Below, in pieces: positions 1-44,314 of a stretch of 44,314 nt of DNA. The notes beneath the pieces are model-generated. The model had not been told where the DNA came from, searched no databases, and was given only the letters and a program-made list of their open reading frames with translations. Source of the DNA: Candidatus Altarchaeota archaeon (GTDB lineage: Archaea > Altiarchaeota > Altiarchaeia > IMC4 > QMZM01). Every line of letters starts with the position of its first letter. Within the stretch, counting starts at the first letter, position 1. A program made the position numbers and the translations under genes. The stretch spans positions 1 through 44,314 of the forward strand of contig JAFGDV010000043.1 in the NCBI GenBank assembly GCA_016931955.1, written 5' to 3'.

Positions 1-14
1 ACGTCGCAATTCCT

Positions 15-34
15 CCGTGGACTAAAGTCCACGG
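15..34. repeat. Perfect 9-bp hairpin with central CTAAAG
   Basis: The arms CCGTGGACT and AGTCCACGG are separated by AA. The same architecture (9-bp arms, central CTAAAG, then TAT) recurs at 44243-44262 at the other edge of the window. Small palindromes of this kind are typical of the ends of IS200/IS605-family elements, but no transposase gene is visible here, so that assignment is inference. Otherwise positions 1-52 hold only the leader of the first lipoprotein gene. Confidence 0.5.
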
Positions 35-52
35 TATCCTTGCGAGTTTGTA

Positions 53-934
53 ATGAAACACATAACAATTGCATTAATCACGTCACTGTTGCTGCTCAGC
101 GGATGCACACAGGAAACACCGGAAAATACGACAACACAGACAAAGTACTGCGACGCACAAACACCCTGCACAGAGGGAGACTGCATCCAATTCGAAGAAA
201 TGAGTTACGCATACTGCTACACAGGAGACCCCTGCCAAAAATGCCCCACAAAAAAATGCAACATCATAGAAACAAACCCAAAACAGATAACATGCACCAC
301 AGAATACTGCACAGAAAAAACACTGGAAAACTGTGACACAAAAAAAGTAAACATAACAGGAGAAATCAAACCCAGCAAAACACTATTCCTATGCAACATA
401 GAAAACAAAACAATAAAATACACGTGGCTAGGAAACTGCATACAAATCACCAACCCAGAAAACATACCACCCGAGACGATAAACAAAAAAGCAGAAATCA
501 TCGGCACAATCAACGCCTCCAAAGGAGAAATCTGCGGCGCCACACGAGTCGAACAATGCGCAGGAAAATACCACCCAACAAAGATAAAAATAGAAAAAAT
601 CAAAGTCAAAGAAGAAACGACGACTACCATGACGACCACGACAACCATGACGACGACAATAGGCTGCCCACCAATAACAACGCCAAGCCAATGCACAGAC
701 ACCGACAGAGGAATAGACACACAACAAAAAGGAACAATCACAGGATTCATCGGAATGCCCAGCGCAAGCTACAACCACACAGACACCTGCCTAAACCAGA
801 CAACAATAAAAGAATACTACTGCAATAGAACCTGCAACTGCCGCGGAGAATGCATAATCAGAGAGGCCAGCAAAGAAATAAAGTGCCCAGAAGGCTACTA
901 TTGTGCTGACGGAGAATGCAAGAAAAACATGTGA
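53..934 (+). CDS. Cysteine-rich surface lipoprotein with Thr-rich linker
   Basis: The 293-residue product starts with a short hydrophobic signal ending in a lipobox (LLSGC, Cys about 18), so it should be a lipid-anchored exported protein. The N-terminal part (residues 30-85) is rich in cysteines. Residues about 100-185 may form a small beta-barrel-like module. A Thr-rich linker (residues about 190-203) follows, and a C-terminal Cys-rich module carries the spacing KGT-x(n)-DTC-x(n)-EYYC ending in YYCADGEC. A related module is found in the lipoprotein at 1974-2729. I see no catalytic motif. No Shine-Dalgarno sequence precedes the ATG. Its function is unknown; adhesion or ligand display is a guess. 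Confidence 0.75.
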   Translation: MKHITIALITSLLLLSGCTQETPENTTTQTKYCDAQTPCTEGDCIQFEEMSYAYCYTGDPCQKCPTKKCNIIETNPKQITCTTEYCTEKTLENCDTKKVNITGEIKPSKTLFLCNIENKTIKYTWLGNCIQITNPENIPPETINKKAEIIGTINASKGEICGATRVEQCAGKYHPTKIKIEKIKVKEETTTTMTTTTTMTTTIGCPPITTPSQCTDTDRGIDTQQKGTITGFIGMPSASYNHTDTCLNQTTIKEYYCNRTCNCRGECIIREASKEIKCPEGYYCADGECKKNM

Positions 935-952
935 CCACAAAAAAGAAGACGA

Positions 953-1909
953 CTAAGAGAAGTCGTCCTCGTAGGCGGTCACCAGGATAATCCAATCCCA
1001 GTCAGGGAAATAAGAGAAAGCCGCAACCTTCCTCTCCGCCTCAGAATCCCAACTATCCTTCCAAGTGTAATAATACACGCCAGTCTCCCAATCACGCAAG
1101 TACTCAGCCCTATCAATAATGTCCTGGATGAATAAAGTACCATTCGACATCCTAAAATGTCTGATATTCTCCCCATCCCTCCGCCTCTCGTATGAGAGAA
1201 CATAGTCCCCATCTGAATCAATAATCCAAAAATAGCCCCGATCCCCAGTAGATACCTTAGCAAGGTTATTCTTCACTGTCTCCTGGTACTCATTCTCAGG
1301 AACCCCGACAGCTAATACTCCGATGACCTTATTATTATCATCCCTGATAGGCTCATAGGCAGTCAAATAGTATCCATTAACCATAAATGCCCTACCATAA
1401 TAAGTCTGACCCTTCATCACCGTCTCATAAACCACGGAATCAGAAGGGATATAAGTGCCGACAGCGCGCGAACCATCCAGATTAAGAACATTAGTGGAGA
1501 CCCTCAACAAACCATTAGGGATGACCTGAAAAATAGTGGCAGTACCGCCAACCATAGACTGGACGTCGTCAACGACCTCATAGTTATAGGCGACGTCCCT
1601 GCCATTGATCTGAAAAGCCGAAACAGATATATCCTGACGCGCCCCAGTGACCTGATTAACCACTGTAAAATCCATCTCCTTCGAAAAATTAAGATATGGT
1701 TTGCCCTCAGAATAAAGAACACTCCGAGCAACATTCAAGTCAGAGTTAACCTTGCTCTGAGCAATCTCATAGACGTTCTCAGCATACTTCGAGGCAAGCA
1801 AGGCTTCCTCACTCAACCGATCCTCCAAAACAGAAGAATCCCTCCCCTCACCAACACAGCCAACAAACAAAAACAACAACAAAAACGAAAACAAAACACG
1901 AAAATCCAT
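953..1909 (-). CDS. Free-standing Cache-domain lipoprotein
   Basis: The 318-residue protein has a signal with lipobox (LFVGC). The rest matches the extracytoplasmic double Cache sensor (Cache_3-Cache_2 type) of chemoreceptors. Recognisable segments are the VGGTATIFQ strand, LRVSTNV, RAVGTYIP, the YYGRAFMVNGYYLTAYEPI core and IGVLAVGVPE, followed by a second PAS-like lobe starting near GDRGYFWIIDSDGDYVLS. No transmembrane helix, HAMP, kinase or methyl-accepting domain follows; the chain stops after the second lobe. It probably binds a small ligand at the cell surface and hands it to, or signals through, another protein. It is transcribed toward the lipoprotein gene at 53-934, with 18 bases between the stops, and diverges from the dockerin lipoprotein. 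Confidence 0.8.
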   Translation of the reverse strand: MDFRVLFSFLLLFLFVGCVGEGRDSSVLEDRLSEEALLASKYAENVYEIAQSKVNSDLNVARSVLYSEGKPYLNFSKEMDFTVVNQVTGARQDISVSAFQINGRDVAYNYEVVDDVQSMVGGTATIFQVIPNGLLRVSTNVLNLDGSRAVGTYIPSDSVVYETVMKGQTYYGRAFMVNGYYLTAYEPIRDDNNKVIGVLAVGVPENEYQETVKNNLAKVSTGDRGYFWIIDSDGDYVLSYERRRDGENIRHFRMSNGTLFIQDIIDRAEYLRDWETGVYYYTWKDSWDSEAERKVAAFSYFPDWDWIILVTAYEDDFS

Positions 1910-1973
1910 AAAAAACTATTACAACAAACAACAATAAAAAGATTAAATACTGGGAGAAGTAAATAGTAGTGAG
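1910..1973. promoter_or_regulatory. Divergent promoter region between two lipoprotein genes
   Basis: This AT-rich 64-base spacer separates the minus-strand Cache lipoprotein and the plus-strand dockerin lipoprotein. The stretch around 1938-1949 (AGATTAAATACT) is a plausible TATA element for the plus-strand gene, about 25-30 bases before its ATG. I see no clear operator. Confidence 0.4.
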
Positions 1974-2729
1974 ATGAAAGCAGACCTGAAGACACTACAA
2001 ATACTAACAACAACACTAATACTGCTATGTGGATGCACCATAGAAGAAACAGAAGACACGACGACGAGGATAAAAGTGAGAACAGTGCCCGAGACAACGA
2101 CGACCACAACGACAACGACGACAACAACAACCATACCGCCAGGATACTGCATAGACTCAGACAACGGAGAAAACCCCTTCCAAAAAGGAACAACCGAAGA
2201 ATACGGCGGAGCCACCAGAGAAGACACCTGCACAGACGAAAAAACACTAATAGAATGGGTCTGCGAAAACAACAAAGCAAAAAACATAACACACCACTGC
2301 CTACAAGGATGCACAGAAGGAAGATGCCAACTAACAAGCACGACAACGACAACAACAATGACCACTACAACCAAGAAAACGACGACTAGCAGCACAACGA
2401 CCAGCACAACAACGACAACCACAACGAGCAGTACGACGACTAGTACTACCACGACGACAACAAGCACAACGACTACGACGACTACAACAACTACAACCTC
2501 GACGACTACGACGATACCCTACAGGCCGCCGCCGTGCGGCAACTACGGAGACATAGACGATGACGGATACGTGACAGAAGAAGACGTAGAAGAAATAACC
2601 CAAAACATGGAAACCACGCCACTGAACAGAGGAGACGTCAACGCAAACGGGATAATAGACCCCACAGACATCGCACTAATAATACAATACGTCAACCGAC
2701 AAACAGACACCTTCACAGCATGCAGATAA
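1974..2729 (+). CDS. Dockerin-type lipoprotein on Thr-rich stalks
   Basis: The 251-residue exported lipoprotein has its lipobox LLCGC near residue 21. A short Thr linker (about 39-52) is followed by a Cys-rich module (about 56-121) of the same type as the C-terminal module of the protein at 53-934: DSDxG, KGT, DTC, CxxGC. A second, roughly 60-residue Ser/Thr stalk follows. The last 65 residues carry two calcium-loop repeats, GDIDDDGYVTEEDV and GDVNANGIIDPTDI, each followed by a helix, which is the signature of a type I dockerin. Dockerins bind cohesins, so this protein may dock another surface protein; no cohesin is seen in the window. GTGAG lies just before the ATG. Confidence 0.8.
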   Translation: MKADLKTLQILTTTLILLCGCTIEETEDTTTRIKVRTVPETTTTTTTTTTTTTIPPGYCIDSDNGENPFQKGTTEEYGGATREDTCTDEKTLIEWVCENNKAKNITHHCLQGCTEGRCQLTSTTTTTTMTTTTKKTTTSSTTTSTTTTTTTSSTTTSTTTTTTSTTTTTTTTTTTSTTTTIPYRPPPCGNYGDIDDDGYVTEEDVEEITQNMETTPLNRGDVNANGIIDPTDIALIIQYVNRQTDTFTACR

Positions 2730-2736
2730 AAAAAAG

Positions 2737-3177
2737 ATGAAGTACACACCCATAGGACGAATACACACACCCTACCGACTGGGAGACGAAGTGCCGAGAC
2801 AAGCAGCACTATCCGAGACAGAAGGACTCATAGAAGTATACCCAGAATACGCTGAAGGATTGAAGGACTTGGAAGGATTCACACACATCATAGTACTATA
2901 CCTATTCGACAAAATAAGGGGATACGATCTAACAGTCACAACACCCTGGGACGAAAAACAGAGAGGACTATTCGCAACCAGAGCACCGAGAAGACCCAAC
3001 CCCATAGGAATATCAACAGTAGAAATAAAAGAGATAAAAGAAAACAAGATAAAAATCAAAGGAGTCGACATGCTAGACCAAACACCCCTCCTAGACATAA
3101 AACCCTACATACCAGAAATAGACGAAAGAAAAAACACAAAAACAGGATGGATAGAAGACAAAATACAGAAAAAATGA
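2737..3177 (+). CDS. trmO: tRNA N6-methyltransferase TrmO (TsaA/UPF0066)
   Basis: The 146-residue product matches the single-domain TrmO family, which uses S-adenosylmethionine to methylate N6 of t6A37 in tRNA-Thr. The family hallmark RGLFATRAPRRPNPIGIS is present at about residues 76-94, together with the N-terminal IGRIHTPY strand and the C-terminal VDMLDQTPLLDIKPYIPEID segment. Length is normal for archaeal members. It starts 7 bases after the preceding lipoprotein stop and overlaps the next gene by ATGA, so the three may share a transcript. Confidence 0.92.
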   Translation: MKYTPIGRIHTPYRLGDEVPRQAALSETEGLIEVYPEYAEGLKDLEGFTHIIVLYLFDKIRGYDLTVTTPWDEKQRGLFATRAPRRPNPIGISTVEIKEIKENKIKIKGVDMLDQTPLLDIKPYIPEIDERKNTKTGWIEDKIQKK

Positions 3178-3620
3178 AAACACTGATAGCATATTATTCA
3201 AGGACCGGTAACAACAAAAAAATAGCTGAAAAATTAAGGGAAAAACTAGGATGCGACATAGACGAGATACAAGAAGAAGGAAAACCCGGGCTACTGAAGG
3301 CCGGACTAAGCGCCCTACTGAAGAAAAAAACAAAGATCAAGACAGAAAAAAATCCAGAAAACTATGATTTAACAGTGGTGGTTTCACCGATATGGGGTGG
3401 CGTGATAACCCCCGCAGCAAGAACCTACCTACAAGAGAACAGTGACAAAATAAAGGAGGTAGCGTTTCTCTCAGTGTCGGGAAGCGGGGAAGAAAACAAG
3501 AAAGCATTAGAAGACTTCGAGAAGACGATAGGAAAAAAGACAAAGGCTGCACTTCTATTGAAGGACAAAGAAGAACAAGAAAAAAAACTGGAAAAATTCG
3601 CTGAAGGCCTAAAAGACTAA
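3174..3620 (+). CDS. Flavodoxin-family protein
   Basis: The 148-residue protein begins MKTLIAYYSRTGNN, the FMN phosphate-binding loop of flavodoxins. The second FMN loop is around VVVSPIWGGVITPAARTYL, and the strand-turn AFLSVSGSG follows. The expected role is single-domain electron transfer with FMN. The ATG at 3174 overlaps the trmO stop (ATGA); an in-frame upstream start exists, but the conserved fold begins here. The gene runs into the deaminase gene on the other strand, with overlapping stop codons. Confidence 0.85.
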   Translation: MKTLIAYYSRTGNNKKIAEKLREKLGCDIDEIQEEGKPGLLKAGLSALLKKKTKIKTEKNPENYDLTVVVSPIWGGVITPAARTYLQENSDKIKEVAFLSVSGSGEENKKALEDFEKTIGKKTKAALLLKDKEEQEKKLEKFAEGLKD

Positions 3621-4060
3621 CCCAGTTCGCCTACGTCCTCATTCCACAGAGGGGGATTCAAGGCGATAAAGTCACGCATCAACTGAATGCATTCCTTATC
3701 GTTTAAGACGACGACCTCCACGCCCCTACTCCTCAGATAATCCTCAGGGCCCTGGAAGTTAACGTTCTCGCCGACAACCACCTTAGGGATCTTGTACAAT
3801 AGAATGGCGCCACTGCACATGTCGCAGGGCGAGAGAGTGGAGTACAGGATACAACGACGATATTCCTCTGCAGTAAGTCGGCCAGCGTTCTCCAAACAAT
3901 CCATCTCAGCGTGAAGAGTAGGGCTATTATTCTGAACCCGCCTATTACGGCCCCTTCCGACGATCCTACCATCCAAGACGAGAACCGAGCCAATAGGGAT
4001 GCCACCCTCATCCAAGCCCTTCCTGGCCTCAACAACAGCCTCACTCAAGAACTCGTCCAT
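3617..4060 (-). CDS. Cytosine-deaminase-like zinc deaminase
   Basis: The 147-residue protein belongs to the cytidine-deaminase-like fold: the zinc motifs HAE (HAEMDCLENAG) and PCDMC (TLSPCDMCSGAIL) are intact. Several segments beyond the zinc site resemble yeast cytosine deaminase Fcy1, from my memory of that family: GGIPIGSVLV, the VVGENVNF strand and the C-terminal W-x-EDVGE tail. Deamination of cytosine to uracil is therefore the best guess, with guanine, adenosine or tRNA adenosine as alternatives. It is the last gene of an overlapping operon: its ATG lies inside the 3' end of the RuBisCO gene (16-base overlap), which implies translational coupling. No clear ribosome-binding site is seen. 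Confidence 0.8.
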   Translation of the reverse strand: MDEFLSEAVVEARKGLDEGGIPIGSVLVLDGRIVGRGRNRRVQNNSPTLHAEMDCLENAGRLTAEEYRRCILYSTLSPCDMCSGAILLYKIPKVVVGENVNFQGPEDYLRSRGVEVVVLNDKECIQLMRDFIALNPPLWNEDVGELG

Positions 4061-5280
4061 TTTTCAAGGGCAGCCTTCAATTCAGGATGAGAGCCGGCAT
4101 ATTCCTGCAAGGAGATGTTCTCCATGACTGCGTCAACGGCCTGACGCATGGCTACTGCACCATTCCGCGTCCCCTGAGGATGACCGTGGACGCCGCCGCC
4201 AGCCTGAATGATAACGTCACAGCCCATCAACTCAACCAACGGAGGAACCAATCCAGGATGCAGGCCGCCGGAGCTGACAGGGAAAACAGGTTTAAGGTCG
4301 AAGAAAGAGCCAACGATGGCGTCACGGATCCCCAGGACCTCCTGCCTGGGACCCTCCATCTTACCCACACCAGTGCCGATATGCAGCTGATCCACGCCGA
4401 CAAGACGAGAAAGCTTGGCGAGAACCAACATGGAGATACCATGCTTCTTATTTCTGGTGAAGGCCGCATGCATCGCCCTATGACCATGGATCACAAGACC
4501 AAGATCGGCTTTGATAAGAGCCTGAAGACCGGAAAAACCAACAGTGACTATGTCGACCATCACATACCTACCCCCATGATCGCGGACAAACTCAGCTCGA
4601 CGAAGCATCTCCCCAGTCTCAGAAGAGACATTAGGCATATACACCTTCCCCTCACCAGACTCCTCCTCGGCGCGATCACGAGCCTCCAAGGTTTTAAGGA
4701 CACGCTCCTCAAAGGGATTAAACCTCTGACTGGTGAGGTTCTCATCATCCTTGACGATGTCACAGCCACCCACCCAAGATTCATAGGCTACCTCAGCATG
4801 TCTGCCGGAAGGCAAACCAAGCTTCGGCTTGATGATGGTGCCCACAAGAGGCCTCTTCCTCACCCCAAGAAGACCCCTCACGCCATATATGCCAAACTCA
4901 GGACCAGGGAAAGACCTGGCAAGCTTCTTCGGGAAAAAAACGTCGACGAGGCGAAGGTTCTCGACCGCCTTCATGCCGAAGATATTGCCAGCAACACTGC
5001 TCAAGATGCAGGGCATGTTCTCGGCCTCGAACAAATCAGAGGGATAGGCTATGGAAACCATTCCTTTGTCTATCTCAAAGACATGAGGACCCAGCTTTTC
5101 CCCGATACCAGAGTCCATGGTAGAGATGTCAGTCCAAGTACCGATAGAAGACTCCGCCGCAATATCCTCGCACGCCGATTCGATAGAAGAACCTGGGGAA
5201 GGCTCCACAAAAAACCTGCAGACCAGGTCACTACTGGAAGGCCTATAGTTGAGGTCAATGAAAGACATCTTAGATATCAC
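4045..5280 (-). CDS. rbcL: Form III ribulose-bisphosphate carboxylase (large chain)
   Basis: The 411-residue RuBisCO has all key residues in place: GTIIKPKLGL (catalytic Lys about 151 and 153), GGCDIVKDDENL (carbamylated Lys about 177, metal ligands Asp179 and Glu180), HGHRAMHA (His267), loop-6 GKMEG (Lys307) and SSGGLHPG (Ser337). Together with its archaeal setting and lack of a small-subunit gene, this points to form III, which in archaea carboxylates ribulose-1,5-bisphosphate made from AMP or other nucleotides. The start is GTG overlapping the hisB stop (GTGA); an ATG at codon 5 is a possible alternative. The downstream deaminase gene overlaps it. The other AMP-pathway genes (AMP phosphorylase, ribose-bisphosphate isomerase) are not in the window. 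Confidence 0.93.
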   Translation of the reverse strand: MISKMSFIDLNYRPSSSDLVCRFFVEPSPGSSIESACEDIAAESSIGTWTDISTMDSGIGEKLGPHVFEIDKGMVSIAYPSDLFEAENMPCILSSVAGNIFGMKAVENLRLVDVFFPKKLARSFPGPEFGIYGVRGLLGVRKRPLVGTIIKPKLGLPSGRHAEVAYESWVGGCDIVKDDENLTSQRFNPFEERVLKTLEARDRAEEESGEGKVYMPNVSSETGEMLRRAEFVRDHGGRYVMVDIVTVGFSGLQALIKADLGLVIHGHRAMHAAFTRNKKHGISMLVLAKLSRLVGVDQLHIGTGVGKMEGPRQEVLGIRDAIVGSFFDLKPVFPVSSGGLHPGLVPPLVELMGCDVIIQAGGGVHGHPQGTRNGAVAMRQAVDAVMENISLQEYAGSHPELKAALEKWTSS

Positions 5281-5861
5281 AGAACACCCTTCGTAGAGGG
5301 AGTGTCTCCATGGATCACGCGAGAGGCCTCATAGAGTGCCTTAGCTAACGCCTTAAAGCAGGCTTCGACCTTGTGATGGTCGTTGACGCCGTCAACGGTG
5401 ATGTGTAGGTTAAGTTTACCATTAGAGGTGAAGGAATCGAAGAAGTGGGGGAGAGCCTCCTTAGAGACATCCCCGAGCTTCGCTTCCTTGAACTCTGAGA
5501 AAGGGATATCGACCCGAGCATAGGCCCTGCCAGAAAGGTCAAGGGCGACATGCGCCAAAGCATCATCCATGGGAACACAACAAGAACCCATCCGTGCAAT
5601 GCCCTTCTTGTCATCAAGAGCCTTATCAAGGGCCTGACCCAAGCATATGCCAAGGTCCTCAACAAGATGATGGTCGTCGACTTCAACGTCCCCTGAGGCG
5701 TTAATCTTCAAGTCAAAACGAGAATGCTTAGAAAAATTCTCCAACATGTGATTCATGAACTTGAGGGGAGTCTTTATCTCGGATCTACCCACGCCGTCGA
5801 GGTTCAATTCAAGGCTTATCTGGGTCTCCTCCGTCTTTCTCACAACATTTGAGGTTCTCAT
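5277..5861 (-). CDS. hisB: Imidazoleglycerol-phosphate dehydratase HisB
   Basis: The 194-residue protein is a monofunctional HisB of normal length. It catalyses dehydration of imidazoleglycerol phosphate in histidine biosynthesis. Both metal-binding repeats are seen: DDHHLVED in the first half and NDHHKVEACFKALAKAL in the second, with the usual FMNHMLENFSKHSRFD segment and a STKGVL C-terminus. It is first in a minus-strand operon and overlaps rbcL by four bases. No other his genes are in the window, so its pairing with RuBisCO is unusual. Confidence 0.95.
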   Translation of the reverse strand: MRTSNVVRKTEETQISLELNLDGVGRSEIKTPLKFMNHMLENFSKHSRFDLKINASGDVEVDDHHLVEDLGICLGQALDKALDDKKGIARMGSCCVPMDDALAHVALDLSGRAYARVDIPFSEFKEAKLGDVSKEALPHFFDSFTSNGKLNLHITVDGVNDHHKVEACFKALAKALYEASRVIHGDTPSTKGVL

Positions 5862-5937
5862 CTTCGCTCAGTAAATATTAAGAACAATATAATTAATACG
5901 TTAATTGTATATAGTTATTACACGAATGTGATGATAA
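5862..5937. promoter_or_regulatory. Divergent hisB / livG promoter region
   Basis: This very AT-rich spacer separates hisB (minus) from livG (plus). It contains an inverted repeat, AATTAA and TTAATT around TACG (5891-5906), and TATA-like stretches on both strands (for example GTATATAG at 5907-5914, about 25 bases before the livG start). The palindrome could be an operator; there is no second copy in the window to support that. Confidence 0.4.
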
Positions 5938-6666
5938 ATGCTTTCCGTACAAAACGTAAGCAAACACTTTGACGGCATAACAGCAATAAAAGACGTAAGC
6001 TTCAAGATAGAGAAAGGGGAGATAGTGGGGTTGGTGGGGCCGAACGGTGCGGGAAAATCAACGCTGCTGAACGTTATAAGCGGGGTCTATCTGCCAGACC
6101 AGGGAAAGATCATATTCGATGGAATGGATATAACAGACCACAGCCCAGACAAGGTATGCAAGCTCGGCATAGCGAAGACATTCCAGCTCGTGCAATCCTT
6201 CCCGGAGCTGACCGCGTTACAGAACGTGACAGTGGGAGCACTATTCGGGAACTCAGGCAAGATAGGGATGAAAGAAGCCAAAGAAAAAGCGGAGAAAAAA
6301 CTGGAATACGTAGGCTACCCGATGGAGAAAAAAGACCACCAAGTGAAAAACCTGAACGTCGTCGAACTCAAGAGGATACAGCTTGCAAGGGCCCTGGCAA
6401 CCGACCCGAAGCTGATCCTATTGGATGAAGTAACCACTGGATTGAACCCGAAGGAAAGCAATGATGCTGTCTCCTTGATACAGAAGATCAGGGGAGAAGG
6501 GATAACGATACTGATGGTAGAGCACGTGATGAGGATCATAATGAATGTCTCGGACAAGATAGTGGTACTACACCACGGAGAAAAGATGGCTGAAGGAACA
6601 CCCAAGGAGATAGCAAAAGACGACAAGGTCATAAACTCCTACCTTGGGGAAAAAACCTACATGTGA
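5938..6666 (+). CDS. livG: Branched-chain-type amino-acid ABC transporter ATPase LivG
   Basis: The 242-residue ABC ATPase has Walker A GPNGAGKST at residues 34-42 and Walker B LILLDEV. The signature segment is divergent: NLNVVELKRIQLARAL in place of LSGGQ, and DEV instead of DEP. From memory this occurs in a subclass of LivG proteins, so I do not read it as inactivation. It energises uptake through LivH and LivM of a substrate bound by LivK. livF follows after 4 bases. The partner permease genes are on the opposite strand, converging on this pair. Confidence 0.88.
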   Translation: MLSVQNVSKHFDGITAIKDVSFKIEKGEIVGLVGPNGAGKSTLLNVISGVYLPDQGKIIFDGMDITDHSPDKVCKLGIAKTFQLVQSFPELTALQNVTVGALFGNSGKIGMKEAKEKAEKKLEYVGYPMEKKDHQVKNLNVVELKRIQLARALATDPKLILLDEVTTGLNPKESNDAVSLIQKIRGEGITILMVEHVMRIIMNVSDKIVVLHHGEKMAEGTPKEIAKDDKVINSYLGEKTYM

Positions 6667-6670
6667 CAAA

Positions 6671-7375
6671 ATGCTCGAAGTAAAAGAACTGAGTGTATTC
6701 TACGGAAAGGTGCAGGTGATCTGGGACACAACATTCAAGGTAAAAGAAGGAGAGGTTGTGACATTGCTGGGCTCCAACGGAGCGGGGAAGACAACGACAG
6801 TAAAAACCATACAGGGACTGCTCAAACCGAAAACAGGGACAATAAAATTCAACGACAAAAAAATAGGGGGGCTGCCGGCGTACAAGATAGTTGAGGAAGG
6901 GATCGCTTTGGTCCCTGAGGGAAGGGAGATCTTCCCTAAGATGACTGTGCAAGAAAACCTTGCACTGGGGGCGTATGTTTCAAGGGCGAAGGAAAAGATA
7001 GGTGAAAACCTCGGATGGGTATTCTGTCTCTTCCCGAAGCTGGAGGAGAGGAAAAAACAATTGGCTGGAACCATGAGCGGCGGAGAACAGCAGATGCTCG
7101 CCATAGCCCGCGCATTGATGTCGAAGCCACGGCTGCTGATGCTGGACGAGCCCTCACTGGGGCTTGCGCCGATGATAGTATTACAGGTCTTTTGCATAAT
7201 CGAAAAACTTAAAGAAGAAGGGGTTACGATCCTGCTCGTAGAGCAGAACATACACCATGCCCTCGAGATCTCAGACAGAGCCTACGTCATGGAGAAAGGA
7301 AAGATCATATTGGAAGGAAAAGGTGTAGAACTGCTGAAAGACAAATACGTGAAAAAAGCCTACCTAGGAGCCTGA
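6671..7375 (+). CDS. livF: Branched-chain-type amino-acid ABC transporter ATPase LivF
   Basis: The 234-residue ABC ATPase has Walker A GSNGAGKTT, a canonical signature MSGGEQQMLAIARAL and Walker B LLMLDEPSLGLAP. This matches LivF, the partner of LivG. I place the start at the ATG at 6671 (MLEVKELSVFYG), where the conserved fold begins, 4 bases after the livG stop; an in-frame ATG at 6644 would overlap livG and add a non-conserved leader. The 3' end overlaps that of livM by 12 bases on the opposite strand. Confidence 0.9.
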   Translation: MLEVKELSVFYGKVQVIWDTTFKVKEGEVVTLLGSNGAGKTTTVKTIQGLLKPKTGTIKFNDKKIGGLPAYKIVEEGIALVPEGREIFPKMTVQENLALGAYVSRAKEKIGENLGWVFCLFPKLEERKKQLAGTMSGGEQQMLAIARALMSKPRLLMLDEPSLGLAPMIVLQVFCIIEKLKEEGVTILLVEQNIHHALEISDRAYVMEKGKIILEGKGVELLKDKYVKKAYLGA

Positions 7376-8392
7376 CCTGAAACGTGACCTGATTTTTCCT
7401 GGAATAGAAACGAATCCCCTGGGTAGGAATATTATCGTCAAAATCAGTATCAAACCGATGATGACTAAGTGCTCGTAGACCAGGCCGAAGGATTTAAGAC
7501 CATCCCAGATAACCGTTATAATGAAGGTGCCTATTATCGGTCCTTCCACCGTGAAAAGCCCTCCGCTGATGCAGTAGATAATCGGCCTGAATGAGTTCTC
7601 AACGCTGTATATCTCAGGGGTGAGATAGCCAGTGTGGTGAATCATCAATGCACCAGCAACCCCCGTGAAAAAGGCGCTCAAAGCAAAGCCGATGAGCTTA
7701 TACTTCACTGTATTTATTCCCATGACCTTCGCCTCCAATTCATTCTCCCGGATCGCCTCAAAGGCCAGACCAACCTTGGACTTCAACACCCTATCGATCA
7801 CGTAGATGACAAACAAGGCAAATACGAGGATCACATAATACTCTATCTGGTATCTCATCAGAGTTTTCACAAATGGATCCGTTATCTGGGAATCCGTTAT
7901 GGACACAAGATGTTTCGTCGGCAGCCCATCATGCCCGCCAGTGATTTCTTTCAATTCCAGTGTCACCGTATGGATTATCACAGCAAAACCAAATGTGACC
8001 ATCGCAAGAAACCACTCCCTAAGGCGGACACAAGTCAAACCGATGAACACACCCACCACAGCCGCAAACAATCCGCCGACAAAGACAGTCAATATAGTTG
8101 ACTGAATCAATACTAAACTGCCTCCGACGTTGATCGCCCAAAGCCCGGACAGATTCAGGAACTTAGCGGTTAACACAGAAGAATACGCTCCAAGACCGAG
8201 AAATGCCGCATGCCCCAGTGAGCCCTGCCCGGAGTAGGTGAGGAGATTCCATGCGGAAGAGTACATTATAAAGACGCACATGATGATCAGTATCTCAAGC
8301 ATCGCGCTGTTGATCCGAAGAACCAGGGGAAGAGAGAAGGCTGCGACAACTACAAGGAAGGCCAGGACCGATCTAATTAGGCTCATTTTCAT
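7364..8392 (-). CDS. livM: Branched-chain-type amino-acid ABC transporter permease LivM
   Basis: The 342-residue polytopic membrane protein has the LivM pattern: an N-terminal helix pair, the motif AWNLLTYSGQGSLGHAAFLGLGAY, the cytoplasmic coupling segment around SKVGLAFEAIRENELEAKVMGINTVKYKL, and a final helix ending IIFLPRGFVSIP. With LivH it forms the translocation path. Its start overlaps the livH stop by four bases, and its 3' end overlaps livF on the other strand. Confidence 0.9.
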   Translation of the reverse strand: MKMSLIRSVLAFLVVVAAFSLPLVLRINSAMLEILIIMCVFIMYSSAWNLLTYSGQGSLGHAAFLGLGAYSSVLTAKFLNLSGLWAINVGGSLVLIQSTILTVFVGGLFAAVVGVFIGLTCVRLREWFLAMVTFGFAVIIHTVTLELKEITGGHDGLPTKHLVSITDSQITDPFVKTLMRYQIEYYVILVFALFVIYVIDRVLKSKVGLAFEAIRENELEAKVMGINTVKYKLIGFALSAFFTGVAGALMIHHTGYLTPEIYSVENSFRPIIYCISGGLFTVEGPIIGTFIITVIWDGLKSFGLVYEHLVIIGLILILTIIFLPRGFVSIPGKIRSRFRSGS

Positions 8393-9327
8393 TCACCCCT
8401 CTCCCCGAACAGACCCTGAGGCCTAAGTATCAAAACAATGATCAGGATAAGGAATGACACTGAATTCTGCCAGGACAGGAATGAGATGTCTGCGGGCAGG
8501 TTCAGGAAGGTTAAAGTGTTGGCTGTTTCCGTCCACAGAGCATTCAGTAACACAAGCAGGGGGTTTTCAGCCAGCCCGAGAAGCAGTCCGGCTAAGATGG
8601 CTCCTTGGATGCTCCCCAGACCGCCTATGATTATCACAGCGAACGCTTTTATAGCAGGCGCCGAGCCGATGTATGGATTGAAGTTTATGCCTGATATGCA
8701 CCACAGGGCGCCAGCAGCAGCTGCTAACGCAGAACCAAGACCGAAGCTTATCATGTCCATGCGCTCCACGTTTATACCCATCAGCATCGCAGCCTCCCTG
8801 TTCTGGCTCGTAGCCCTCATGGCCCTCCCAAGGGTTGTCTTCTTAAGGAAGACCTGCAAAAGAACTAATAACACCATAGTTATGCCTATGATTATTAGGT
8901 AATCCAGTGGGATCTGCCTTGAACCAAGGCTTATCGAATCAAATTCAAATGGACTCCGTATCGTCCTAGAACCGGTTCCCCAGATAAGCGCCACAGCGTT
9001 CTGCAGCAGATATATGAGGCCGAGGCTGAGGAATATCTCATTCAGCTTGCCGGTACCCATGATCGGCCTAAACCCCAGCCGCTCAATAAGGATTCCGACA
9101 AAAGCCATCAAAAAAACTGATATTGGGATCACAAGGTAAGGGTTCAAGTCAAAGAATTCATGTATGAAGAAGGTGAAATACATCGACAGCATAAGAAGCT
9201 CGCCGTGAGCGAAGTTCACAACCTTCATGACGCCAAAGATCAGGTTCAACCCGATCGCTAAGAGGATGTAGATACAGCCAGCCAACAGCCCCCAGATGGT
9301 TATCTGAACCAAGCTACCCAGATCCAT
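8389..9327 (-). CDS. livH: Branched-chain-type amino-acid ABC transporter permease LivH
   Basis: The 312-residue membrane protein carries LivH features: LAIGLNLIFGVMKVVNFAHGELLMLSMY near the N-terminus, the coupling helix TLGRAMRATSQNREAAMLMGINVERM, and the C-terminal RPQGLFG motif. It lies about 70 bases after livK and overlaps livM, so livK, livH and livM are probably co-transcribed. Confidence 0.92.
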   Translation of the reverse strand: MDLGSLVQITIWGLLAGCIYILLAIGLNLIFGVMKVVNFAHGELLMLSMYFTFFIHEFFDLNPYLVIPISVFLMAFVGILIERLGFRPIMGTGKLNEIFLSLGLIYLLQNAVALIWGTGSRTIRSPFEFDSISLGSRQIPLDYLIIIGITMVLLVLLQVFLKKTTLGRAMRATSQNREAAMLMGINVERMDMISFGLGSALAAAAGALWCISGINFNPYIGSAPAIKAFAVIIIGGLGSIQGAILAGLLLGLAENPLLVLLNALWTETANTLTFLNLPADISFLSWQNSVSFLILIIVLILRPQGLFGERGE

Positions 9328-9399
9328 TTAGCATATGCCCTAATAAGAATAGGAATAGGTAAATAAAGTAAAAAAAAGAAAAAGGGTTATGAAACAGGC

Positions 9400-10719
9400 C
9401 TACTGACCCGGCTCATACCAATCAGGCAATACAAAATCAGCCTCCTTCAGATGGGCGGGCCACACAATAACCGGCCGTGTCTCGCCCAGGGACTCATTCC
9501 ATCTCAACTGCTCCATGTAGAACAGGAATTTGCTTTCCCTGTAGTCGTCAGAGAAGCTTATTACGCCGCCTTCCATGGCCTCGATGAACTCAGGCATCTC
9601 TAACGCATCTAATTCATCCCTGACCGCTGCCTTATCCAGTGTGCCTGCGTTCTCGATCGCCTGGGCTGCTATGTACACTCCCTCATACGTTGAAGCACCC
9701 ATCATGCTCGGAAAACTGCCGAACCTGGCTTTGAAGTCGTCCTTGAACTTCATGGCGGCCTTATATACCGGCCTGTCCGGAACAGCGTAGGGCCCGAATC
9801 TGCTCTCCTGTATCGAATAATCACCCCACTTTCCAACACCAGTATAGTAGTCAGGGTCATCGTTGCACTCAATCGATAGGAAGAGCGAGTTCATGCCAAC
9901 ATCCCTCCTGCCCTGAAGAACCAACGGGGATTGCTCGTTAAGGACCGCCCCAGGATATATTATATCCGGCTTAGCGTCCTTCAACACAGTCAGAACCGTT
10001 TGATAGGCTGTTTCACCCGTCTTGAACTTCTCGGCAGCCACGATCTCCATGTTGAGGTTGTTTCTCTCTATCGCGTTCTGCGCCCCACTGTAAACGCCTT
10101 CACCGAACTTGCTGTCCTCATAGGCGATCCCGATCAGGATCTTCCTGTTAGAGGGCAGATTGAAGCGCTGGTATATTAAAGGCTTCACAACAGCGTCCAC
10201 GAAAAGCAGTGTTGCTTCTGCATAGTCATCCGTGGTAGGGCAGTGATGGAAGAAATAGGATGTGTCAATATCCGTCCTCCTCGTGATAACAGAAGAGGAT
10301 GCGCCAGTTATTATGAAGGGCACTTTGTTTTCTGATGCAACCACCGAATCAGCGTATGTTGTTCCGCTGGAGAAACCACCAACAAGTATATCAACGTTGT
10401 CCTCGGTGATAAGCTTCGTTACCGCCTTGACCCCCTCTTGAGGATCCGACTGCACATCGCCCTTAACTAATTTGATCTGCATCATAACGCCGTTGACGTT
10501 AACGCCGCCCTGGGCGTTTATCTCATCCGCGGCAAGGGTAGCAGCCTGCCACATGTCGTTGCCGGTAGTGCTCATCCCACCAGTCAAGGGAGCCACAATA
10601 CCAATTTTTATCTCATTCCTCTCCACAGCACCGCCGCCGGTATCAGTCGACTGCTGCGTACAACCCAAAAAAAACAAAACAAAAACACACAAAGCCGTTA
10701 AAAAAAATCTCCTATCCAA
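9400..10719 (-). CDS. livK: Branched-chain-type amino-acid-binding lipoprotein LivK
   Basis: This is a type I periplasmic-binding-protein-fold lipoprotein: signal with lipobox FFLGC, then IKIGIVAPLTGGMSTTGNDM and LAADEINAQGGV, the standard LivK start. I choose the TTG at 10719 as start (439 residues) because a strong GGAGGTG lies 9 bases upstream, whereas the longer reading's GTG at 10731 overlaps that very site. It should capture the importer's substrate outside the cell. Nearby phenylacetate-CoA ligases and iorAB hint at aromatic or branched amino acids, but the ligand cannot be read from sequence. Confidence 0.88.
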   Translation of the reverse strand: MDRRFFLTALCVFVLFFLGCTQQSTDTGGGAVERNEIKIGIVAPLTGGMSTTGNDMWQAATLAADEINAQGGVNVNGVMMQIKLVKGDVQSDPQEGVKAVTKLITEDNVDILVGGFSSGTTYADSVVASENKVPFIITGASSSVITRRTDIDTSYFFHHCPTTDDYAEATLLFVDAVVKPLIYQRFNLPSNRKILIGIAYEDSKFGEGVYSGAQNAIERNNLNMEIVAAEKFKTGETAYQTVLTVLKDAKPDIIYPGAVLNEQSPLVLQGRRDVGMNSLFLSIECNDDPDYYTGVGKWGDYSIQESRFGPYAVPDRPVYKAAMKFKDDFKARFGSFPSMMGASTYEGVYIAAQAIENAGTLDKAAVRDELDALEMPEFIEAMEGGVISFSDDYRESKFLFYMEQLRWNESLGETRPVIVWPAHLKEADFVLPDWYEPGQ

Positions 10720-10730
10720 TTTAGATAACA

Positions 10731-10766
10731 CCTCCTTATCTATTGAAATAGATGTTTTATAAAGCA
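10731..10766 (-). promoter_or_regulatory. livK promoter and ribosome-binding site
   Basis: On the minus strand, TTTATAAA (about 10755-10762) is a good TATA box, and GGAGGTG (10729-10735) is a strong Shine-Dalgarno site. The spacing predicts transcription starting near 10731. livK thus appears to have its own promoter despite sitting about 50 bases downstream of the ligase gene on the same strand. Confidence 0.5.
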
Positions 10767-10770
10767 GATT

Positions 10771-12060
10771 TCAGACCTCCCTCAGATCAACAACCCGCTT
10801 AGCTTTGCCTTCGCTGCGCTGGATGCTCTTAGGCTCCACCAATTCCACAACGGCAGAAACACACAATCCCTCCCTTAGTTCACGCTCAAGCCTATTCTTC
10901 AAGTCTCGGAGAGCTACCTCACTCCCCCTAAAGATCTCCTCCGTTACCTCCACCCTGAAGTTGAGGGAATCCATGGAAGCCTTCCGGTCCACGATGATCT
11001 GATAGCTGTCCCCGATCCCGGGGAAACCCAAGGCAATGTCCTCGAACTGCGAAGGAAAGACGTTAACGCCCCTGATGATCAACATATCATCAGTCCTGCC
11101 CCTAATCCTTGAGATCCGACCATGGGTCCTGCCGCAGGAACACTCTTCATCTACGAAAGCGGTAAGGTCGCCTGTCCGATACCTAAGCAAGGGAAGACCC
11201 TCCCTCGTCAGGGTTGAAAGGACAAGCTCGCCTTTCTCCACAGCATTGCCCTCAGAGTCAACGACCTCCGGGAGGAAGTGATCACGCCACAGATGCATTC
11301 CGCTTTTCTCCTCACACTCTATGCAGACACCGGGACCGCACATCTCAGAGAGGCCATAATTGTCAAATGCATCAATACCGAAACCGAATTCGATCTTCTT
11401 CCGCATGGACTCAGACCAGGGCTCGGCGCCGAAGACACCAATGCGCAGACTAAGATCATCCCCCCTCAAACCCATCTCCTCCATGACCTCCGCCATGTGC
11501 AAGGCATAACTCGGAGTAGAGCTGAACACGGTCGTCTTCAGATCCAGCATCGTTGTAAGCTGCCGCTTCGTGTTGCCTGCGCCGGCAGGGATGACCATAG
11601 AGCCAATACGCTCAGCCCCCTGCTGAAAACCGAAGCCACCGGTAAAGAACGCAAAGTTATAGATCAACTGTACGACGTCCTGCTTAGTGACGCCGACCAT
11701 ATACAGTTCACGAGCCATCAACTCAGACCAATTATCGAGGTCATTCCTCGTATAAGGGAAGATCTTCGGCTTACCCGTGGTGCCGGAAGAAGCATGGATC
11801 CTGACAATCTCTTCAAGAGGGACAGCGGCCAAACCAAAGGGATAATTATCCAATAGATCCTGCCGGGTGGTGAAAGGCAACTTAGAGATATCCTCCAAGG
11901 ATTTGATGTCGTCGGGTTTAATACCCAGGTCATCGAATCTACGGCGATAAAAGGGGACCCTGGAATAGCATATCTTCGCTGTTTTCCTGAGCCTTTTCAA
12001 CTGGAGGGCCTCCAGTTTCTCATGATGCAGGGTCTCCGTCTTTTTGTCCCAGAACGGCAT
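10771..12060 (-). CDS. paaK: Phenylacetate-CoA ligase family (PaaK-like), copy 1
   Basis: The 429-residue AMP-forming acyl-CoA ligase has the AMP-binding motif HASSGTTGKP, GVFGAEPWSESMRKKIE, the NYGLSEMCGPGVC core, RYRTGDLT and the C-terminal RGRTDDMLIIRGVNVFPSQFE hinge of PaaK. It would activate an aryl or acyl acid to its CoA thioester with ATP. In archaea such enzymes are commonly encoded near indolepyruvate oxidoreductases and may act in amino-acid breakdown. It diverges from a second homolog (12113-13417). Confidence 0.9.
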   Translation of the reverse strand: MPFWDKKTETLHHEKLEALQLKRLRKTAKICYSRVPFYRRRFDDLGIKPDDIKSLEDISKLPFTTRQDLLDNYPFGLAAVPLEEIVRIHASSGTTGKPKIFPYTRNDLDNWSELMARELYMVGVTKQDVVQLIYNFAFFTGGFGFQQGAERIGSMVIPAGAGNTKRQLTTMLDLKTTVFSSTPSYALHMAEVMEEMGLRGDDLSLRIGVFGAEPWSESMRKKIEFGFGIDAFDNYGLSEMCGPGVCIECEEKSGMHLWRDHFLPEVVDSEGNAVEKGELVLSTLTREGLPLLRYRTGDLTAFVDEECSCGRTHGRISRIRGRTDDMLIIRGVNVFPSQFEDIALGFPGIGDSYQIIVDRKASMDSLNFRVEVTEEIFRGSEVALRDLKNRLERELREGLCVSAVVELVEPKSIQRSEGKAKRVVDLREV

Positions 12061-12112
12061 ATTATAATAAATACTCTACAATAAATATATCGGAAAAAAA
12101 CGGGGTGGAAAA
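12061..12112. promoter_or_regulatory. Divergent promoter between the two CoA ligase genes
   Basis: This 52-base AT-rich spacer contains TATA-like elements (for example AATAAATATAT at 12080-12090) and GGGGTGG before the plus-strand ATG. One short region must drive both ligase genes, so joint control is likely. Confidence 0.45.
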
Positions 12113-13417
12113 ATGTACTGGAACAAGGAGGCTGAGACCCTTAAACCGGACGAACTAAAGAGGCTGCAGGGGAAGAGACTGAGGAAACTGGTAAAATACG
12201 TATACGACAGATCCGCATTATATAGAAACAAATTCAAGGAAGCAGGGATAAAGCCAGCTGATATAAAAGAGATCTCAGACATAACAAAGCTGCCCTACAC
12301 GACGAAGCAGGATTTACGGGACAACTACCCATTCAACATGTTCTGCGTCCCAATGGAGGAGATCGTGAGAATACACGCATCCTCCGGGACAACAGGGAAA
12401 CCAACAGTCGTAGGCTACACGAGGAACGACATAGACATGTGGACTGAGGCGATGGCGAGAACAATAGTGGCGCCAGGAGGCTCAAAGAAGGACATACTGC
12501 ATAATGCGTACGGCTACGGTCTGTTCACCGGCGGCCTGGGATTCCACTACGGCGGAGAACGAGTAGGTTGCGCAGTTATCCCAGTCTCCGGAGGGAACAC
12601 CAAAAGACAGCTATTACTGCTGAAAGACTTCGGGGGAACTATTCTTTCATGCACGCCATCATACTCAATATACCTAGCCGAGGCCGCAGTCAACGAAGGC
12701 ATGGACCCCAAAGAAGACTTCAAGCTGAGGGTAGGAATATTCGGGGCAGAACCATGGTCCAACGCTATGAGAAAGAGGATAGAGGACGCACTGGACATTA
12801 AGGCGACAGACGTTTATGGATTGTCGGAGATATGCGGGCCAGGTGTTGCACAAGAATGCGAAGAACAGGCTGGCGCACACATCTGGTCAGACCACTTCTA
12901 TCCAGAGGTGATCGATCCAAATACAGGGGAACAGGTTGGTGAAGGAGAACAAGGAGAACTGGTATTCACGACACTGACAAAGGAAGGCATCCCATTGATA
13001 AGGTACAGAACCAGGGATCTCACGGTGTTAGACCACGAAAAATGCGCGTGCGGAAGATACCATCCAAGGATGCTGCGTATCAGGGGAAGATCAGACGACA
13101 TGTTGATCATTAGGGGAGTGAACGTTTTCCCCTCACAGATAGAGCATGTCTTGATGAAGTTCTCAGACTTCGCAGCACACTACCTGCTGGTGCTTGGAAA
13201 AAAGGGTCCCTTGGACACCCTAACGGTGAAGGCCGAAGTCACACCCGAAGTGATCAGCGACAAAGTCAAGGACATGATGAAGCTAAAGGCCGCACTGAAA
13301 TCCGAGCTAGAGCAGGCGTTGGGCATCTCCATCGACGTAGAATTAGTGGAACCTGGAACCATACCAAGGAGCGAAGGAAAAGCCGTCAGAATAAAAGACG
13401 AAAGAGGTGATTTATGA
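12113..13417 (+). CDS. paaK: Phenylacetate-CoA ligase family (PaaK-like), copy 2
   Basis: The 434-residue protein has the same architecture as copy 1: HASSGTTGKP, GIFGAEPWSNAMRKRIE, DVYGLSEICGPGVA, RYRTRDLT and RGRSDDMLIIRGVNVFPSQIE. The two copies are clearly homologous but divergent, so they probably handle different acids. A GGGTGG ribosome-binding site precedes the ATG. The next gene, a two-ACT-domain protein, overlaps its stop by four bases; ligase-ACT pairs recur in anaerobic prokaryotes. Confidence 0.9.
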   Translation: MYWNKEAETLKPDELKRLQGKRLRKLVKYVYDRSALYRNKFKEAGIKPADIKEISDITKLPYTTKQDLRDNYPFNMFCVPMEEIVRIHASSGTTGKPTVVGYTRNDIDMWTEAMARTIVAPGGSKKDILHNAYGYGLFTGGLGFHYGGERVGCAVIPVSGGNTKRQLLLLKDFGGTILSCTPSYSIYLAEAAVNEGMDPKEDFKLRVGIFGAEPWSNAMRKRIEDALDIKATDVYGLSEICGPGVAQECEEQAGAHIWSDHFYPEVIDPNTGEQVGEGEQGELVFTTLTKEGIPLIRYRTRDLTVLDHEKCACGRYHPRMLRIRGRSDDMLIIRGVNVFPSQIEHVLMKFSDFAAHYLLVLGKKGPLDTLTVKAEVTPEVISDKVKDMMKLKAALKSELEQALGISIDVELVEPGTIPRSEGKAVRIKDERGDL

Positions 13418-13845
13418 TGATAAAACAGATCTCTATCTTCATGAAAAACGAGCCAGGAAGGCTGCTGAAGGTTACCAAGATACTTGCTGATTCAGGAATA
13501 GACATCAGGGCATTGACTGTCGCAGAGACAGCAGACTTCGGAATACTGAGGCTGATAGTCAACGAACCAGACAAAGCCTATAGAGTATTGAAGGAGAAAG
13601 AAATCGCGGTAGTAGAACACGACGTCTTAGGCGTGGAAGTAAACGACAGACCAGGCGGTCTCGCAAGGATAGCTGAAATACTCAACAACGAAGGGATCAA
13701 TATAGAATACATGTATGCGTTCGTCACCAAAAGCCACGAAAAAGCCTACGTAGTCTTAAGATTGGATGACCTCGAAAAGGGGAAAAAGATACTGGAGAAA
13801 AAAGGCATCAGACTGGTGACAACAGAAGAACTGAGCGAAATCTAG
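13414..13845 (+). CDS. Tandem ACT-domain protein
   Basis: The 143-residue protein consists of two ACT domains: residues 1-70 starting IKQISIFMKNEPGRLLKVTKIL, and 71-143 starting VEVNDRPGGLARIAEILNNEGINIEYMY. ACT domains bind amino acids and regulate enzymes; here an amino acid may control the preceding CoA ligase. AAGAGGTGA lies just upstream, and ATG codons at 13414 and 13417 are both possible starts. Its 3' end overlaps that of the amidohydrolase gene by four bases on the other strand. Confidence 0.88.
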   Translation: MMIKQISIFMKNEPGRLLKVTKILADSGIDIRALTVAETADFGILRLIVNEPDKAYRVLKEKEIAVVEHDVLGVEVNDRPGGLARIAEILNNEGINIEYMYAFVTKSHEKAYVVLRLDDLEKGKKILEKKGIRLVTTEELSEI

Positions 13846-14648
13846 ACCAGGAGTGACAGATATTGACGAGGATTATCTGATAGGATCTTCACAGCATCCT
13901 CTCCGAGAATCCTCTCCAACTCTTTTCTCTCCCTTCCAGGATCGGTCCAGGGGAAATCTGTTCCAAATATTACTCGCTCCAAGCCGATCTCATCGACAAC
14001 AGAAAGAAAATCCTTATCTGGAAGATTCCTGGGACAGAAGGCAGTATCATACCACACATTCCTGTAACCGGTAACGCAATGGAGGGAATCCCAGGTCTTA
14101 TAGCCGCCAAGATGAGCCAGCTGAATCACAAGATCAGGGAAGGACTCCAAGACTTGGGTGAAGTGCATGGGGTGAGCATACATGGGCTCGAAATGCAATA
14201 CCTCATCACCGCAGTGGAACGCCAAGCCAAGATCAAGCTCAGATAATCTCTCATAGATCGGGAAAAAACGTTCATCATCTGGATAAAAACGGTGAGCATT
14301 AGGCTGCAACTTTATACCGAAAAGACCCAGTTCTTTGATGCGCTCCAATTCATCTAAGGGATTCTCAAAGGTGGGATGCAGGCCGCCGAAGAATAAAAGG
14401 TGGGGATTAGATCTCTGGGTTTCCGCGCACCAATCATTGAAGGAAACAACATGCTCGGGACGGTTTATCGACGAAAGAATCAAGGATTTGTCTATTCCAC
14501 CAGAGTCCATCGCCGAGAGGATGCCTTCCACTGTTGCGGGATGCGCCGCCTTCGCTCCATAGACCTCCTCTATTCTTGGAACGACTTTGGCTGCGACCTC
14601 GTCAGGGTATATGTGGGCGTGACAGTCCACTATAAAGGCTTCAACCAT
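13842..14648 (-). CDS. Amidohydrolase_2-family metal-dependent hydrolase
   Basis: The 268-residue TIM-barrel hydrolase begins with the metal motif DCHAHIY. It continues with GIKLQPNAHRFYPDD, AFHCGDE, QLAHLGG and the late FGTDFPWTDP aspartate, the ligand set of the amidohydrolase/decarboxylase family (PF04909). Substrates in this family range from amides to carboxylic acids, so the reaction cannot be assigned. It converges with the ACT-domain gene. Its upstream side is the operator region at 14687-14738, but it reads away from that operator. Confidence 0.8.
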   Translation of the reverse strand: MVEAFIVDCHAHIYPDEVAAKVVPRIEEVYGAKAAHPATVEGILSAMDSGGIDKSLILSSINRPEHVVSFNDWCAETQRSNPHLLFFGGLHPTFENPLDELERIKELGLFGIKLQPNAHRFYPDDERFFPIYERLSELDLGLAFHCGDEVLHFEPMYAHPMHFTQVLESFPDLVIQLAHLGGYKTWDSLHCVTGYRNVWYDTAFCPRNLPDKDFLSVVDEIGLERVIFGTDFPWTDPGRERKELERILGEDAVKILSDNPRQYLSLLV

Positions 14649-14686
14649 AATAGGACTAAAGATTACGTAGATAAAAAAAAAGGTCG

Positions 14687-14738
14687 GTTTCAGTTTCTGT
14701 TACAGTTGTTTCAGTCTAGGATATAGCGTGTTTCATCG
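14687..14738 (+). promoter_or_regulatory. Four-repeat operator / promoter, copy 1
   Basis: The heptamers GTTTCAG (14687), GTTACAG (14699), GTTTCAG (14708) and GTTTCAT (14730) occur in direct orientation. A TATA-like GGATATAG (14719-14726) sits between the third and fourth. The same elements with exactly the same spacing are found at 15992-16043. Overlap of the repeats with the TATA box suggests control of transcription initiation of the gene at 14770. The likely regulator is the winged-helix protein encoded between the two sites; that link is inference. Confidence 0.75.
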
Positions 14739-14769
14739 AAGTAATCAAAAAAAAAAGAGGTGAAATTGG

Positions 14770-15213
14770 ATGGAAAAAAAGTTTCTGGTTGCCGGCTTCG
14801 CAGCCCTCCTCATAGCAGGATTTGTGGTTGCTGGGGCTACGATGCGCGGCGGAAGACCGGGTCTTCCAGGGGCTCCTGGAGATCATACAGCCATGCTGCA
14901 AGACCTCGGTTTATCCGAGAACTCAACCCCTGAGGAAGTAAGAGAAGCCATGTTTAACAGGAGACTGGAGGAACTAGGCCTGACGGAGGACTCCACAATA
15001 AAGGAGCTGAGGGAGGCTATGGAAGCAAAGAGTCAGACCATGGGGGAGGAAAGACTGATGGACTTAAAGGAAAGGCTTGGCCTATCAGAGGACGCAACCG
15101 AGGAAGACATAGAGGAAGCCCTCAAAGAAAAACAGGGAGACTGTAAGGTATTTGGCCGCGGGAGAGGACCACATGACAGGGGAATGGGACTCTCCATCTA
15201 CGACATCATTTGA
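14770..15213 (+). CDS. Small exported protein with three helical repeats
   Basis: The 147-residue product has an N-terminal hydrophobic signal (residues 4-23) and then three copies of a roughly 20-25-residue acidic motif: LGLSENSTPEEVREAM, LGLTEDSTIKELREAM and LGLSEDATEEDIEEAL. Each looks like a short helix-turn-helix pair. The C-terminal tail is Gly/Arg/His-rich with one Cys. I do not recognise the family; a metal-binding or scaffold role outside the membrane is possible. A strong GAGGTG site precedes the ATG by 7 bases. It lies directly behind operator copy 1 and is closed by a hairpin-plus-T terminator, so it is a single-gene unit. Confidence 0.8.
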   Translation: MEKKFLVAGFAALLIAGFVVAGATMRGGRPGLPGAPGDHTAMLQDLGLSENSTPEEVREAMFNRRLEELGLTEDSTIKELREAMEAKSQTMGEERLMDLKERLGLSEDATEEDIEEALKEKQGDCKVFGRGRGPHDRGMGLSIYDII

Positions 15214-15263
15214 GGACAAACCCGCACACAAGATGTGCAGCGTGTCCTCTTCTTTTATTTTTC
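15212..15263 (+). terminator. Hairpin plus T-rich terminator
   Basis: The arms GAGGACA (15212-15218) and TGTCCTC (15243-15249) pair, with an inner stem GCACA/TGTGC (15224-15228 and 15234-15238), followed by the T-rich stretch TTCTTTTATTTTT. The structure starts at the stop codon of the preceding gene, consistent with transcription termination. Confidence 0.65.
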
Positions 15264-15296
15264 TAAACCGATATAGTAAGGTGTGAGGTGAAACAG

Positions 15297-15566
15297 GTGA
15301 GTACAACAACAACACTCTTCAATCGTACCGCAAGAGAGTTAATGGATCGAGGTCGAGCACCCTTCTTCGGGCCTGAATTATTCGGCATACCGACCTTCTA
15401 CCTATGGAATCTGTTGGTGGTATTGATCATCGCGTTGATCTTCTACTGGCTCCTAAGAAGCTCAAGAATACATGAAACCCCGATGGATGTCTTAAAGAAG
15501 AGATACGTTCGAGGAGAAATAGACAAAGAAACCTTTGAGGCCATGAAAAAGGACATAACGGATTGA
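15297..15566 (+). CDS. SHOCT-domain membrane protein
   Basis: This 89-residue protein (from the GTG at 15297) has one transmembrane helix (LWNLLVVLIIALIFYWLL) and a C-terminal SHOCT domain: DVLKKRYVRGEIDKETFEAMKKDI. SHOCT is a short helical tail common in small membrane proteins and thought to help oligomerisation. I prefer the GTG at 15297 because GAGGTG lies 6 bases upstream; the GTG at 15288 overlaps that site. It is almost fused to the next gene, a membrane-anchored regulator, so the two may work as a complex. A TATA-like CGATATAG lies at 15269-15276. Confidence 0.82.
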   Translation: MSTTTTLFNRTARELMDRGRAPFFGPELFGIPTFYLWNLLVVLIIALIFYWLLRSSRIHETPMDVLKKRYVRGEIDKETFEAMKKDITD

Positions 15567-15568
15567 AG

Positions 15569-15979
15569 ATGGAAGTCTCCGAGAAGCGGCTTGCTGTGGC
15601 AATAATCGCGGTATTCTGTCTGGGCGTGATGCTCTCCATAATAAACGGATACTACATAGAGGATACCGGGTCCTCGATACCCTTGACGGTCTACGCCATG
15701 ACCGCCGTCGCAATGGTTGTTGGGGCGTTAATCGTCCTATTGTTCCAGTGGAAGATCAGCCAGAAACAGATGCAACGACTACTGAAAGCACTGCCAGAGG
15801 ACGAACACAAGATAGTTGAATTGCTACTGAACGACGGGAAGATGGAGCAAACATATATTGTGGCGGAAAGCGGCCTCTCGAAGGTGAAGGTTTCAAGGAT
15901 CCTGGCGAAACTGGAGCAGAGGAAGGTAATAGAGAAGAAACCCTTAGGGAACACCAATTTGATAAAGCTAAGGATATGA
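15569..15979 (+). CDS. Membrane-anchored winged-helix transcription regulator
   Basis: The 136-residue protein has two N-terminal transmembrane helices (residues about 8-29 and 37-60) separated by a short extracytoplasmic loop, then a cytoplasmic winged-helix DNA-binding domain (about 70-136). The helix-turn-helix is AESGLSKVKVSRILAKLEQRKVI and the wing is EKKPLGNTNLIKL, a MarR/TrmB-like arrangement. A sensor-regulator that reads the envelope and binds DNA directly from the membrane fits best. The ATG at 15569 follows the SHOCT stop by two bases; an overlapping TTG at 15563 is possible. Operators with identical repeats lie on both sides of this two-gene operon. Confidence 0.85.
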   Translation: MEVSEKRLAVAIIAVFCLGVMLSIINGYYIEDTGSSIPLTVYAMTAVAMVVGALIVLLFQWKISQKQMQRLLKALPEDEHKIVELLLNDGKMEQTYIVAESGLSKVKVSRILAKLEQRKVIEKKPLGNTNLIKLRI

Positions 15980-15991
15980 CACTGCAAGGCT

Positions 15992-16043
15992 GTTTCATTT
16001 TATGTTACAGGAGTTTCAGTGCAGGTTATAGGTAGTTTCATCG
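15992..16043 (+). promoter_or_regulatory. Four-repeat operator / promoter, copy 2
   Basis: GTTTCAT (15992), GTTACAG (16004), GTTTCAG (16013) and GTTTCAT (16035) are arranged as in copy 1, with the TATA-like GGTTATAG (16024-16031) between the third and fourth. Offsets from the first repeat are 12, 21, 32 (TATA) and 43 bases in both copies. It precedes the EF-hand lipoprotein and MacB-like operon. Confidence 0.75.
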
Positions 16044-16070
16044 TTCTACTTGCATAGGTGAGGGAAAAAC

Positions 16071-16427
16071 ATGGAGAAGACATGCACAATACTATGTATC
16101 CTCATCATATGCTGCGGATGCCTGAGCAGCCAGGAAACGGTTCAAGAGGAAGAACGGGAAATACCCCAAGGAGGGTATGGTGGGAGAAAACCCCCAGGCA
16201 ATATGACACCAGATATGAGGCCTCCTGGCAATATGACTCATGGTATGAGAGGACTGGGCTTGGATATGACAGAACACGATCTAGATGGTGACGGCCTTCT
16301 CAGTGAGGAAGAAATGATCGCTGCCCGAGAAGCCATGATGGATAATCCTCGATTCATCGAGAGAATCGACTCAGACGGAGACGGCATATTAAACGAAGAA
16401 GAAAAAAACAAAAAACCAACTCAATAA
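16071..16427 (+). CDS. EF-hand lipoprotein
   Basis: The 118-residue exported lipoprotein has its lipobox at ICCGC. Residues 40-65 hold a Gly/Pro/Met-rich repeat (PPGNMTPDMR, then PPGNMTHGMR). Two calcium-binding EF-hand loops follow: DLDGDGLLSEEE and DSDGDGILNEEE. It probably binds calcium at the cell surface; the Met-rich repeat could bind a soft metal, but that is speculative. It is the first gene of an operon with a CARDB-type protein and a MacB-like ABC pair, directly behind operator copy 2. GTGAGG precedes the ATG. Confidence 0.82.
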   Translation: MEKTCTILCILIICCGCLSSQETVQEEEREIPQGGYGGRKPPGNMTPDMRPPGNMTHGMRGLGLDMTEHDLDGDGLLSEEEMIAAREAMMDNPRFIERIDSDGDGILNEEEKNKKPTQ

Positions 16428-16440
16428 AGGTGATAAAAAA

Positions 16441-18108
16441 ATGGGAAAAACAACAACGTATGGGATTATTGTGTTGTTCCTATTCGCTGTAGGGGCATGC
16501 GCTGTCAGCGCATATGATGCGACGAATGTGGTAGTAGACTTCGACAAAACAGAGGCTGATGAAAGCCTGCTAGCAGGCGAAAGCGGCGTCCTGAATCTGG
16601 TCATAAAAAATACTGGAGACTATGACGCAGAAGACGTTGAAGTATGGATTCAAAGTAATGCAAAAATAACCTCAAGTAAGAGGCTCTACGTAGGGGTGAT
16701 AGAAGGCGGAGAGTCTAAAACCCTGCTTTTAACGCTGAAGGTAAATGACGACGCAGCCACGGGGCTCGCAGTCATACCAGTAGAGATAAGCTACGACGGA
16801 TACGATAAATACGAGAGACGGAAATATGACCAGCACACGAGCTGGCAGATCCCTCTTAGGATAGAAGGCGACCCGCTGTTTCAGGTAAAACCAGCTAAGA
16901 CGACATTCTACAGAGACAACGTGGATGAGCTGATTCTACAAGTAAAAACAGAGAACTCTGTGAGGAACCTGCAGGCAACCCTGACATCAGAATGCCTGAC
17001 CATAATAGGCTCGTCTAGGGCGTATATTGGAGACATCAACACTGGGAAAGAATTCAACATAACATATGATATAAAGCCGACCGAGGAAGGGGCGTGCACC
17101 GCAGATCTGACGCTAAGCTATTCAGATTCCTTCGGCAGCAAGACAAGCGACGAAATAAACATCGGATTAAACATCGAGGAAGCCGGAGTAGATTTCAGGA
17201 TAACGAACATCAGTTATGATGCGACGGGTCCGGGCCAGACCATGAAACTAAGGCTTTCAGTGAAGAACGTAGGAGAAGCAGATGCAAAGGACACAACCCT
17301 CTCCCTGTCGCTCTCAGACCCCTTCACGACAGCGGACACAACGGAGAAATATGTTGGAAGAGTGAATGCGGGAGAAACAGTGGACGCAGAATTCAATCTT
17401 GCGGTCTCATGGGACGCTGAAACAAAGGTATACTCTGTCCCACTGAACATAGGATACAAGGTCGGCGGTACATCATACACTGCCAAGAAAGACGTTGGAG
17501 TGGACGTTGGTGGACAGGTCAGGTTGGAGATAATCAATGTAGAATCCAGCAGGGGCTCGCTGCAGGTCGACGTAGCCAACGTAGGCACCAGGACCGCGGA
17601 GAGCATTAAGGCGACATTAGTTGTCGGGGATGGAGCAAGATTTGTGAGCTCTTCCACCGCAAGCCAGACAACACGCCAGACCGGCGGCGGCTTAGGAATA
17701 ATACCTGGAATGGGTCGCAGCAGACCCACTACTTCAGGGGATACTGGAAACACCGACCAAACACCCCAAGCTATGGAAGCAACGAACACGTCAGGTCAAC
17801 CCCAGACCTACGTCGCCTATAAGTCGGACATCAAGCCGACAAAGCAGACCACGTTCACATTCGACGCCAGCATCTCAGGGACAGCAACCCTGGTCTTCGA
17901 ATACACTGGAGCCAACAACGAGAGGATAACTCAGAGAGAACAGATAAGCCTGGGTGGAACGAACTCTATGACTGGAGTGACTGGATTCACTGCGGCAACA
18001 GGCTCCAGGGGCAGCACCGGAATAACAACATATCTCATCTACGGAGTGGCTGTTTTGGTGGTTGTTTTCGTCGCATATAAGTTGTATAGGAAACGAAAGA
18101 ATAAGTGA
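16441..18108 (+). CDS. Exported CARDB/NEW3-repeat protein with C-terminal membrane anchor
   Basis: The 555-residue protein has an N-terminal signal (residues 6-23), several immunoglobulin-like beta repeats of the CARDB/NEW3 type seen in archaeal COG1361 surface proteins, and a C-terminal transmembrane helix followed by KLYRKRKNK. Repeat markers are NLVIKNTGDYDAEDVEVWI near residue 50, LRLSVKNVGEADAKDTTLSL near 270, and a third near 370 (LQVDVANVGTRTAESIKATL). A Gly/Thr/Gln-rich stretch (about 415-460) links to the last repeat. COG1361 proteins are often encoded with FtsX/MacB-like permeases, as here; it may be the extracytoplasmic partner of the transporter. It follows the EF-hand gene by 13 bases. 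Confidence 0.82.
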   Translation: MGKTTTYGIIVLFLFAVGACAVSAYDATNVVVDFDKTEADESLLAGESGVLNLVIKNTGDYDAEDVEVWIQSNAKITSSKRLYVGVIEGGESKTLLLTLKVNDDAATGLAVIPVEISYDGYDKYERRKYDQHTSWQIPLRIEGDPLFQVKPAKTTFYRDNVDELILQVKTENSVRNLQATLTSECLTIIGSSRAYIGDINTGKEFNITYDIKPTEEGACTADLTLSYSDSFGSKTSDEINIGLNIEEAGVDFRITNISYDATGPGQTMKLRLSVKNVGEADAKDTTLSLSLSDPFTTADTTEKYVGRVNAGETVDAEFNLAVSWDAETKVYSVPLNIGYKVGGTSYTAKKDVGVDVGGQVRLEIINVESSRGSLQVDVANVGTRTAESIKATLVVGDGARFVSSSTASQTTRQTGGGLGIIPGMGRSRPTTSGDTGNTDQTPQAMEATNTSGQPQTYVAYKSDIKPTKQTTFTFDASISGTATLVFEYTGANNERITQREQISLGGTNSMTGVTGFTAATGSRGSTGITTYLIYGVAVLVVVFVAYKLYRKRKNK

Positions 18109-19289
18109 AGATGATAGACGTAGCCTTAAAGAACGTATTCCGGCAGAGGGTGAGAAGCGGCCTCACCATACTGGGGATAGCGATAGGTATAGGCTTGATC
18201 CTGGCATTAGGCGCCATCGGCGAAGGACTGAACAAACAGATCAGGGAATCATTCGGCGACATAGCAGGAGTCATAGACGTCAGAGCCGATTTTGAAAACG
18301 ATGAAGGCATCAGCGACGACGTGATCGAAGGAATAAAGAAGATCGATGGTGTGACCAGCGTCGTACCTGTCGGAGAATACCAGATCAGAAGAGGAAGCCG
18401 AGGAATGGGCGGCATGATGTTCAGGTTCGGGGGAGTTGGGGGAGCATCTATGACCTTCACCGGCATATTCCCAGAAGACCAGGACTACCTCATAGGGGAG
18501 CATATCATAGCGGAGGAAGGCAGGAAGCTCGACGAATCAGATGATAGAGAATACGTTGTTGTCTTAGGTAGCACTACTGCAGAAAACCAGTACCTCAACC
18601 TAGGGGATGAGATCGAGTATGAGAGGAGAGAGGATGGAGAAGACGAAGAAATAGAGAGCTACTACTTTGAGGTGATAGGTATCCTGGAAGAAACCGGAGA
18701 CAGCAGCATAGACGAAGCCGCTTTTGTACTATTAAGGACGATGCAGGAACTCGAAGACGACGAAACAATAACCAGCCTTAAGGTCAGGATCAGCGACGTC
18801 GAATTGGTCGAGACCATCACGGAAGACATAAATTACTACTCCGATGAAGTGATGGCGTCCTCACCTCTGTCGATGGTCAGGAACATGGAGTCGACGCTTT
18901 CGACGCTGCAGATGGCAGTCTACGGGATCGCTGCAATATCCCTCCTAGTCGGCGGCATCGGGGTCATGAACACGATGATCATGTCGGTTATGGAGCGCAG
19001 ACGAGAGATAGGGGTGATGAAAGCCATCGGGGCGACAACGACGACCATACTTATTCAGGTACTTGAGGAGTCAGCTTTTCTGAGCGGAATAGGCGGATTA
19101 ACAGGTCTTATGCTCGGCTACGCCTCAACAGGGATCATAACACAGTACACGACCTTTACAACTATACTGACGCCGGAACTCATCTCCTTAGGCCTGGGGT
19201 TTTCAGTGATACTTGGCATGGGTGCTGGATTATATCCCGCATGGAGTGCTTCCCAATTGGATCCAATAGAGGTGCTGCGATATGAATAA
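18105..19289 (+). CDS. MacB/FtsX-type ABC transporter permease
   Basis: The 394-residue permease has the MacB layout: one N-terminal helix (GLTILGIAIGIGLILALGAIG), a large extracytoplasmic domain (about residues 45-265), then three C-terminal helices. The family segment GIAAISLLVGGIGVMNTMIMSVMERRREIGVMKAIGAT is present. The end, YPAWSASQLDPIEVLRYE, is the standard FtsX C-terminus. Such transporters expel or release lipids, peptides or lipoproteins by mechanotransmission. The start is GTG overlapping the previous stop, or the ATG at 18111. The ATPase gene overlaps its 3' end by 8 bases. Confidence 0.9.
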   Translation: MKMIDVALKNVFRQRVRSGLTILGIAIGIGLILALGAIGEGLNKQIRESFGDIAGVIDVRADFENDEGISDDVIEGIKKIDGVTSVVPVGEYQIRRGSRGMGGMMFRFGGVGGASMTFTGIFPEDQDYLIGEHIIAEEGRKLDESDDREYVVVLGSTTAENQYLNLGDEIEYERREDGEDEEIESYYFEVIGILEETGDSSIDEAAFVLLRTMQELEDDETITSLKVRISDVELVETITEDINYYSDEVMASSPLSMVRNMESTLSTLQMAVYGIAAISLLVGGIGVMNTMIMSVMERRREIGVMKAIGATTTTILIQVLEESAFLSGIGGLTGLMLGYASTGIITQYTTFTTILTPELISLGLGFSVILGMGAGLYPAWSASQLDPIEVLRYE

Positions 19290-19959
19290 TGGAGAAATAG
19301 TCTGCACGGGCCTGGTTAAGACCTACAATGTGGGACAACCTAATGAATTCAAGGCACTTAGGGGCTTGGACTTAACACTATCCGAAGGCGAATGTGCAAG
19401 CATCATCGGGCCCTCAGGTTCTGGGAAATCAACGCTCCTGAACTTGATGAGCTGCCTTGACACGCCAACAGAAGGCGAAGTCTACATAGAGGGTATTGAC
19501 ATCAATTCATTGAACGGCTTCGAGAAGGCCCGGCTTAGAAGAGAGAAACTGGGATTCATCTTCCAGCAGTTCAACCTCATAAGGGGGATGACATCCTATG
19601 AGAACATCGAGCTACCCATGAGATTCAAGGGTCTGCCCCCCAAGGAGAGGAAGAAGCGAGTCACCGAATTATTAGATCTCTTCGGCTTGGAGGGAAAGGA
19701 AAGAAACAAACCCACCGAATTATCTGGAGGAGAACAACAGAGGGTCGCGATCGCAAGGGCACTGGCTAACAACCCAAAGATCATCCTAGCAGATGAACCA
19801 ACCGGAAACCTTGACACAAAAACAGGGGAAAAAATAATGGACCTGCTCCTGAGACTTAACCAAGAGGAAAAGAAAACACTCGTCATCGTAACCCACGATC
19901 AGAGGATAGCACAGCAAACATGCAAGGTGGTAGAGATACAAGACGGCAGAATAAAATAG
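19282..19959 (+). CDS. MacB/LolD-type ABC transporter ATPase
   Basis: The 225-residue ABC ATPase has Walker A GPSGSGKST, the Q-loop segment LGFIFQQFNLI, signature LSGGEQQRVAIARALA and Walker B ILADEPTGNLDTKTG, all typical of the MacB/LolD/FtsE group. It overlaps the permease gene, so the two form one transporter. The stop lies 7 bases before the convergent serpin gene. Confidence 0.92.
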   Translation: MNNGEIVCTGLVKTYNVGQPNEFKALRGLDLTLSEGECASIIGPSGSGKSTLLNLMSCLDTPTEGEVYIEGIDINSLNGFEKARLRREKLGFIFQQFNLIRGMTSYENIELPMRFKGLPPKERKKRVTELLDLFGLEGKERNKPTELSGGEQQRVAIARALANNPKIILADEPTGNLDTKTGEKIMDLLLRLNQEEKKTLVIVTHDQRIAQQTCKVVEIQDGRIK

Positions 19960-19966
19960 GGACAAA

Positions 19967-21208
19967 TCAACCCGCAGTCGGATCGCTGACCCTCCCCAGG
20001 AACAGGATATTCCCAGAGGACTTCTGCTGGATAATAAAGATGAAGGGGTGATCTGCGTTAAAGATTATCCTCTCCTGTGGTTCTGGCGTGGCACTCAAAG
20101 TCATTATCACCGCCGTAGCCGCAGCAGCCTCCGTGCCCTCCTCATTAACCCCGACGAAGGCCTGATGGATGACGCTGCTTATATAGAGGTCGCGTTTCCC
20201 ATCCATCCCAGAGAAATCCGCCTCATATGAGAATGCAGTCAGCATGCCCATCGCCTTTAAGGTTTCGGCCATAAAATACTTGGTCTCGAACTTGAATCGG
20301 GGCAGATAGAGTTCATCTATCTTCTCCTCCCTGAGGGCCTTCCGCCACGCTGAGAGCTTCTCTGCGGAGAGAGACTCCTCCAAGGAAGTTATGTCGTCGT
20401 CTTTAGGTAGGAGTATCAGCATCGACAGTTCACCGCCGGAATAAGGCAATTCCAGGATCTGCGCATCAGCAGTTTCAGTGTAGTTGAAGTCTTCCATGAA
20501 CATGGACATCATATCAACTTTGACTGTTTTCTCTCCACCCACCCTAAAGTCGCGTTCCTCAGTCAGCGATTCATTAAACTGCTTAACCCAGGTGCCTTTA
20601 AAGTATATCGCATTGGTGAGGACCAGACGCGTCAAAGGAGTGATAGCTCCAGACGGGATCAGATCCTTTATCTTGTCGTTCGTGTGCTCTTCAACCCAAC
20701 TATTTATTGTCATGCGAGACTTCTCTGTTTCCAAGACAAAGTCCAAGTTCGTCGCTTTTCCACTATAGTATTCTTCTACGACTTTGAAGTATTCTGGAAG
20801 GAACACAAAGTCTCTCTGCGCCCACAAGGCGTTCGCAGTGCTCAGTGCATACGCCTTTCCTTCTCTGTTGATCTCTGCGTTGGCTGCGGAGAAACCTTGC
20901 CTGCGCCCAGAATCATTCTCCGGGAAATGGAAGACTGCCTGGATCTCCTCCGCCGTCTCTCCTCGAGCACCCTCATAGGTCATAGCCAGAGCAGATGAGA
21001 TACTATAAGGCGAAAAAAAGACGTTACCTTCCTGCGACTTATATTCTGAGTAGAGTTCGAAGGCGAACCGGTTGTTGGCTTCCACGACGCCGGATGCGGA
21101 GCTAGATGTTGTATTATCCCTATTTTCCTGCGTATCGATGCAGCCGCATAGGAAGACATCCAATACGAGCGCTGCAATAGTCAATGAGATCATAATCTTC
21201 AAATCCAT
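19967..21208 (-). CDS. Serpin (serine protease inhibitor) lipoprotein
   Basis: The 413-residue protein has a signal with lipobox FLCGC, then a full serpin domain: NVFFSPYSISSALAMTYEGARGETAEEI, FVLTNAIYFKGTW-type strand (LVLTNAIYFKGTWVKQF), LPRFKFET and the C-terminal ADHPFIFIIQQKSSGNILFLGRV. The hinge of the reactive loop (residues about 356-372) is EEGTEAAAATAV, with small residues as needed for loop insertion, so it should be inhibitory. Counting 17 residues from the hinge Glu puts P1 at Ser372 (Leu-Ser-Ala). It would protect the cell surface against serine or cysteine proteases. It converges with the MacB-like operon. Confidence 0.94.
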   Translation of the reverse strand: MDLKIMISLTIAALVLDVFLCGCIDTQENRDNTTSSSASGVVEANNRFAFELYSEYKSQEGNVFFSPYSISSALAMTYEGARGETAEEIQAVFHFPENDSGRRQGFSAANAEINREGKAYALSTANALWAQRDFVFLPEYFKVVEEYYSGKATNLDFVLETEKSRMTINSWVEEHTNDKIKDLIPSGAITPLTRLVLTNAIYFKGTWVKQFNESLTEERDFRVGGEKTVKVDMMSMFMEDFNYTETADAQILELPYSGGELSMLILLPKDDDITSLEESLSAEKLSAWRKALREEKIDELYLPRFKFETKYFMAETLKAMGMLTAFSYEADFSGMDGKRDLYISSVIHQAFVGVNEEGTEAAAATAVIMTLSATPEPQERIIFNADHPFIFIIQQKSSGNILFLGRVSDPTAG

Positions 21209-21278
21209 GTTATGATATTATTCGCCCAATTATAAAGATTTTTCGGTTTATTTCGGCTTAGACCTCAAGATATTATTG

Positions 21279-21770
21279 ATGGAATATGATGATGGGATAC
21301 TGAAGGAATATTACCGCAGATCGTATTTCGCAGTAGACGGGCTCTGGTTCATGAAGGTTGAAGAGGATTCTTCGTTCGAGAAAGCCCTGGAGTTGGACGA
21401 AAAGGTCTGGCGTGTTCTGCCGAAGATACAGGCGAGGAAGGTGAAGGAGCTCCTGGGGATAGATGGAGATTCAGTAAGAGATCTGATAAAGGCGCTGGAG
21501 TTGAAGTGGACGGCTGAAGACTACGGCTTCAAGGTGGTTAAGAGGGGGAAAGATCACGCTGAAATACACCTAAAGAAATGCCCATGGTACGAGCTGATGA
21601 AGAAATCCGGGAGAAAGCATCTGGCTGAGCAGATCGGGGGACTGATATGTACGACCGAATACGGTGCTTGGGCGAAGGAATTCGATCAGAGAATAGAATT
21701 CAAGCTAGAGAATATGCTCTGCCGAGACGATAAACCATGCAGGCTGACATTTAAGTTAGGAGACGAATAA
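21279..21770 (+). CDS. DUF6125 / aminothiazoline-carboxylate hydrolase-like protein
   Basis: The 163-residue soluble protein has the segments GLWFMKVEE, KKCPWYELMKKSGR, GGLICTTEYGAWAKEF and a C-terminal Cys pair. From memory this resembles DUF6125 and the L-2-amino-thiazoline-4-carboxylate hydrolase family. The actual substrate is unknown. It starts at the ATG at 21279 without a clear ribosome-binding site and lies 7 bases before iorA, so it may be part of the same operon. It diverges from the serpin gene. Confidence 0.6.
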   Translation: MEYDDGILKEYYRRSYFAVDGLWFMKVEEDSSFEKALELDEKVWRVLPKIQARKVKELLGIDGDSVRDLIKALELKWTAEDYGFKVVKRGKDHAEIHLKKCPWYELMKKSGRKHLAEQIGGLICTTEYGAWAKEFDQRIEFKLENMLCRDDKPCRLTFKLGDE

Positions 21771-21777
21771 GATAACG

Positions 21778-23340
21778 ATGACTGAAAGAAGACTGCTGTC
21801 TGGGAATGAGGCGATAGCAAGAGGCGCTATAGATGCGGGAATTTCGATCGCGACATCCTATCCTGGAACGCCTTCAACAGAGATCCTGGAATACATAGCA
21901 GCAAACGCTGACGGAATACACGCTGAGTGGTCGGTTAACGAGAAGGTGGCGCTGGAGACAGCCATCGGAGCATCATATTCAGGAGTTAGGGCAATATGCT
22001 CGATGAAGCACGTTGGGGTGAATGTGGCAGCAGACCCCCTGATGACCCTAGCATACACTGGAGTCAAAGGCGGTTTAGTGTTGGTTGCAGCCGATGATCC
22101 AGGAATGCATTCATCACAGAACGAGCAGGACTCACGGCACTACGTGAAGGCGGCGAAGATACTCTGCCTCGAACCATGTGACTCACAGGAGGCCTACGAT
22201 ATGAGCAAGGAGGCCTTCAACATCTCAGAGGAGACCAAGCTGCCCATAATGCTGAGGACGATGACTAGGATATCACATACTAGCTCTCCTGTGAACGTGG
22301 AGAAAGCGGAGAAGAAAAAGAAGCCCTCCTTAGAGATAGATGCCAGAGAATGGGTCATGGTCCCAGCAAATGCGCGTGTAAGACATAAGGTGTTGAATGA
22401 AAAACAGCCCCTTCTGAGGGAGTTGTCTGAAGGATCAAGGTTCAACAAGGTAGTGAAGAAAGGAAACGAAAAAAAAGGCATCATCGCGTTCGGTTCAGCA
22501 TACAACTATGTTGGAGAATTCTACGATGGAAGGTCTGCGCTGCTGAGGGTGTCAACGTATCCGTTCCCTATGAAGATGATCAATGAATTCTTGGAGGATC
22601 TGGAGAAGGTCATTGTCTTAGAGGAAGGAGACCCGCTGCTGGAGGAAGCTGTAAGGTGTCTCCACTCCAACGTGCATGGGAGATTAAACGGAGAAGTACC
22701 CCTGGAGGGAGAGCTCACGCCAGAGATAGCGGCAAAGGTCTTAGGTAAGGGCACTCCAGGAGAGAAAAAACCAGGGATAGATCTGCCTCCAAGGCCGCCG
22801 CGTCTATGCCCAGGATGCCCCCACCAGAGCCTATACAATGCACTGAAGAAGGTGGAGACCTCAATCATCACAGGGGATATTGGATGCTATACTCTAGGGG
22901 TGAGGTTTGGAACACTGCATACTTGTCTGTGCATGGGCGCCGGCATAAGCCAGGCAGCTGGAATATCCCACACAGGAATAGGGAAGGTAGCAGCAGTAAT
23001 AGGAGAGTCAACGTTCCTCCACTCAGGAATAACGGCATTGATGAATGCGGTCTACAATAAGGCGAATATGTTGGTGATAATAATGGACAACAGCGCAGTA
23101 GCTATGACAGGACACCAGCCGACACCTCTAACAGGGGTCACGGCGACAGGGGATATGGGAGGAAAGATCACGCTAGAGGAAATAGTGAAGTCATGTAATG
23201 TCGCCTCCGTGGATGTGGTAGACCCATACAAGGAGGTCGAAGTCGAGAAATTGCTCAGAAAGAGACTGGATGAAAAAGGAGTTAAGGTAGTCATCTCACG
23301 CGGACCATGCATCATCATCAAGAAGAGGATGACGAAATGA
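21778..23340 (+). CDS. iorA: Indolepyruvate:ferredoxin oxidoreductase, alpha subunit (short form)
   Basis: The 520-residue protein covers the pyrimidine and thiamine-diphosphate domains of IorA: GNEAIARGAIDAGISIATSYPGTPSTEI at the N-terminus, LCPGCPHQSLYNAL and TGDIGCYTLG in the middle, and MDNSAVAMTGHQPTP. It oxidatively decarboxylates aryl-pyruvates to aryl-acetyl-CoA with IorB and ferredoxin. The chain ends right after the SRGPCIII segment, where usual IorA proteins (about 600 or more residues) continue into a ferredoxin domain with two 4Fe-4S clusters. That domain is missing. iorB overlaps the stop by four bases. Confidence 0.9.
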   Translation: MTERRLLSGNEAIARGAIDAGISIATSYPGTPSTEILEYIAANADGIHAEWSVNEKVALETAIGASYSGVRAICSMKHVGVNVAADPLMTLAYTGVKGGLVLVAADDPGMHSSQNEQDSRHYVKAAKILCLEPCDSQEAYDMSKEAFNISEETKLPIMLRTMTRISHTSSPVNVEKAEKKKKPSLEIDAREWVMVPANARVRHKVLNEKQPLLRELSEGSRFNKVVKKGNEKKGIIAFGSAYNYVGEFYDGRSALLRVSTYPFPMKMINEFLEDLEKVIVLEEGDPLLEEAVRCLHSNVHGRLNGEVPLEGELTPEIAAKVLGKGTPGEKKPGIDLPPRPPRLCPGCPHQSLYNALKKVETSIITGDIGCYTLGVRFGTLHTCLCMGAGISQAAGISHTGIGKVAAVIGESTFLHSGITALMNAVYNKANMLVIIMDNSAVAMTGHQPTPLTGVTATGDMGGKITLEEIVKSCNVASVDVVDPYKEVEVEKLLRKRLDEKGVKVVISRGPCIIIKKRMTK

Positions 23341-23891
23341 AGTACAACATGCTCATAGTCGGAGTGGGCGGGCAGGGAATACTGCTGGTTTCTGAGATAA
23401 TCTCAAAGGCGGCGATGAAAAGCGGGTTTTACGTGAAGAAATCCGAGACCCATGGAATGGCTCAACGCGGGGGCTCAGTTATGACGCACATAAGGTTCGC
23501 TGACGAAGAAGTCCACAGCCCATTGATTCCAAAGGGTTCATTGGATATGCTGCTAGCATTCGAACCACTGGAGGCTCTAAGGTACCTCAGCTACCTCGGA
23601 GAAGACTCCAAACTCATAGTGAACAGCAACCCAGTGAATGTGGAAAACTATCCACCAATCGAGGAAGTCCTCAAAGAGATCAGAAAACAGGAGAACTCAC
23701 TCCTAGTTGATGCGAAAAAGCTTGCAATAGAAGCAGGACACCCGCTTACACAGAACACCGTGATGCTGGGAGCAGCAAGCAAGCGCCTGCCGATAAAGAA
23801 AGAAGTCCTTGAAGAAAATATAAGAAAGGGTGTGAAGCGGGCGCTAGAGGAAAACCTGAAGGCATTCAAGCTAGGATCGGCGAGCACATGA
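23337..23891 (+). CDS. iorB: Indolepyruvate:ferredoxin oxidoreductase, beta subunit
   Basis: The 184-residue protein is the gamma-type domain of 2-oxoacid:ferredoxin oxidoreductases: MLIVGVGGQGILLVSEIISKAA, then KKSETHGMAQRGGSVMTHIRF. It pairs with IorA. I start it at the ATG at 23337 (MKYNML), overlapping the iorA stop; an in-frame upstream ATG (23307) would only add a His- and acid-rich leader inside iorA. Its end lies two bases from the stop of the small zinc protein on the other strand. Confidence 0.93.
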   Translation: MKYNMLIVGVGGQGILLVSEIISKAAMKSGFYVKKSETHGMAQRGGSVMTHIRFADEEVHSPLIPKGSLDMLLAFEPLEALRYLSYLGEDSKLIVNSNPVNVENYPPIEEVLKEIRKQENSLLVDAKKLAIEAGHPLTQNTVMLGAASKRLPIKKEVLEENIRKGVKRALEENLKAFKLGSAST

Positions 23892-23893
23892 AC

Positions 23894-24055
23894 CTATTCG
23901 CGCCCGAAACCATTGCACTTCTTGCATTTAATCTTTCCGCTGCCCAAACAATTTTTGCAAGTCTCGATGTCGCCCATGGGCTTGGAATTGTAACCTTTCC
24001 CATCACATTTCTTGCACTTAACCAAACCTAAGCCGTTGCATTTAGGACAAAGCAT
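23894..24055 (-). CDS. Tiny DnaJ-like zinc protein (four CxxCxGxG repeats)
   Basis: This 53-residue protein is built of four zinc half-sites: CPKCNGLG, CKKCDGKG, CKNCLGSG and CKKCNGFG. That is the central zinc region of DnaJ, without any J or substrate-binding domain. It should bind two zinc ions and may act as a small redox, chaperone or metal-transfer protein. GGAGGTG lies 7 bases before its ATG, inside the end of the upstream methyltransferase gene, which it overlaps by 14 bases; co-translation is likely. Confidence 0.8.
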   Translation of the reverse strand: MLCPKCNGLGLVKCKKCDGKGYNSKPMGDIETCKNCLGSGKIKCKKCNGFGRE

Positions 24056-25097
24056 CTTTAACACCTCCTTTAGCTCTGTTGAATCCTTTAACAGCGACTG
24101 CTGTATTTTTCAGCAGCTGGAATGCGCTCTCCTGGTCAGGCCAGCCGCCTAGGCCGCAATCCGGTCCCGCATACATTATGCGTTCACCGAAGATTCTATA
24201 CGCTCTATCAAGCCTCCTACTGATCACTTCAGTAGACTCCGACAAGGACACCGCATCAACAGGATTTTTAGGTGAAGATTCCTTCTTCCCCCTATAATCC
24301 GCCACGATGCCGTAGATGTTGGTGCGGGAGACGCCGACACGGAGAAACTTGTCATATGACTCCAGATCCCTTAGATCGATTTCCCCAAGCGCCTTAGGGT
24401 CTTCGGCGGATTCTATGCCAATGACATCAATACCGTCGACCTCATACACTAAGTCTACACTGTTAGGGGAATGTATGTGGATCTGAACATCCAAGTCAAC
24501 GCCACCCACAGCAGTCTCCAGGGCAGATATCAAGTCGTCTCTATCAGCTACTATGTTGGGGTTCAATCCCAGAGAAGGCTCATCGATGCACACCGTCTTG
24601 GTCTTCAGATGCTTTTTATCCAGGATAGAGTTTTCGATAAATCGGGATACTGAATGGGCAAGATTCTGCAAAAGATCGCCTTGGACCTGCAATCCCGCCT
24701 TCGCCAGATAGAGCTCTAAAGGACCAGTAACACAAACGCGCAGCTCCAATGGGGTGCCGCCTTCTTTAAAGTGTTTTCTTGCGACGCCGTCCAAGGCAGA
24801 GACCTCAGGTATTACTGCATATTTTTTCCTTACAACCCAAGGCTCCTCAGGCTCACAGAAATCTTCTATGATTTCGGAAAAGCTGGAGATCATGTCCATC
24901 ACCTGAGGAAAATTAGGCCTCACAATGCCTGAATCGATCTTCTCCCGCATCATCTCGGAGACCACTTCATTAAATTGTTTTTTCCCAGAATCGGATGCTT
25001 CACCTCGGACCATTGCTAAACCAATGCCCTGAAGCCTTTTTTTATCAACATCCGCTGGGAGGGGGAAGCTCCCGATGTCATCTGATAGTATACTCAT
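24042..25097 (-). CDS. Core-MetE-like methionine synthase / cobalamin methyltransferase
   Basis: The 351-residue protein resembles the C-terminal barrel of MetE (archaeal 'core MetE'): it begins with DDIGSFPLP and contains IDEPSLG, QIHIHS, VIGIESAEDP and the late PDCGLGGWP. In archaea, such proteins (for example the Methanothermobacter enzyme) move methyl from methylcobalamin or another methyl-corrinoid to homocysteine. Of the usual zinc ligands His-Cys-Glu-Cys, the second Cys aligns with Pro here (HIHSPNS rather than a HxC site), while the His, Glu and late Cys remain. It diverges from a presumed vitamin transporter across a palindromic operator. Confidence 0.78.
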   Translation of the reverse strand: MSILSDDIGSFPLPADVDKKRLQGIGLAMVRGEASDSGKKQFNEVVSEMMREKIDSGIVRPNFPQVMDMISSFSEIIEDFCEPEEPWVVRKKYAVIPEVSALDGVARKHFKEGGTPLELRVCVTGPLELYLAKAGLQVQGDLLQNLAHSVSRFIENSILDKKHLKTKTVCIDEPSLGLNPNIVADRDDLISALETAVGGVDLDVQIHIHSPNSVDLVYEVDGIDVIGIESAEDPKALGEIDLRDLESYDKFLRVGVSRTNIYGIVADYRGKKESSPKNPVDAVSLSESTEVISRRLDRAYRIFGERIMYAGPDCGLGGWPDQESAFQLLKNTAVAVKGFNRAKGGVKDALS

Positions 25098-25134
25098 GTT
25101 GTTTATCTATTGATGTGGTAGGTTAAATCCCATC

Positions 25135-25153
25135 GTTGGCTATTTTATCCAAC
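25135..25153. promoter_or_regulatory. 19-bp imperfect palindrome in divergent promoter (copy 1)
   Basis: GTTGGCTATTTTATCCAAC matches the perfect palindrome at 25762-25780 in 16 of 19 positions. It sits next to a TATA element for the plus-strand transporter gene (about 25155-25163) and a TATA-like stretch for the minus-strand MetE-like gene (about 25121-25130). The plus-strand spacing predicts a leaderless transcript beginning near the ATG at 25186. Confidence 0.7.
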
Positions 25154-25185
25154 AGTATTTATAGAAAAACGCAGAATTATTAAAC

Positions 25186-25719
25186 ATGAAAGGATTCAAT
25201 CCAGGGATCCTGTCAGGCAGCATCCTGGCTATCGCAGGTTTAAGGCTGATGATGGCACCCTACCCCAACATAGAACCCATAATGTTCTTTGTGTTAACAA
25301 CAGCATTAGTCTTCGGTCCACTGGCTGGATTCCTGCTCGGCCTGGGGACGATGATAGTGTCAGACTTCTACATAGGCCTCTTGGGTCCGTGGACATTGTA
25401 TACATCATTCACCTACGGCATGGTTGGGCTGGCGGCTGGATTCATCGGCTTGAAAAAGAAGGAATGGAACCGCACAGGATTAACTTTGTTGGCCTTCGCG
25501 TTGACAGTATTCTATGACATGGTGACGGCGACATTCTGGGCCCTGCAGACCCTACAGCCACTGACGATAGTATACGCACTACAGATTCCATTCACTTTGC
25601 TGCACCTGAGTAACTGCGTTTTCGTCTGCATTTTCGCTCCATACATGATGAAGGCCTTCGAGACTGTGAAGGATTTTTCGATCACAGGCTGCTTTAAGAG
25701 GTTTTGGTCATATGTCTGA
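25186..25719 (+). CDS. ECF-transporter S-component-like membrane protein
   Basis: The 177-residue protein has about five to six hydrophobic helices and an N-terminal segment, GSILAIAGLRLMMAPYPNIEPIMFFVLTTALVFGP, that resembles substrate-binding S components of ECF vitamin transporters. It probably captures a vitamin or metal and works with a shared ECF energising module encoded elsewhere. Its neighbours, a MetE-like enzyme and transcobalamin-like DUF4430 proteins, suggest a corrinoid. No ribosome-binding site is seen, consistent with a leaderless mRNA. Confidence 0.7.
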   Translation: MKGFNPGILSGSILAIAGLRLMMAPYPNIEPIMFFVLTTALVFGPLAGFLLGLGTMIVSDFYIGLLGPWTLYTSFTYGMVGLAAGFIGLKKKEWNRTGLTLLAFALTVFYDMVTATFWALQTLQPLTIVYALQIPFTLLHLSNCVFVCIFAPYMMKAFETVKDFSITGCFKRFWSYV

Positions 25720-25761
25720 TGGTTTTGGTTTTTAAGGTTGATGGGGTAATAATTTAACAGG

Positions 25762-25780
25762 GTTGGATAAATTATCCAAC
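25762..25780. promoter_or_regulatory. 19-bp perfect palindrome (copy 2)
   Basis: GTTGGATAAATTATCCAAC has two 9-bp arms around one base. It lies between a TATA-like stretch (about 25747-25757) and the ATG of the first DUF4430 gene, so a bound protein would block initiation. It is the second copy of the element at 25135-25153. Confidence 0.75.
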
Positions 25781-25788
25781 TTGAGAGG

Positions 25789-26790
25789 ATGGATGGAAAA
25801 ACACTGATAACAGGCGTGGCATTGATACTCTTAATATCAAGCGTCAGCGCGATCAAAGTCGGTGTCATAGTAGAGTACCCAAATGGGGGAATACACAAGG
25901 AATGCATCACTGTGCAAGCATACGAGAATGGATACCAGGTAATGGAAAAAACCAGTCTAAGCCTAGACTGGAGCTTCCATGAACTATGGGGGCACAGCCT
26001 GTGCTCAATCAACGAAGTCGGCTGCCCATCAGAGAACTGCTGGTGCAACCCAGAATACTGGGGCTTCTACATAATGCACACCGGAGAAAACGAATGGACG
26101 TACTCACCAACAGGATTCGACGGAGGCTCATCCTGCGCGGAACACTACTGCGCACATGAAGGAGATTTGATAGGTTTAGCATACGGGGAATGGGGGACAA
26201 AACCTGAGACATTCATATTCAACGAAGTCTGCCCCACCTTATACAAGAGGGTAAGGGATCAGGTATTTAACATATCCATAGAGCCTGATGAGGCATACGC
26301 GACAGAGCCGGTAACGGTAACCGTTCTAGACAAAGACGAAGAACCCATACCAGAGGCCACAGTGGAGGTCTACGCCGGCAGGGCAGGAATATCAAAGCAC
26401 GTCTTTTCTGGGAAAACAGACGAAAACGGAGAAATAACATTCACCCTCCAAGAGGAAGGCGACTACGAAGTCAGAGTCAACGCAGCAGACTACCATCCAC
26501 CGCAAAAGTATGTGAGCCTGAAAGTCATGAGATTATCTACCACAACTACTACGACGACTATGACAACCTCGACAAGCACAACGACTACGACAACAAGAAC
26601 GACCACAAGCACAACAACGACCTCTACAAGCATTACTACAACATCAACTACAACGACGACAAGCACGACCACGACAATACAGAAGCCAGAGATCACCGGG
26701 AAGGCTATATCCAGTAGTGGATACGGCACATTGGTTGTGGCCCTCCTAGTCGTTGTCGCAATCTATGCAATATACGCTAAACAAATTTAA
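25789..26790 (+). CDS. Surface DUF4430 (transcobalamin-like) protein with Thr stalk
   Basis: The 333-residue protein has a signal peptide (residues 3-20) and a DUF4430 domain (about 22-145) with conserved Cys residues (KEC, SLC, EVGC, ENCWC, SSCAEHYC). A carboxypeptidase-regulatory-like beta domain follows (about 165-245: AYATEPVTVTVLDKDEEPIPEA), then a roughly 50-residue Thr/Ser stalk and a C-terminal transmembrane helix. DUF4430 is the beta domain of transcobalamin and intrinsic factor, so a corrinoid ligand is plausible but unproven. A GAGAGG site precedes the ATG, and the palindromic operator lies 9 bases upstream. Confidence 0.8.
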   Translation: MDGKTLITGVALILLISSVSAIKVGVIVEYPNGGIHKECITVQAYENGYQVMEKTSLSLDWSFHELWGHSLCSINEVGCPSENCWCNPEYWGFYIMHTGENEWTYSPTGFDGGSSCAEHYCAHEGDLIGLAYGEWGTKPETFIFNEVCPTLYKRVRDQVFNISIEPDEAYATEPVTVTVLDKDEEPIPEATVEVYAGRAGISKHVFSGKTDENGEITFTLQEEGDYEVRVNAADYHPPQKYVSLKVMRLSTTTTTTTMTTSTSTTTTTTRTTTSTTTTSTSITTTSTTTTTSTTTTIQKPEITGKAISSSGYGTLVVALLVVVAIYAIYAKQI

Positions 26791-26819
26791 TAGGGCGAAC
26801 CTGCATAGTATATAACATT

Positions 26820-27401
26820 ATGGCCCACAGGATCCCCCTACTTGTGATACTTTTTCTCGTCGCGGCTTCGGCGGATGCTGCCAGGGTGGGCGTCGTCGTC
26901 GAATTCCCCAACGGCGGAGTGTTCATGAAATGCGTTGACGTGGATGGGGGAGAGAACGCTTACAGGGTGATGCAGGAGACCGAGCTACCGATCACTTGGA
27001 CAGAACACGAAAACGGCCACAGCCTGTGCGCAATCCTGGACACCGGCTGCCTGGATACGGGATGCGTGTGCAAGACAAAATACTGGAACTTCTACGTGAA
27101 CCATGGGAGAGGATGGACTCACTCAAGCGTAGGATTAGATGGAGGCCCCTCATGCGAAGAACACTACTGCGCAAGAGACAGAGACATGATAGGCTTCACA
27201 TACGACGCATACGATAAAAAGCCTCCAGGGATAGGATACAGAGAAGTCTGCCCAGAGGAAAAAACTGAAGAGATGGAAGAGCCTGACATCATGGGTAGGG
27301 TCATCTCGTACCCTACGGAGAACGCCGGCTACATCACAGCAATAATCCTGCTGCTCCTCTTGACGGCGTACTTCATCTATAAGCCTTGGAACTATATTTA
27401 G
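26820..27401 (+). CDS. Membrane-anchored DUF4430 protein, second copy
   Basis: The 193-residue paralogue has a signal (residues 5-20), one DUF4430 domain with the same cysteine set (MKC, SLC, DTGC, DTGCVC, PSCEEHYC, EVCP) and a C-terminal transmembrane helix, but no beta domain or Thr stalk. It starts 30 bases after the first copy and lacks its own palindrome, so co-transcription is likely. The pair may be a long-arm and short-arm version of the same receptor. Confidence 0.8.
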   Translation: MAHRIPLLVILFLVAASADAARVGVVVEFPNGGVFMKCVDVDGGENAYRVMQETELPITWTEHENGHSLCAILDTGCLDTGCVCKTKYWNFYVNHGRGWTHSSVGLDGGPSCEEHYCARDRDMIGFTYDAYDKKPPGIGYREVCPEEKTEEMEEPDIMGRVISYPTENAGYITAIILLLLLTAYFIYKPWNYI

Positions 27402-27431
27402 TCTGCCTCTTAAATCATATACGGTGAGAAA

Positions 27432-28841
27432 ATGGTGGAAAGGGTAGGCATATTAGTCATCAGCTACGGTTCACGGGCCGCCTCAATGATAGACGCATTC
27501 TCTAGGAGCGAAAAATACGAAGTAGAATTGTACATAGCAGACAAACAAAAGAATCCATTCAACCTGGAAAAAGCAACAGTGCATAAGGTCATACCCGATC
27601 TAGACATTGAAAAGATCATCGAATTCACTAAAAGACATAAAGACTGCATAGACTTCGGAATATGCGGGCCAGAGGGGCCGATAATAGAAGGCATCAGAGA
27701 CAGGATAGAGGGGGAATTCAATATCCCGTTAATCTGCCCGACCAAGGAGTACGCCCTCGAAGTAAGCAAGGTCGCCCAAAGACACCTCCTAGAGGAAAGC
27801 TGCCCGGAAACCAATCCCAGATTCAAGGTCTTCGAGAAATCAGGGTACAAGAACGAGAAAGAGGTAAAAAAAGCGGTCTGGAAGTGGCTGGATGAGCTCA
27901 AAAACCAGGCGGCTGTGAAACCAGACAGGCCAGGATACGGTAAAGGCGTCGGCGTCTGGGGAGACCACTTCAGGTGCAGGAGGGAGCTCTTCGACCACTT
28001 CATGTCAATATACGAGCACGACGCAGTGATAATAGAGGAGAAAATAGATGGAGAAGAATCATCCTTCCAGTGCTTCTGCGACGGAAAAAATATTGTTCCT
28101 TTACCTGACACCAGAGACTACAAGAGGGCGTTCGAAGGAGACCTGGGACCGAACACCGGCGGCATGGGCTGCTACAAAGACTACGGAGACTACCTGCCCT
28201 TCATGACCAAGAAAGACAGGGAAGACGAACTTGATGCAGTAAACAAGATATTCAAGAAGATGAAGGCTGAAGGGGCAGGAGACGGTCTAAGGGGGATACC
28301 ATTCTATGTTGCATTCATCCACTCAAAGGAGGGAGCGAAGATCCTCGAAATAAACTCGAGAGGCGGAGACCCGGAAATAGCCGCATTAATGCCTCTGCTA
28401 GAAGACGACTTCATAGACGTCTGTTATTCAATGATCGAAGGAAAACTGAAGAAAGTCAACGTTGACCCAAGGGCGGTGGTATTAACCTACAAGGTGCCCC
28501 CAAGCTACGGCGGATTCATGAGTAGATTCCACGAAGAAGTGGATGAGGGGGAGGTTGGGATTGCCGCGGACCTCACTCCAGCGTACAGGCTGAGGGAAAA
28601 ATACGGAGACGATCTAAGGGTCTACCCCGGTTCCATGGAGCTCCGAGACGGACAGACCTTTCCGGGGAAATCAAGGGCAGTATGCTGTGTAGGGATAGCT
28701 GAGAGCATAGAGAAGGCCAGATTCATCTCACAGGAGGGCATAAGATCCATAAAGGGGGGAGCCCTCTGGTTCAGAGACGACGTAGCCTCCTCAGAACACA
28801 TCAACAAGAGCATAACACATATGAAGGAGTTAAGGGCTTAA
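27432..28841 (+). CDS. purD: Phosphoribosylamine-glycine ligase
   Basis: The 469-residue ATP-grasp enzyme matches PurD of purine synthesis: an N-terminal domain with FGICGPEGPIIEGI, the GDHFRCRRELFDHF segment, GEESSFQCFCDG, GDLGPNTGGMGCY and the C-terminal FLEINSRGGDPE-like metal site (ILEINSRGGDPEIAALMPLL). The N-terminus and parts of the middle are divergent from bacterial PurD, as is common in archaea. GTGAG precedes the ATG. Its stop overlaps that of the convergent lipoprotein gene. Confidence 0.9.
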   Translation: MVERVGILVISYGSRAASMIDAFSRSEKYEVELYIADKQKNPFNLEKATVHKVIPDLDIEKIIEFTKRHKDCIDFGICGPEGPIIEGIRDRIEGEFNIPLICPTKEYALEVSKVAQRHLLEESCPETNPRFKVFEKSGYKNEKEVKKAVWKWLDELKNQAAVKPDRPGYGKGVGVWGDHFRCRRELFDHFMSIYEHDAVIIEEKIDGEESSFQCFCDGKNIVPLPDTRDYKRAFEGDLGPNTGGMGCYKDYGDYLPFMTKKDREDELDAVNKIFKKMKAEGAGDGLRGIPFYVAFIHSKEGAKILEINSRGGDPEIAALMPLLEDDFIDVCYSMIEGKLKKVNVDPRAVVLTYKVPPSYGGFMSRFHEEVDEGEVGIAADLTPAYRLREKYGDDLRVYPGSMELRDGQTFPGKSRAVCCVGIAESIEKARFISQEGIRSIKGGALWFRDDVASSEHINKSITHMKELRA

Positions 28842-29452
28842 GGCTTACAGACACCACACGGAACATAGCCTTCGCTTTCGGCATCTTCTCTGGAAGAAAA
28901 ACAGACAATGTTCTCGGGCTTGATCTTCTTAGCATAGCGACAGTCGCAGTTGTGATATTTATCCGATGATAAGCTGCCGACAAAATTTGTTCCAGGAGGA
29001 CAGCTGAGAGCAGAGCAAGAATCATTGGGCTGCGTCGAGGTAGTAGTTGTTGTGGTGGAAGTCGTAGTTGTGGTAGTGGTGGAGGTGCAGGCCGACATCC
29101 TTGTCGTTGTAATCCAGTCCAGGGTAGATGTTGTTGTCGTATCTGCTGGTTGGGGGCACTTCTGGGATTCATTTACTATGGAGCCGTCATAACATACGTA
29201 TCTCAGAACCTTCACCAATTGAGGCTCTACTCTGGGGCATTCCTCAGGACTTCCTTCAATGGTTCCGCCGGGGCACACGTAGTTTATAACATCAACCTTC
29301 TCCGGCTTCTCTATCTCACACCTCCCAGGATCAGATACTATGCTCCTGTCAGGGCACACGTAGTTCACAACAGAAGAGGTTCTGGTTTTCTCGGTGACGC
29401 AGGCTGCTAGGAGGGCTAATATCAAGAGGAATGGGATGGCTCTGATCTCCAT
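28838..29452 (-). CDS. Cys-rich lipoprotein with three YVC repeats and an Ada-like zinc site
   Basis: The 204-residue lipoprotein (start ATG at 29452, lipobox LLAAC) has three copies of a roughly 30-residue motif: NYVCPDRSIVSDPGRC, NYVCPGGTIEGSPEEC and RYVCYDGSIVNESQKC. A Thr stalk follows. The C-terminal module (about 160-204) has spacing resembling the Ada zinc-binding domain: CDCRYAKKI, then FSSREDAESEGYVPCGVC. In known proteins this module occurs next to nucleases and in DNA-repair Ada; here it is exported, so a different role is likely. An earlier in-frame ATG at 29485 overlaps the upstream gene and would spoil the signal. Confidence 0.78.
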   Translation of the reverse strand: MEIRAIPFLLILALLAACVTEKTRTSSVVNYVCPDRSIVSDPGRCEIEKPEKVDVINYVCPGGTIEGSPEECPRVEPQLVKVLRYVCYDGSIVNESQKCPQPADTTTTSTLDWITTTRMSACTSTTTTTTTSTTTTTTSTQPNDSCSALSCPPGTNFVGSLSSDKYHNCDCRYAKKIKPENIVCFSSREDAESEGYVPCGVCKP

Positions 29453-29468
29453 ATAATACTTTATATTT

Positions 29469-30215
29469 CTAAATAAAAATATCAAGATAATTCCCTACAA
29501 AGGCTGCTGCCAGACCACCCGCAGTCGTCGCGATAAAATTCGTCAAATGCTTGTCTAATCTCTTCCTCTCCACAGTAGCACCAATAAAGCTGTCCACATT
29601 ACAACCAAGAAAACCGGCGAAAGCACCAATAAAGAGCACCCCCAAATGTCTACCAAACAACAAGGGAATAGAGGATATCAATGCTGCACCGACCAAGGCA
29701 GCAATTAATCCATAAATAGAAACAGCGCCGCTCCTGCCGACCTCCACCCTCTTCCAGGAGGTTATAAGCCAAGGACGCTTCTCATGGGCCTGACCCACCT
29801 CGGTCGCGAAGGTGTCAGCCATCGCCGTAGCCATGGAACCGACAACGGCGAAGAGCAAAGCAGGCAGACCAGTGAAAAAGAACAAGATAGAGAATATGGT
29901 GGCTGCGCCACCGTTACCGAACACGTTACGGAAGGATCTGACCCCCTCAGCAACCCGATACCCCTCCTTAACCGAGTACTTATATTTGGTGACAAGGTTG
30001 CCAAAAACAAAAAACCCTATCACAAGATATAGGAGAGGCCAATCCTCCAGCAGAGAAAATATGACGACCAAGCCAACAAATCCTGAAGCAATCAAAGCAG
30101 AGAAGTCAATCTTCCCCATCCAATAAGCCGACACAATAACTAAGATAGAAAGAAACACAGTCAACAAAAAATAAGGGTCAAGGTAATCCATCCTAAGTTT
30201 AAGATAGGGATTCAT
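29469..30215 (-). CDS. DUF92-family membrane protein
   Basis: The 248-residue polytopic protein matches DUF92: the FRNVFGNGGAATIFS segment, GSMATAMADTFATEVG, SWKRVEVGRSGAVSIYG and the C-terminal GCNVDSFIGATVERK. Plant VTE6, a phytyl-phosphate kinase, belongs to this family, so a role in isoprenoid-phosphate metabolism is possible. An ATG at codon 9 is an alternative start. A duplicate of the 3' end of the neighbouring gene lies directly before its start. Confidence 0.85.
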   Translation of the reverse strand: MNPYLKLRMDYLDPYFLLTVFLSILVIVSAYWMGKIDFSALIASGFVGLVVIFSLLEDWPLLYLVIGFFVFGNLVTKYKYSVKEGYRVAEGVRSFRNVFGNGGAATIFSILFFFTGLPALLFAVVGSMATAMADTFATEVGQAHEKRPWLITSWKRVEVGRSGAVSIYGLIAALVGAALISSIPLLFGRHLGVLFIGAFAGFLGCNVDSFIGATVERKRLDKHLTNFIATTAGGLAAAFVGNYLDIFI

Positions 30216-30218
30216 AGG

Positions 30219-30257
30219 TTAAAACAAGCCCTCATCCTGAACATAGTTCTTCCCCCA
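30219..30257 (-). pseudogene. Duplicated 3' end of the DHPS-like gene
   Basis: On the minus strand this stretch reads WGKNYVQDEGLF and a stop. It repeats the last 11 residues of the gene at 30357-31883 (GKNYVQDEDLF). Over the 12 codons (including the stop) there are seven base differences, and only one changes an amino acid. The copies are separated by about 100 bases that begin with a hairpin. The DUF92 gene starts three bases after this remnant's stop. Confidence 0.75.
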
Positions 30258-30258
30258 G

Positions 30259-30279
30259 CAAACTTTTCTTAAAAGTTTG
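30259..30279. repeat. Perfect 9-bp hairpin with 3-base loop
   Basis: The arms CAAACTTTT and AAAAGTTTG surround CTT. It is built like the hairpins at 38060-38166 (CTTTT/AAAAG core, 3-base loop). The rest of 30280-30356 is noncoding as far as I can see, ending in an A-run. Confidence 0.6.
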
Positions 30280-30356
30280 ATCAAAACAGGCACAGCACAT
30301 GCTTCGCTTGGCTGCGCTACCTCTTTTTTCTGGCACGACTTTATAATAAAAAAAAC

Positions 30357-31883
30357 CTAAAACAGGTCCTCGTCTTGAACATAGTTTTTGCCGGTTCTGA
30401 GGGCTATCTCCGCCTTCTCCAGTTCCCTGCCTAAGTAGGCTGCATGATAGAGGCTTTTCACCAAGCCCCTGAATATGATCTCCTTGTAGATTTGTTCTGC
30501 CCTATGTCCAGTGAATTTCAGTCTGGGTTCATCGTCTCTGTAAAAGACTACCTCGATGTTGCCAGAGATATATATGCTAAAAGAACATTCCTCCAGACCA
30601 TAATCGCTGACGGAGGCGGCCTCGATGGCCTTCAAAGCAGCCTCGCCAGGATTCCGTAAAATCCCAGGACTTCTCTTATCTTTAAGGGAGAGCAGGTCAA
30701 TGCCGAGATCCTTCGGCGCTTGCCCTCTTTTCTTTGAGAGATACATCATCTTAGCAGCCTTAGAAAGCTCCCCAACGGCGCCCTTCGTCTTACAGCTTGC
30801 TTCGGTCGAGAAAAGCAAGTCAACACCTAGCTCAGATGCAATGGATGCCAGCAGGGCATTAACGCCGAGTGAGTCAGCATCCAGCAACTCGGTGACGTTG
30901 CCACAACCCATCATCATAGGAATCTTTGAGTGTTTAGCCCTGAATTCATGGAATATCTGCAGTGAGTTCACCAAGCCGAGGTTCGGAGGATCCAACACTA
31001 AGTCTACTATGTATTTCCTGAAGCCAATATCCTCGAGCCTCTGGATTAAAGACTCGACAAGGGAGATCCTCTCACTGACTCCCTGGGGAACGCCTTTACT
31101 GTCCCTTGGTATGACTACCGCTGGGATATCCATGGAAGCCGCTACCTCATAGTTCGTCTGATCAAGGCTTAGGACTAGGTCAATACCGGAATCGACTGCA
31201 GACACTATCTCATTCGGATTAAGGGAGTCGATGCTTACCGGAACATCAACGACGGATTTAACGGCATCAACCAACCTGGGAACCTCCTTAGAGTAGTCCG
31301 CTCCATAGACCATCCCCAAATCCAATACTGAGGCGCCGGAGCCAACATAATAGGCGGCGGCCTTCTCCACTTCAGGATCGCTCAACTTAGGGGCGTTGGG
31401 GATCTCAGCAATAACATGCATCACCCCAGTTCCGAGAAAGACTGGCTTTCTGTCCCCAATACGCAGAACAGAGCCATCGGTTGAGGAATAGGCCCTTATG
31501 AGTTCTGATTCGATGCTAGCTCTAAGCTCCTTCCTTAACAGCTCGTCTGCGGGCGTCTCCTCAGAAAGCCTCAGATCAGTTTTGGATAACAGAGCAAGAA
31601 CCTGAGGCAGATCAGAGAAGTGCTTAGGTCCCTTGACACAGGGAATACGGAAGGCTTTACTAAGCTCGGAAAGACCTCCTACAACAGAACCGGGCACTAT
31701 GATCAGAGACACATCATCCAAATCCAGACCAGAAAGCTCATCCAAGACAAGCTCGGGAGACAAAAAAGAGGCAACATCTGTGTTGCATACGTGAACCTTC
31801 ACAGGGAGAGGGGCTGAGTCCGCGGCTTCTTTAACCGCCGACGAAGCATCCCGCCCAGTCAAGAGGAGAATGTGCTTTTTCAT
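30357..31883 (-). CDS. Dihydropteroate-synthase-like protein (archaeal, DUF4346)
   Basis: The 508-residue protein has an N-terminal region unique to archaeal members, a central DHPS-like TIM barrel (about 165-400: GASVLDLGMVYGADYSKEVPRLVDAVKSVVDVPVSIDSLNPNEI, then VLDPPNLGL and MMMGCGNVTELLDADS) and a C-terminal DUF4346 region. From memory this is the family of 'dihydropteroate synthase-related' proteins found with tetrahydromethanopterin synthesis. It suggests that the organism makes methanopterin-type C1 carriers. The last 11 codons are duplicated downstream at 30219-30257. Confidence 0.85.
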   Translation of the reverse strand: MKKHILLLTGRDASSAVKEAADSAPLPVKVHVCNTDVASFLSPELVLDELSGLDLDDVSLIIVPGSVVGGLSELSKAFRIPCVKGPKHFSDLPQVLALLSKTDLRLSEETPADELLRKELRASIESELIRAYSSTDGSVLRIGDRKPVFLGTGVMHVIAEIPNAPKLSDPEVEKAAAYYVGSGASVLDLGMVYGADYSKEVPRLVDAVKSVVDVPVSIDSLNPNEIVSAVDSGIDLVLSLDQTNYEVAASMDIPAVVIPRDSKGVPQGVSERISLVESLIQRLEDIGFRKYIVDLVLDPPNLGLVNSLQIFHEFRAKHSKIPMMMGCGNVTELLDADSLGVNALLASIASELGVDLLFSTEASCKTKGAVGELSKAAKMMYLSKKRGQAPKDLGIDLLSLKDKRSPGILRNPGEAALKAIEAASVSDYGLEECSFSIYISGNIEVVFYRDDEPRLKFTGHRAEQIYKEIIFRGLVKSLYHAAYLGRELEKAEIALRTGKNYVQDEDLF

Positions 31884-31931
31884 TTACCTGCGGTTAATTA
31901 TTTTTGTCTGCTGGTAAATAATTAAGAGAAA

Positions 31932-32180
31932 ATGGATTACAAAGTCGAGGTAAGGATCGAACTAAAGCAGGGAGTAATCGACGCAGAAGGGGAGACAATC
32001 CAGAAATCGCTGAAGCTGCTGGGCTACCCCATCGAGAAGGTAAGCAGCGTAAAAGTCTACATAATAGAAGTAAAAGCAATCTCCAAGGAGGACGCAGAAA
32101 AAAAGATCAACGAAGCCTGCAGAAGACTTCTCGCAAACCCAGTAATACAGAACTATTCTCTAAGTGTGAAAAATGCCTGA
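31932..32180 (+). CDS. purS: Phosphoribosylformylglycinamidine synthase subunit PurS
   Basis: The 82-residue protein is a normal PurS: YKVEVRIELKQGVIDAEGETIQKSLKLLGYPIEKVSSVKVYIIEV. It bridges PurL and PurQ in the three-part FGAM synthase. It overlaps purL by 8 bases. It diverges from the DHPS-like gene across a 48-base spacer. Confidence 0.95.
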   Translation: MDYKVEVRIELKQGVIDAEGETIQKSLKLLGYPIEKVSSVKVYIIEVKAISKEDAEKKINEACRRLLANPVIQNYSLSVKNA

Positions 32181-34476
32181 ACCATACCGGAAGATCCTAG
32201 ACAACGTGTATGAGATCGATCTCTTAGAGGCGGATGACTCTGATTTTGAGAGGATAAGCAAGGAGAAGTCCCTTGGATTAAGCCTGGAGGAGCTGAAAAA
32301 GATCAGGGACTACTTTAAGCGAGAGAGAAGGAATCCAACTGATGTGGAATTGGAGGCCTTCGCACAGTCCTGGAGCGAACACTGTTGCTATAAGAGCTCA
32401 AAACCCATACTCAAGAGAACCGTTTTCACGATAAAGGCGCCGCAGAACATCTGCGTCATAGCGGAGGACGCCGGCGTGGTGGACTTCAACAAAGAATACG
32501 CATACGTCGTAGCACTCGAAAGCCACAACCATCCATCAGCATTAGACCCATACGGCGGAGCAGCCACCGGAATAGGAGGAATACTGAGGGACGTCGTATG
32601 CATGGGAGCGCAGCCTATCGCATTAATCGATCCATTATTCTTCGGCCCACTCAACTATAAGGAAAAACTACCTAAGGGGACGAAGCATCCACAGTATTTG
32701 TTCAAAGGAGTGGTTTCAGGGATAGCAGATTACGGGAACCGCGTCGGAATACCAACCATAGCGGGGATGGTAGAGTTCCACGAATCCTATATAAGCAACT
32801 GTTTAGTGAATGTGGGCTGCATCGGCATCATAAGAAAAGACGAAGTAGTGCACAGCAGAGTGGGCAATGTCGGAGACGTCTACATCATGGCAGGCGGAAA
32901 GACAGGAAGAGACGGCATACATGGAGTAAGCTTCGCCTCAGCCGAGCTCGGCGAAGAAAGCGAGAAAAAAGACATACCTGCAGTACAACTAGGTTACGCC
33001 ATAATGAAGGAGCCACTGATGCACGCATGCCTTGAAGCGAACAAAAAAAAGCTGTTGACTGGGATGAAAGACTTTGGGGGAGGAGGTTTATCCTGCGTAT
33101 CAAGCGAGATGGCGTACGCAGGAAACAAGGGTGCTGTGATAGAACTAGACAACGTTCCATTAAAGCAGGAAGGCATGGCTCCATGGGAGATCTGGGTCTC
33201 TGAAAGCCAGGAGCGGATGATGATGTCAGTCAGGCCGGAAAACGTCAAGAAAGTACTGAAGATATTTGAATTCTGGGACGTCCCCGCAACCGTAGTCGGC
33301 AGAGCAGACGACACAAAGAGGATCAAAGCAGTGTATAAAGGAAAGACCGTGTTAGACCTGGACCTCGACTTCCTCCTCAAGGGGGTTGTATACGACCGGC
33401 CTGCAAAGTATGTCGCACGAGATGAGGCCGACCCAGGATTCAAGATGCCAGACTTAGAGGATACAGCATTAAGGATGCTGAACTCTCCTCGCGTCGGCAG
33501 CAGAGAATCAATAATACGCAGATACGACCACGAAGTCCGCGGAAACACCATACTCAAACCGATGCAAGGCAAGATAAACCATCAAACTCATGGAGACGCC
33601 GCAGTCATAAAGCCTCTAGTAGACAGCTTCCAAGGCTTAGCGATTACTGCTGACGTGAATCCCATATTCTGTAAACAAGACCCATACTGGGGAGCTGCCT
33701 CCGCAGTAGACGAAGCAGTAAGAAACCTGGTTTCAGTAAACTCCAGACCCCATTCCATGGCCGATTGCTTGAACTTCGGCAACCCCGAAAAAGAAGACAG
33801 GATGGCAGATCTAATAAAAGCATGCGAGGGACTATATTTTGCCGCGAACGCATTCGAAACCCCTTTTGTCTCAGGCAACGTCTCCCTCTACAACGAAGGC
33901 GTCAAGGGACCGATAGCTCCGACGCCGACGCTGCTTGGAATAGGCATAGTCAAAGACGTCAGAAAGACGGTCTCCTCAGACCTGAAGGAAACAGGCAACA
34001 TCCTCTACTTAGTCGGGAAAACCGGACAGGAAATGGGCGGCTCAGAATACTATCGGATGCTCGGCTTAAAGGGGGGCCTGGTTCCAAGGGTCTACCCAGA
34101 GAAGACAAAGAAGAGCATGAACTGCATACTGAAAGCCATGGATAAAAAACTGGTGAGGAGCTGCCACGATCTCTCAACCGGAGGATTATTGGTTGCAGCT
34201 GCAGAGATGGCATTCGGCGGCGACTTAGGCGTTGAATTAGACATAAGCGAAGGCAACATGAGAACAGACTACAAGCTCTTCAGTGAATCAAACGGCAGAT
34301 GGCTGATAGAGGTCAGAAAAAAAGACGCTGAAAGATTCGAGTCCGTGGTGGATGCTAAGAAGATAGGGAGAACGACAAAAGATGGGAAGTTGAAGATAAA
34401 AGACGGAAAAATAGATCTTGAACTACCTCTAGAGGAGCTGCGAGACAAATGGGATGCCGCATTGGAGAAGGAATGA
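32173..34476 (+). CDS. purL: Phosphoribosylformylglycinamidine synthase subunit PurL
   Basis: The 767-residue PurL of the small (bacterial/archaeal) type contains SWSEHCCYKSSKPILK, ALESHNHPSALDPYGGAATGIGGILRDV, TKDFGGGGL-like TGMKDFGGGGLSCVSSEMA and the second-half NFGNPEK and NVSLYNE motifs. It makes FGAM from FGAR, ATP and ammonia in purine synthesis. It overlaps both purS and purQ. Confidence 0.96.
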   Translation: MPEPYRKILDNVYEIDLLEADDSDFERISKEKSLGLSLEELKKIRDYFKRERRNPTDVELEAFAQSWSEHCCYKSSKPILKRTVFTIKAPQNICVIAEDAGVVDFNKEYAYVVALESHNHPSALDPYGGAATGIGGILRDVVCMGAQPIALIDPLFFGPLNYKEKLPKGTKHPQYLFKGVVSGIADYGNRVGIPTIAGMVEFHESYISNCLVNVGCIGIIRKDEVVHSRVGNVGDVYIMAGGKTGRDGIHGVSFASAELGEESEKKDIPAVQLGYAIMKEPLMHACLEANKKKLLTGMKDFGGGGLSCVSSEMAYAGNKGAVIELDNVPLKQEGMAPWEIWVSESQERMMMSVRPENVKKVLKIFEFWDVPATVVGRADDTKRIKAVYKGKTVLDLDLDFLLKGVVYDRPAKYVARDEADPGFKMPDLEDTALRMLNSPRVGSRESIIRRYDHEVRGNTILKPMQGKINHQTHGDAAVIKPLVDSFQGLAITADVNPIFCKQDPYWGAASAVDEAVRNLVSVNSRPHSMADCLNFGNPEKEDRMADLIKACEGLYFAANAFETPFVSGNVSLYNEGVKGPIAPTPTLLGIGIVKDVRKTVSSDLKETGNILYLVGKTGQEMGGSEYYRMLGLKGGLVPRVYPEKTKKSMNCILKAMDKKLVRSCHDLSTGGLLVAAAEMAFGGDLGVELDISEGNMRTDYKLFSESNGRWLIEVRKKDAERFESVVDAKKIGRTTKDGKLKIKDGKIDLELPLEELRDKWDAALEKE

Positions 34477-35285
34477 AGATGAGAGTGTGTGTTCTTTTCA
34501 TGGAGGGGACGAACTGTGAGGATGAAACAAGGAGGGCATTCGAGCAGATTGGCTTGGAGGCAGAACTGGTACACTTGAAGCAGCTTACTGGGGATGTTAT
34601 CCCCGAGTTGAGGAGAAACCTTGGAGACTACAGTGTCCTGATGATCCCTGGAGGGTGGAGCGCAGGCGACTACGTCCGGGCTGGAGCTATATTCGCTGCC
34701 AGGATAAAGAGCAAGCTCAGGGAGGACATCAAGGACTTCATAGAAGACGGGAAACTCGTGCTCGGAGTCTGCAACGGATTCCAGGTTCTGACAGAGCTTG
34801 GACTATTGCCGGCCTTTGAAGGAATATCTGAGACACCAGAGGCGGCGTTGACGAACAACGCCAACGGCAGATTCCAGTGCCGACCCGTCTATCTGAAACA
34901 TACTGGAAAATGCAGGTTCACTGAAAAGATCGGAGAAGATAATGTGCTGCAGATCCCGGTTGCACACGCTGAAGGCAGATTCACCTTCGGGGAAAATGAC
35001 GAAAAATATCTGGAGAAGCTGATAGAGAACGAGCAGATAGTCTTCAGGTACTGTAGAGCTGACGGCTCCGATGCTTTGGGGGAGTTCCCATGGAACCCCA
35101 ACGGCAGCCTCTACGATATAGCAGGCATCTGCAACCCAGAAAAGAATGTTCTTGGGATGATGCCACACCCTGAGCGAGTGGTGGACGGAATACAACAAGC
35201 CGACTGGACTAGAAAGAAAAAAGGAAGAGGAGACGGTAGAATATTCTTTGAAAGCATTAGAGAATGTCTAAAGAGGGGGTTCTGA
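34473..35285 (+). CDS. purQ: Phosphoribosylformylglycinamidine synthase subunit PurQ
   Basis: This is a 270-residue class I glutamine amidotransferase: the catalytic Cys in GVCNGFQVL, the His/Glu pair in MMPHPERV, and the N-terminal VCVLFMEGTNCEDETRRAF. It supplies ammonia to PurL. The start at 34473 overlaps the purL stop (ATGA) and has GGAGAAGG just upstream; earlier in-frame ATGs lie inside purL and are not conserved. Confidence 0.95.
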   Translation: MKMRVCVLFMEGTNCEDETRRAFEQIGLEAELVHLKQLTGDVIPELRRNLGDYSVLMIPGGWSAGDYVRAGAIFAARIKSKLREDIKDFIEDGKLVLGVCNGFQVLTELGLLPAFEGISETPEAALTNNANGRFQCRPVYLKHTGKCRFTEKIGEDNVLQIPVAHAEGRFTFGENDEKYLEKLIENEQIVFRYCRADGSDALGEFPWNPNGSLYDIAGICNPEKNVLGMMPHPERVVDGIQQADWTRKKKGRGDGRIFFESIRECLKRGF

Positions 35286-35402
35286 ATGGAAAAGAAAAAA
35301 GAAAAGGAAAAAGAACTCACAGAAGAAGAAAGGAAGGAATTGAGAAAGAAGAGGAGAAAGGAGAGGAAACTGCAGAAGGCGTGGCTTTACAATCCTAGGT
35401 AG
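35286..35402 (+). CDS. Possible 38-residue charged microprotein after purQ
   Basis: The ATG follows the purQ stop directly and opens 38 codons, of which 26 encode Lys, Arg or Glu, ending AWLYNPR and TAG. The 3' end overlaps that of the PCNA gene by 8 bases on the other strand. The tight fit between two genes and the aromatic tail make it a plausible small nucleic-acid- or ribosome-associated protein, but the A/G-rich composition could also produce it by chance. I do not recognise the family. Confidence 0.4.
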   Translation: MEKKKEKEKELTEEERKELRKKRRKERKLQKAWLYNPR

Positions 35403-36129
35403 ACTCTATCCTCGGCGCGAGAAAATACACCACCCTGCCATCGCCTATTGAATACTCCACCCTCAACGGAGCATCCGTTCTTATCTTCAGTGAGATTATG
35501 CTACCCTGATCTGAGGCCTTCAATAGGTTGTTAAGCTGATCCAGAGAGAAAACGGCCCGAGATTTCTCCTTCACCTTAAAGTCCATGAGGTTCTCCTCCT
35601 TCAGCTTTATCTCGGCTGAGCCTGTATCGCCCTGAGCCGTAATAGTGAAGCCTTCATCAACCACCAAAGCGACGTGGTTGCTTACGAGTTCAGCATCCTT
35701 CAAAGCCTCCTTAAGTATGTTCGCCCCCACCTTGATTTCTGAAGTGAACTCAACGCTGGGCTCCTTCGGCGGAGAAGTAGTTGATTCTATTATCGACATA
35801 TTAAAGCGCCTGTTCGCTTCTCCTTCGAAGACCATCTTAAGACGGTTGTCTTTCAGTGAAAACTCTATCTTATCCTCGGGCTTAGATCTGCGCGTGATCT
35901 TAGAAAGCTCGGCGAAGTCGACGGTTATGTTAGAAGGAGCATCGACTTTGTATTCGTCAAAGGCAGACGCTGGAAGCACGAAATCGACCAAAGCAATCTG
36001 CGACGGATCCATTGCACGCAGTTTCAGACCCTCCTTGGTTATCTGCAATGTGCCCTCATCTATCAAAGCAGCGATGGCTTCTATGCTGTTACGCCACGCC
36101 TTGGTATCAGAGATTAATGCCTTGAACAT
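35395..36129 (-). CDS. pcn: DNA polymerase sliding clamp PCNA
   Basis: The 244-residue archaeal PCNA starts MFKALISDTKAWRNSIEAIAALIDEGTLQITKEGLKLRAMDPSQIALVDF-type with the canonical LRAMDPSQIALVDF strand, the interdomain LDQLNNLLKA segment, and the C-terminal LRVEYSIGDGRVVYFLAPRIE. It encircles DNA and tethers polymerases, FEN1 and ligase. It is probably co-transcribed with lysS upstream, 42 bases away. Confidence 0.97.
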   Translation of the reverse strand: MFKALISDTKAWRNSIEAIAALIDEGTLQITKEGLKLRAMDPSQIALVDFVLPASAFDEYKVDAPSNITVDFAELSKITRRSKPEDKIEFSLKDNRLKMVFEGEANRRFNMSIIESTTSPPKEPSVEFTSEIKVGANILKEALKDAELVSNHVALVVDEGFTITAQGDTGSAEIKLKEENLMDFKVKEKSRAVFSLDQLNNLLKASDQGSIISLKIRTDAPLRVEYSIGDGRVVYFLAPRIEST

Positions 36130-36171
36130 TTTAGCTCTAAATATATTATAATCCAGGCAATAAAAAGAGGG

Positions 36172-37713
36172 TTATAGAGTGAACCTCTCCCGGATGAAGT
36201 CCTTGTCGAGGGACAATATAAAGCTTGCAGCCTTAGGACCCTTCCTCCGACCTATCAAGACCAGATAAACCGCCTCAAACATCTCAGGCGGCTTCAATCC
36301 GATCTCGCGCGAAATCTCATACATCCTCTTATGGAGCGCCTCAGGCTTCCATTCACGGCCGAGTTCATCCGCCAGCTTACCTAACGCAGCAGACTGCTTC
36401 TCGCTGAGCCCCCCCCTGATTTTTCGAAAACCAGAGTCGTCAAGGAGCGTGAACTGCAGATAATCCGGTCCATACCTAGTATTCCATTCCCTTGCAAATC
36501 TGATCCTGCGCTCAAGCCTCTGGGGGTCGAAGCCACCATAGCCGTGACGCCTAAGCCTCCCTTCCATCACCTCTAAGTCAAGATCTGGAACAACCTGGGC
36601 TAATACAGCGCATAGAGTGAACGGTATCTGCAACATCCTGGGCTCGTTGACTTGGGAAAGCAGGTAATGCCTCTTCACGTCTTCATCACCCTCGGTAAGT
36701 CCAAAGTAGACCTTCTCTGCTTCATCGTATTCATCTACCATGTTCGTCAGAGCGCCTAGGTTTATGTCCCTCTGCTTCTGCAGACGCTTATACATGAAAA
36801 ACTTCAAGACCTCTGGCTCACAGATCTGAAGCCAATCAGACAACGTGATAACATTACCTCTGGAGGATGAAATCTTCTCCCCGTTCAAGGTGAAGAACTC
36901 ATAGACCAACGGCAGAGGAGGCTCCCAGCCAAAGACTTCCTTGGATATGATCCTCGAGGTCCAATAGGAGCCGCCAGCGCTTGCATGCTCTTTTCCAAGA
37001 GGCTCACAGGTCACCTTAAAGTGACGCCAACGAGCAGCCCACTCCACCCGCCAAGGCAGCTTACCACGCCCTTCTCTGACGTCCGCTTCGCCCCTGAAGC
37101 CGCAGCCCTTAACCAGGCCACCGGCTAACTCAGCATCCTCGCATACGTAATCAATAATGTCGCCGTTTCTGCCAACAGCCTTCGCAGTAGATATCCTGCC
37201 GCAGCCCTCACAGACCGGATTCCAGGGAATGAAATCCTCAGATAGAGGATCCTTCCGGAATTCATTAAGTATTGCAACAATCTTCTCTGAATTATCTAAG
37301 GCAGTCCTTATCTCTTCATACAGGGCACCTGAGCGATAAAGTTCCGTCCCAGAATATGTCTTAGGCTTAACGCCAAAGGCTTCAAGATCAGATAGAAAAG
37401 GCTCAACGAAGTGTTCAACAAAGCTTTTATGGCAGTTGAATGGATCAATGATGTCGTGGACCGGAAAACCCAGATAGTCTTTAACAGCCTCCAAGCCCTT
37501 GGGGATTTTCCTCAACGGATCAGAGTCGTCTGCGACCCAGATAAATCCCGACGTTACTCCCTTATCGGCTAACGCCTTACGAACAGCATCACCTCTTATA
37601 ACGTCAGAGGCATTGCCCACATGAGGGATCCCAGAGATAGAGGTCCCAGTCTCAATAACATGCTCTTTACCACGACCAAGCAACTCATCAGCCACACTAT
37701 CAGCCCAATGCAT
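36172..37713 (-). CDS. lysS: Class I lysyl-tRNA synthetase
   Basis: The 513-residue enzyme is the archaeal class I LysRS: the HIGH-like motif GIPHVGNASD, zinc-binding Cys pairs (CEGCGR and a distal CGF segment), and the KMSKS-like KISSSRGNV. The C-terminal helical anticodon-binding domain is of normal length. It charges tRNA-Lys. The ATG is followed by WADSVADELL, the usual start. Confidence 0.95.
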   Translation of the reverse strand: MHWADSVADELLGRGKEHVIETGTSISGIPHVGNASDVIRGDAVRKALADKGVTSGFIWVADDSDPLRKIPKGLEAVKDYLGFPVHDIIDPFNCHKSFVEHFVEPFLSDLEAFGVKPKTYSGTELYRSGALYEEIRTALDNSEKIVAILNEFRKDPLSEDFIPWNPVCEGCGRISTAKAVGRNGDIIDYVCEDAELAGGLVKGCGFRGEADVREGRGKLPWRVEWAARWRHFKVTCEPLGKEHASAGGSYWTSRIISKEVFGWEPPLPLVYEFFTLNGEKISSSRGNVITLSDWLQICEPEVLKFFMYKRLQKQRDINLGALTNMVDEYDEAEKVYFGLTEGDEDVKRHYLLSQVNEPRMLQIPFTLCAVLAQVVPDLDLEVMEGRLRRHGYGGFDPQRLERRIRFAREWNTRYGPDYLQFTLLDDSGFRKIRGGLSEKQSAALGKLADELGREWKPEALHKRMYEISREIGLKPPEMFEAVYLVLIGRRKGPKAASFILSLDKDFIRERFTL

Positions 37714-37943
37714 AAATATAGATTAAGCATACAGAAATAAAACGCCGGACCACTGAACACGTGATGACTGATGCTGTCGTTTCCCTCCAGCCTTACTCGC
37801 ATAAGCTCGCCAATGGGCGGGCTGACTACTTAAGTAGAGTCGTCCGTGCAGCCAAGCAATAGCGCGCGCTGCACCTTTAATCAACCTTTAATAGAGGTTG
37901 GGTGCTAGCTCTGATTTATTCTACTGAAACTCCTAATACTAAG
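37714..37943. other. Noncoding region with inverted repeats and a partial C/D-like module
   Basis: No gene is seen. At 37753-37773 the stretch CTGA, four bases, GTGATGA, CTGATG copies the D'-C' module of the sRNA at 37944-38005, but no upstream C box or properly spaced downstream D box completes it. Further on there are the 12-base palindrome CTACTTAAGTAG (37826-37837), a 7-bp hairpin GTGCAGC/GCTGCAC (37846-37874) and a stem CAACCT/AGGTTG (37882-37900). ATGGGCGGGCTGACT near 37812 echoes the end of the sRNA. It may hold a decayed sRNA paralogue. Confidence 0.5.
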
Positions 37944-38005
37944 TGGCAGTGTGATGACACGAACAACCACTGAGCTATGATGACTGATGGGCGAGCTGAC
38001 TGCCA
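37944..38005 (+). ncRNA. C/D box sRNA (2'-O-methylation guide)
   Basis: All parts of an archaeal C/D box sRNA are present in order: terminal stem TGGCAG (37944-37949) with CTGCCA (38000-38005); C box GTGATGA (37951-37957); 12-nt guide CACGAACAACCA; D' box CTGA (37970-37973); 3-nt spacer; C' box ATGATGA (37977-37983); 12-nt guide CTGATGGGCGAG; D box CTGA (37996-37999). By the N+5 rule the guides would direct methylation within UGGUUGUUCGUG (at the fifth base, U) and CUCGCCCAUCAG (at the fifth base, C). The RNA targets are not in this window; rRNA or tRNA is expected. The partner proteins would be L7Ae, Nop5 and fibrillarin. Confidence 0.88.
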
Positions 38006-38059
38006 CAGAATCAAAATAATCCAAAGCCACCTGCTAAGCGCATATGTGGCTCGTTTCGC

Positions 38060-38166
38060 CAGCCTTTTTCTAAAAGGCTGTGATGCAACCCTTTTCTTTT
38101 CAGCGAAAAGCAATCGAATTTGCCGAAGGCAAATTCCTTTTGATCAACCTTTTATGAAAAGGTTGA
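38060..38166. repeat. Cluster of four perfect hairpins with 3-base loops
   Basis: In order: CAGCCTTTT/AAAAGGCTG around TCT (38060-38080); CTTTTC/GAAAAG around AGC (38096-38110); GAATTTGCC/GGCAAATTC around GAA (38116-38136); TCAACCTTTT/AAAAGGTTGA around ATG (38144-38166). Three of the four have a CTTTT/AAAAG core, and the last ends two bases before the stop of the receptor gene. They may terminate transcription from either side, or be remnants of a small palindromic repeat family, since a similar hairpin lies at 30259-30279. Confidence 0.75.
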
Positions 38167-38168
38167 GG

Positions 38169-39830
38169 TTAGGTCTTCCCTGATTTCATCTTGAAAGCAG
38201 CTATCAGCATCTCCAGGCTTGCTGTTAGTTCCGCTACCTCGTCGTTTCCTTTCACCTCAGGCAACGGGGTGTCAAAGTCGCCGCTTGTCACCTTATCTGC
38301 CGCGTCCTTGAGTTTTGTTATCGGGTCGCTTATGCTCTTCGCAAACAAAAAGCTTGTTACTGCCACAACAAATATCGTCGCAAGCGTTATCAGAAAGATC
38401 GTGTTCTGTGTGCCAAGATCCTCCGTCCGCGTTCTTATCCTCTCCTCTGTCTTCTCTATAGACTCCTTGATAACAGAAGCCTGAACGTTAGTCTTCACTT
38501 CGATTTTTTCTGCAATCTTCGTCGCCGCCCCATGGAAGTCAGGCATGTTCGCACCCATACCCACAAAGCCGAATCCTGCCCTAGAGTCAAGGTTCACCAC
38601 GTTATCGCCATACTCTCTGCCGTACATTATAGTTGACATGGCAACGAATTTTGTCTTACCCTCCCACACATAGATGTTGGAGCCATGCTCCCCCTTAAGG
38701 TTCATGAACACAAGGTAGGGGAATCCAGGGCCTGTTGAAAACGTAAGCCATGCCCCATACAAGGGGATGAAGCCTTTTTGTTTCTGTTCTAAGGAGTGGG
38801 CTTTCTGCCTCTCCAGTTCCTCCTGAGTCGGATTCAAGAAGCGGTCCTCAAGTTCCAACAACTCCTCCTCGGTCACCTTATCGGCAAGATCGGGTGAAGG
38901 CGCTCCACCGTAGCCTTCCGCGAGTGTGCCGTCGGATAGGAAACCCCTTATGTAGAAGTCATTAGGGTGCTGAGACACCCAACTATCATGGGCTATTATG
39001 TATGCGTAGTTGCCTGTTGATGCTGGATTAGCCCACTTGTATGACCCCATGGGGTCTATGTTGTCCACGAACTGATTGATGTGCTCCTGATCCATTGCAA
39101 GCATCAGGTAACCGACTTTTTTGTCTCCGTCGTATACTGGCGTCAGCCAACGATATATTCCCTCATACCTCTCCCCGTCTGGCTTATCCTGTCCCTTGAA
39201 TGCCTCATTAACGGAGACCGACCAACCAAGCAGGTCGGAGAGGTAAACCTCTCCATTGCTGAGTTTCTGCGCTTCACTGAAGCAGGTCTCTGTCTTGTAT
39301 TCAGTGTTGGATGGAATGCTTACGTCAACAAGGTCTTGGGATGAGATGAATCTTCTCACGGAAGAGTCGTAGACCACCTTCAATGCTTCGATGCCATCGA
39401 GGTTAATAAAGGTCATCCCTGAGTAGATCGGTCGGTCTGTTTTTTTGTCCGGGGTCTCCCAGACTTCCTTAGACTTTGTCTCCAAGAATCTTGTATAGCT
39501 TTCTGCGTCCCTCTCCAATGAGGCCGCATAGAGCACGTCATTTTCCCTCTCCCTCAGGAATTCAGCGATTCTTTGGGCTGTTTCATAGGCTCTTAACTCG
39601 ATCGCTTTAATGGATTTATCGTCGAGGGCTTCCATGGAGTCCGCAATCGAGATGTTGCCTATGTCTGTCGCAGCCTGCAGATTCAATTCGCCCAACATCC
39701 TAGCGTCTTCTGCCGCGCTCAAGCCGAGGCTCTTCGAGTCTTCTAATGCAAAAAAACCCAAGACCGCTAAAGGTATGATCGTGATCGTTAACATCATCAC
39801 CAGGAGTTTTTTTAGTATTGTGGTTTTCAT
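38169..39830 (-). CDS. Cache-HAMP membrane receptor without output domain
   Basis: The 553-residue protein has an N-terminal transmembrane helix (about 5-27), a large extracytoplasmic sensor of Cache type (about 30-440), a second helix (TIFLITLATIFVVAVTSFLFA) and a HAMP domain (ISDPITKLKDAADKVTSGDFDTPLPEVKGNDEVAEL). It ends 20-25 residues after HAMP, with no methyl-accepting, kinase or other output domain. The ATG at 39830 is preceded by AAGGAGGCGATG, a strong ribosome-binding site, so longer upstream readings are unlikely. Output may be through a partner, perhaps the small protein just upstream. Truncation by the hairpin cluster at its 3' end is possible. Confidence 0.82.
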   Translation of the reverse strand: MKTTILKKLLVMMLTITIIPLAVLGFFALEDSKSLGLSAAEDARMLGELNLQAATDIGNISIADSMEALDDKSIKAIELRAYETAQRIAEFLRERENDVLYAASLERDAESYTRFLETKSKEVWETPDKKTDRPIYSGMTFINLDGIEALKVVYDSSVRRFISSQDLVDVSIPSNTEYKTETCFSEAQKLSNGEVYLSDLLGWSVSVNEAFKGQDKPDGERYEGIYRWLTPVYDGDKKVGYLMLAMDQEHINQFVDNIDPMGSYKWANPASTGNYAYIIAHDSWVSQHPNDFYIRGFLSDGTLAEGYGGAPSPDLADKVTEEELLELEDRFLNPTQEELERQKAHSLEQKQKGFIPLYGAWLTFSTGPGFPYLVFMNLKGEHGSNIYVWEGKTKFVAMSTIMYGREYGDNVVNLDSRAGFGFVGMGANMPDFHGAATKIAEKIEVKTNVQASVIKESIEKTEERIRTRTEDLGTQNTIFLITLATIFVVAVTSFLFAKSISDPITKLKDAADKVTSGDFDTPLPEVKGNDEVAELTASLEMLIAAFKMKSGKT

Positions 39831-39843
39831 GACATCGCCTCCT

Positions 39844-40014
39844 TTATTTAATAGAATCAAATAGTTTCGCTTTATCTTCTCCAAGCAGCACAGCAACCTT
39901 CTGCCTGCATTTTCTAACACAATCCTCTTCACTCATCAAATCAACAAGCTTCGAATTAGCCGGGCCGAAGAATCTAAGCATCAATTCCTTGCATTTCTCC
40001 TTCTTCCTTGACAT
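39844..40014 (-). CDS. Small soluble protein preceding the Cache-HAMP receptor
   Basis: This 56-residue protein starts at the ATG at 40014, with AGGTG 7 bases upstream. It is Lys- and acid-rich, helical, with Cys residues in EKCKEL and EDCVRKCRQKV. Its stop lies 13 bases before the receptor start, so the two form an operon. I have a faint memory of similar small proteins beside archaeal receptors but cannot name a family. It may be a receptor adaptor; that is inference. Confidence 0.65.
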   Translation of the reverse strand: MSRKKEKCKELMLRFFGPANSKLVDLMSEEDCVRKCRQKVAVLLGEDKAKLFDSIK

Positions 40015-40134
40015 AAAATCACCTGCCATAAATTGTCTTTTATTATGTTGTATGTTGTTCTTTGTTTATATGCTTTTCGGTTGAAAAGAAATCGGTTGGA
40101 TTTATTTCCCTGGTTTTCTTAATCTTTGACTGAC

Positions 40135-41019
40135 ATGGAAGAGGATGTTAAGCGTTGCTTGGAACATATGCTGGAGACCAACAGCATCAGGAGAACGTTC
40201 TGGCACATGGATGAGAAAGTCAGTGATCTATGGTTTGGGATACAGCAAGGCGACGACTCAGTCATCGTGGGAGACGTGATCGTTAACATGGAGGGGCCCT
40301 ATCCATTGAAGACCGGCAGAAAGACGGGGTTGATACATACTTGCTCTGATATCGTGGTCATGGGCGGAAAACCATTGTTTGCGTTGAATGCAATGCAGGT
40401 CAGCAGCTTCCAGGAGGCGGAGGAAGTCGCTGAAGACCTGAAAAAACAGAGCATCGGCTTAGAGGTGCCAATCATCGGAGGAAACACGCAGATGGAAGAC
40501 AATCTAAAGCCATGCGTATCCTTCACAGTCTTCGGCAGACTGATAGGGAAACCAATACCAGACGCTGGAGCGAAGAAAGGCGACCGCGTCTTCATGCTAG
40601 GGGAAGTAGTTGAGGGAGAGATAGGTGAAAGAGTGCATAGAGCGAAGGTCAAGTTTAAGGCGTTCATGGACATGGTAGAACAAGGAGTAGAAATACATGC
40701 GTCAAAGGACGCGTCCAGGGGAGGATGGTTCGGGAACCTCGCCGAGATGCTTGTAAAATCCAAGAAAGGGGTCAGGGTTACAAGCATCCCCTATCCAAGG
40801 ATAAGCAGGTATATGGGAACCTATCTGATATCGGTTCCAAAGAAAGAAATAAGAAAGATCGTGGAAATATCAGCTAAACACAGATGCCCCATCATCGAAG
40901 TCGGCACAATAACCGAAGAAAAAAAGATAACAATAGGCGACAAAGCACTGGTAGAAGAAGAAAAAATGCAGCAACTCATAAGAGAGTTCCCATACAAGAA
41001 GGCGAGGCTTCCAAGATGA
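40135..41019 (+). CDS. AIR-synthase-related protein (PurM/SelD/ThiL superfamily)
   Basis: The 294-residue protein has the ATP-binding fold of the PurM superfamily: GDDSVIVGDVIVNMEGPYPL, TGLIHTCSDIVVMGGKPLFALNAMQV, VPIIGGNTQ and the C-terminal domain with DASRGGWFGNLAEML. From memory it fits COG2144 'selenophosphate-synthetase-related'. It phosphorylates or activates an unknown small molecule. The start is uncertain: the ATG at 40135 or a TTG at 40126. A TATA-like TTTATATG lies near 40066. The lipoprotein gene overlaps its stop (ATGA). Confidence 0.82.
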   Translation: MEEDVKRCLEHMLETNSIRRTFWHMDEKVSDLWFGIQQGDDSVIVGDVIVNMEGPYPLKTGRKTGLIHTCSDIVVMGGKPLFALNAMQVSSFQEAEEVAEDLKKQSIGLEVPIIGGNTQMEDNLKPCVSFTVFGRLIGKPIPDAGAKKGDRVFMLGEVVEGEIGERVHRAKVKFKAFMDMVEQGVEIHASKDASRGGWFGNLAEMLVKSKKGVRVTSIPYPRISRYMGTYLISVPKKEIRKIVEISAKHRCPIIEVGTITEEKKITIGDKALVEEEKMQQLIREFPYKKARLPR

Positions 41020-41411
41020 AGAAGACACTATATATTTTAGCATGCCTTATCCTGGTCACGGGATGCATCCAAGAAAAGATTGAAGAAACCACGACAACAA
41101 CGACGACGATAACGACGACAACAAGCACGACAACAACCTCGACAACAACTACGACGACTACCTCGACAACAATGACGACGGTGCCGGAAAAAGACGCCTT
41201 ATGCCATCAATACTGCATCGAAAACGGCTTCCTTGGGGGAACCTGCAGAAAAGCAAGGTTTGAATGCGACGTCAGACTGGAAAAAAAGATAGACAGAGAA
41301 AAACTATGCCTGGATAGAGTAATAAACGCGTGCTGCTGTAAAACAAACGAGTCAGTAGAGAAAAACGTGACCATAAGATACTCACTAAACAACGATAACC
41401 TGGATCCATAG
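41016..41411 (+). CDS. Lipoprotein with Thr stalk and defensin-like Cys-rich domain
   Basis: The 131-residue lipoprotein has the lipobox LVTGC (residue about 16), a roughly 35-residue Thr/Ser stalk, and a C-terminal domain with eight cysteines: CHQYC, eight residues with paired Gly, GTC, FEC, then LC and CCC. The CxxxC, GxC and terminal CxC spacing resembles cysteine-stabilised alpha-beta (defensin-type) folds. The role could be binding or antimicrobial, but nothing in the sequence proves it. It overlaps the enzyme gene upstream by four bases, although the products act in different compartments. Confidence 0.78.
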   Translation: MKKTLYILACLILVTGCIQEKIEETTTTTTTITTTTSTTTTSTTTTTTTSTTMTTVPEKDALCHQYCIENGFLGGTCRKARFECDVRLEKKIDREKLCLDRVINACCCKTNESVEKNVTIRYSLNNDNLDP

Positions 41412-41453
41412 AAAAATCTTGTGGATTATATCCCAGCTCTCTAAAATAGTACT

Positions 41454-41957
41454 ATGCCTTTAACGCCTTTCCATCTGGGTCCTGCAATATTCCTAGGTCT
41501 GCTGCTGCTCAGATACATAAACCTGCCAACTTTCTTAGTCGCCAGCACCATCGTCGACTTGGAGCCCTTCATTGTCTTGCTTTTAGGCTTAGACCACCCA
41601 CTACATGGATTCTTCCACTCATTCCTAGGAGGCTCTATTGTCGCAGTTACGCTCTCGCTGATCATGGTAAGATTAGGTGACAGAATCCAGAAGCTGATGT
41701 CTCATCTAAGGCTCGAGCAGAATACAACAAAGAAAAGCATCTGGCTGGCATCTTTCACTGGCATCTATTTGCACATACTATTGGACAGCCCACTCTACGG
41801 AGACATCAGGCCATTCTATCCAATGAGGAATAACCCATTATACAGCAACAGCATGTTCATTGGATTGGAAATACATGGACTATGTGTGCTGACTTTTCTA
41901 GCAGGAGCTATATTGTACGGATACCTGCTGGTAAAGAAAAGCAGACATGTGCGATAG
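41454..41957 (+). CDS. YdjM/PF04307-like membrane protein (predicted metal hydrolase)
   Basis: The 167-residue membrane protein begins MPLTPFHLGPAIFLGLLLLR and has the metal-type residues DLEP, HPLHGFFHSFLGG and HILLDSPLYGD spread over four to five helices. This is the pattern of the PF04307 group annotated as membrane-bound metal-dependent hydrolases. The substrate is unknown. A TATA-like stretch is not obvious; it lies 42 bases after the lipoprotein. Confidence 0.72.
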   Translation: MPLTPFHLGPAIFLGLLLLRYINLPTFLVASTIVDLEPFIVLLLGLDHPLHGFFHSFLGGSIVAVTLSLIMVRLGDRIQKLMSHLRLEQNTTKKSIWLASFTGIYLHILLDSPLYGDIRPFYPMRNNPLYSNSMFIGLEIHGLCVLTFLAGAILYGYLLVKKSRHVR

Positions 41958-41993
41958 ATTATCTGGTTGAGGATACGTTTTGCCGCACATAAC

Positions 41994-42902
41994 CTATTTC
42001 TTTTGGGGTTGACATCTCTCCGCCAACAGCGTAGTCAGACGTTCAGCGATATCGCAGACGATAACGTCGGGGACACCATCGGCGGCCTTAGACTGCAGAC
42101 GCAGATCAAGCTGATCGTTGACATAATCCACGACAACAAAAAGACCCTCTGGGGTTAACGCGATTTCAGTTGAAAACAATTGAAGCCTGCAGATGCGAGC
42201 AATAGACGCAGTTATATCACGCAAAGAGGTGAGACTGTAGTAGTTTTCCTCCTCGGATGTGACGGCAGTGTAAACTCTAGTACGCGTATCCCACCAACAA
42301 GGATACACCTGACCAGCACAATAGATCACACGAAACCAAGCCGGACGAGGGCCGCGCTGAACTGGGACAATATAGGCCTGCACCAGATACTTGTCTTCAG
42401 GAAACTGCTTACGTGCTTCAACCACCTGATTCCATGAAGTAGCTTCGATAACCACACCCTCGCCACCGCCACCATGCGCTGGCTTTATAGTGAACCTCTC
42501 ACCTAAAGGGCTTATATCCACTAGCTGAAGATCAGGCTGCTCTCTATAGGAAGGCAAGACTATGGTATAAGGAGTGTATATGCCTGCGCCGATAAGGGCC
42601 AAATGCATGGAAGCCTTATCATCCGCACGAAAAGCGAATTCATCCGGGTCAATACGATAAACATCATGATCACGAGCCCACCGAACTACTGGAATAAAGC
42701 GCTCGTCGTCGACAGAAGCTCGATCAAATAAGGCACAAAAGCTCAGCTCCTTATTTTTAAGAGACAACAGCATATACTCAATATTATCGGGCCTTATCTG
42801 CAGCAGAGACAGCCCACGAGACTGACATGCTTTGTCAAATAAAGCAACAAAGTCGGCATCATACTCCCAATTCCATGCAAGACAAACGTCATATGTAACC
42901 AT
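41994..42902 (-). CDS. ATP-grasp enzyme
   Basis: The 302-residue protein has the RimK-like ATP-grasp core: FRADDKASMHLALIGAGIYTPYTIVLPSY, then FTIKPAHGGGGEGV, YLVQAYI and the metal segment LFVVVDYVNDQLDLR. These enzymes join a carboxylate to an amine, thiol or amino acid. I choose the ATG at 42902: the longer reading (from the GTG at 42962) would put a strong TATA box (42946-42955) inside the coding region. It lies after speD and speE on the same strand, so its substrate might be a polyamine; similar proteins I recall are mainly bacterial, so transfer is possible. Confidence 0.75.
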   Translation of the reverse strand: MVTYDVCLAWNWEYDADFVALFDKACQSRGLSLLQIRPDNIEYMLLSLKNKELSFCALFDRASVDDERFIPVVRWARDHDVYRIDPDEFAFRADDKASMHLALIGAGIYTPYTIVLPSYREQPDLQLVDISPLGERFTIKPAHGGGGEGVVIEATSWNQVVEARKQFPEDKYLVQAYIVPVQRGPRPAWFRVIYCAGQVYPCWWDTRTRVYTAVTSEEENYYSLTSLRDITASIARICRLQLFSTEIALTPEGLFVVVDYVNDQLDLRLQSKAADGVPDVIVCDIAERLTTLLAERCQPQKK

Positions 42903-42943
42903 GTCATCCATCATCAGCGTCGACATTAGGTTATTGGATGAAA

Positions 42944-42957
42944 AGATATATATATCT
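42944..42957 (-). promoter_or_regulatory. TATA box for the ATP-grasp gene
   Basis: AGATATATATATCT is a strong TATA element about 45-55 bases before the chosen ATG, predicting transcription from about 42925. It lies between the speE stop and the ATP-grasp gene. Confidence 0.55.
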
Positions 42958-42963
42958 ACCACA

Positions 42964-43806
42964 TTAGTCCCCTGAAATAACGGACCCCATAAACCCCGGC
43001 AGAACGAAAGACGCCCTATGAATCTCAGAAGTATAATACATCAGACCAGGAATCTTCTTGTCCTTCAAGTCACTCAACGGGTCATATTTCTTCGAACAAA
43101 AAGAAAAACCAATGGTGCCTGAAGGATAGGTTGGTACGAGAGTGAGATAATAATAAACCTTTGAGTATATGCCCTTATTGAACCTGAACAGGGAACTTAT
43201 CAAATCACGGTAGTCAAACATGCTCTCCGATTGAGTCACTACGACACCATCCTCCCTCAAAGCAGCGTGCATGTCTCTGTAGAAGTCCTCCCTAAAGAGA
43301 GACTCACCAGGACCTATGGGATCGGTTGAATCAACTATTATGACATCATAAAGGCCTTTCTTCTCTTTTATGAAGAGGGCTGCGTCTTCATAGAAGACCT
43401 CCACGCGGTCGTCATCGAAACCACATGCTAGAGCTGGTAAATGCCTCCTGCAAACCTCCACGACTTCCTCGTCGATCTCGCAAACATGCACCTCCTTGAC
43501 ATCCGAATGCTTGACTACTTCCCTAGCGGCGCCGCCATCTCCGCCGCCAACGATGAGAACCCTCTCAGGTTCAGGGTGAACAGATAACGGCACGTGGACT
43601 ATCATCTCATGGTAGGCGAATTCATCCGCTTCACTGAGCATTATTATATCATCAATCAAGAGGACCTTCCCGAAATGGACTGTATCATATACCTCTATTT
43701 TCTGGAACTTCGACTGCTTTAACTCCAACAAGCCCTTTGATCGGAGTTTTACGCATCTACCCTTCAACATGTCGTTTTTGTCGGATACAATCCATCCACT
43801 CTCCAT
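42964..43806 (-). CDS. speE: Polyamine aminopropyltransferase (spermidine synthase)
   Basis: The 280-residue enzyme has the family motifs VLLIDDIIMLSEADEFAYHEMIVHVP, RVLIVGGGDGGAAREVVKH, VCEIDEEVVEVCR, DVIIVDSTDPIGPGESLF and QSESMF. It transfers aminopropyl groups from decarboxylated SAM to putrescine or, in some archaea, agmatine or longer amines. The upstream speD stop is two bases before its ATG. Confidence 0.94.
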   Translation of the reverse strand: MESGWIVSDKNDMLKGRCVKLRSKGLLELKQSKFQKIEVYDTVHFGKVLLIDDIIMLSEADEFAYHEMIVHVPLSVHPEPERVLIVGGGDGGAAREVVKHSDVKEVHVCEIDEEVVEVCRRHLPALACGFDDDRVEVFYEDAALFIKEKKGLYDVIIVDSTDPIGPGESLFREDFYRDMHAALREDGVVVTQSESMFDYRDLISSLFRFNKGIYSKVYYYLTLVPTYPSGTIGFSFCSKKYDPLSDLKDKKIPGLMYYTSEIHRASFVLPGFMGSVISGD

Positions 43807-43808
43807 CC

Positions 43809-44195
43809 TCAGTCCCCAGGCTTGTACCTGATCTTCTCTATCGGGAGATTCAGAACACCGCGCTTCATCTCGATGACGGAAATAGATTTCGCGCCAAGCT
43901 CCTTTTCAAGGTACTTCAAAGCCTTCTTGTTTTTTATCTGCCCCCCGCAGGTGAATATGTCAAGAGCACAATAGCCGTATTCAGGCCAAGTATGAACCGA
44001 AAAATGAGACTCTGCGATCACGACCACACCACTCACTCCATGAGGATTGAATTTATGGAAAACCGGCTTAATGATAGTAGCATCCGAAAGCTCCGCCGCC
44101 CTAACAAGCATTTTCTCCACCTTCTCAACATCATTCAACACAGCCTTGTCGCAATCATACAACTCAACCAAAAGATGAATACCGAGAGACTTCAT
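43809..44195 (-). CDS. speD: S-adenosylmethionine decarboxylase proenzyme
   Basis: The 128-residue protein is the small prokaryotic AdoMetDC: the self-cleavage and pyruvoyl Ser lies in AESHFSVHTWPE (about 62-73), followed by YCALDIFTCGG. It provides the aminopropyl donor for speE, just downstream. It begins MKSLGIHLLVELYDCD, the usual start. Confidence 0.95.
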   Translation of the reverse strand: MKSLGIHLLVELYDCDKAVLNDVEKVEKMLVRAAELSDATIIKPVFHKFNPHGVSGVVVIAESHFSVHTWPEYGYCALDIFTCGGQIKNKKALKYLEKELGAKSISVIEMKRGVLNLPIEKIRYKPGD

Positions 44196-44235
44196 TTTAG
44201 CTTACTAATAATATAAACCATTAAAATAAAAAAAA
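44196..44235 (-). promoter_or_regulatory. speDE promoter region
   Basis: This is AT-rich spacer upstream of speD; TTTATATTATT on the minus strand (about 44206-44216) is a likely TATA box, close to the ATG. I see no separate operator before the hairpin at 44243. Confidence 0.4.
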
Positions 44236-44242
44236 TCAACAA

Positions 44243-44262
44243 CCACACCCTAAAGGGTGTGG
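44243..44262. repeat. Perfect 9-bp hairpin with central CTAAAG, right edge
   Basis: The arms CCACACCCT and AGGGTGTGG surround AA, followed by TAT, as at 15-34. A minus-strand reading frame entering from the right edge (reading FEVADECLILADF, then VSSYHTL) stops inside the hairpin at 44250-44252. It may be the end of a gene lying outside the window, possibly a transposon gene, since IS200/IS605 genes often end at such hairpins. The remaining bases also hold a short inverted repeat AAGTCG/CGACTT. Confidence 0.45.
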
Positions 44263-44314
44263 TATGAACTTACAAAGTCGGCAAGTATGAGGCATTCATC
44301 TGCGACTTCAAAGT

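Follow-up and report, generated by a model that had tools for sequence, protein, structure and literature searches.

A conserved putative GTTTCA operator and a predicted membrane-anchored winged-helix regulator: a candidate self-regulated envelope regulon in Altiarchaeota

Two arrays of the word GTTTCA in the genome of a Candidatus Altarchaeota archaeon are, with a probability of roughly 75%, operators of the predicted membrane-anchored winged-helix regulator that is encoded between them, and would belong to a self-regulated envelope regulon. They are located in a window of 44,314 nt (contig JAFGDV010000043.1, assembly GCA_016931955.1; genome size 1.55 Mb), by which we mean the whole stretch of DNA that was analysed. 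Comparison across genomes shows the putative operator to be conserved, to be held in a promoter position and to be paired with a regulator family and its candidate target genes. All evidence is comparative, and the genomes compared are mostly incomplete MAGs.

The two putative operators and their genes

The locus comprises the following features:

14687..14735, + strand: operator 1, with GTTTCA at 14687, 14708 and 14730 and the inverted half-site TGTTAC at 14698-14703
14721..14727, + strand: TATA-like element ATATAGC of operator 1, flanked by boxes 2 and 3 (offset 34-40; conserved across 23 sites)
14770..15213, + strand: small exported helical protein of 147 aa, first gene downstream of operator 1
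15212..15262, + strand: hairpin followed by a T-rich run, between the exported-protein gene and the SHOCT-regulator pair (-17 kcal/mol, z -3.7)
15288..15566, + strand: membrane protein with a C-terminal SHOCT domain (PF09851, E 2.4e-8; the start may be 15297)
15563..15979, + strand: regulator, two N-terminal hydrophobic helices followed by a winged helix (DUF7343; PF24034, E 3.3e-15; likely start ATG 15569)
15992..16040, + strand: operator 2, with GTTTCA at 15992, 16013 and 16035 and the inverted half-site TGTTAC at 16003-16008
16026..16032, + strand: TATA-like element TTATAGG of operator 2 (offset 34-40)
16071..16427, + strand: EF-hand protein with a lipobox-like signal, first gene downstream of operator 2 (PF00036, E 1.7e-6)
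16441..18108, + strand: CARDB-repeat exported protein with a C-terminal hydrophobic helix (PF07705, E 1.1e-11)
18105..19289, + strand: MacB/FtsX-type ABC permease (PF12704 and PF02687)
19282..19959, + strand: LolD-type ABC ATPase (PF00005; LolD model 238.7 bits)

An earlier note on this DNA had described the heptamer GTTWCAK as occurring four times at the same offsets (0, 12, 21 and 43) in both places. This is exactly what is found (14687, 14699, 14708 and 14730; 15992, 16004, 16013 and 16035), and comparison of the flanks bears out that the two operators have little sequence in common beyond this pattern. The TATAG element that had been placed at offset 32 begins at offset 35; what begins at offset 32 in both operators is GGNTATAG. 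As a single word, GTTWCAK is not enriched in the window (26 occurrences versus 21 expected). Quadruples with the operator spacing are expected about 7e-10 times in the window, and the full spaced pattern, allowing for up to three mismatches, matches only operators 1 and 2 in the 1.55-Mb genome, in which the reversed-pattern control has no match. With two copies in 1.55 Mb, the spaced motif is not scattered over the genome, a point on which the earlier note had made its reading depend. A further copy in reverse complement, TGAAACA at 15289-15295, to which the note had pointed as a sign of autoregulation, does exist but is absent from the same place in the near relatives L036 and L037, and is therefore probably due to chance.

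The hairpin and T-run at 15212..15262 possibly constitute a terminator or attenuator, which may lower read-through into the SHOCT-regulator pair. Because this element intervenes, it is uncertain whether operator 1 drives the whole operon of exported protein, SHOCT protein and regulator. The equivalent hairpin is weaker in L036 and none is convincing in L037, so that it is convincing only in the window. The structure model of the 147-aa exported protein (pLDDT 58.6) is too poor for fold comparison. The ATPase of the second operon scores 238.7 bits with the LolD model TIGR02211, versus a curated cut-off of 307.75, and is by this measure a LolD-type relative rather than LolD itself. Convergent to the transporter operon lies a gene for a full-length serpin with a lipobox-like signal (19967-21208, - strand; PF00079, E 2.9e-126), which is not preceded by a GTTTCA array in the window. 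Serpins are unusual in archaea.

Conservation of the putative operator within the Altiarchaeota

A search for three GTTTCA words at offsets 0, 21 and 43 across 29 genomes of the phylum revealed 23 sites in 12 genomes and none in the remaining 17; the reversed control yielded no site among the 29. Orthologues of the regulator are encoded in nine other genomes (60-82% identity), and sites occur in all ten orthologue-bearing genomes, the window's own included, as had been anticipated for a motif that accompanies its regulator. The two motif-bearing genomes without an orthologue are MAGs of 60% and 75% completeness, in which the sites are positioned before the exported-protein gene or near the CARDB operon. 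The sites of the phylum are not independent of each other, since the orthologues are close (mean column identity of 76% among 11 aligned sequences). No site is present on the 8.7-kb locus of the next relative (L035, 53% identity). Tandem or fused regulator-like proteins with about 32-45% identity to the window regulator are found at L045, L046 and L047 (G019, G018 and G021), and no GTTTCA array is present at these pairs.

The alignment of the 23 sites refines the architecture of the operator. GTTTCA is exact at offsets 0, 21 and 43 in 20 of them. The second element is TGNNAC at offset 11 (11-16) in 19 of the 23 sites, whereas GTTWCA at offset 12 occurs in only four, for which reason TGNNAC is better taken as an inverted counterpart to box 1. 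The previous description as four direct repeats thus stands for the three GTTTCA boxes and gives way to an inverted half-site for the second element; a direct GTTWCA box at offset 12 was rejected as a general rule. The second regulator subfamily described below is accompanied by GTTWCA boxes in direct orientation, 10 bp apart. Judged from the alignment, the conserved unit is composed of three direct boxes and one TGNNAC half-site, and the size of GTTTCA-N5-TGNNAC suggests a fit to a winged-helix dimer.

Across the 23 sites, an AT-rich TATA-like element (WTATNKC) occupies offset 34-40 between boxes 2 and 3, so that the core promoter has boxes on both sides. If the distance from TATA to start is the one usual in archaea, transcription would begin near offset 62, which corresponds to predicted starts near 14749 for operator 1 and near 16054 for operator 2. 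In L038, an ATG at offset 63/64 of the array fits a leaderless transcript with such a start. The distance from the first base of the site to the start codon is usually 58-146 nt (median 82); one site, L043:4860, has no clear start codon downstream.

Nearly all sites are located upstream of the exported protein (exp147), the SHOCT-regulator pair, a small lipoprotein-like protein or the CARDB-MacB-LolD operon. Both the autoregulatory arrangement and the target set originally proposed for the window (exported helical protein, SHOCT partner and transporter operon) recur in relatives. In L044, the first gene downstream of the site encodes a 258-aa protein without family. An expansion of the system is seen in L038, where three SHOCT protein genes and two operators are packed into a short stretch (865-3294).

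In five genomes of the phylum (G004, G008, G010, G016 and G019), a second two-helix regulator is encoded divergently to the CARDB-MacB-LolD operon; its DUF7343 domain is confirmed in G004, G016 and G019, and in G008 and G010 the contig end truncates the regulator. The gap between this regulator and the operon contains GTTTCA or GTTACA boxes in other spacings, and most of the genomes that have the MacB operon without the 0/21/43 array likewise have boxes in another spacing. The target operon therefore keeps the word although the regulator differs.

The regulator and its family in other archaeal phyla

The winged helix of the regulator matches DUF7343 (PF24034) with 56.1 bits at a gathering score of 27.6, and its homologues from other phyla are likewise above this cut-off. 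In the AlphaFold model, the helices span residues 2-33 and 39-74 and the winged helix residues 77-134; the two long hydrophobic helices are judged from the sequence and from this model of moderate confidence (pLDDT 74, pTM 0.45). Fold comparison places the modelled winged helix closest to MarR/ArsR proteins, and the scores with the Pfam models of the MarR family are below the thresholds (MarR_2, 24.1 versus 27; MarR, 20.9 versus 24.6). Transmembrane transcription regulators (TTRs), which combine a DNA-binding domain and TM helices in one protein, are widespread in archaea according to a census (PMC10269533). The regulator has the DNA-binding domain of this class in predicted form. The census provides the definition of the class, and the passages considered here do not describe a regulon or operator for the regulator's family (PMC10269533).

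A pattern search in 394 archaeal genomes detected similar arrays in other phyla, where matches in G390/G097, G316 and G239 were put aside as probable chance. In L075 and L079, the array separates a divergent two-helix DUF7343 regulator from a small exported protein. With the L079 regulator as query, homologues were found in 46 of 297 genomes. In the 200-bp 5' regions of 31 family genes, GTTTCA ranks top among all 6-mers (72 copies): at least two copies are present in 21 of these regions versus 6 of 333 control windows from the same loci (binomial P about 9e-30, a value that ignores shared ancestry), which leaves 10 family members without two boxes. Other DUF7343 or winged-helix genes rarely have boxes at their 5' end (2 of 18). 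Boxes of the same orientation are most often 20, 21 or 22 bp apart and inverted ones 11 or 12 bp, several regions containing a perfect GTTTCA-N5/6-TGAAAC, and a TATA-like sequence is positioned just upstream of the last box, as in the Altiarchaeota. Many of the box-bearing family members have, as seen by eye, a recognition helix with a motif resembling K[VLI][KR]x[SH]R, which apparently pairs with GTTTCA.

A model for promoter control

The two N-terminal helices would serve as the membrane anchor of the regulator, and its C-terminal winged helix would read GTTTCA, one dimer presumably binding the half-site pair GTTTCA-N5-TGNNAC. The second and third GTTTCA boxes, placed 21 and 43 bp after the first (one step of 21 and one of 22 bp), would lie on the same helix face on either side of the TATA-like element, so that bound regulator should cover the core promoter. 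In this manner, the regulator may control the operon in which it is encoded together with the exported helical protein and the SHOCT protein, as well as the lipoprotein-CARDB-MacB-LolD operon, which would result in a feedback loop around the cell envelope. Physical binding of the regulator, its dimerization, the envelope signal and the sign of control are what we infer from the conserved arrangement.

Concerning the sign, repression at rest and release upon a membrane or surface signal is slightly favoured over activation, because box 3 directly follows the TATA-like element and a protein bound there should clash with TFB and polymerase. Proteins bound between TATA and start normally block initiation in archaea, and at every site box 3 follows the TATA-like element and precedes the predicted start. 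The same regulator and operator might instead act as an activating pair, in which TBP/TFB are brought to a weak TATA element by the upstream boxes upon a membrane signal and autoregulation is positive. This option, the less probable of the two and still a serious one, is suggested by the TATA-like element WTATNKC, which seems weak in comparison with several tRNA promoters of this genome (e.g., TTTATAAAT); moreover, two boxes are located upstream of the BRE position, and ArnR, a well-studied membrane-bound archaeal regulator, activates via paired inverted repeats (PMC6396743).

Other readings concern the factor or the origin of the sites. The GTTTCA arrays could be bound by another factor, the regulator being a mere neighbour or target, given that its binding to GTTTCA is predicted from sequence and that other wHTH genes are found nearby in some loci, such as an ArsR-like gene in L075. 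Boxes are, however, present at the 5' end of regulator-family members across many gene contexts, are rare at other DUF7343 genes (the 2 of 18 mentioned above) and accompany the MacB operon also where the first family member has given way to a second, which makes this reading improbable. If promoter DNA had recently been duplicated locally, or if the sites were a mobile repeat devoid of regulatory meaning, the recurrence of the same offsets and similar boxes within 1.3 kb would be explained, yet this reading hardly merits belief: the flanks share little, and the same spacing is found in 12 genomes of two families before different genes. Chance or repeat DNA as the origin of the two sites was rejected on the basis of the spacing statistics, the flanks and the conservation in the phylum.

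The preferred reading, operators of the regulator encoded between them, can be extended to a widespread and possibly ancestral archaeal envelope regulon, in which a membrane-tethered regulator, bound on both sides of the TATA box at a spacing of 21-22 bp, switches the promoter by altering the engagement of TBP and TFB with the bent DNA, and the exported helical and SHOCT proteins serve as feedback sensors; this extension is speculative and rather unlikely in its full form.

Relation to known systems

To our knowledge, few archaeal membrane-bound regulators have a known operator. A search of the open-access literature retrieved neither a publication on DUF7343 nor one on GTTTCA as a promoter motif in archaea. 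The nearest known system in its way of working is ArnR/ArnR1 of Sulfolobus acidocaldarius, membrane-bound one-component regulators (PMC6396743). As is predicted for the window regulator, ArnR is archaeal, membrane-bound and of helix-turn-helix type, controls surface structures and has an operator of paired inverted repeats with a 5-bp spacer, TCGAC-N5-GTCGA (PMC6396743). In ArnR, the HTH is N-terminal, HAMP and sensor parts are present, and two TM helices form the C-terminus (PMC6396743); the window regulator has the reversed domain order and no sensor region, and thus does not share the ArnR-family architecture. The window system also differs in its operator word, in its targets (a MacB-type transporter and an exported helical protein) and in the boxes that straddle a TATA-like element. 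EarA of Methanococcus resembles it in operator layout, with multiple 6-bp boxes at an archaeal promoter: EarA has four copies of a different box, TACATA, and activates archaellum genes (as cited in PMC6396743).

The DUF7343 family, to which Pfam assigns no function, gains from this analysis a predicted DNA word, promoter geometry and target genes across archaea, including uncultivated lineages. The system is a testable candidate for archaeal envelope monitoring and for control of MacB/Lol-type transporters, and the apparent pairing of K[VLI][KR]x[SH]R with GTTTCA could serve for regulon prediction in further genomes. In bacteria, ToxR/CadC and Cpx exemplify membrane-tethered or membrane-sensing control of surface genes; they are alike in small exported proteins and MacB/Lol-type transporters, a resemblance by analogy.

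Gene neighbourhoods in other phyla

Neighbours of the family genes in other phyla include small exported proteins (alignment A3), SHOCT membrane proteins and, at L094, L100 and L104, LolD-type ATPases. Thioredoxin-like membrane proteins, heavy-metal ATPase-type genes and a His-rich exported protein together with a DUF4405 protein are also found, the last pair hinting at metal or redox links. Genes for the His-rich exported protein and the DUF4405 membrane protein are located near arrays at L077 (292-892), L087 (239-574) and L089 (2370-2666). In L075 (8739-10306, G314), the regulator is followed by an ArsR-like gene, a thioredoxin-like gene and a permease. In the exported protein of L034/L038, the repeat of the window protein is, by eye, apparently joined to the GDYxxW module of the other-phylum protein.
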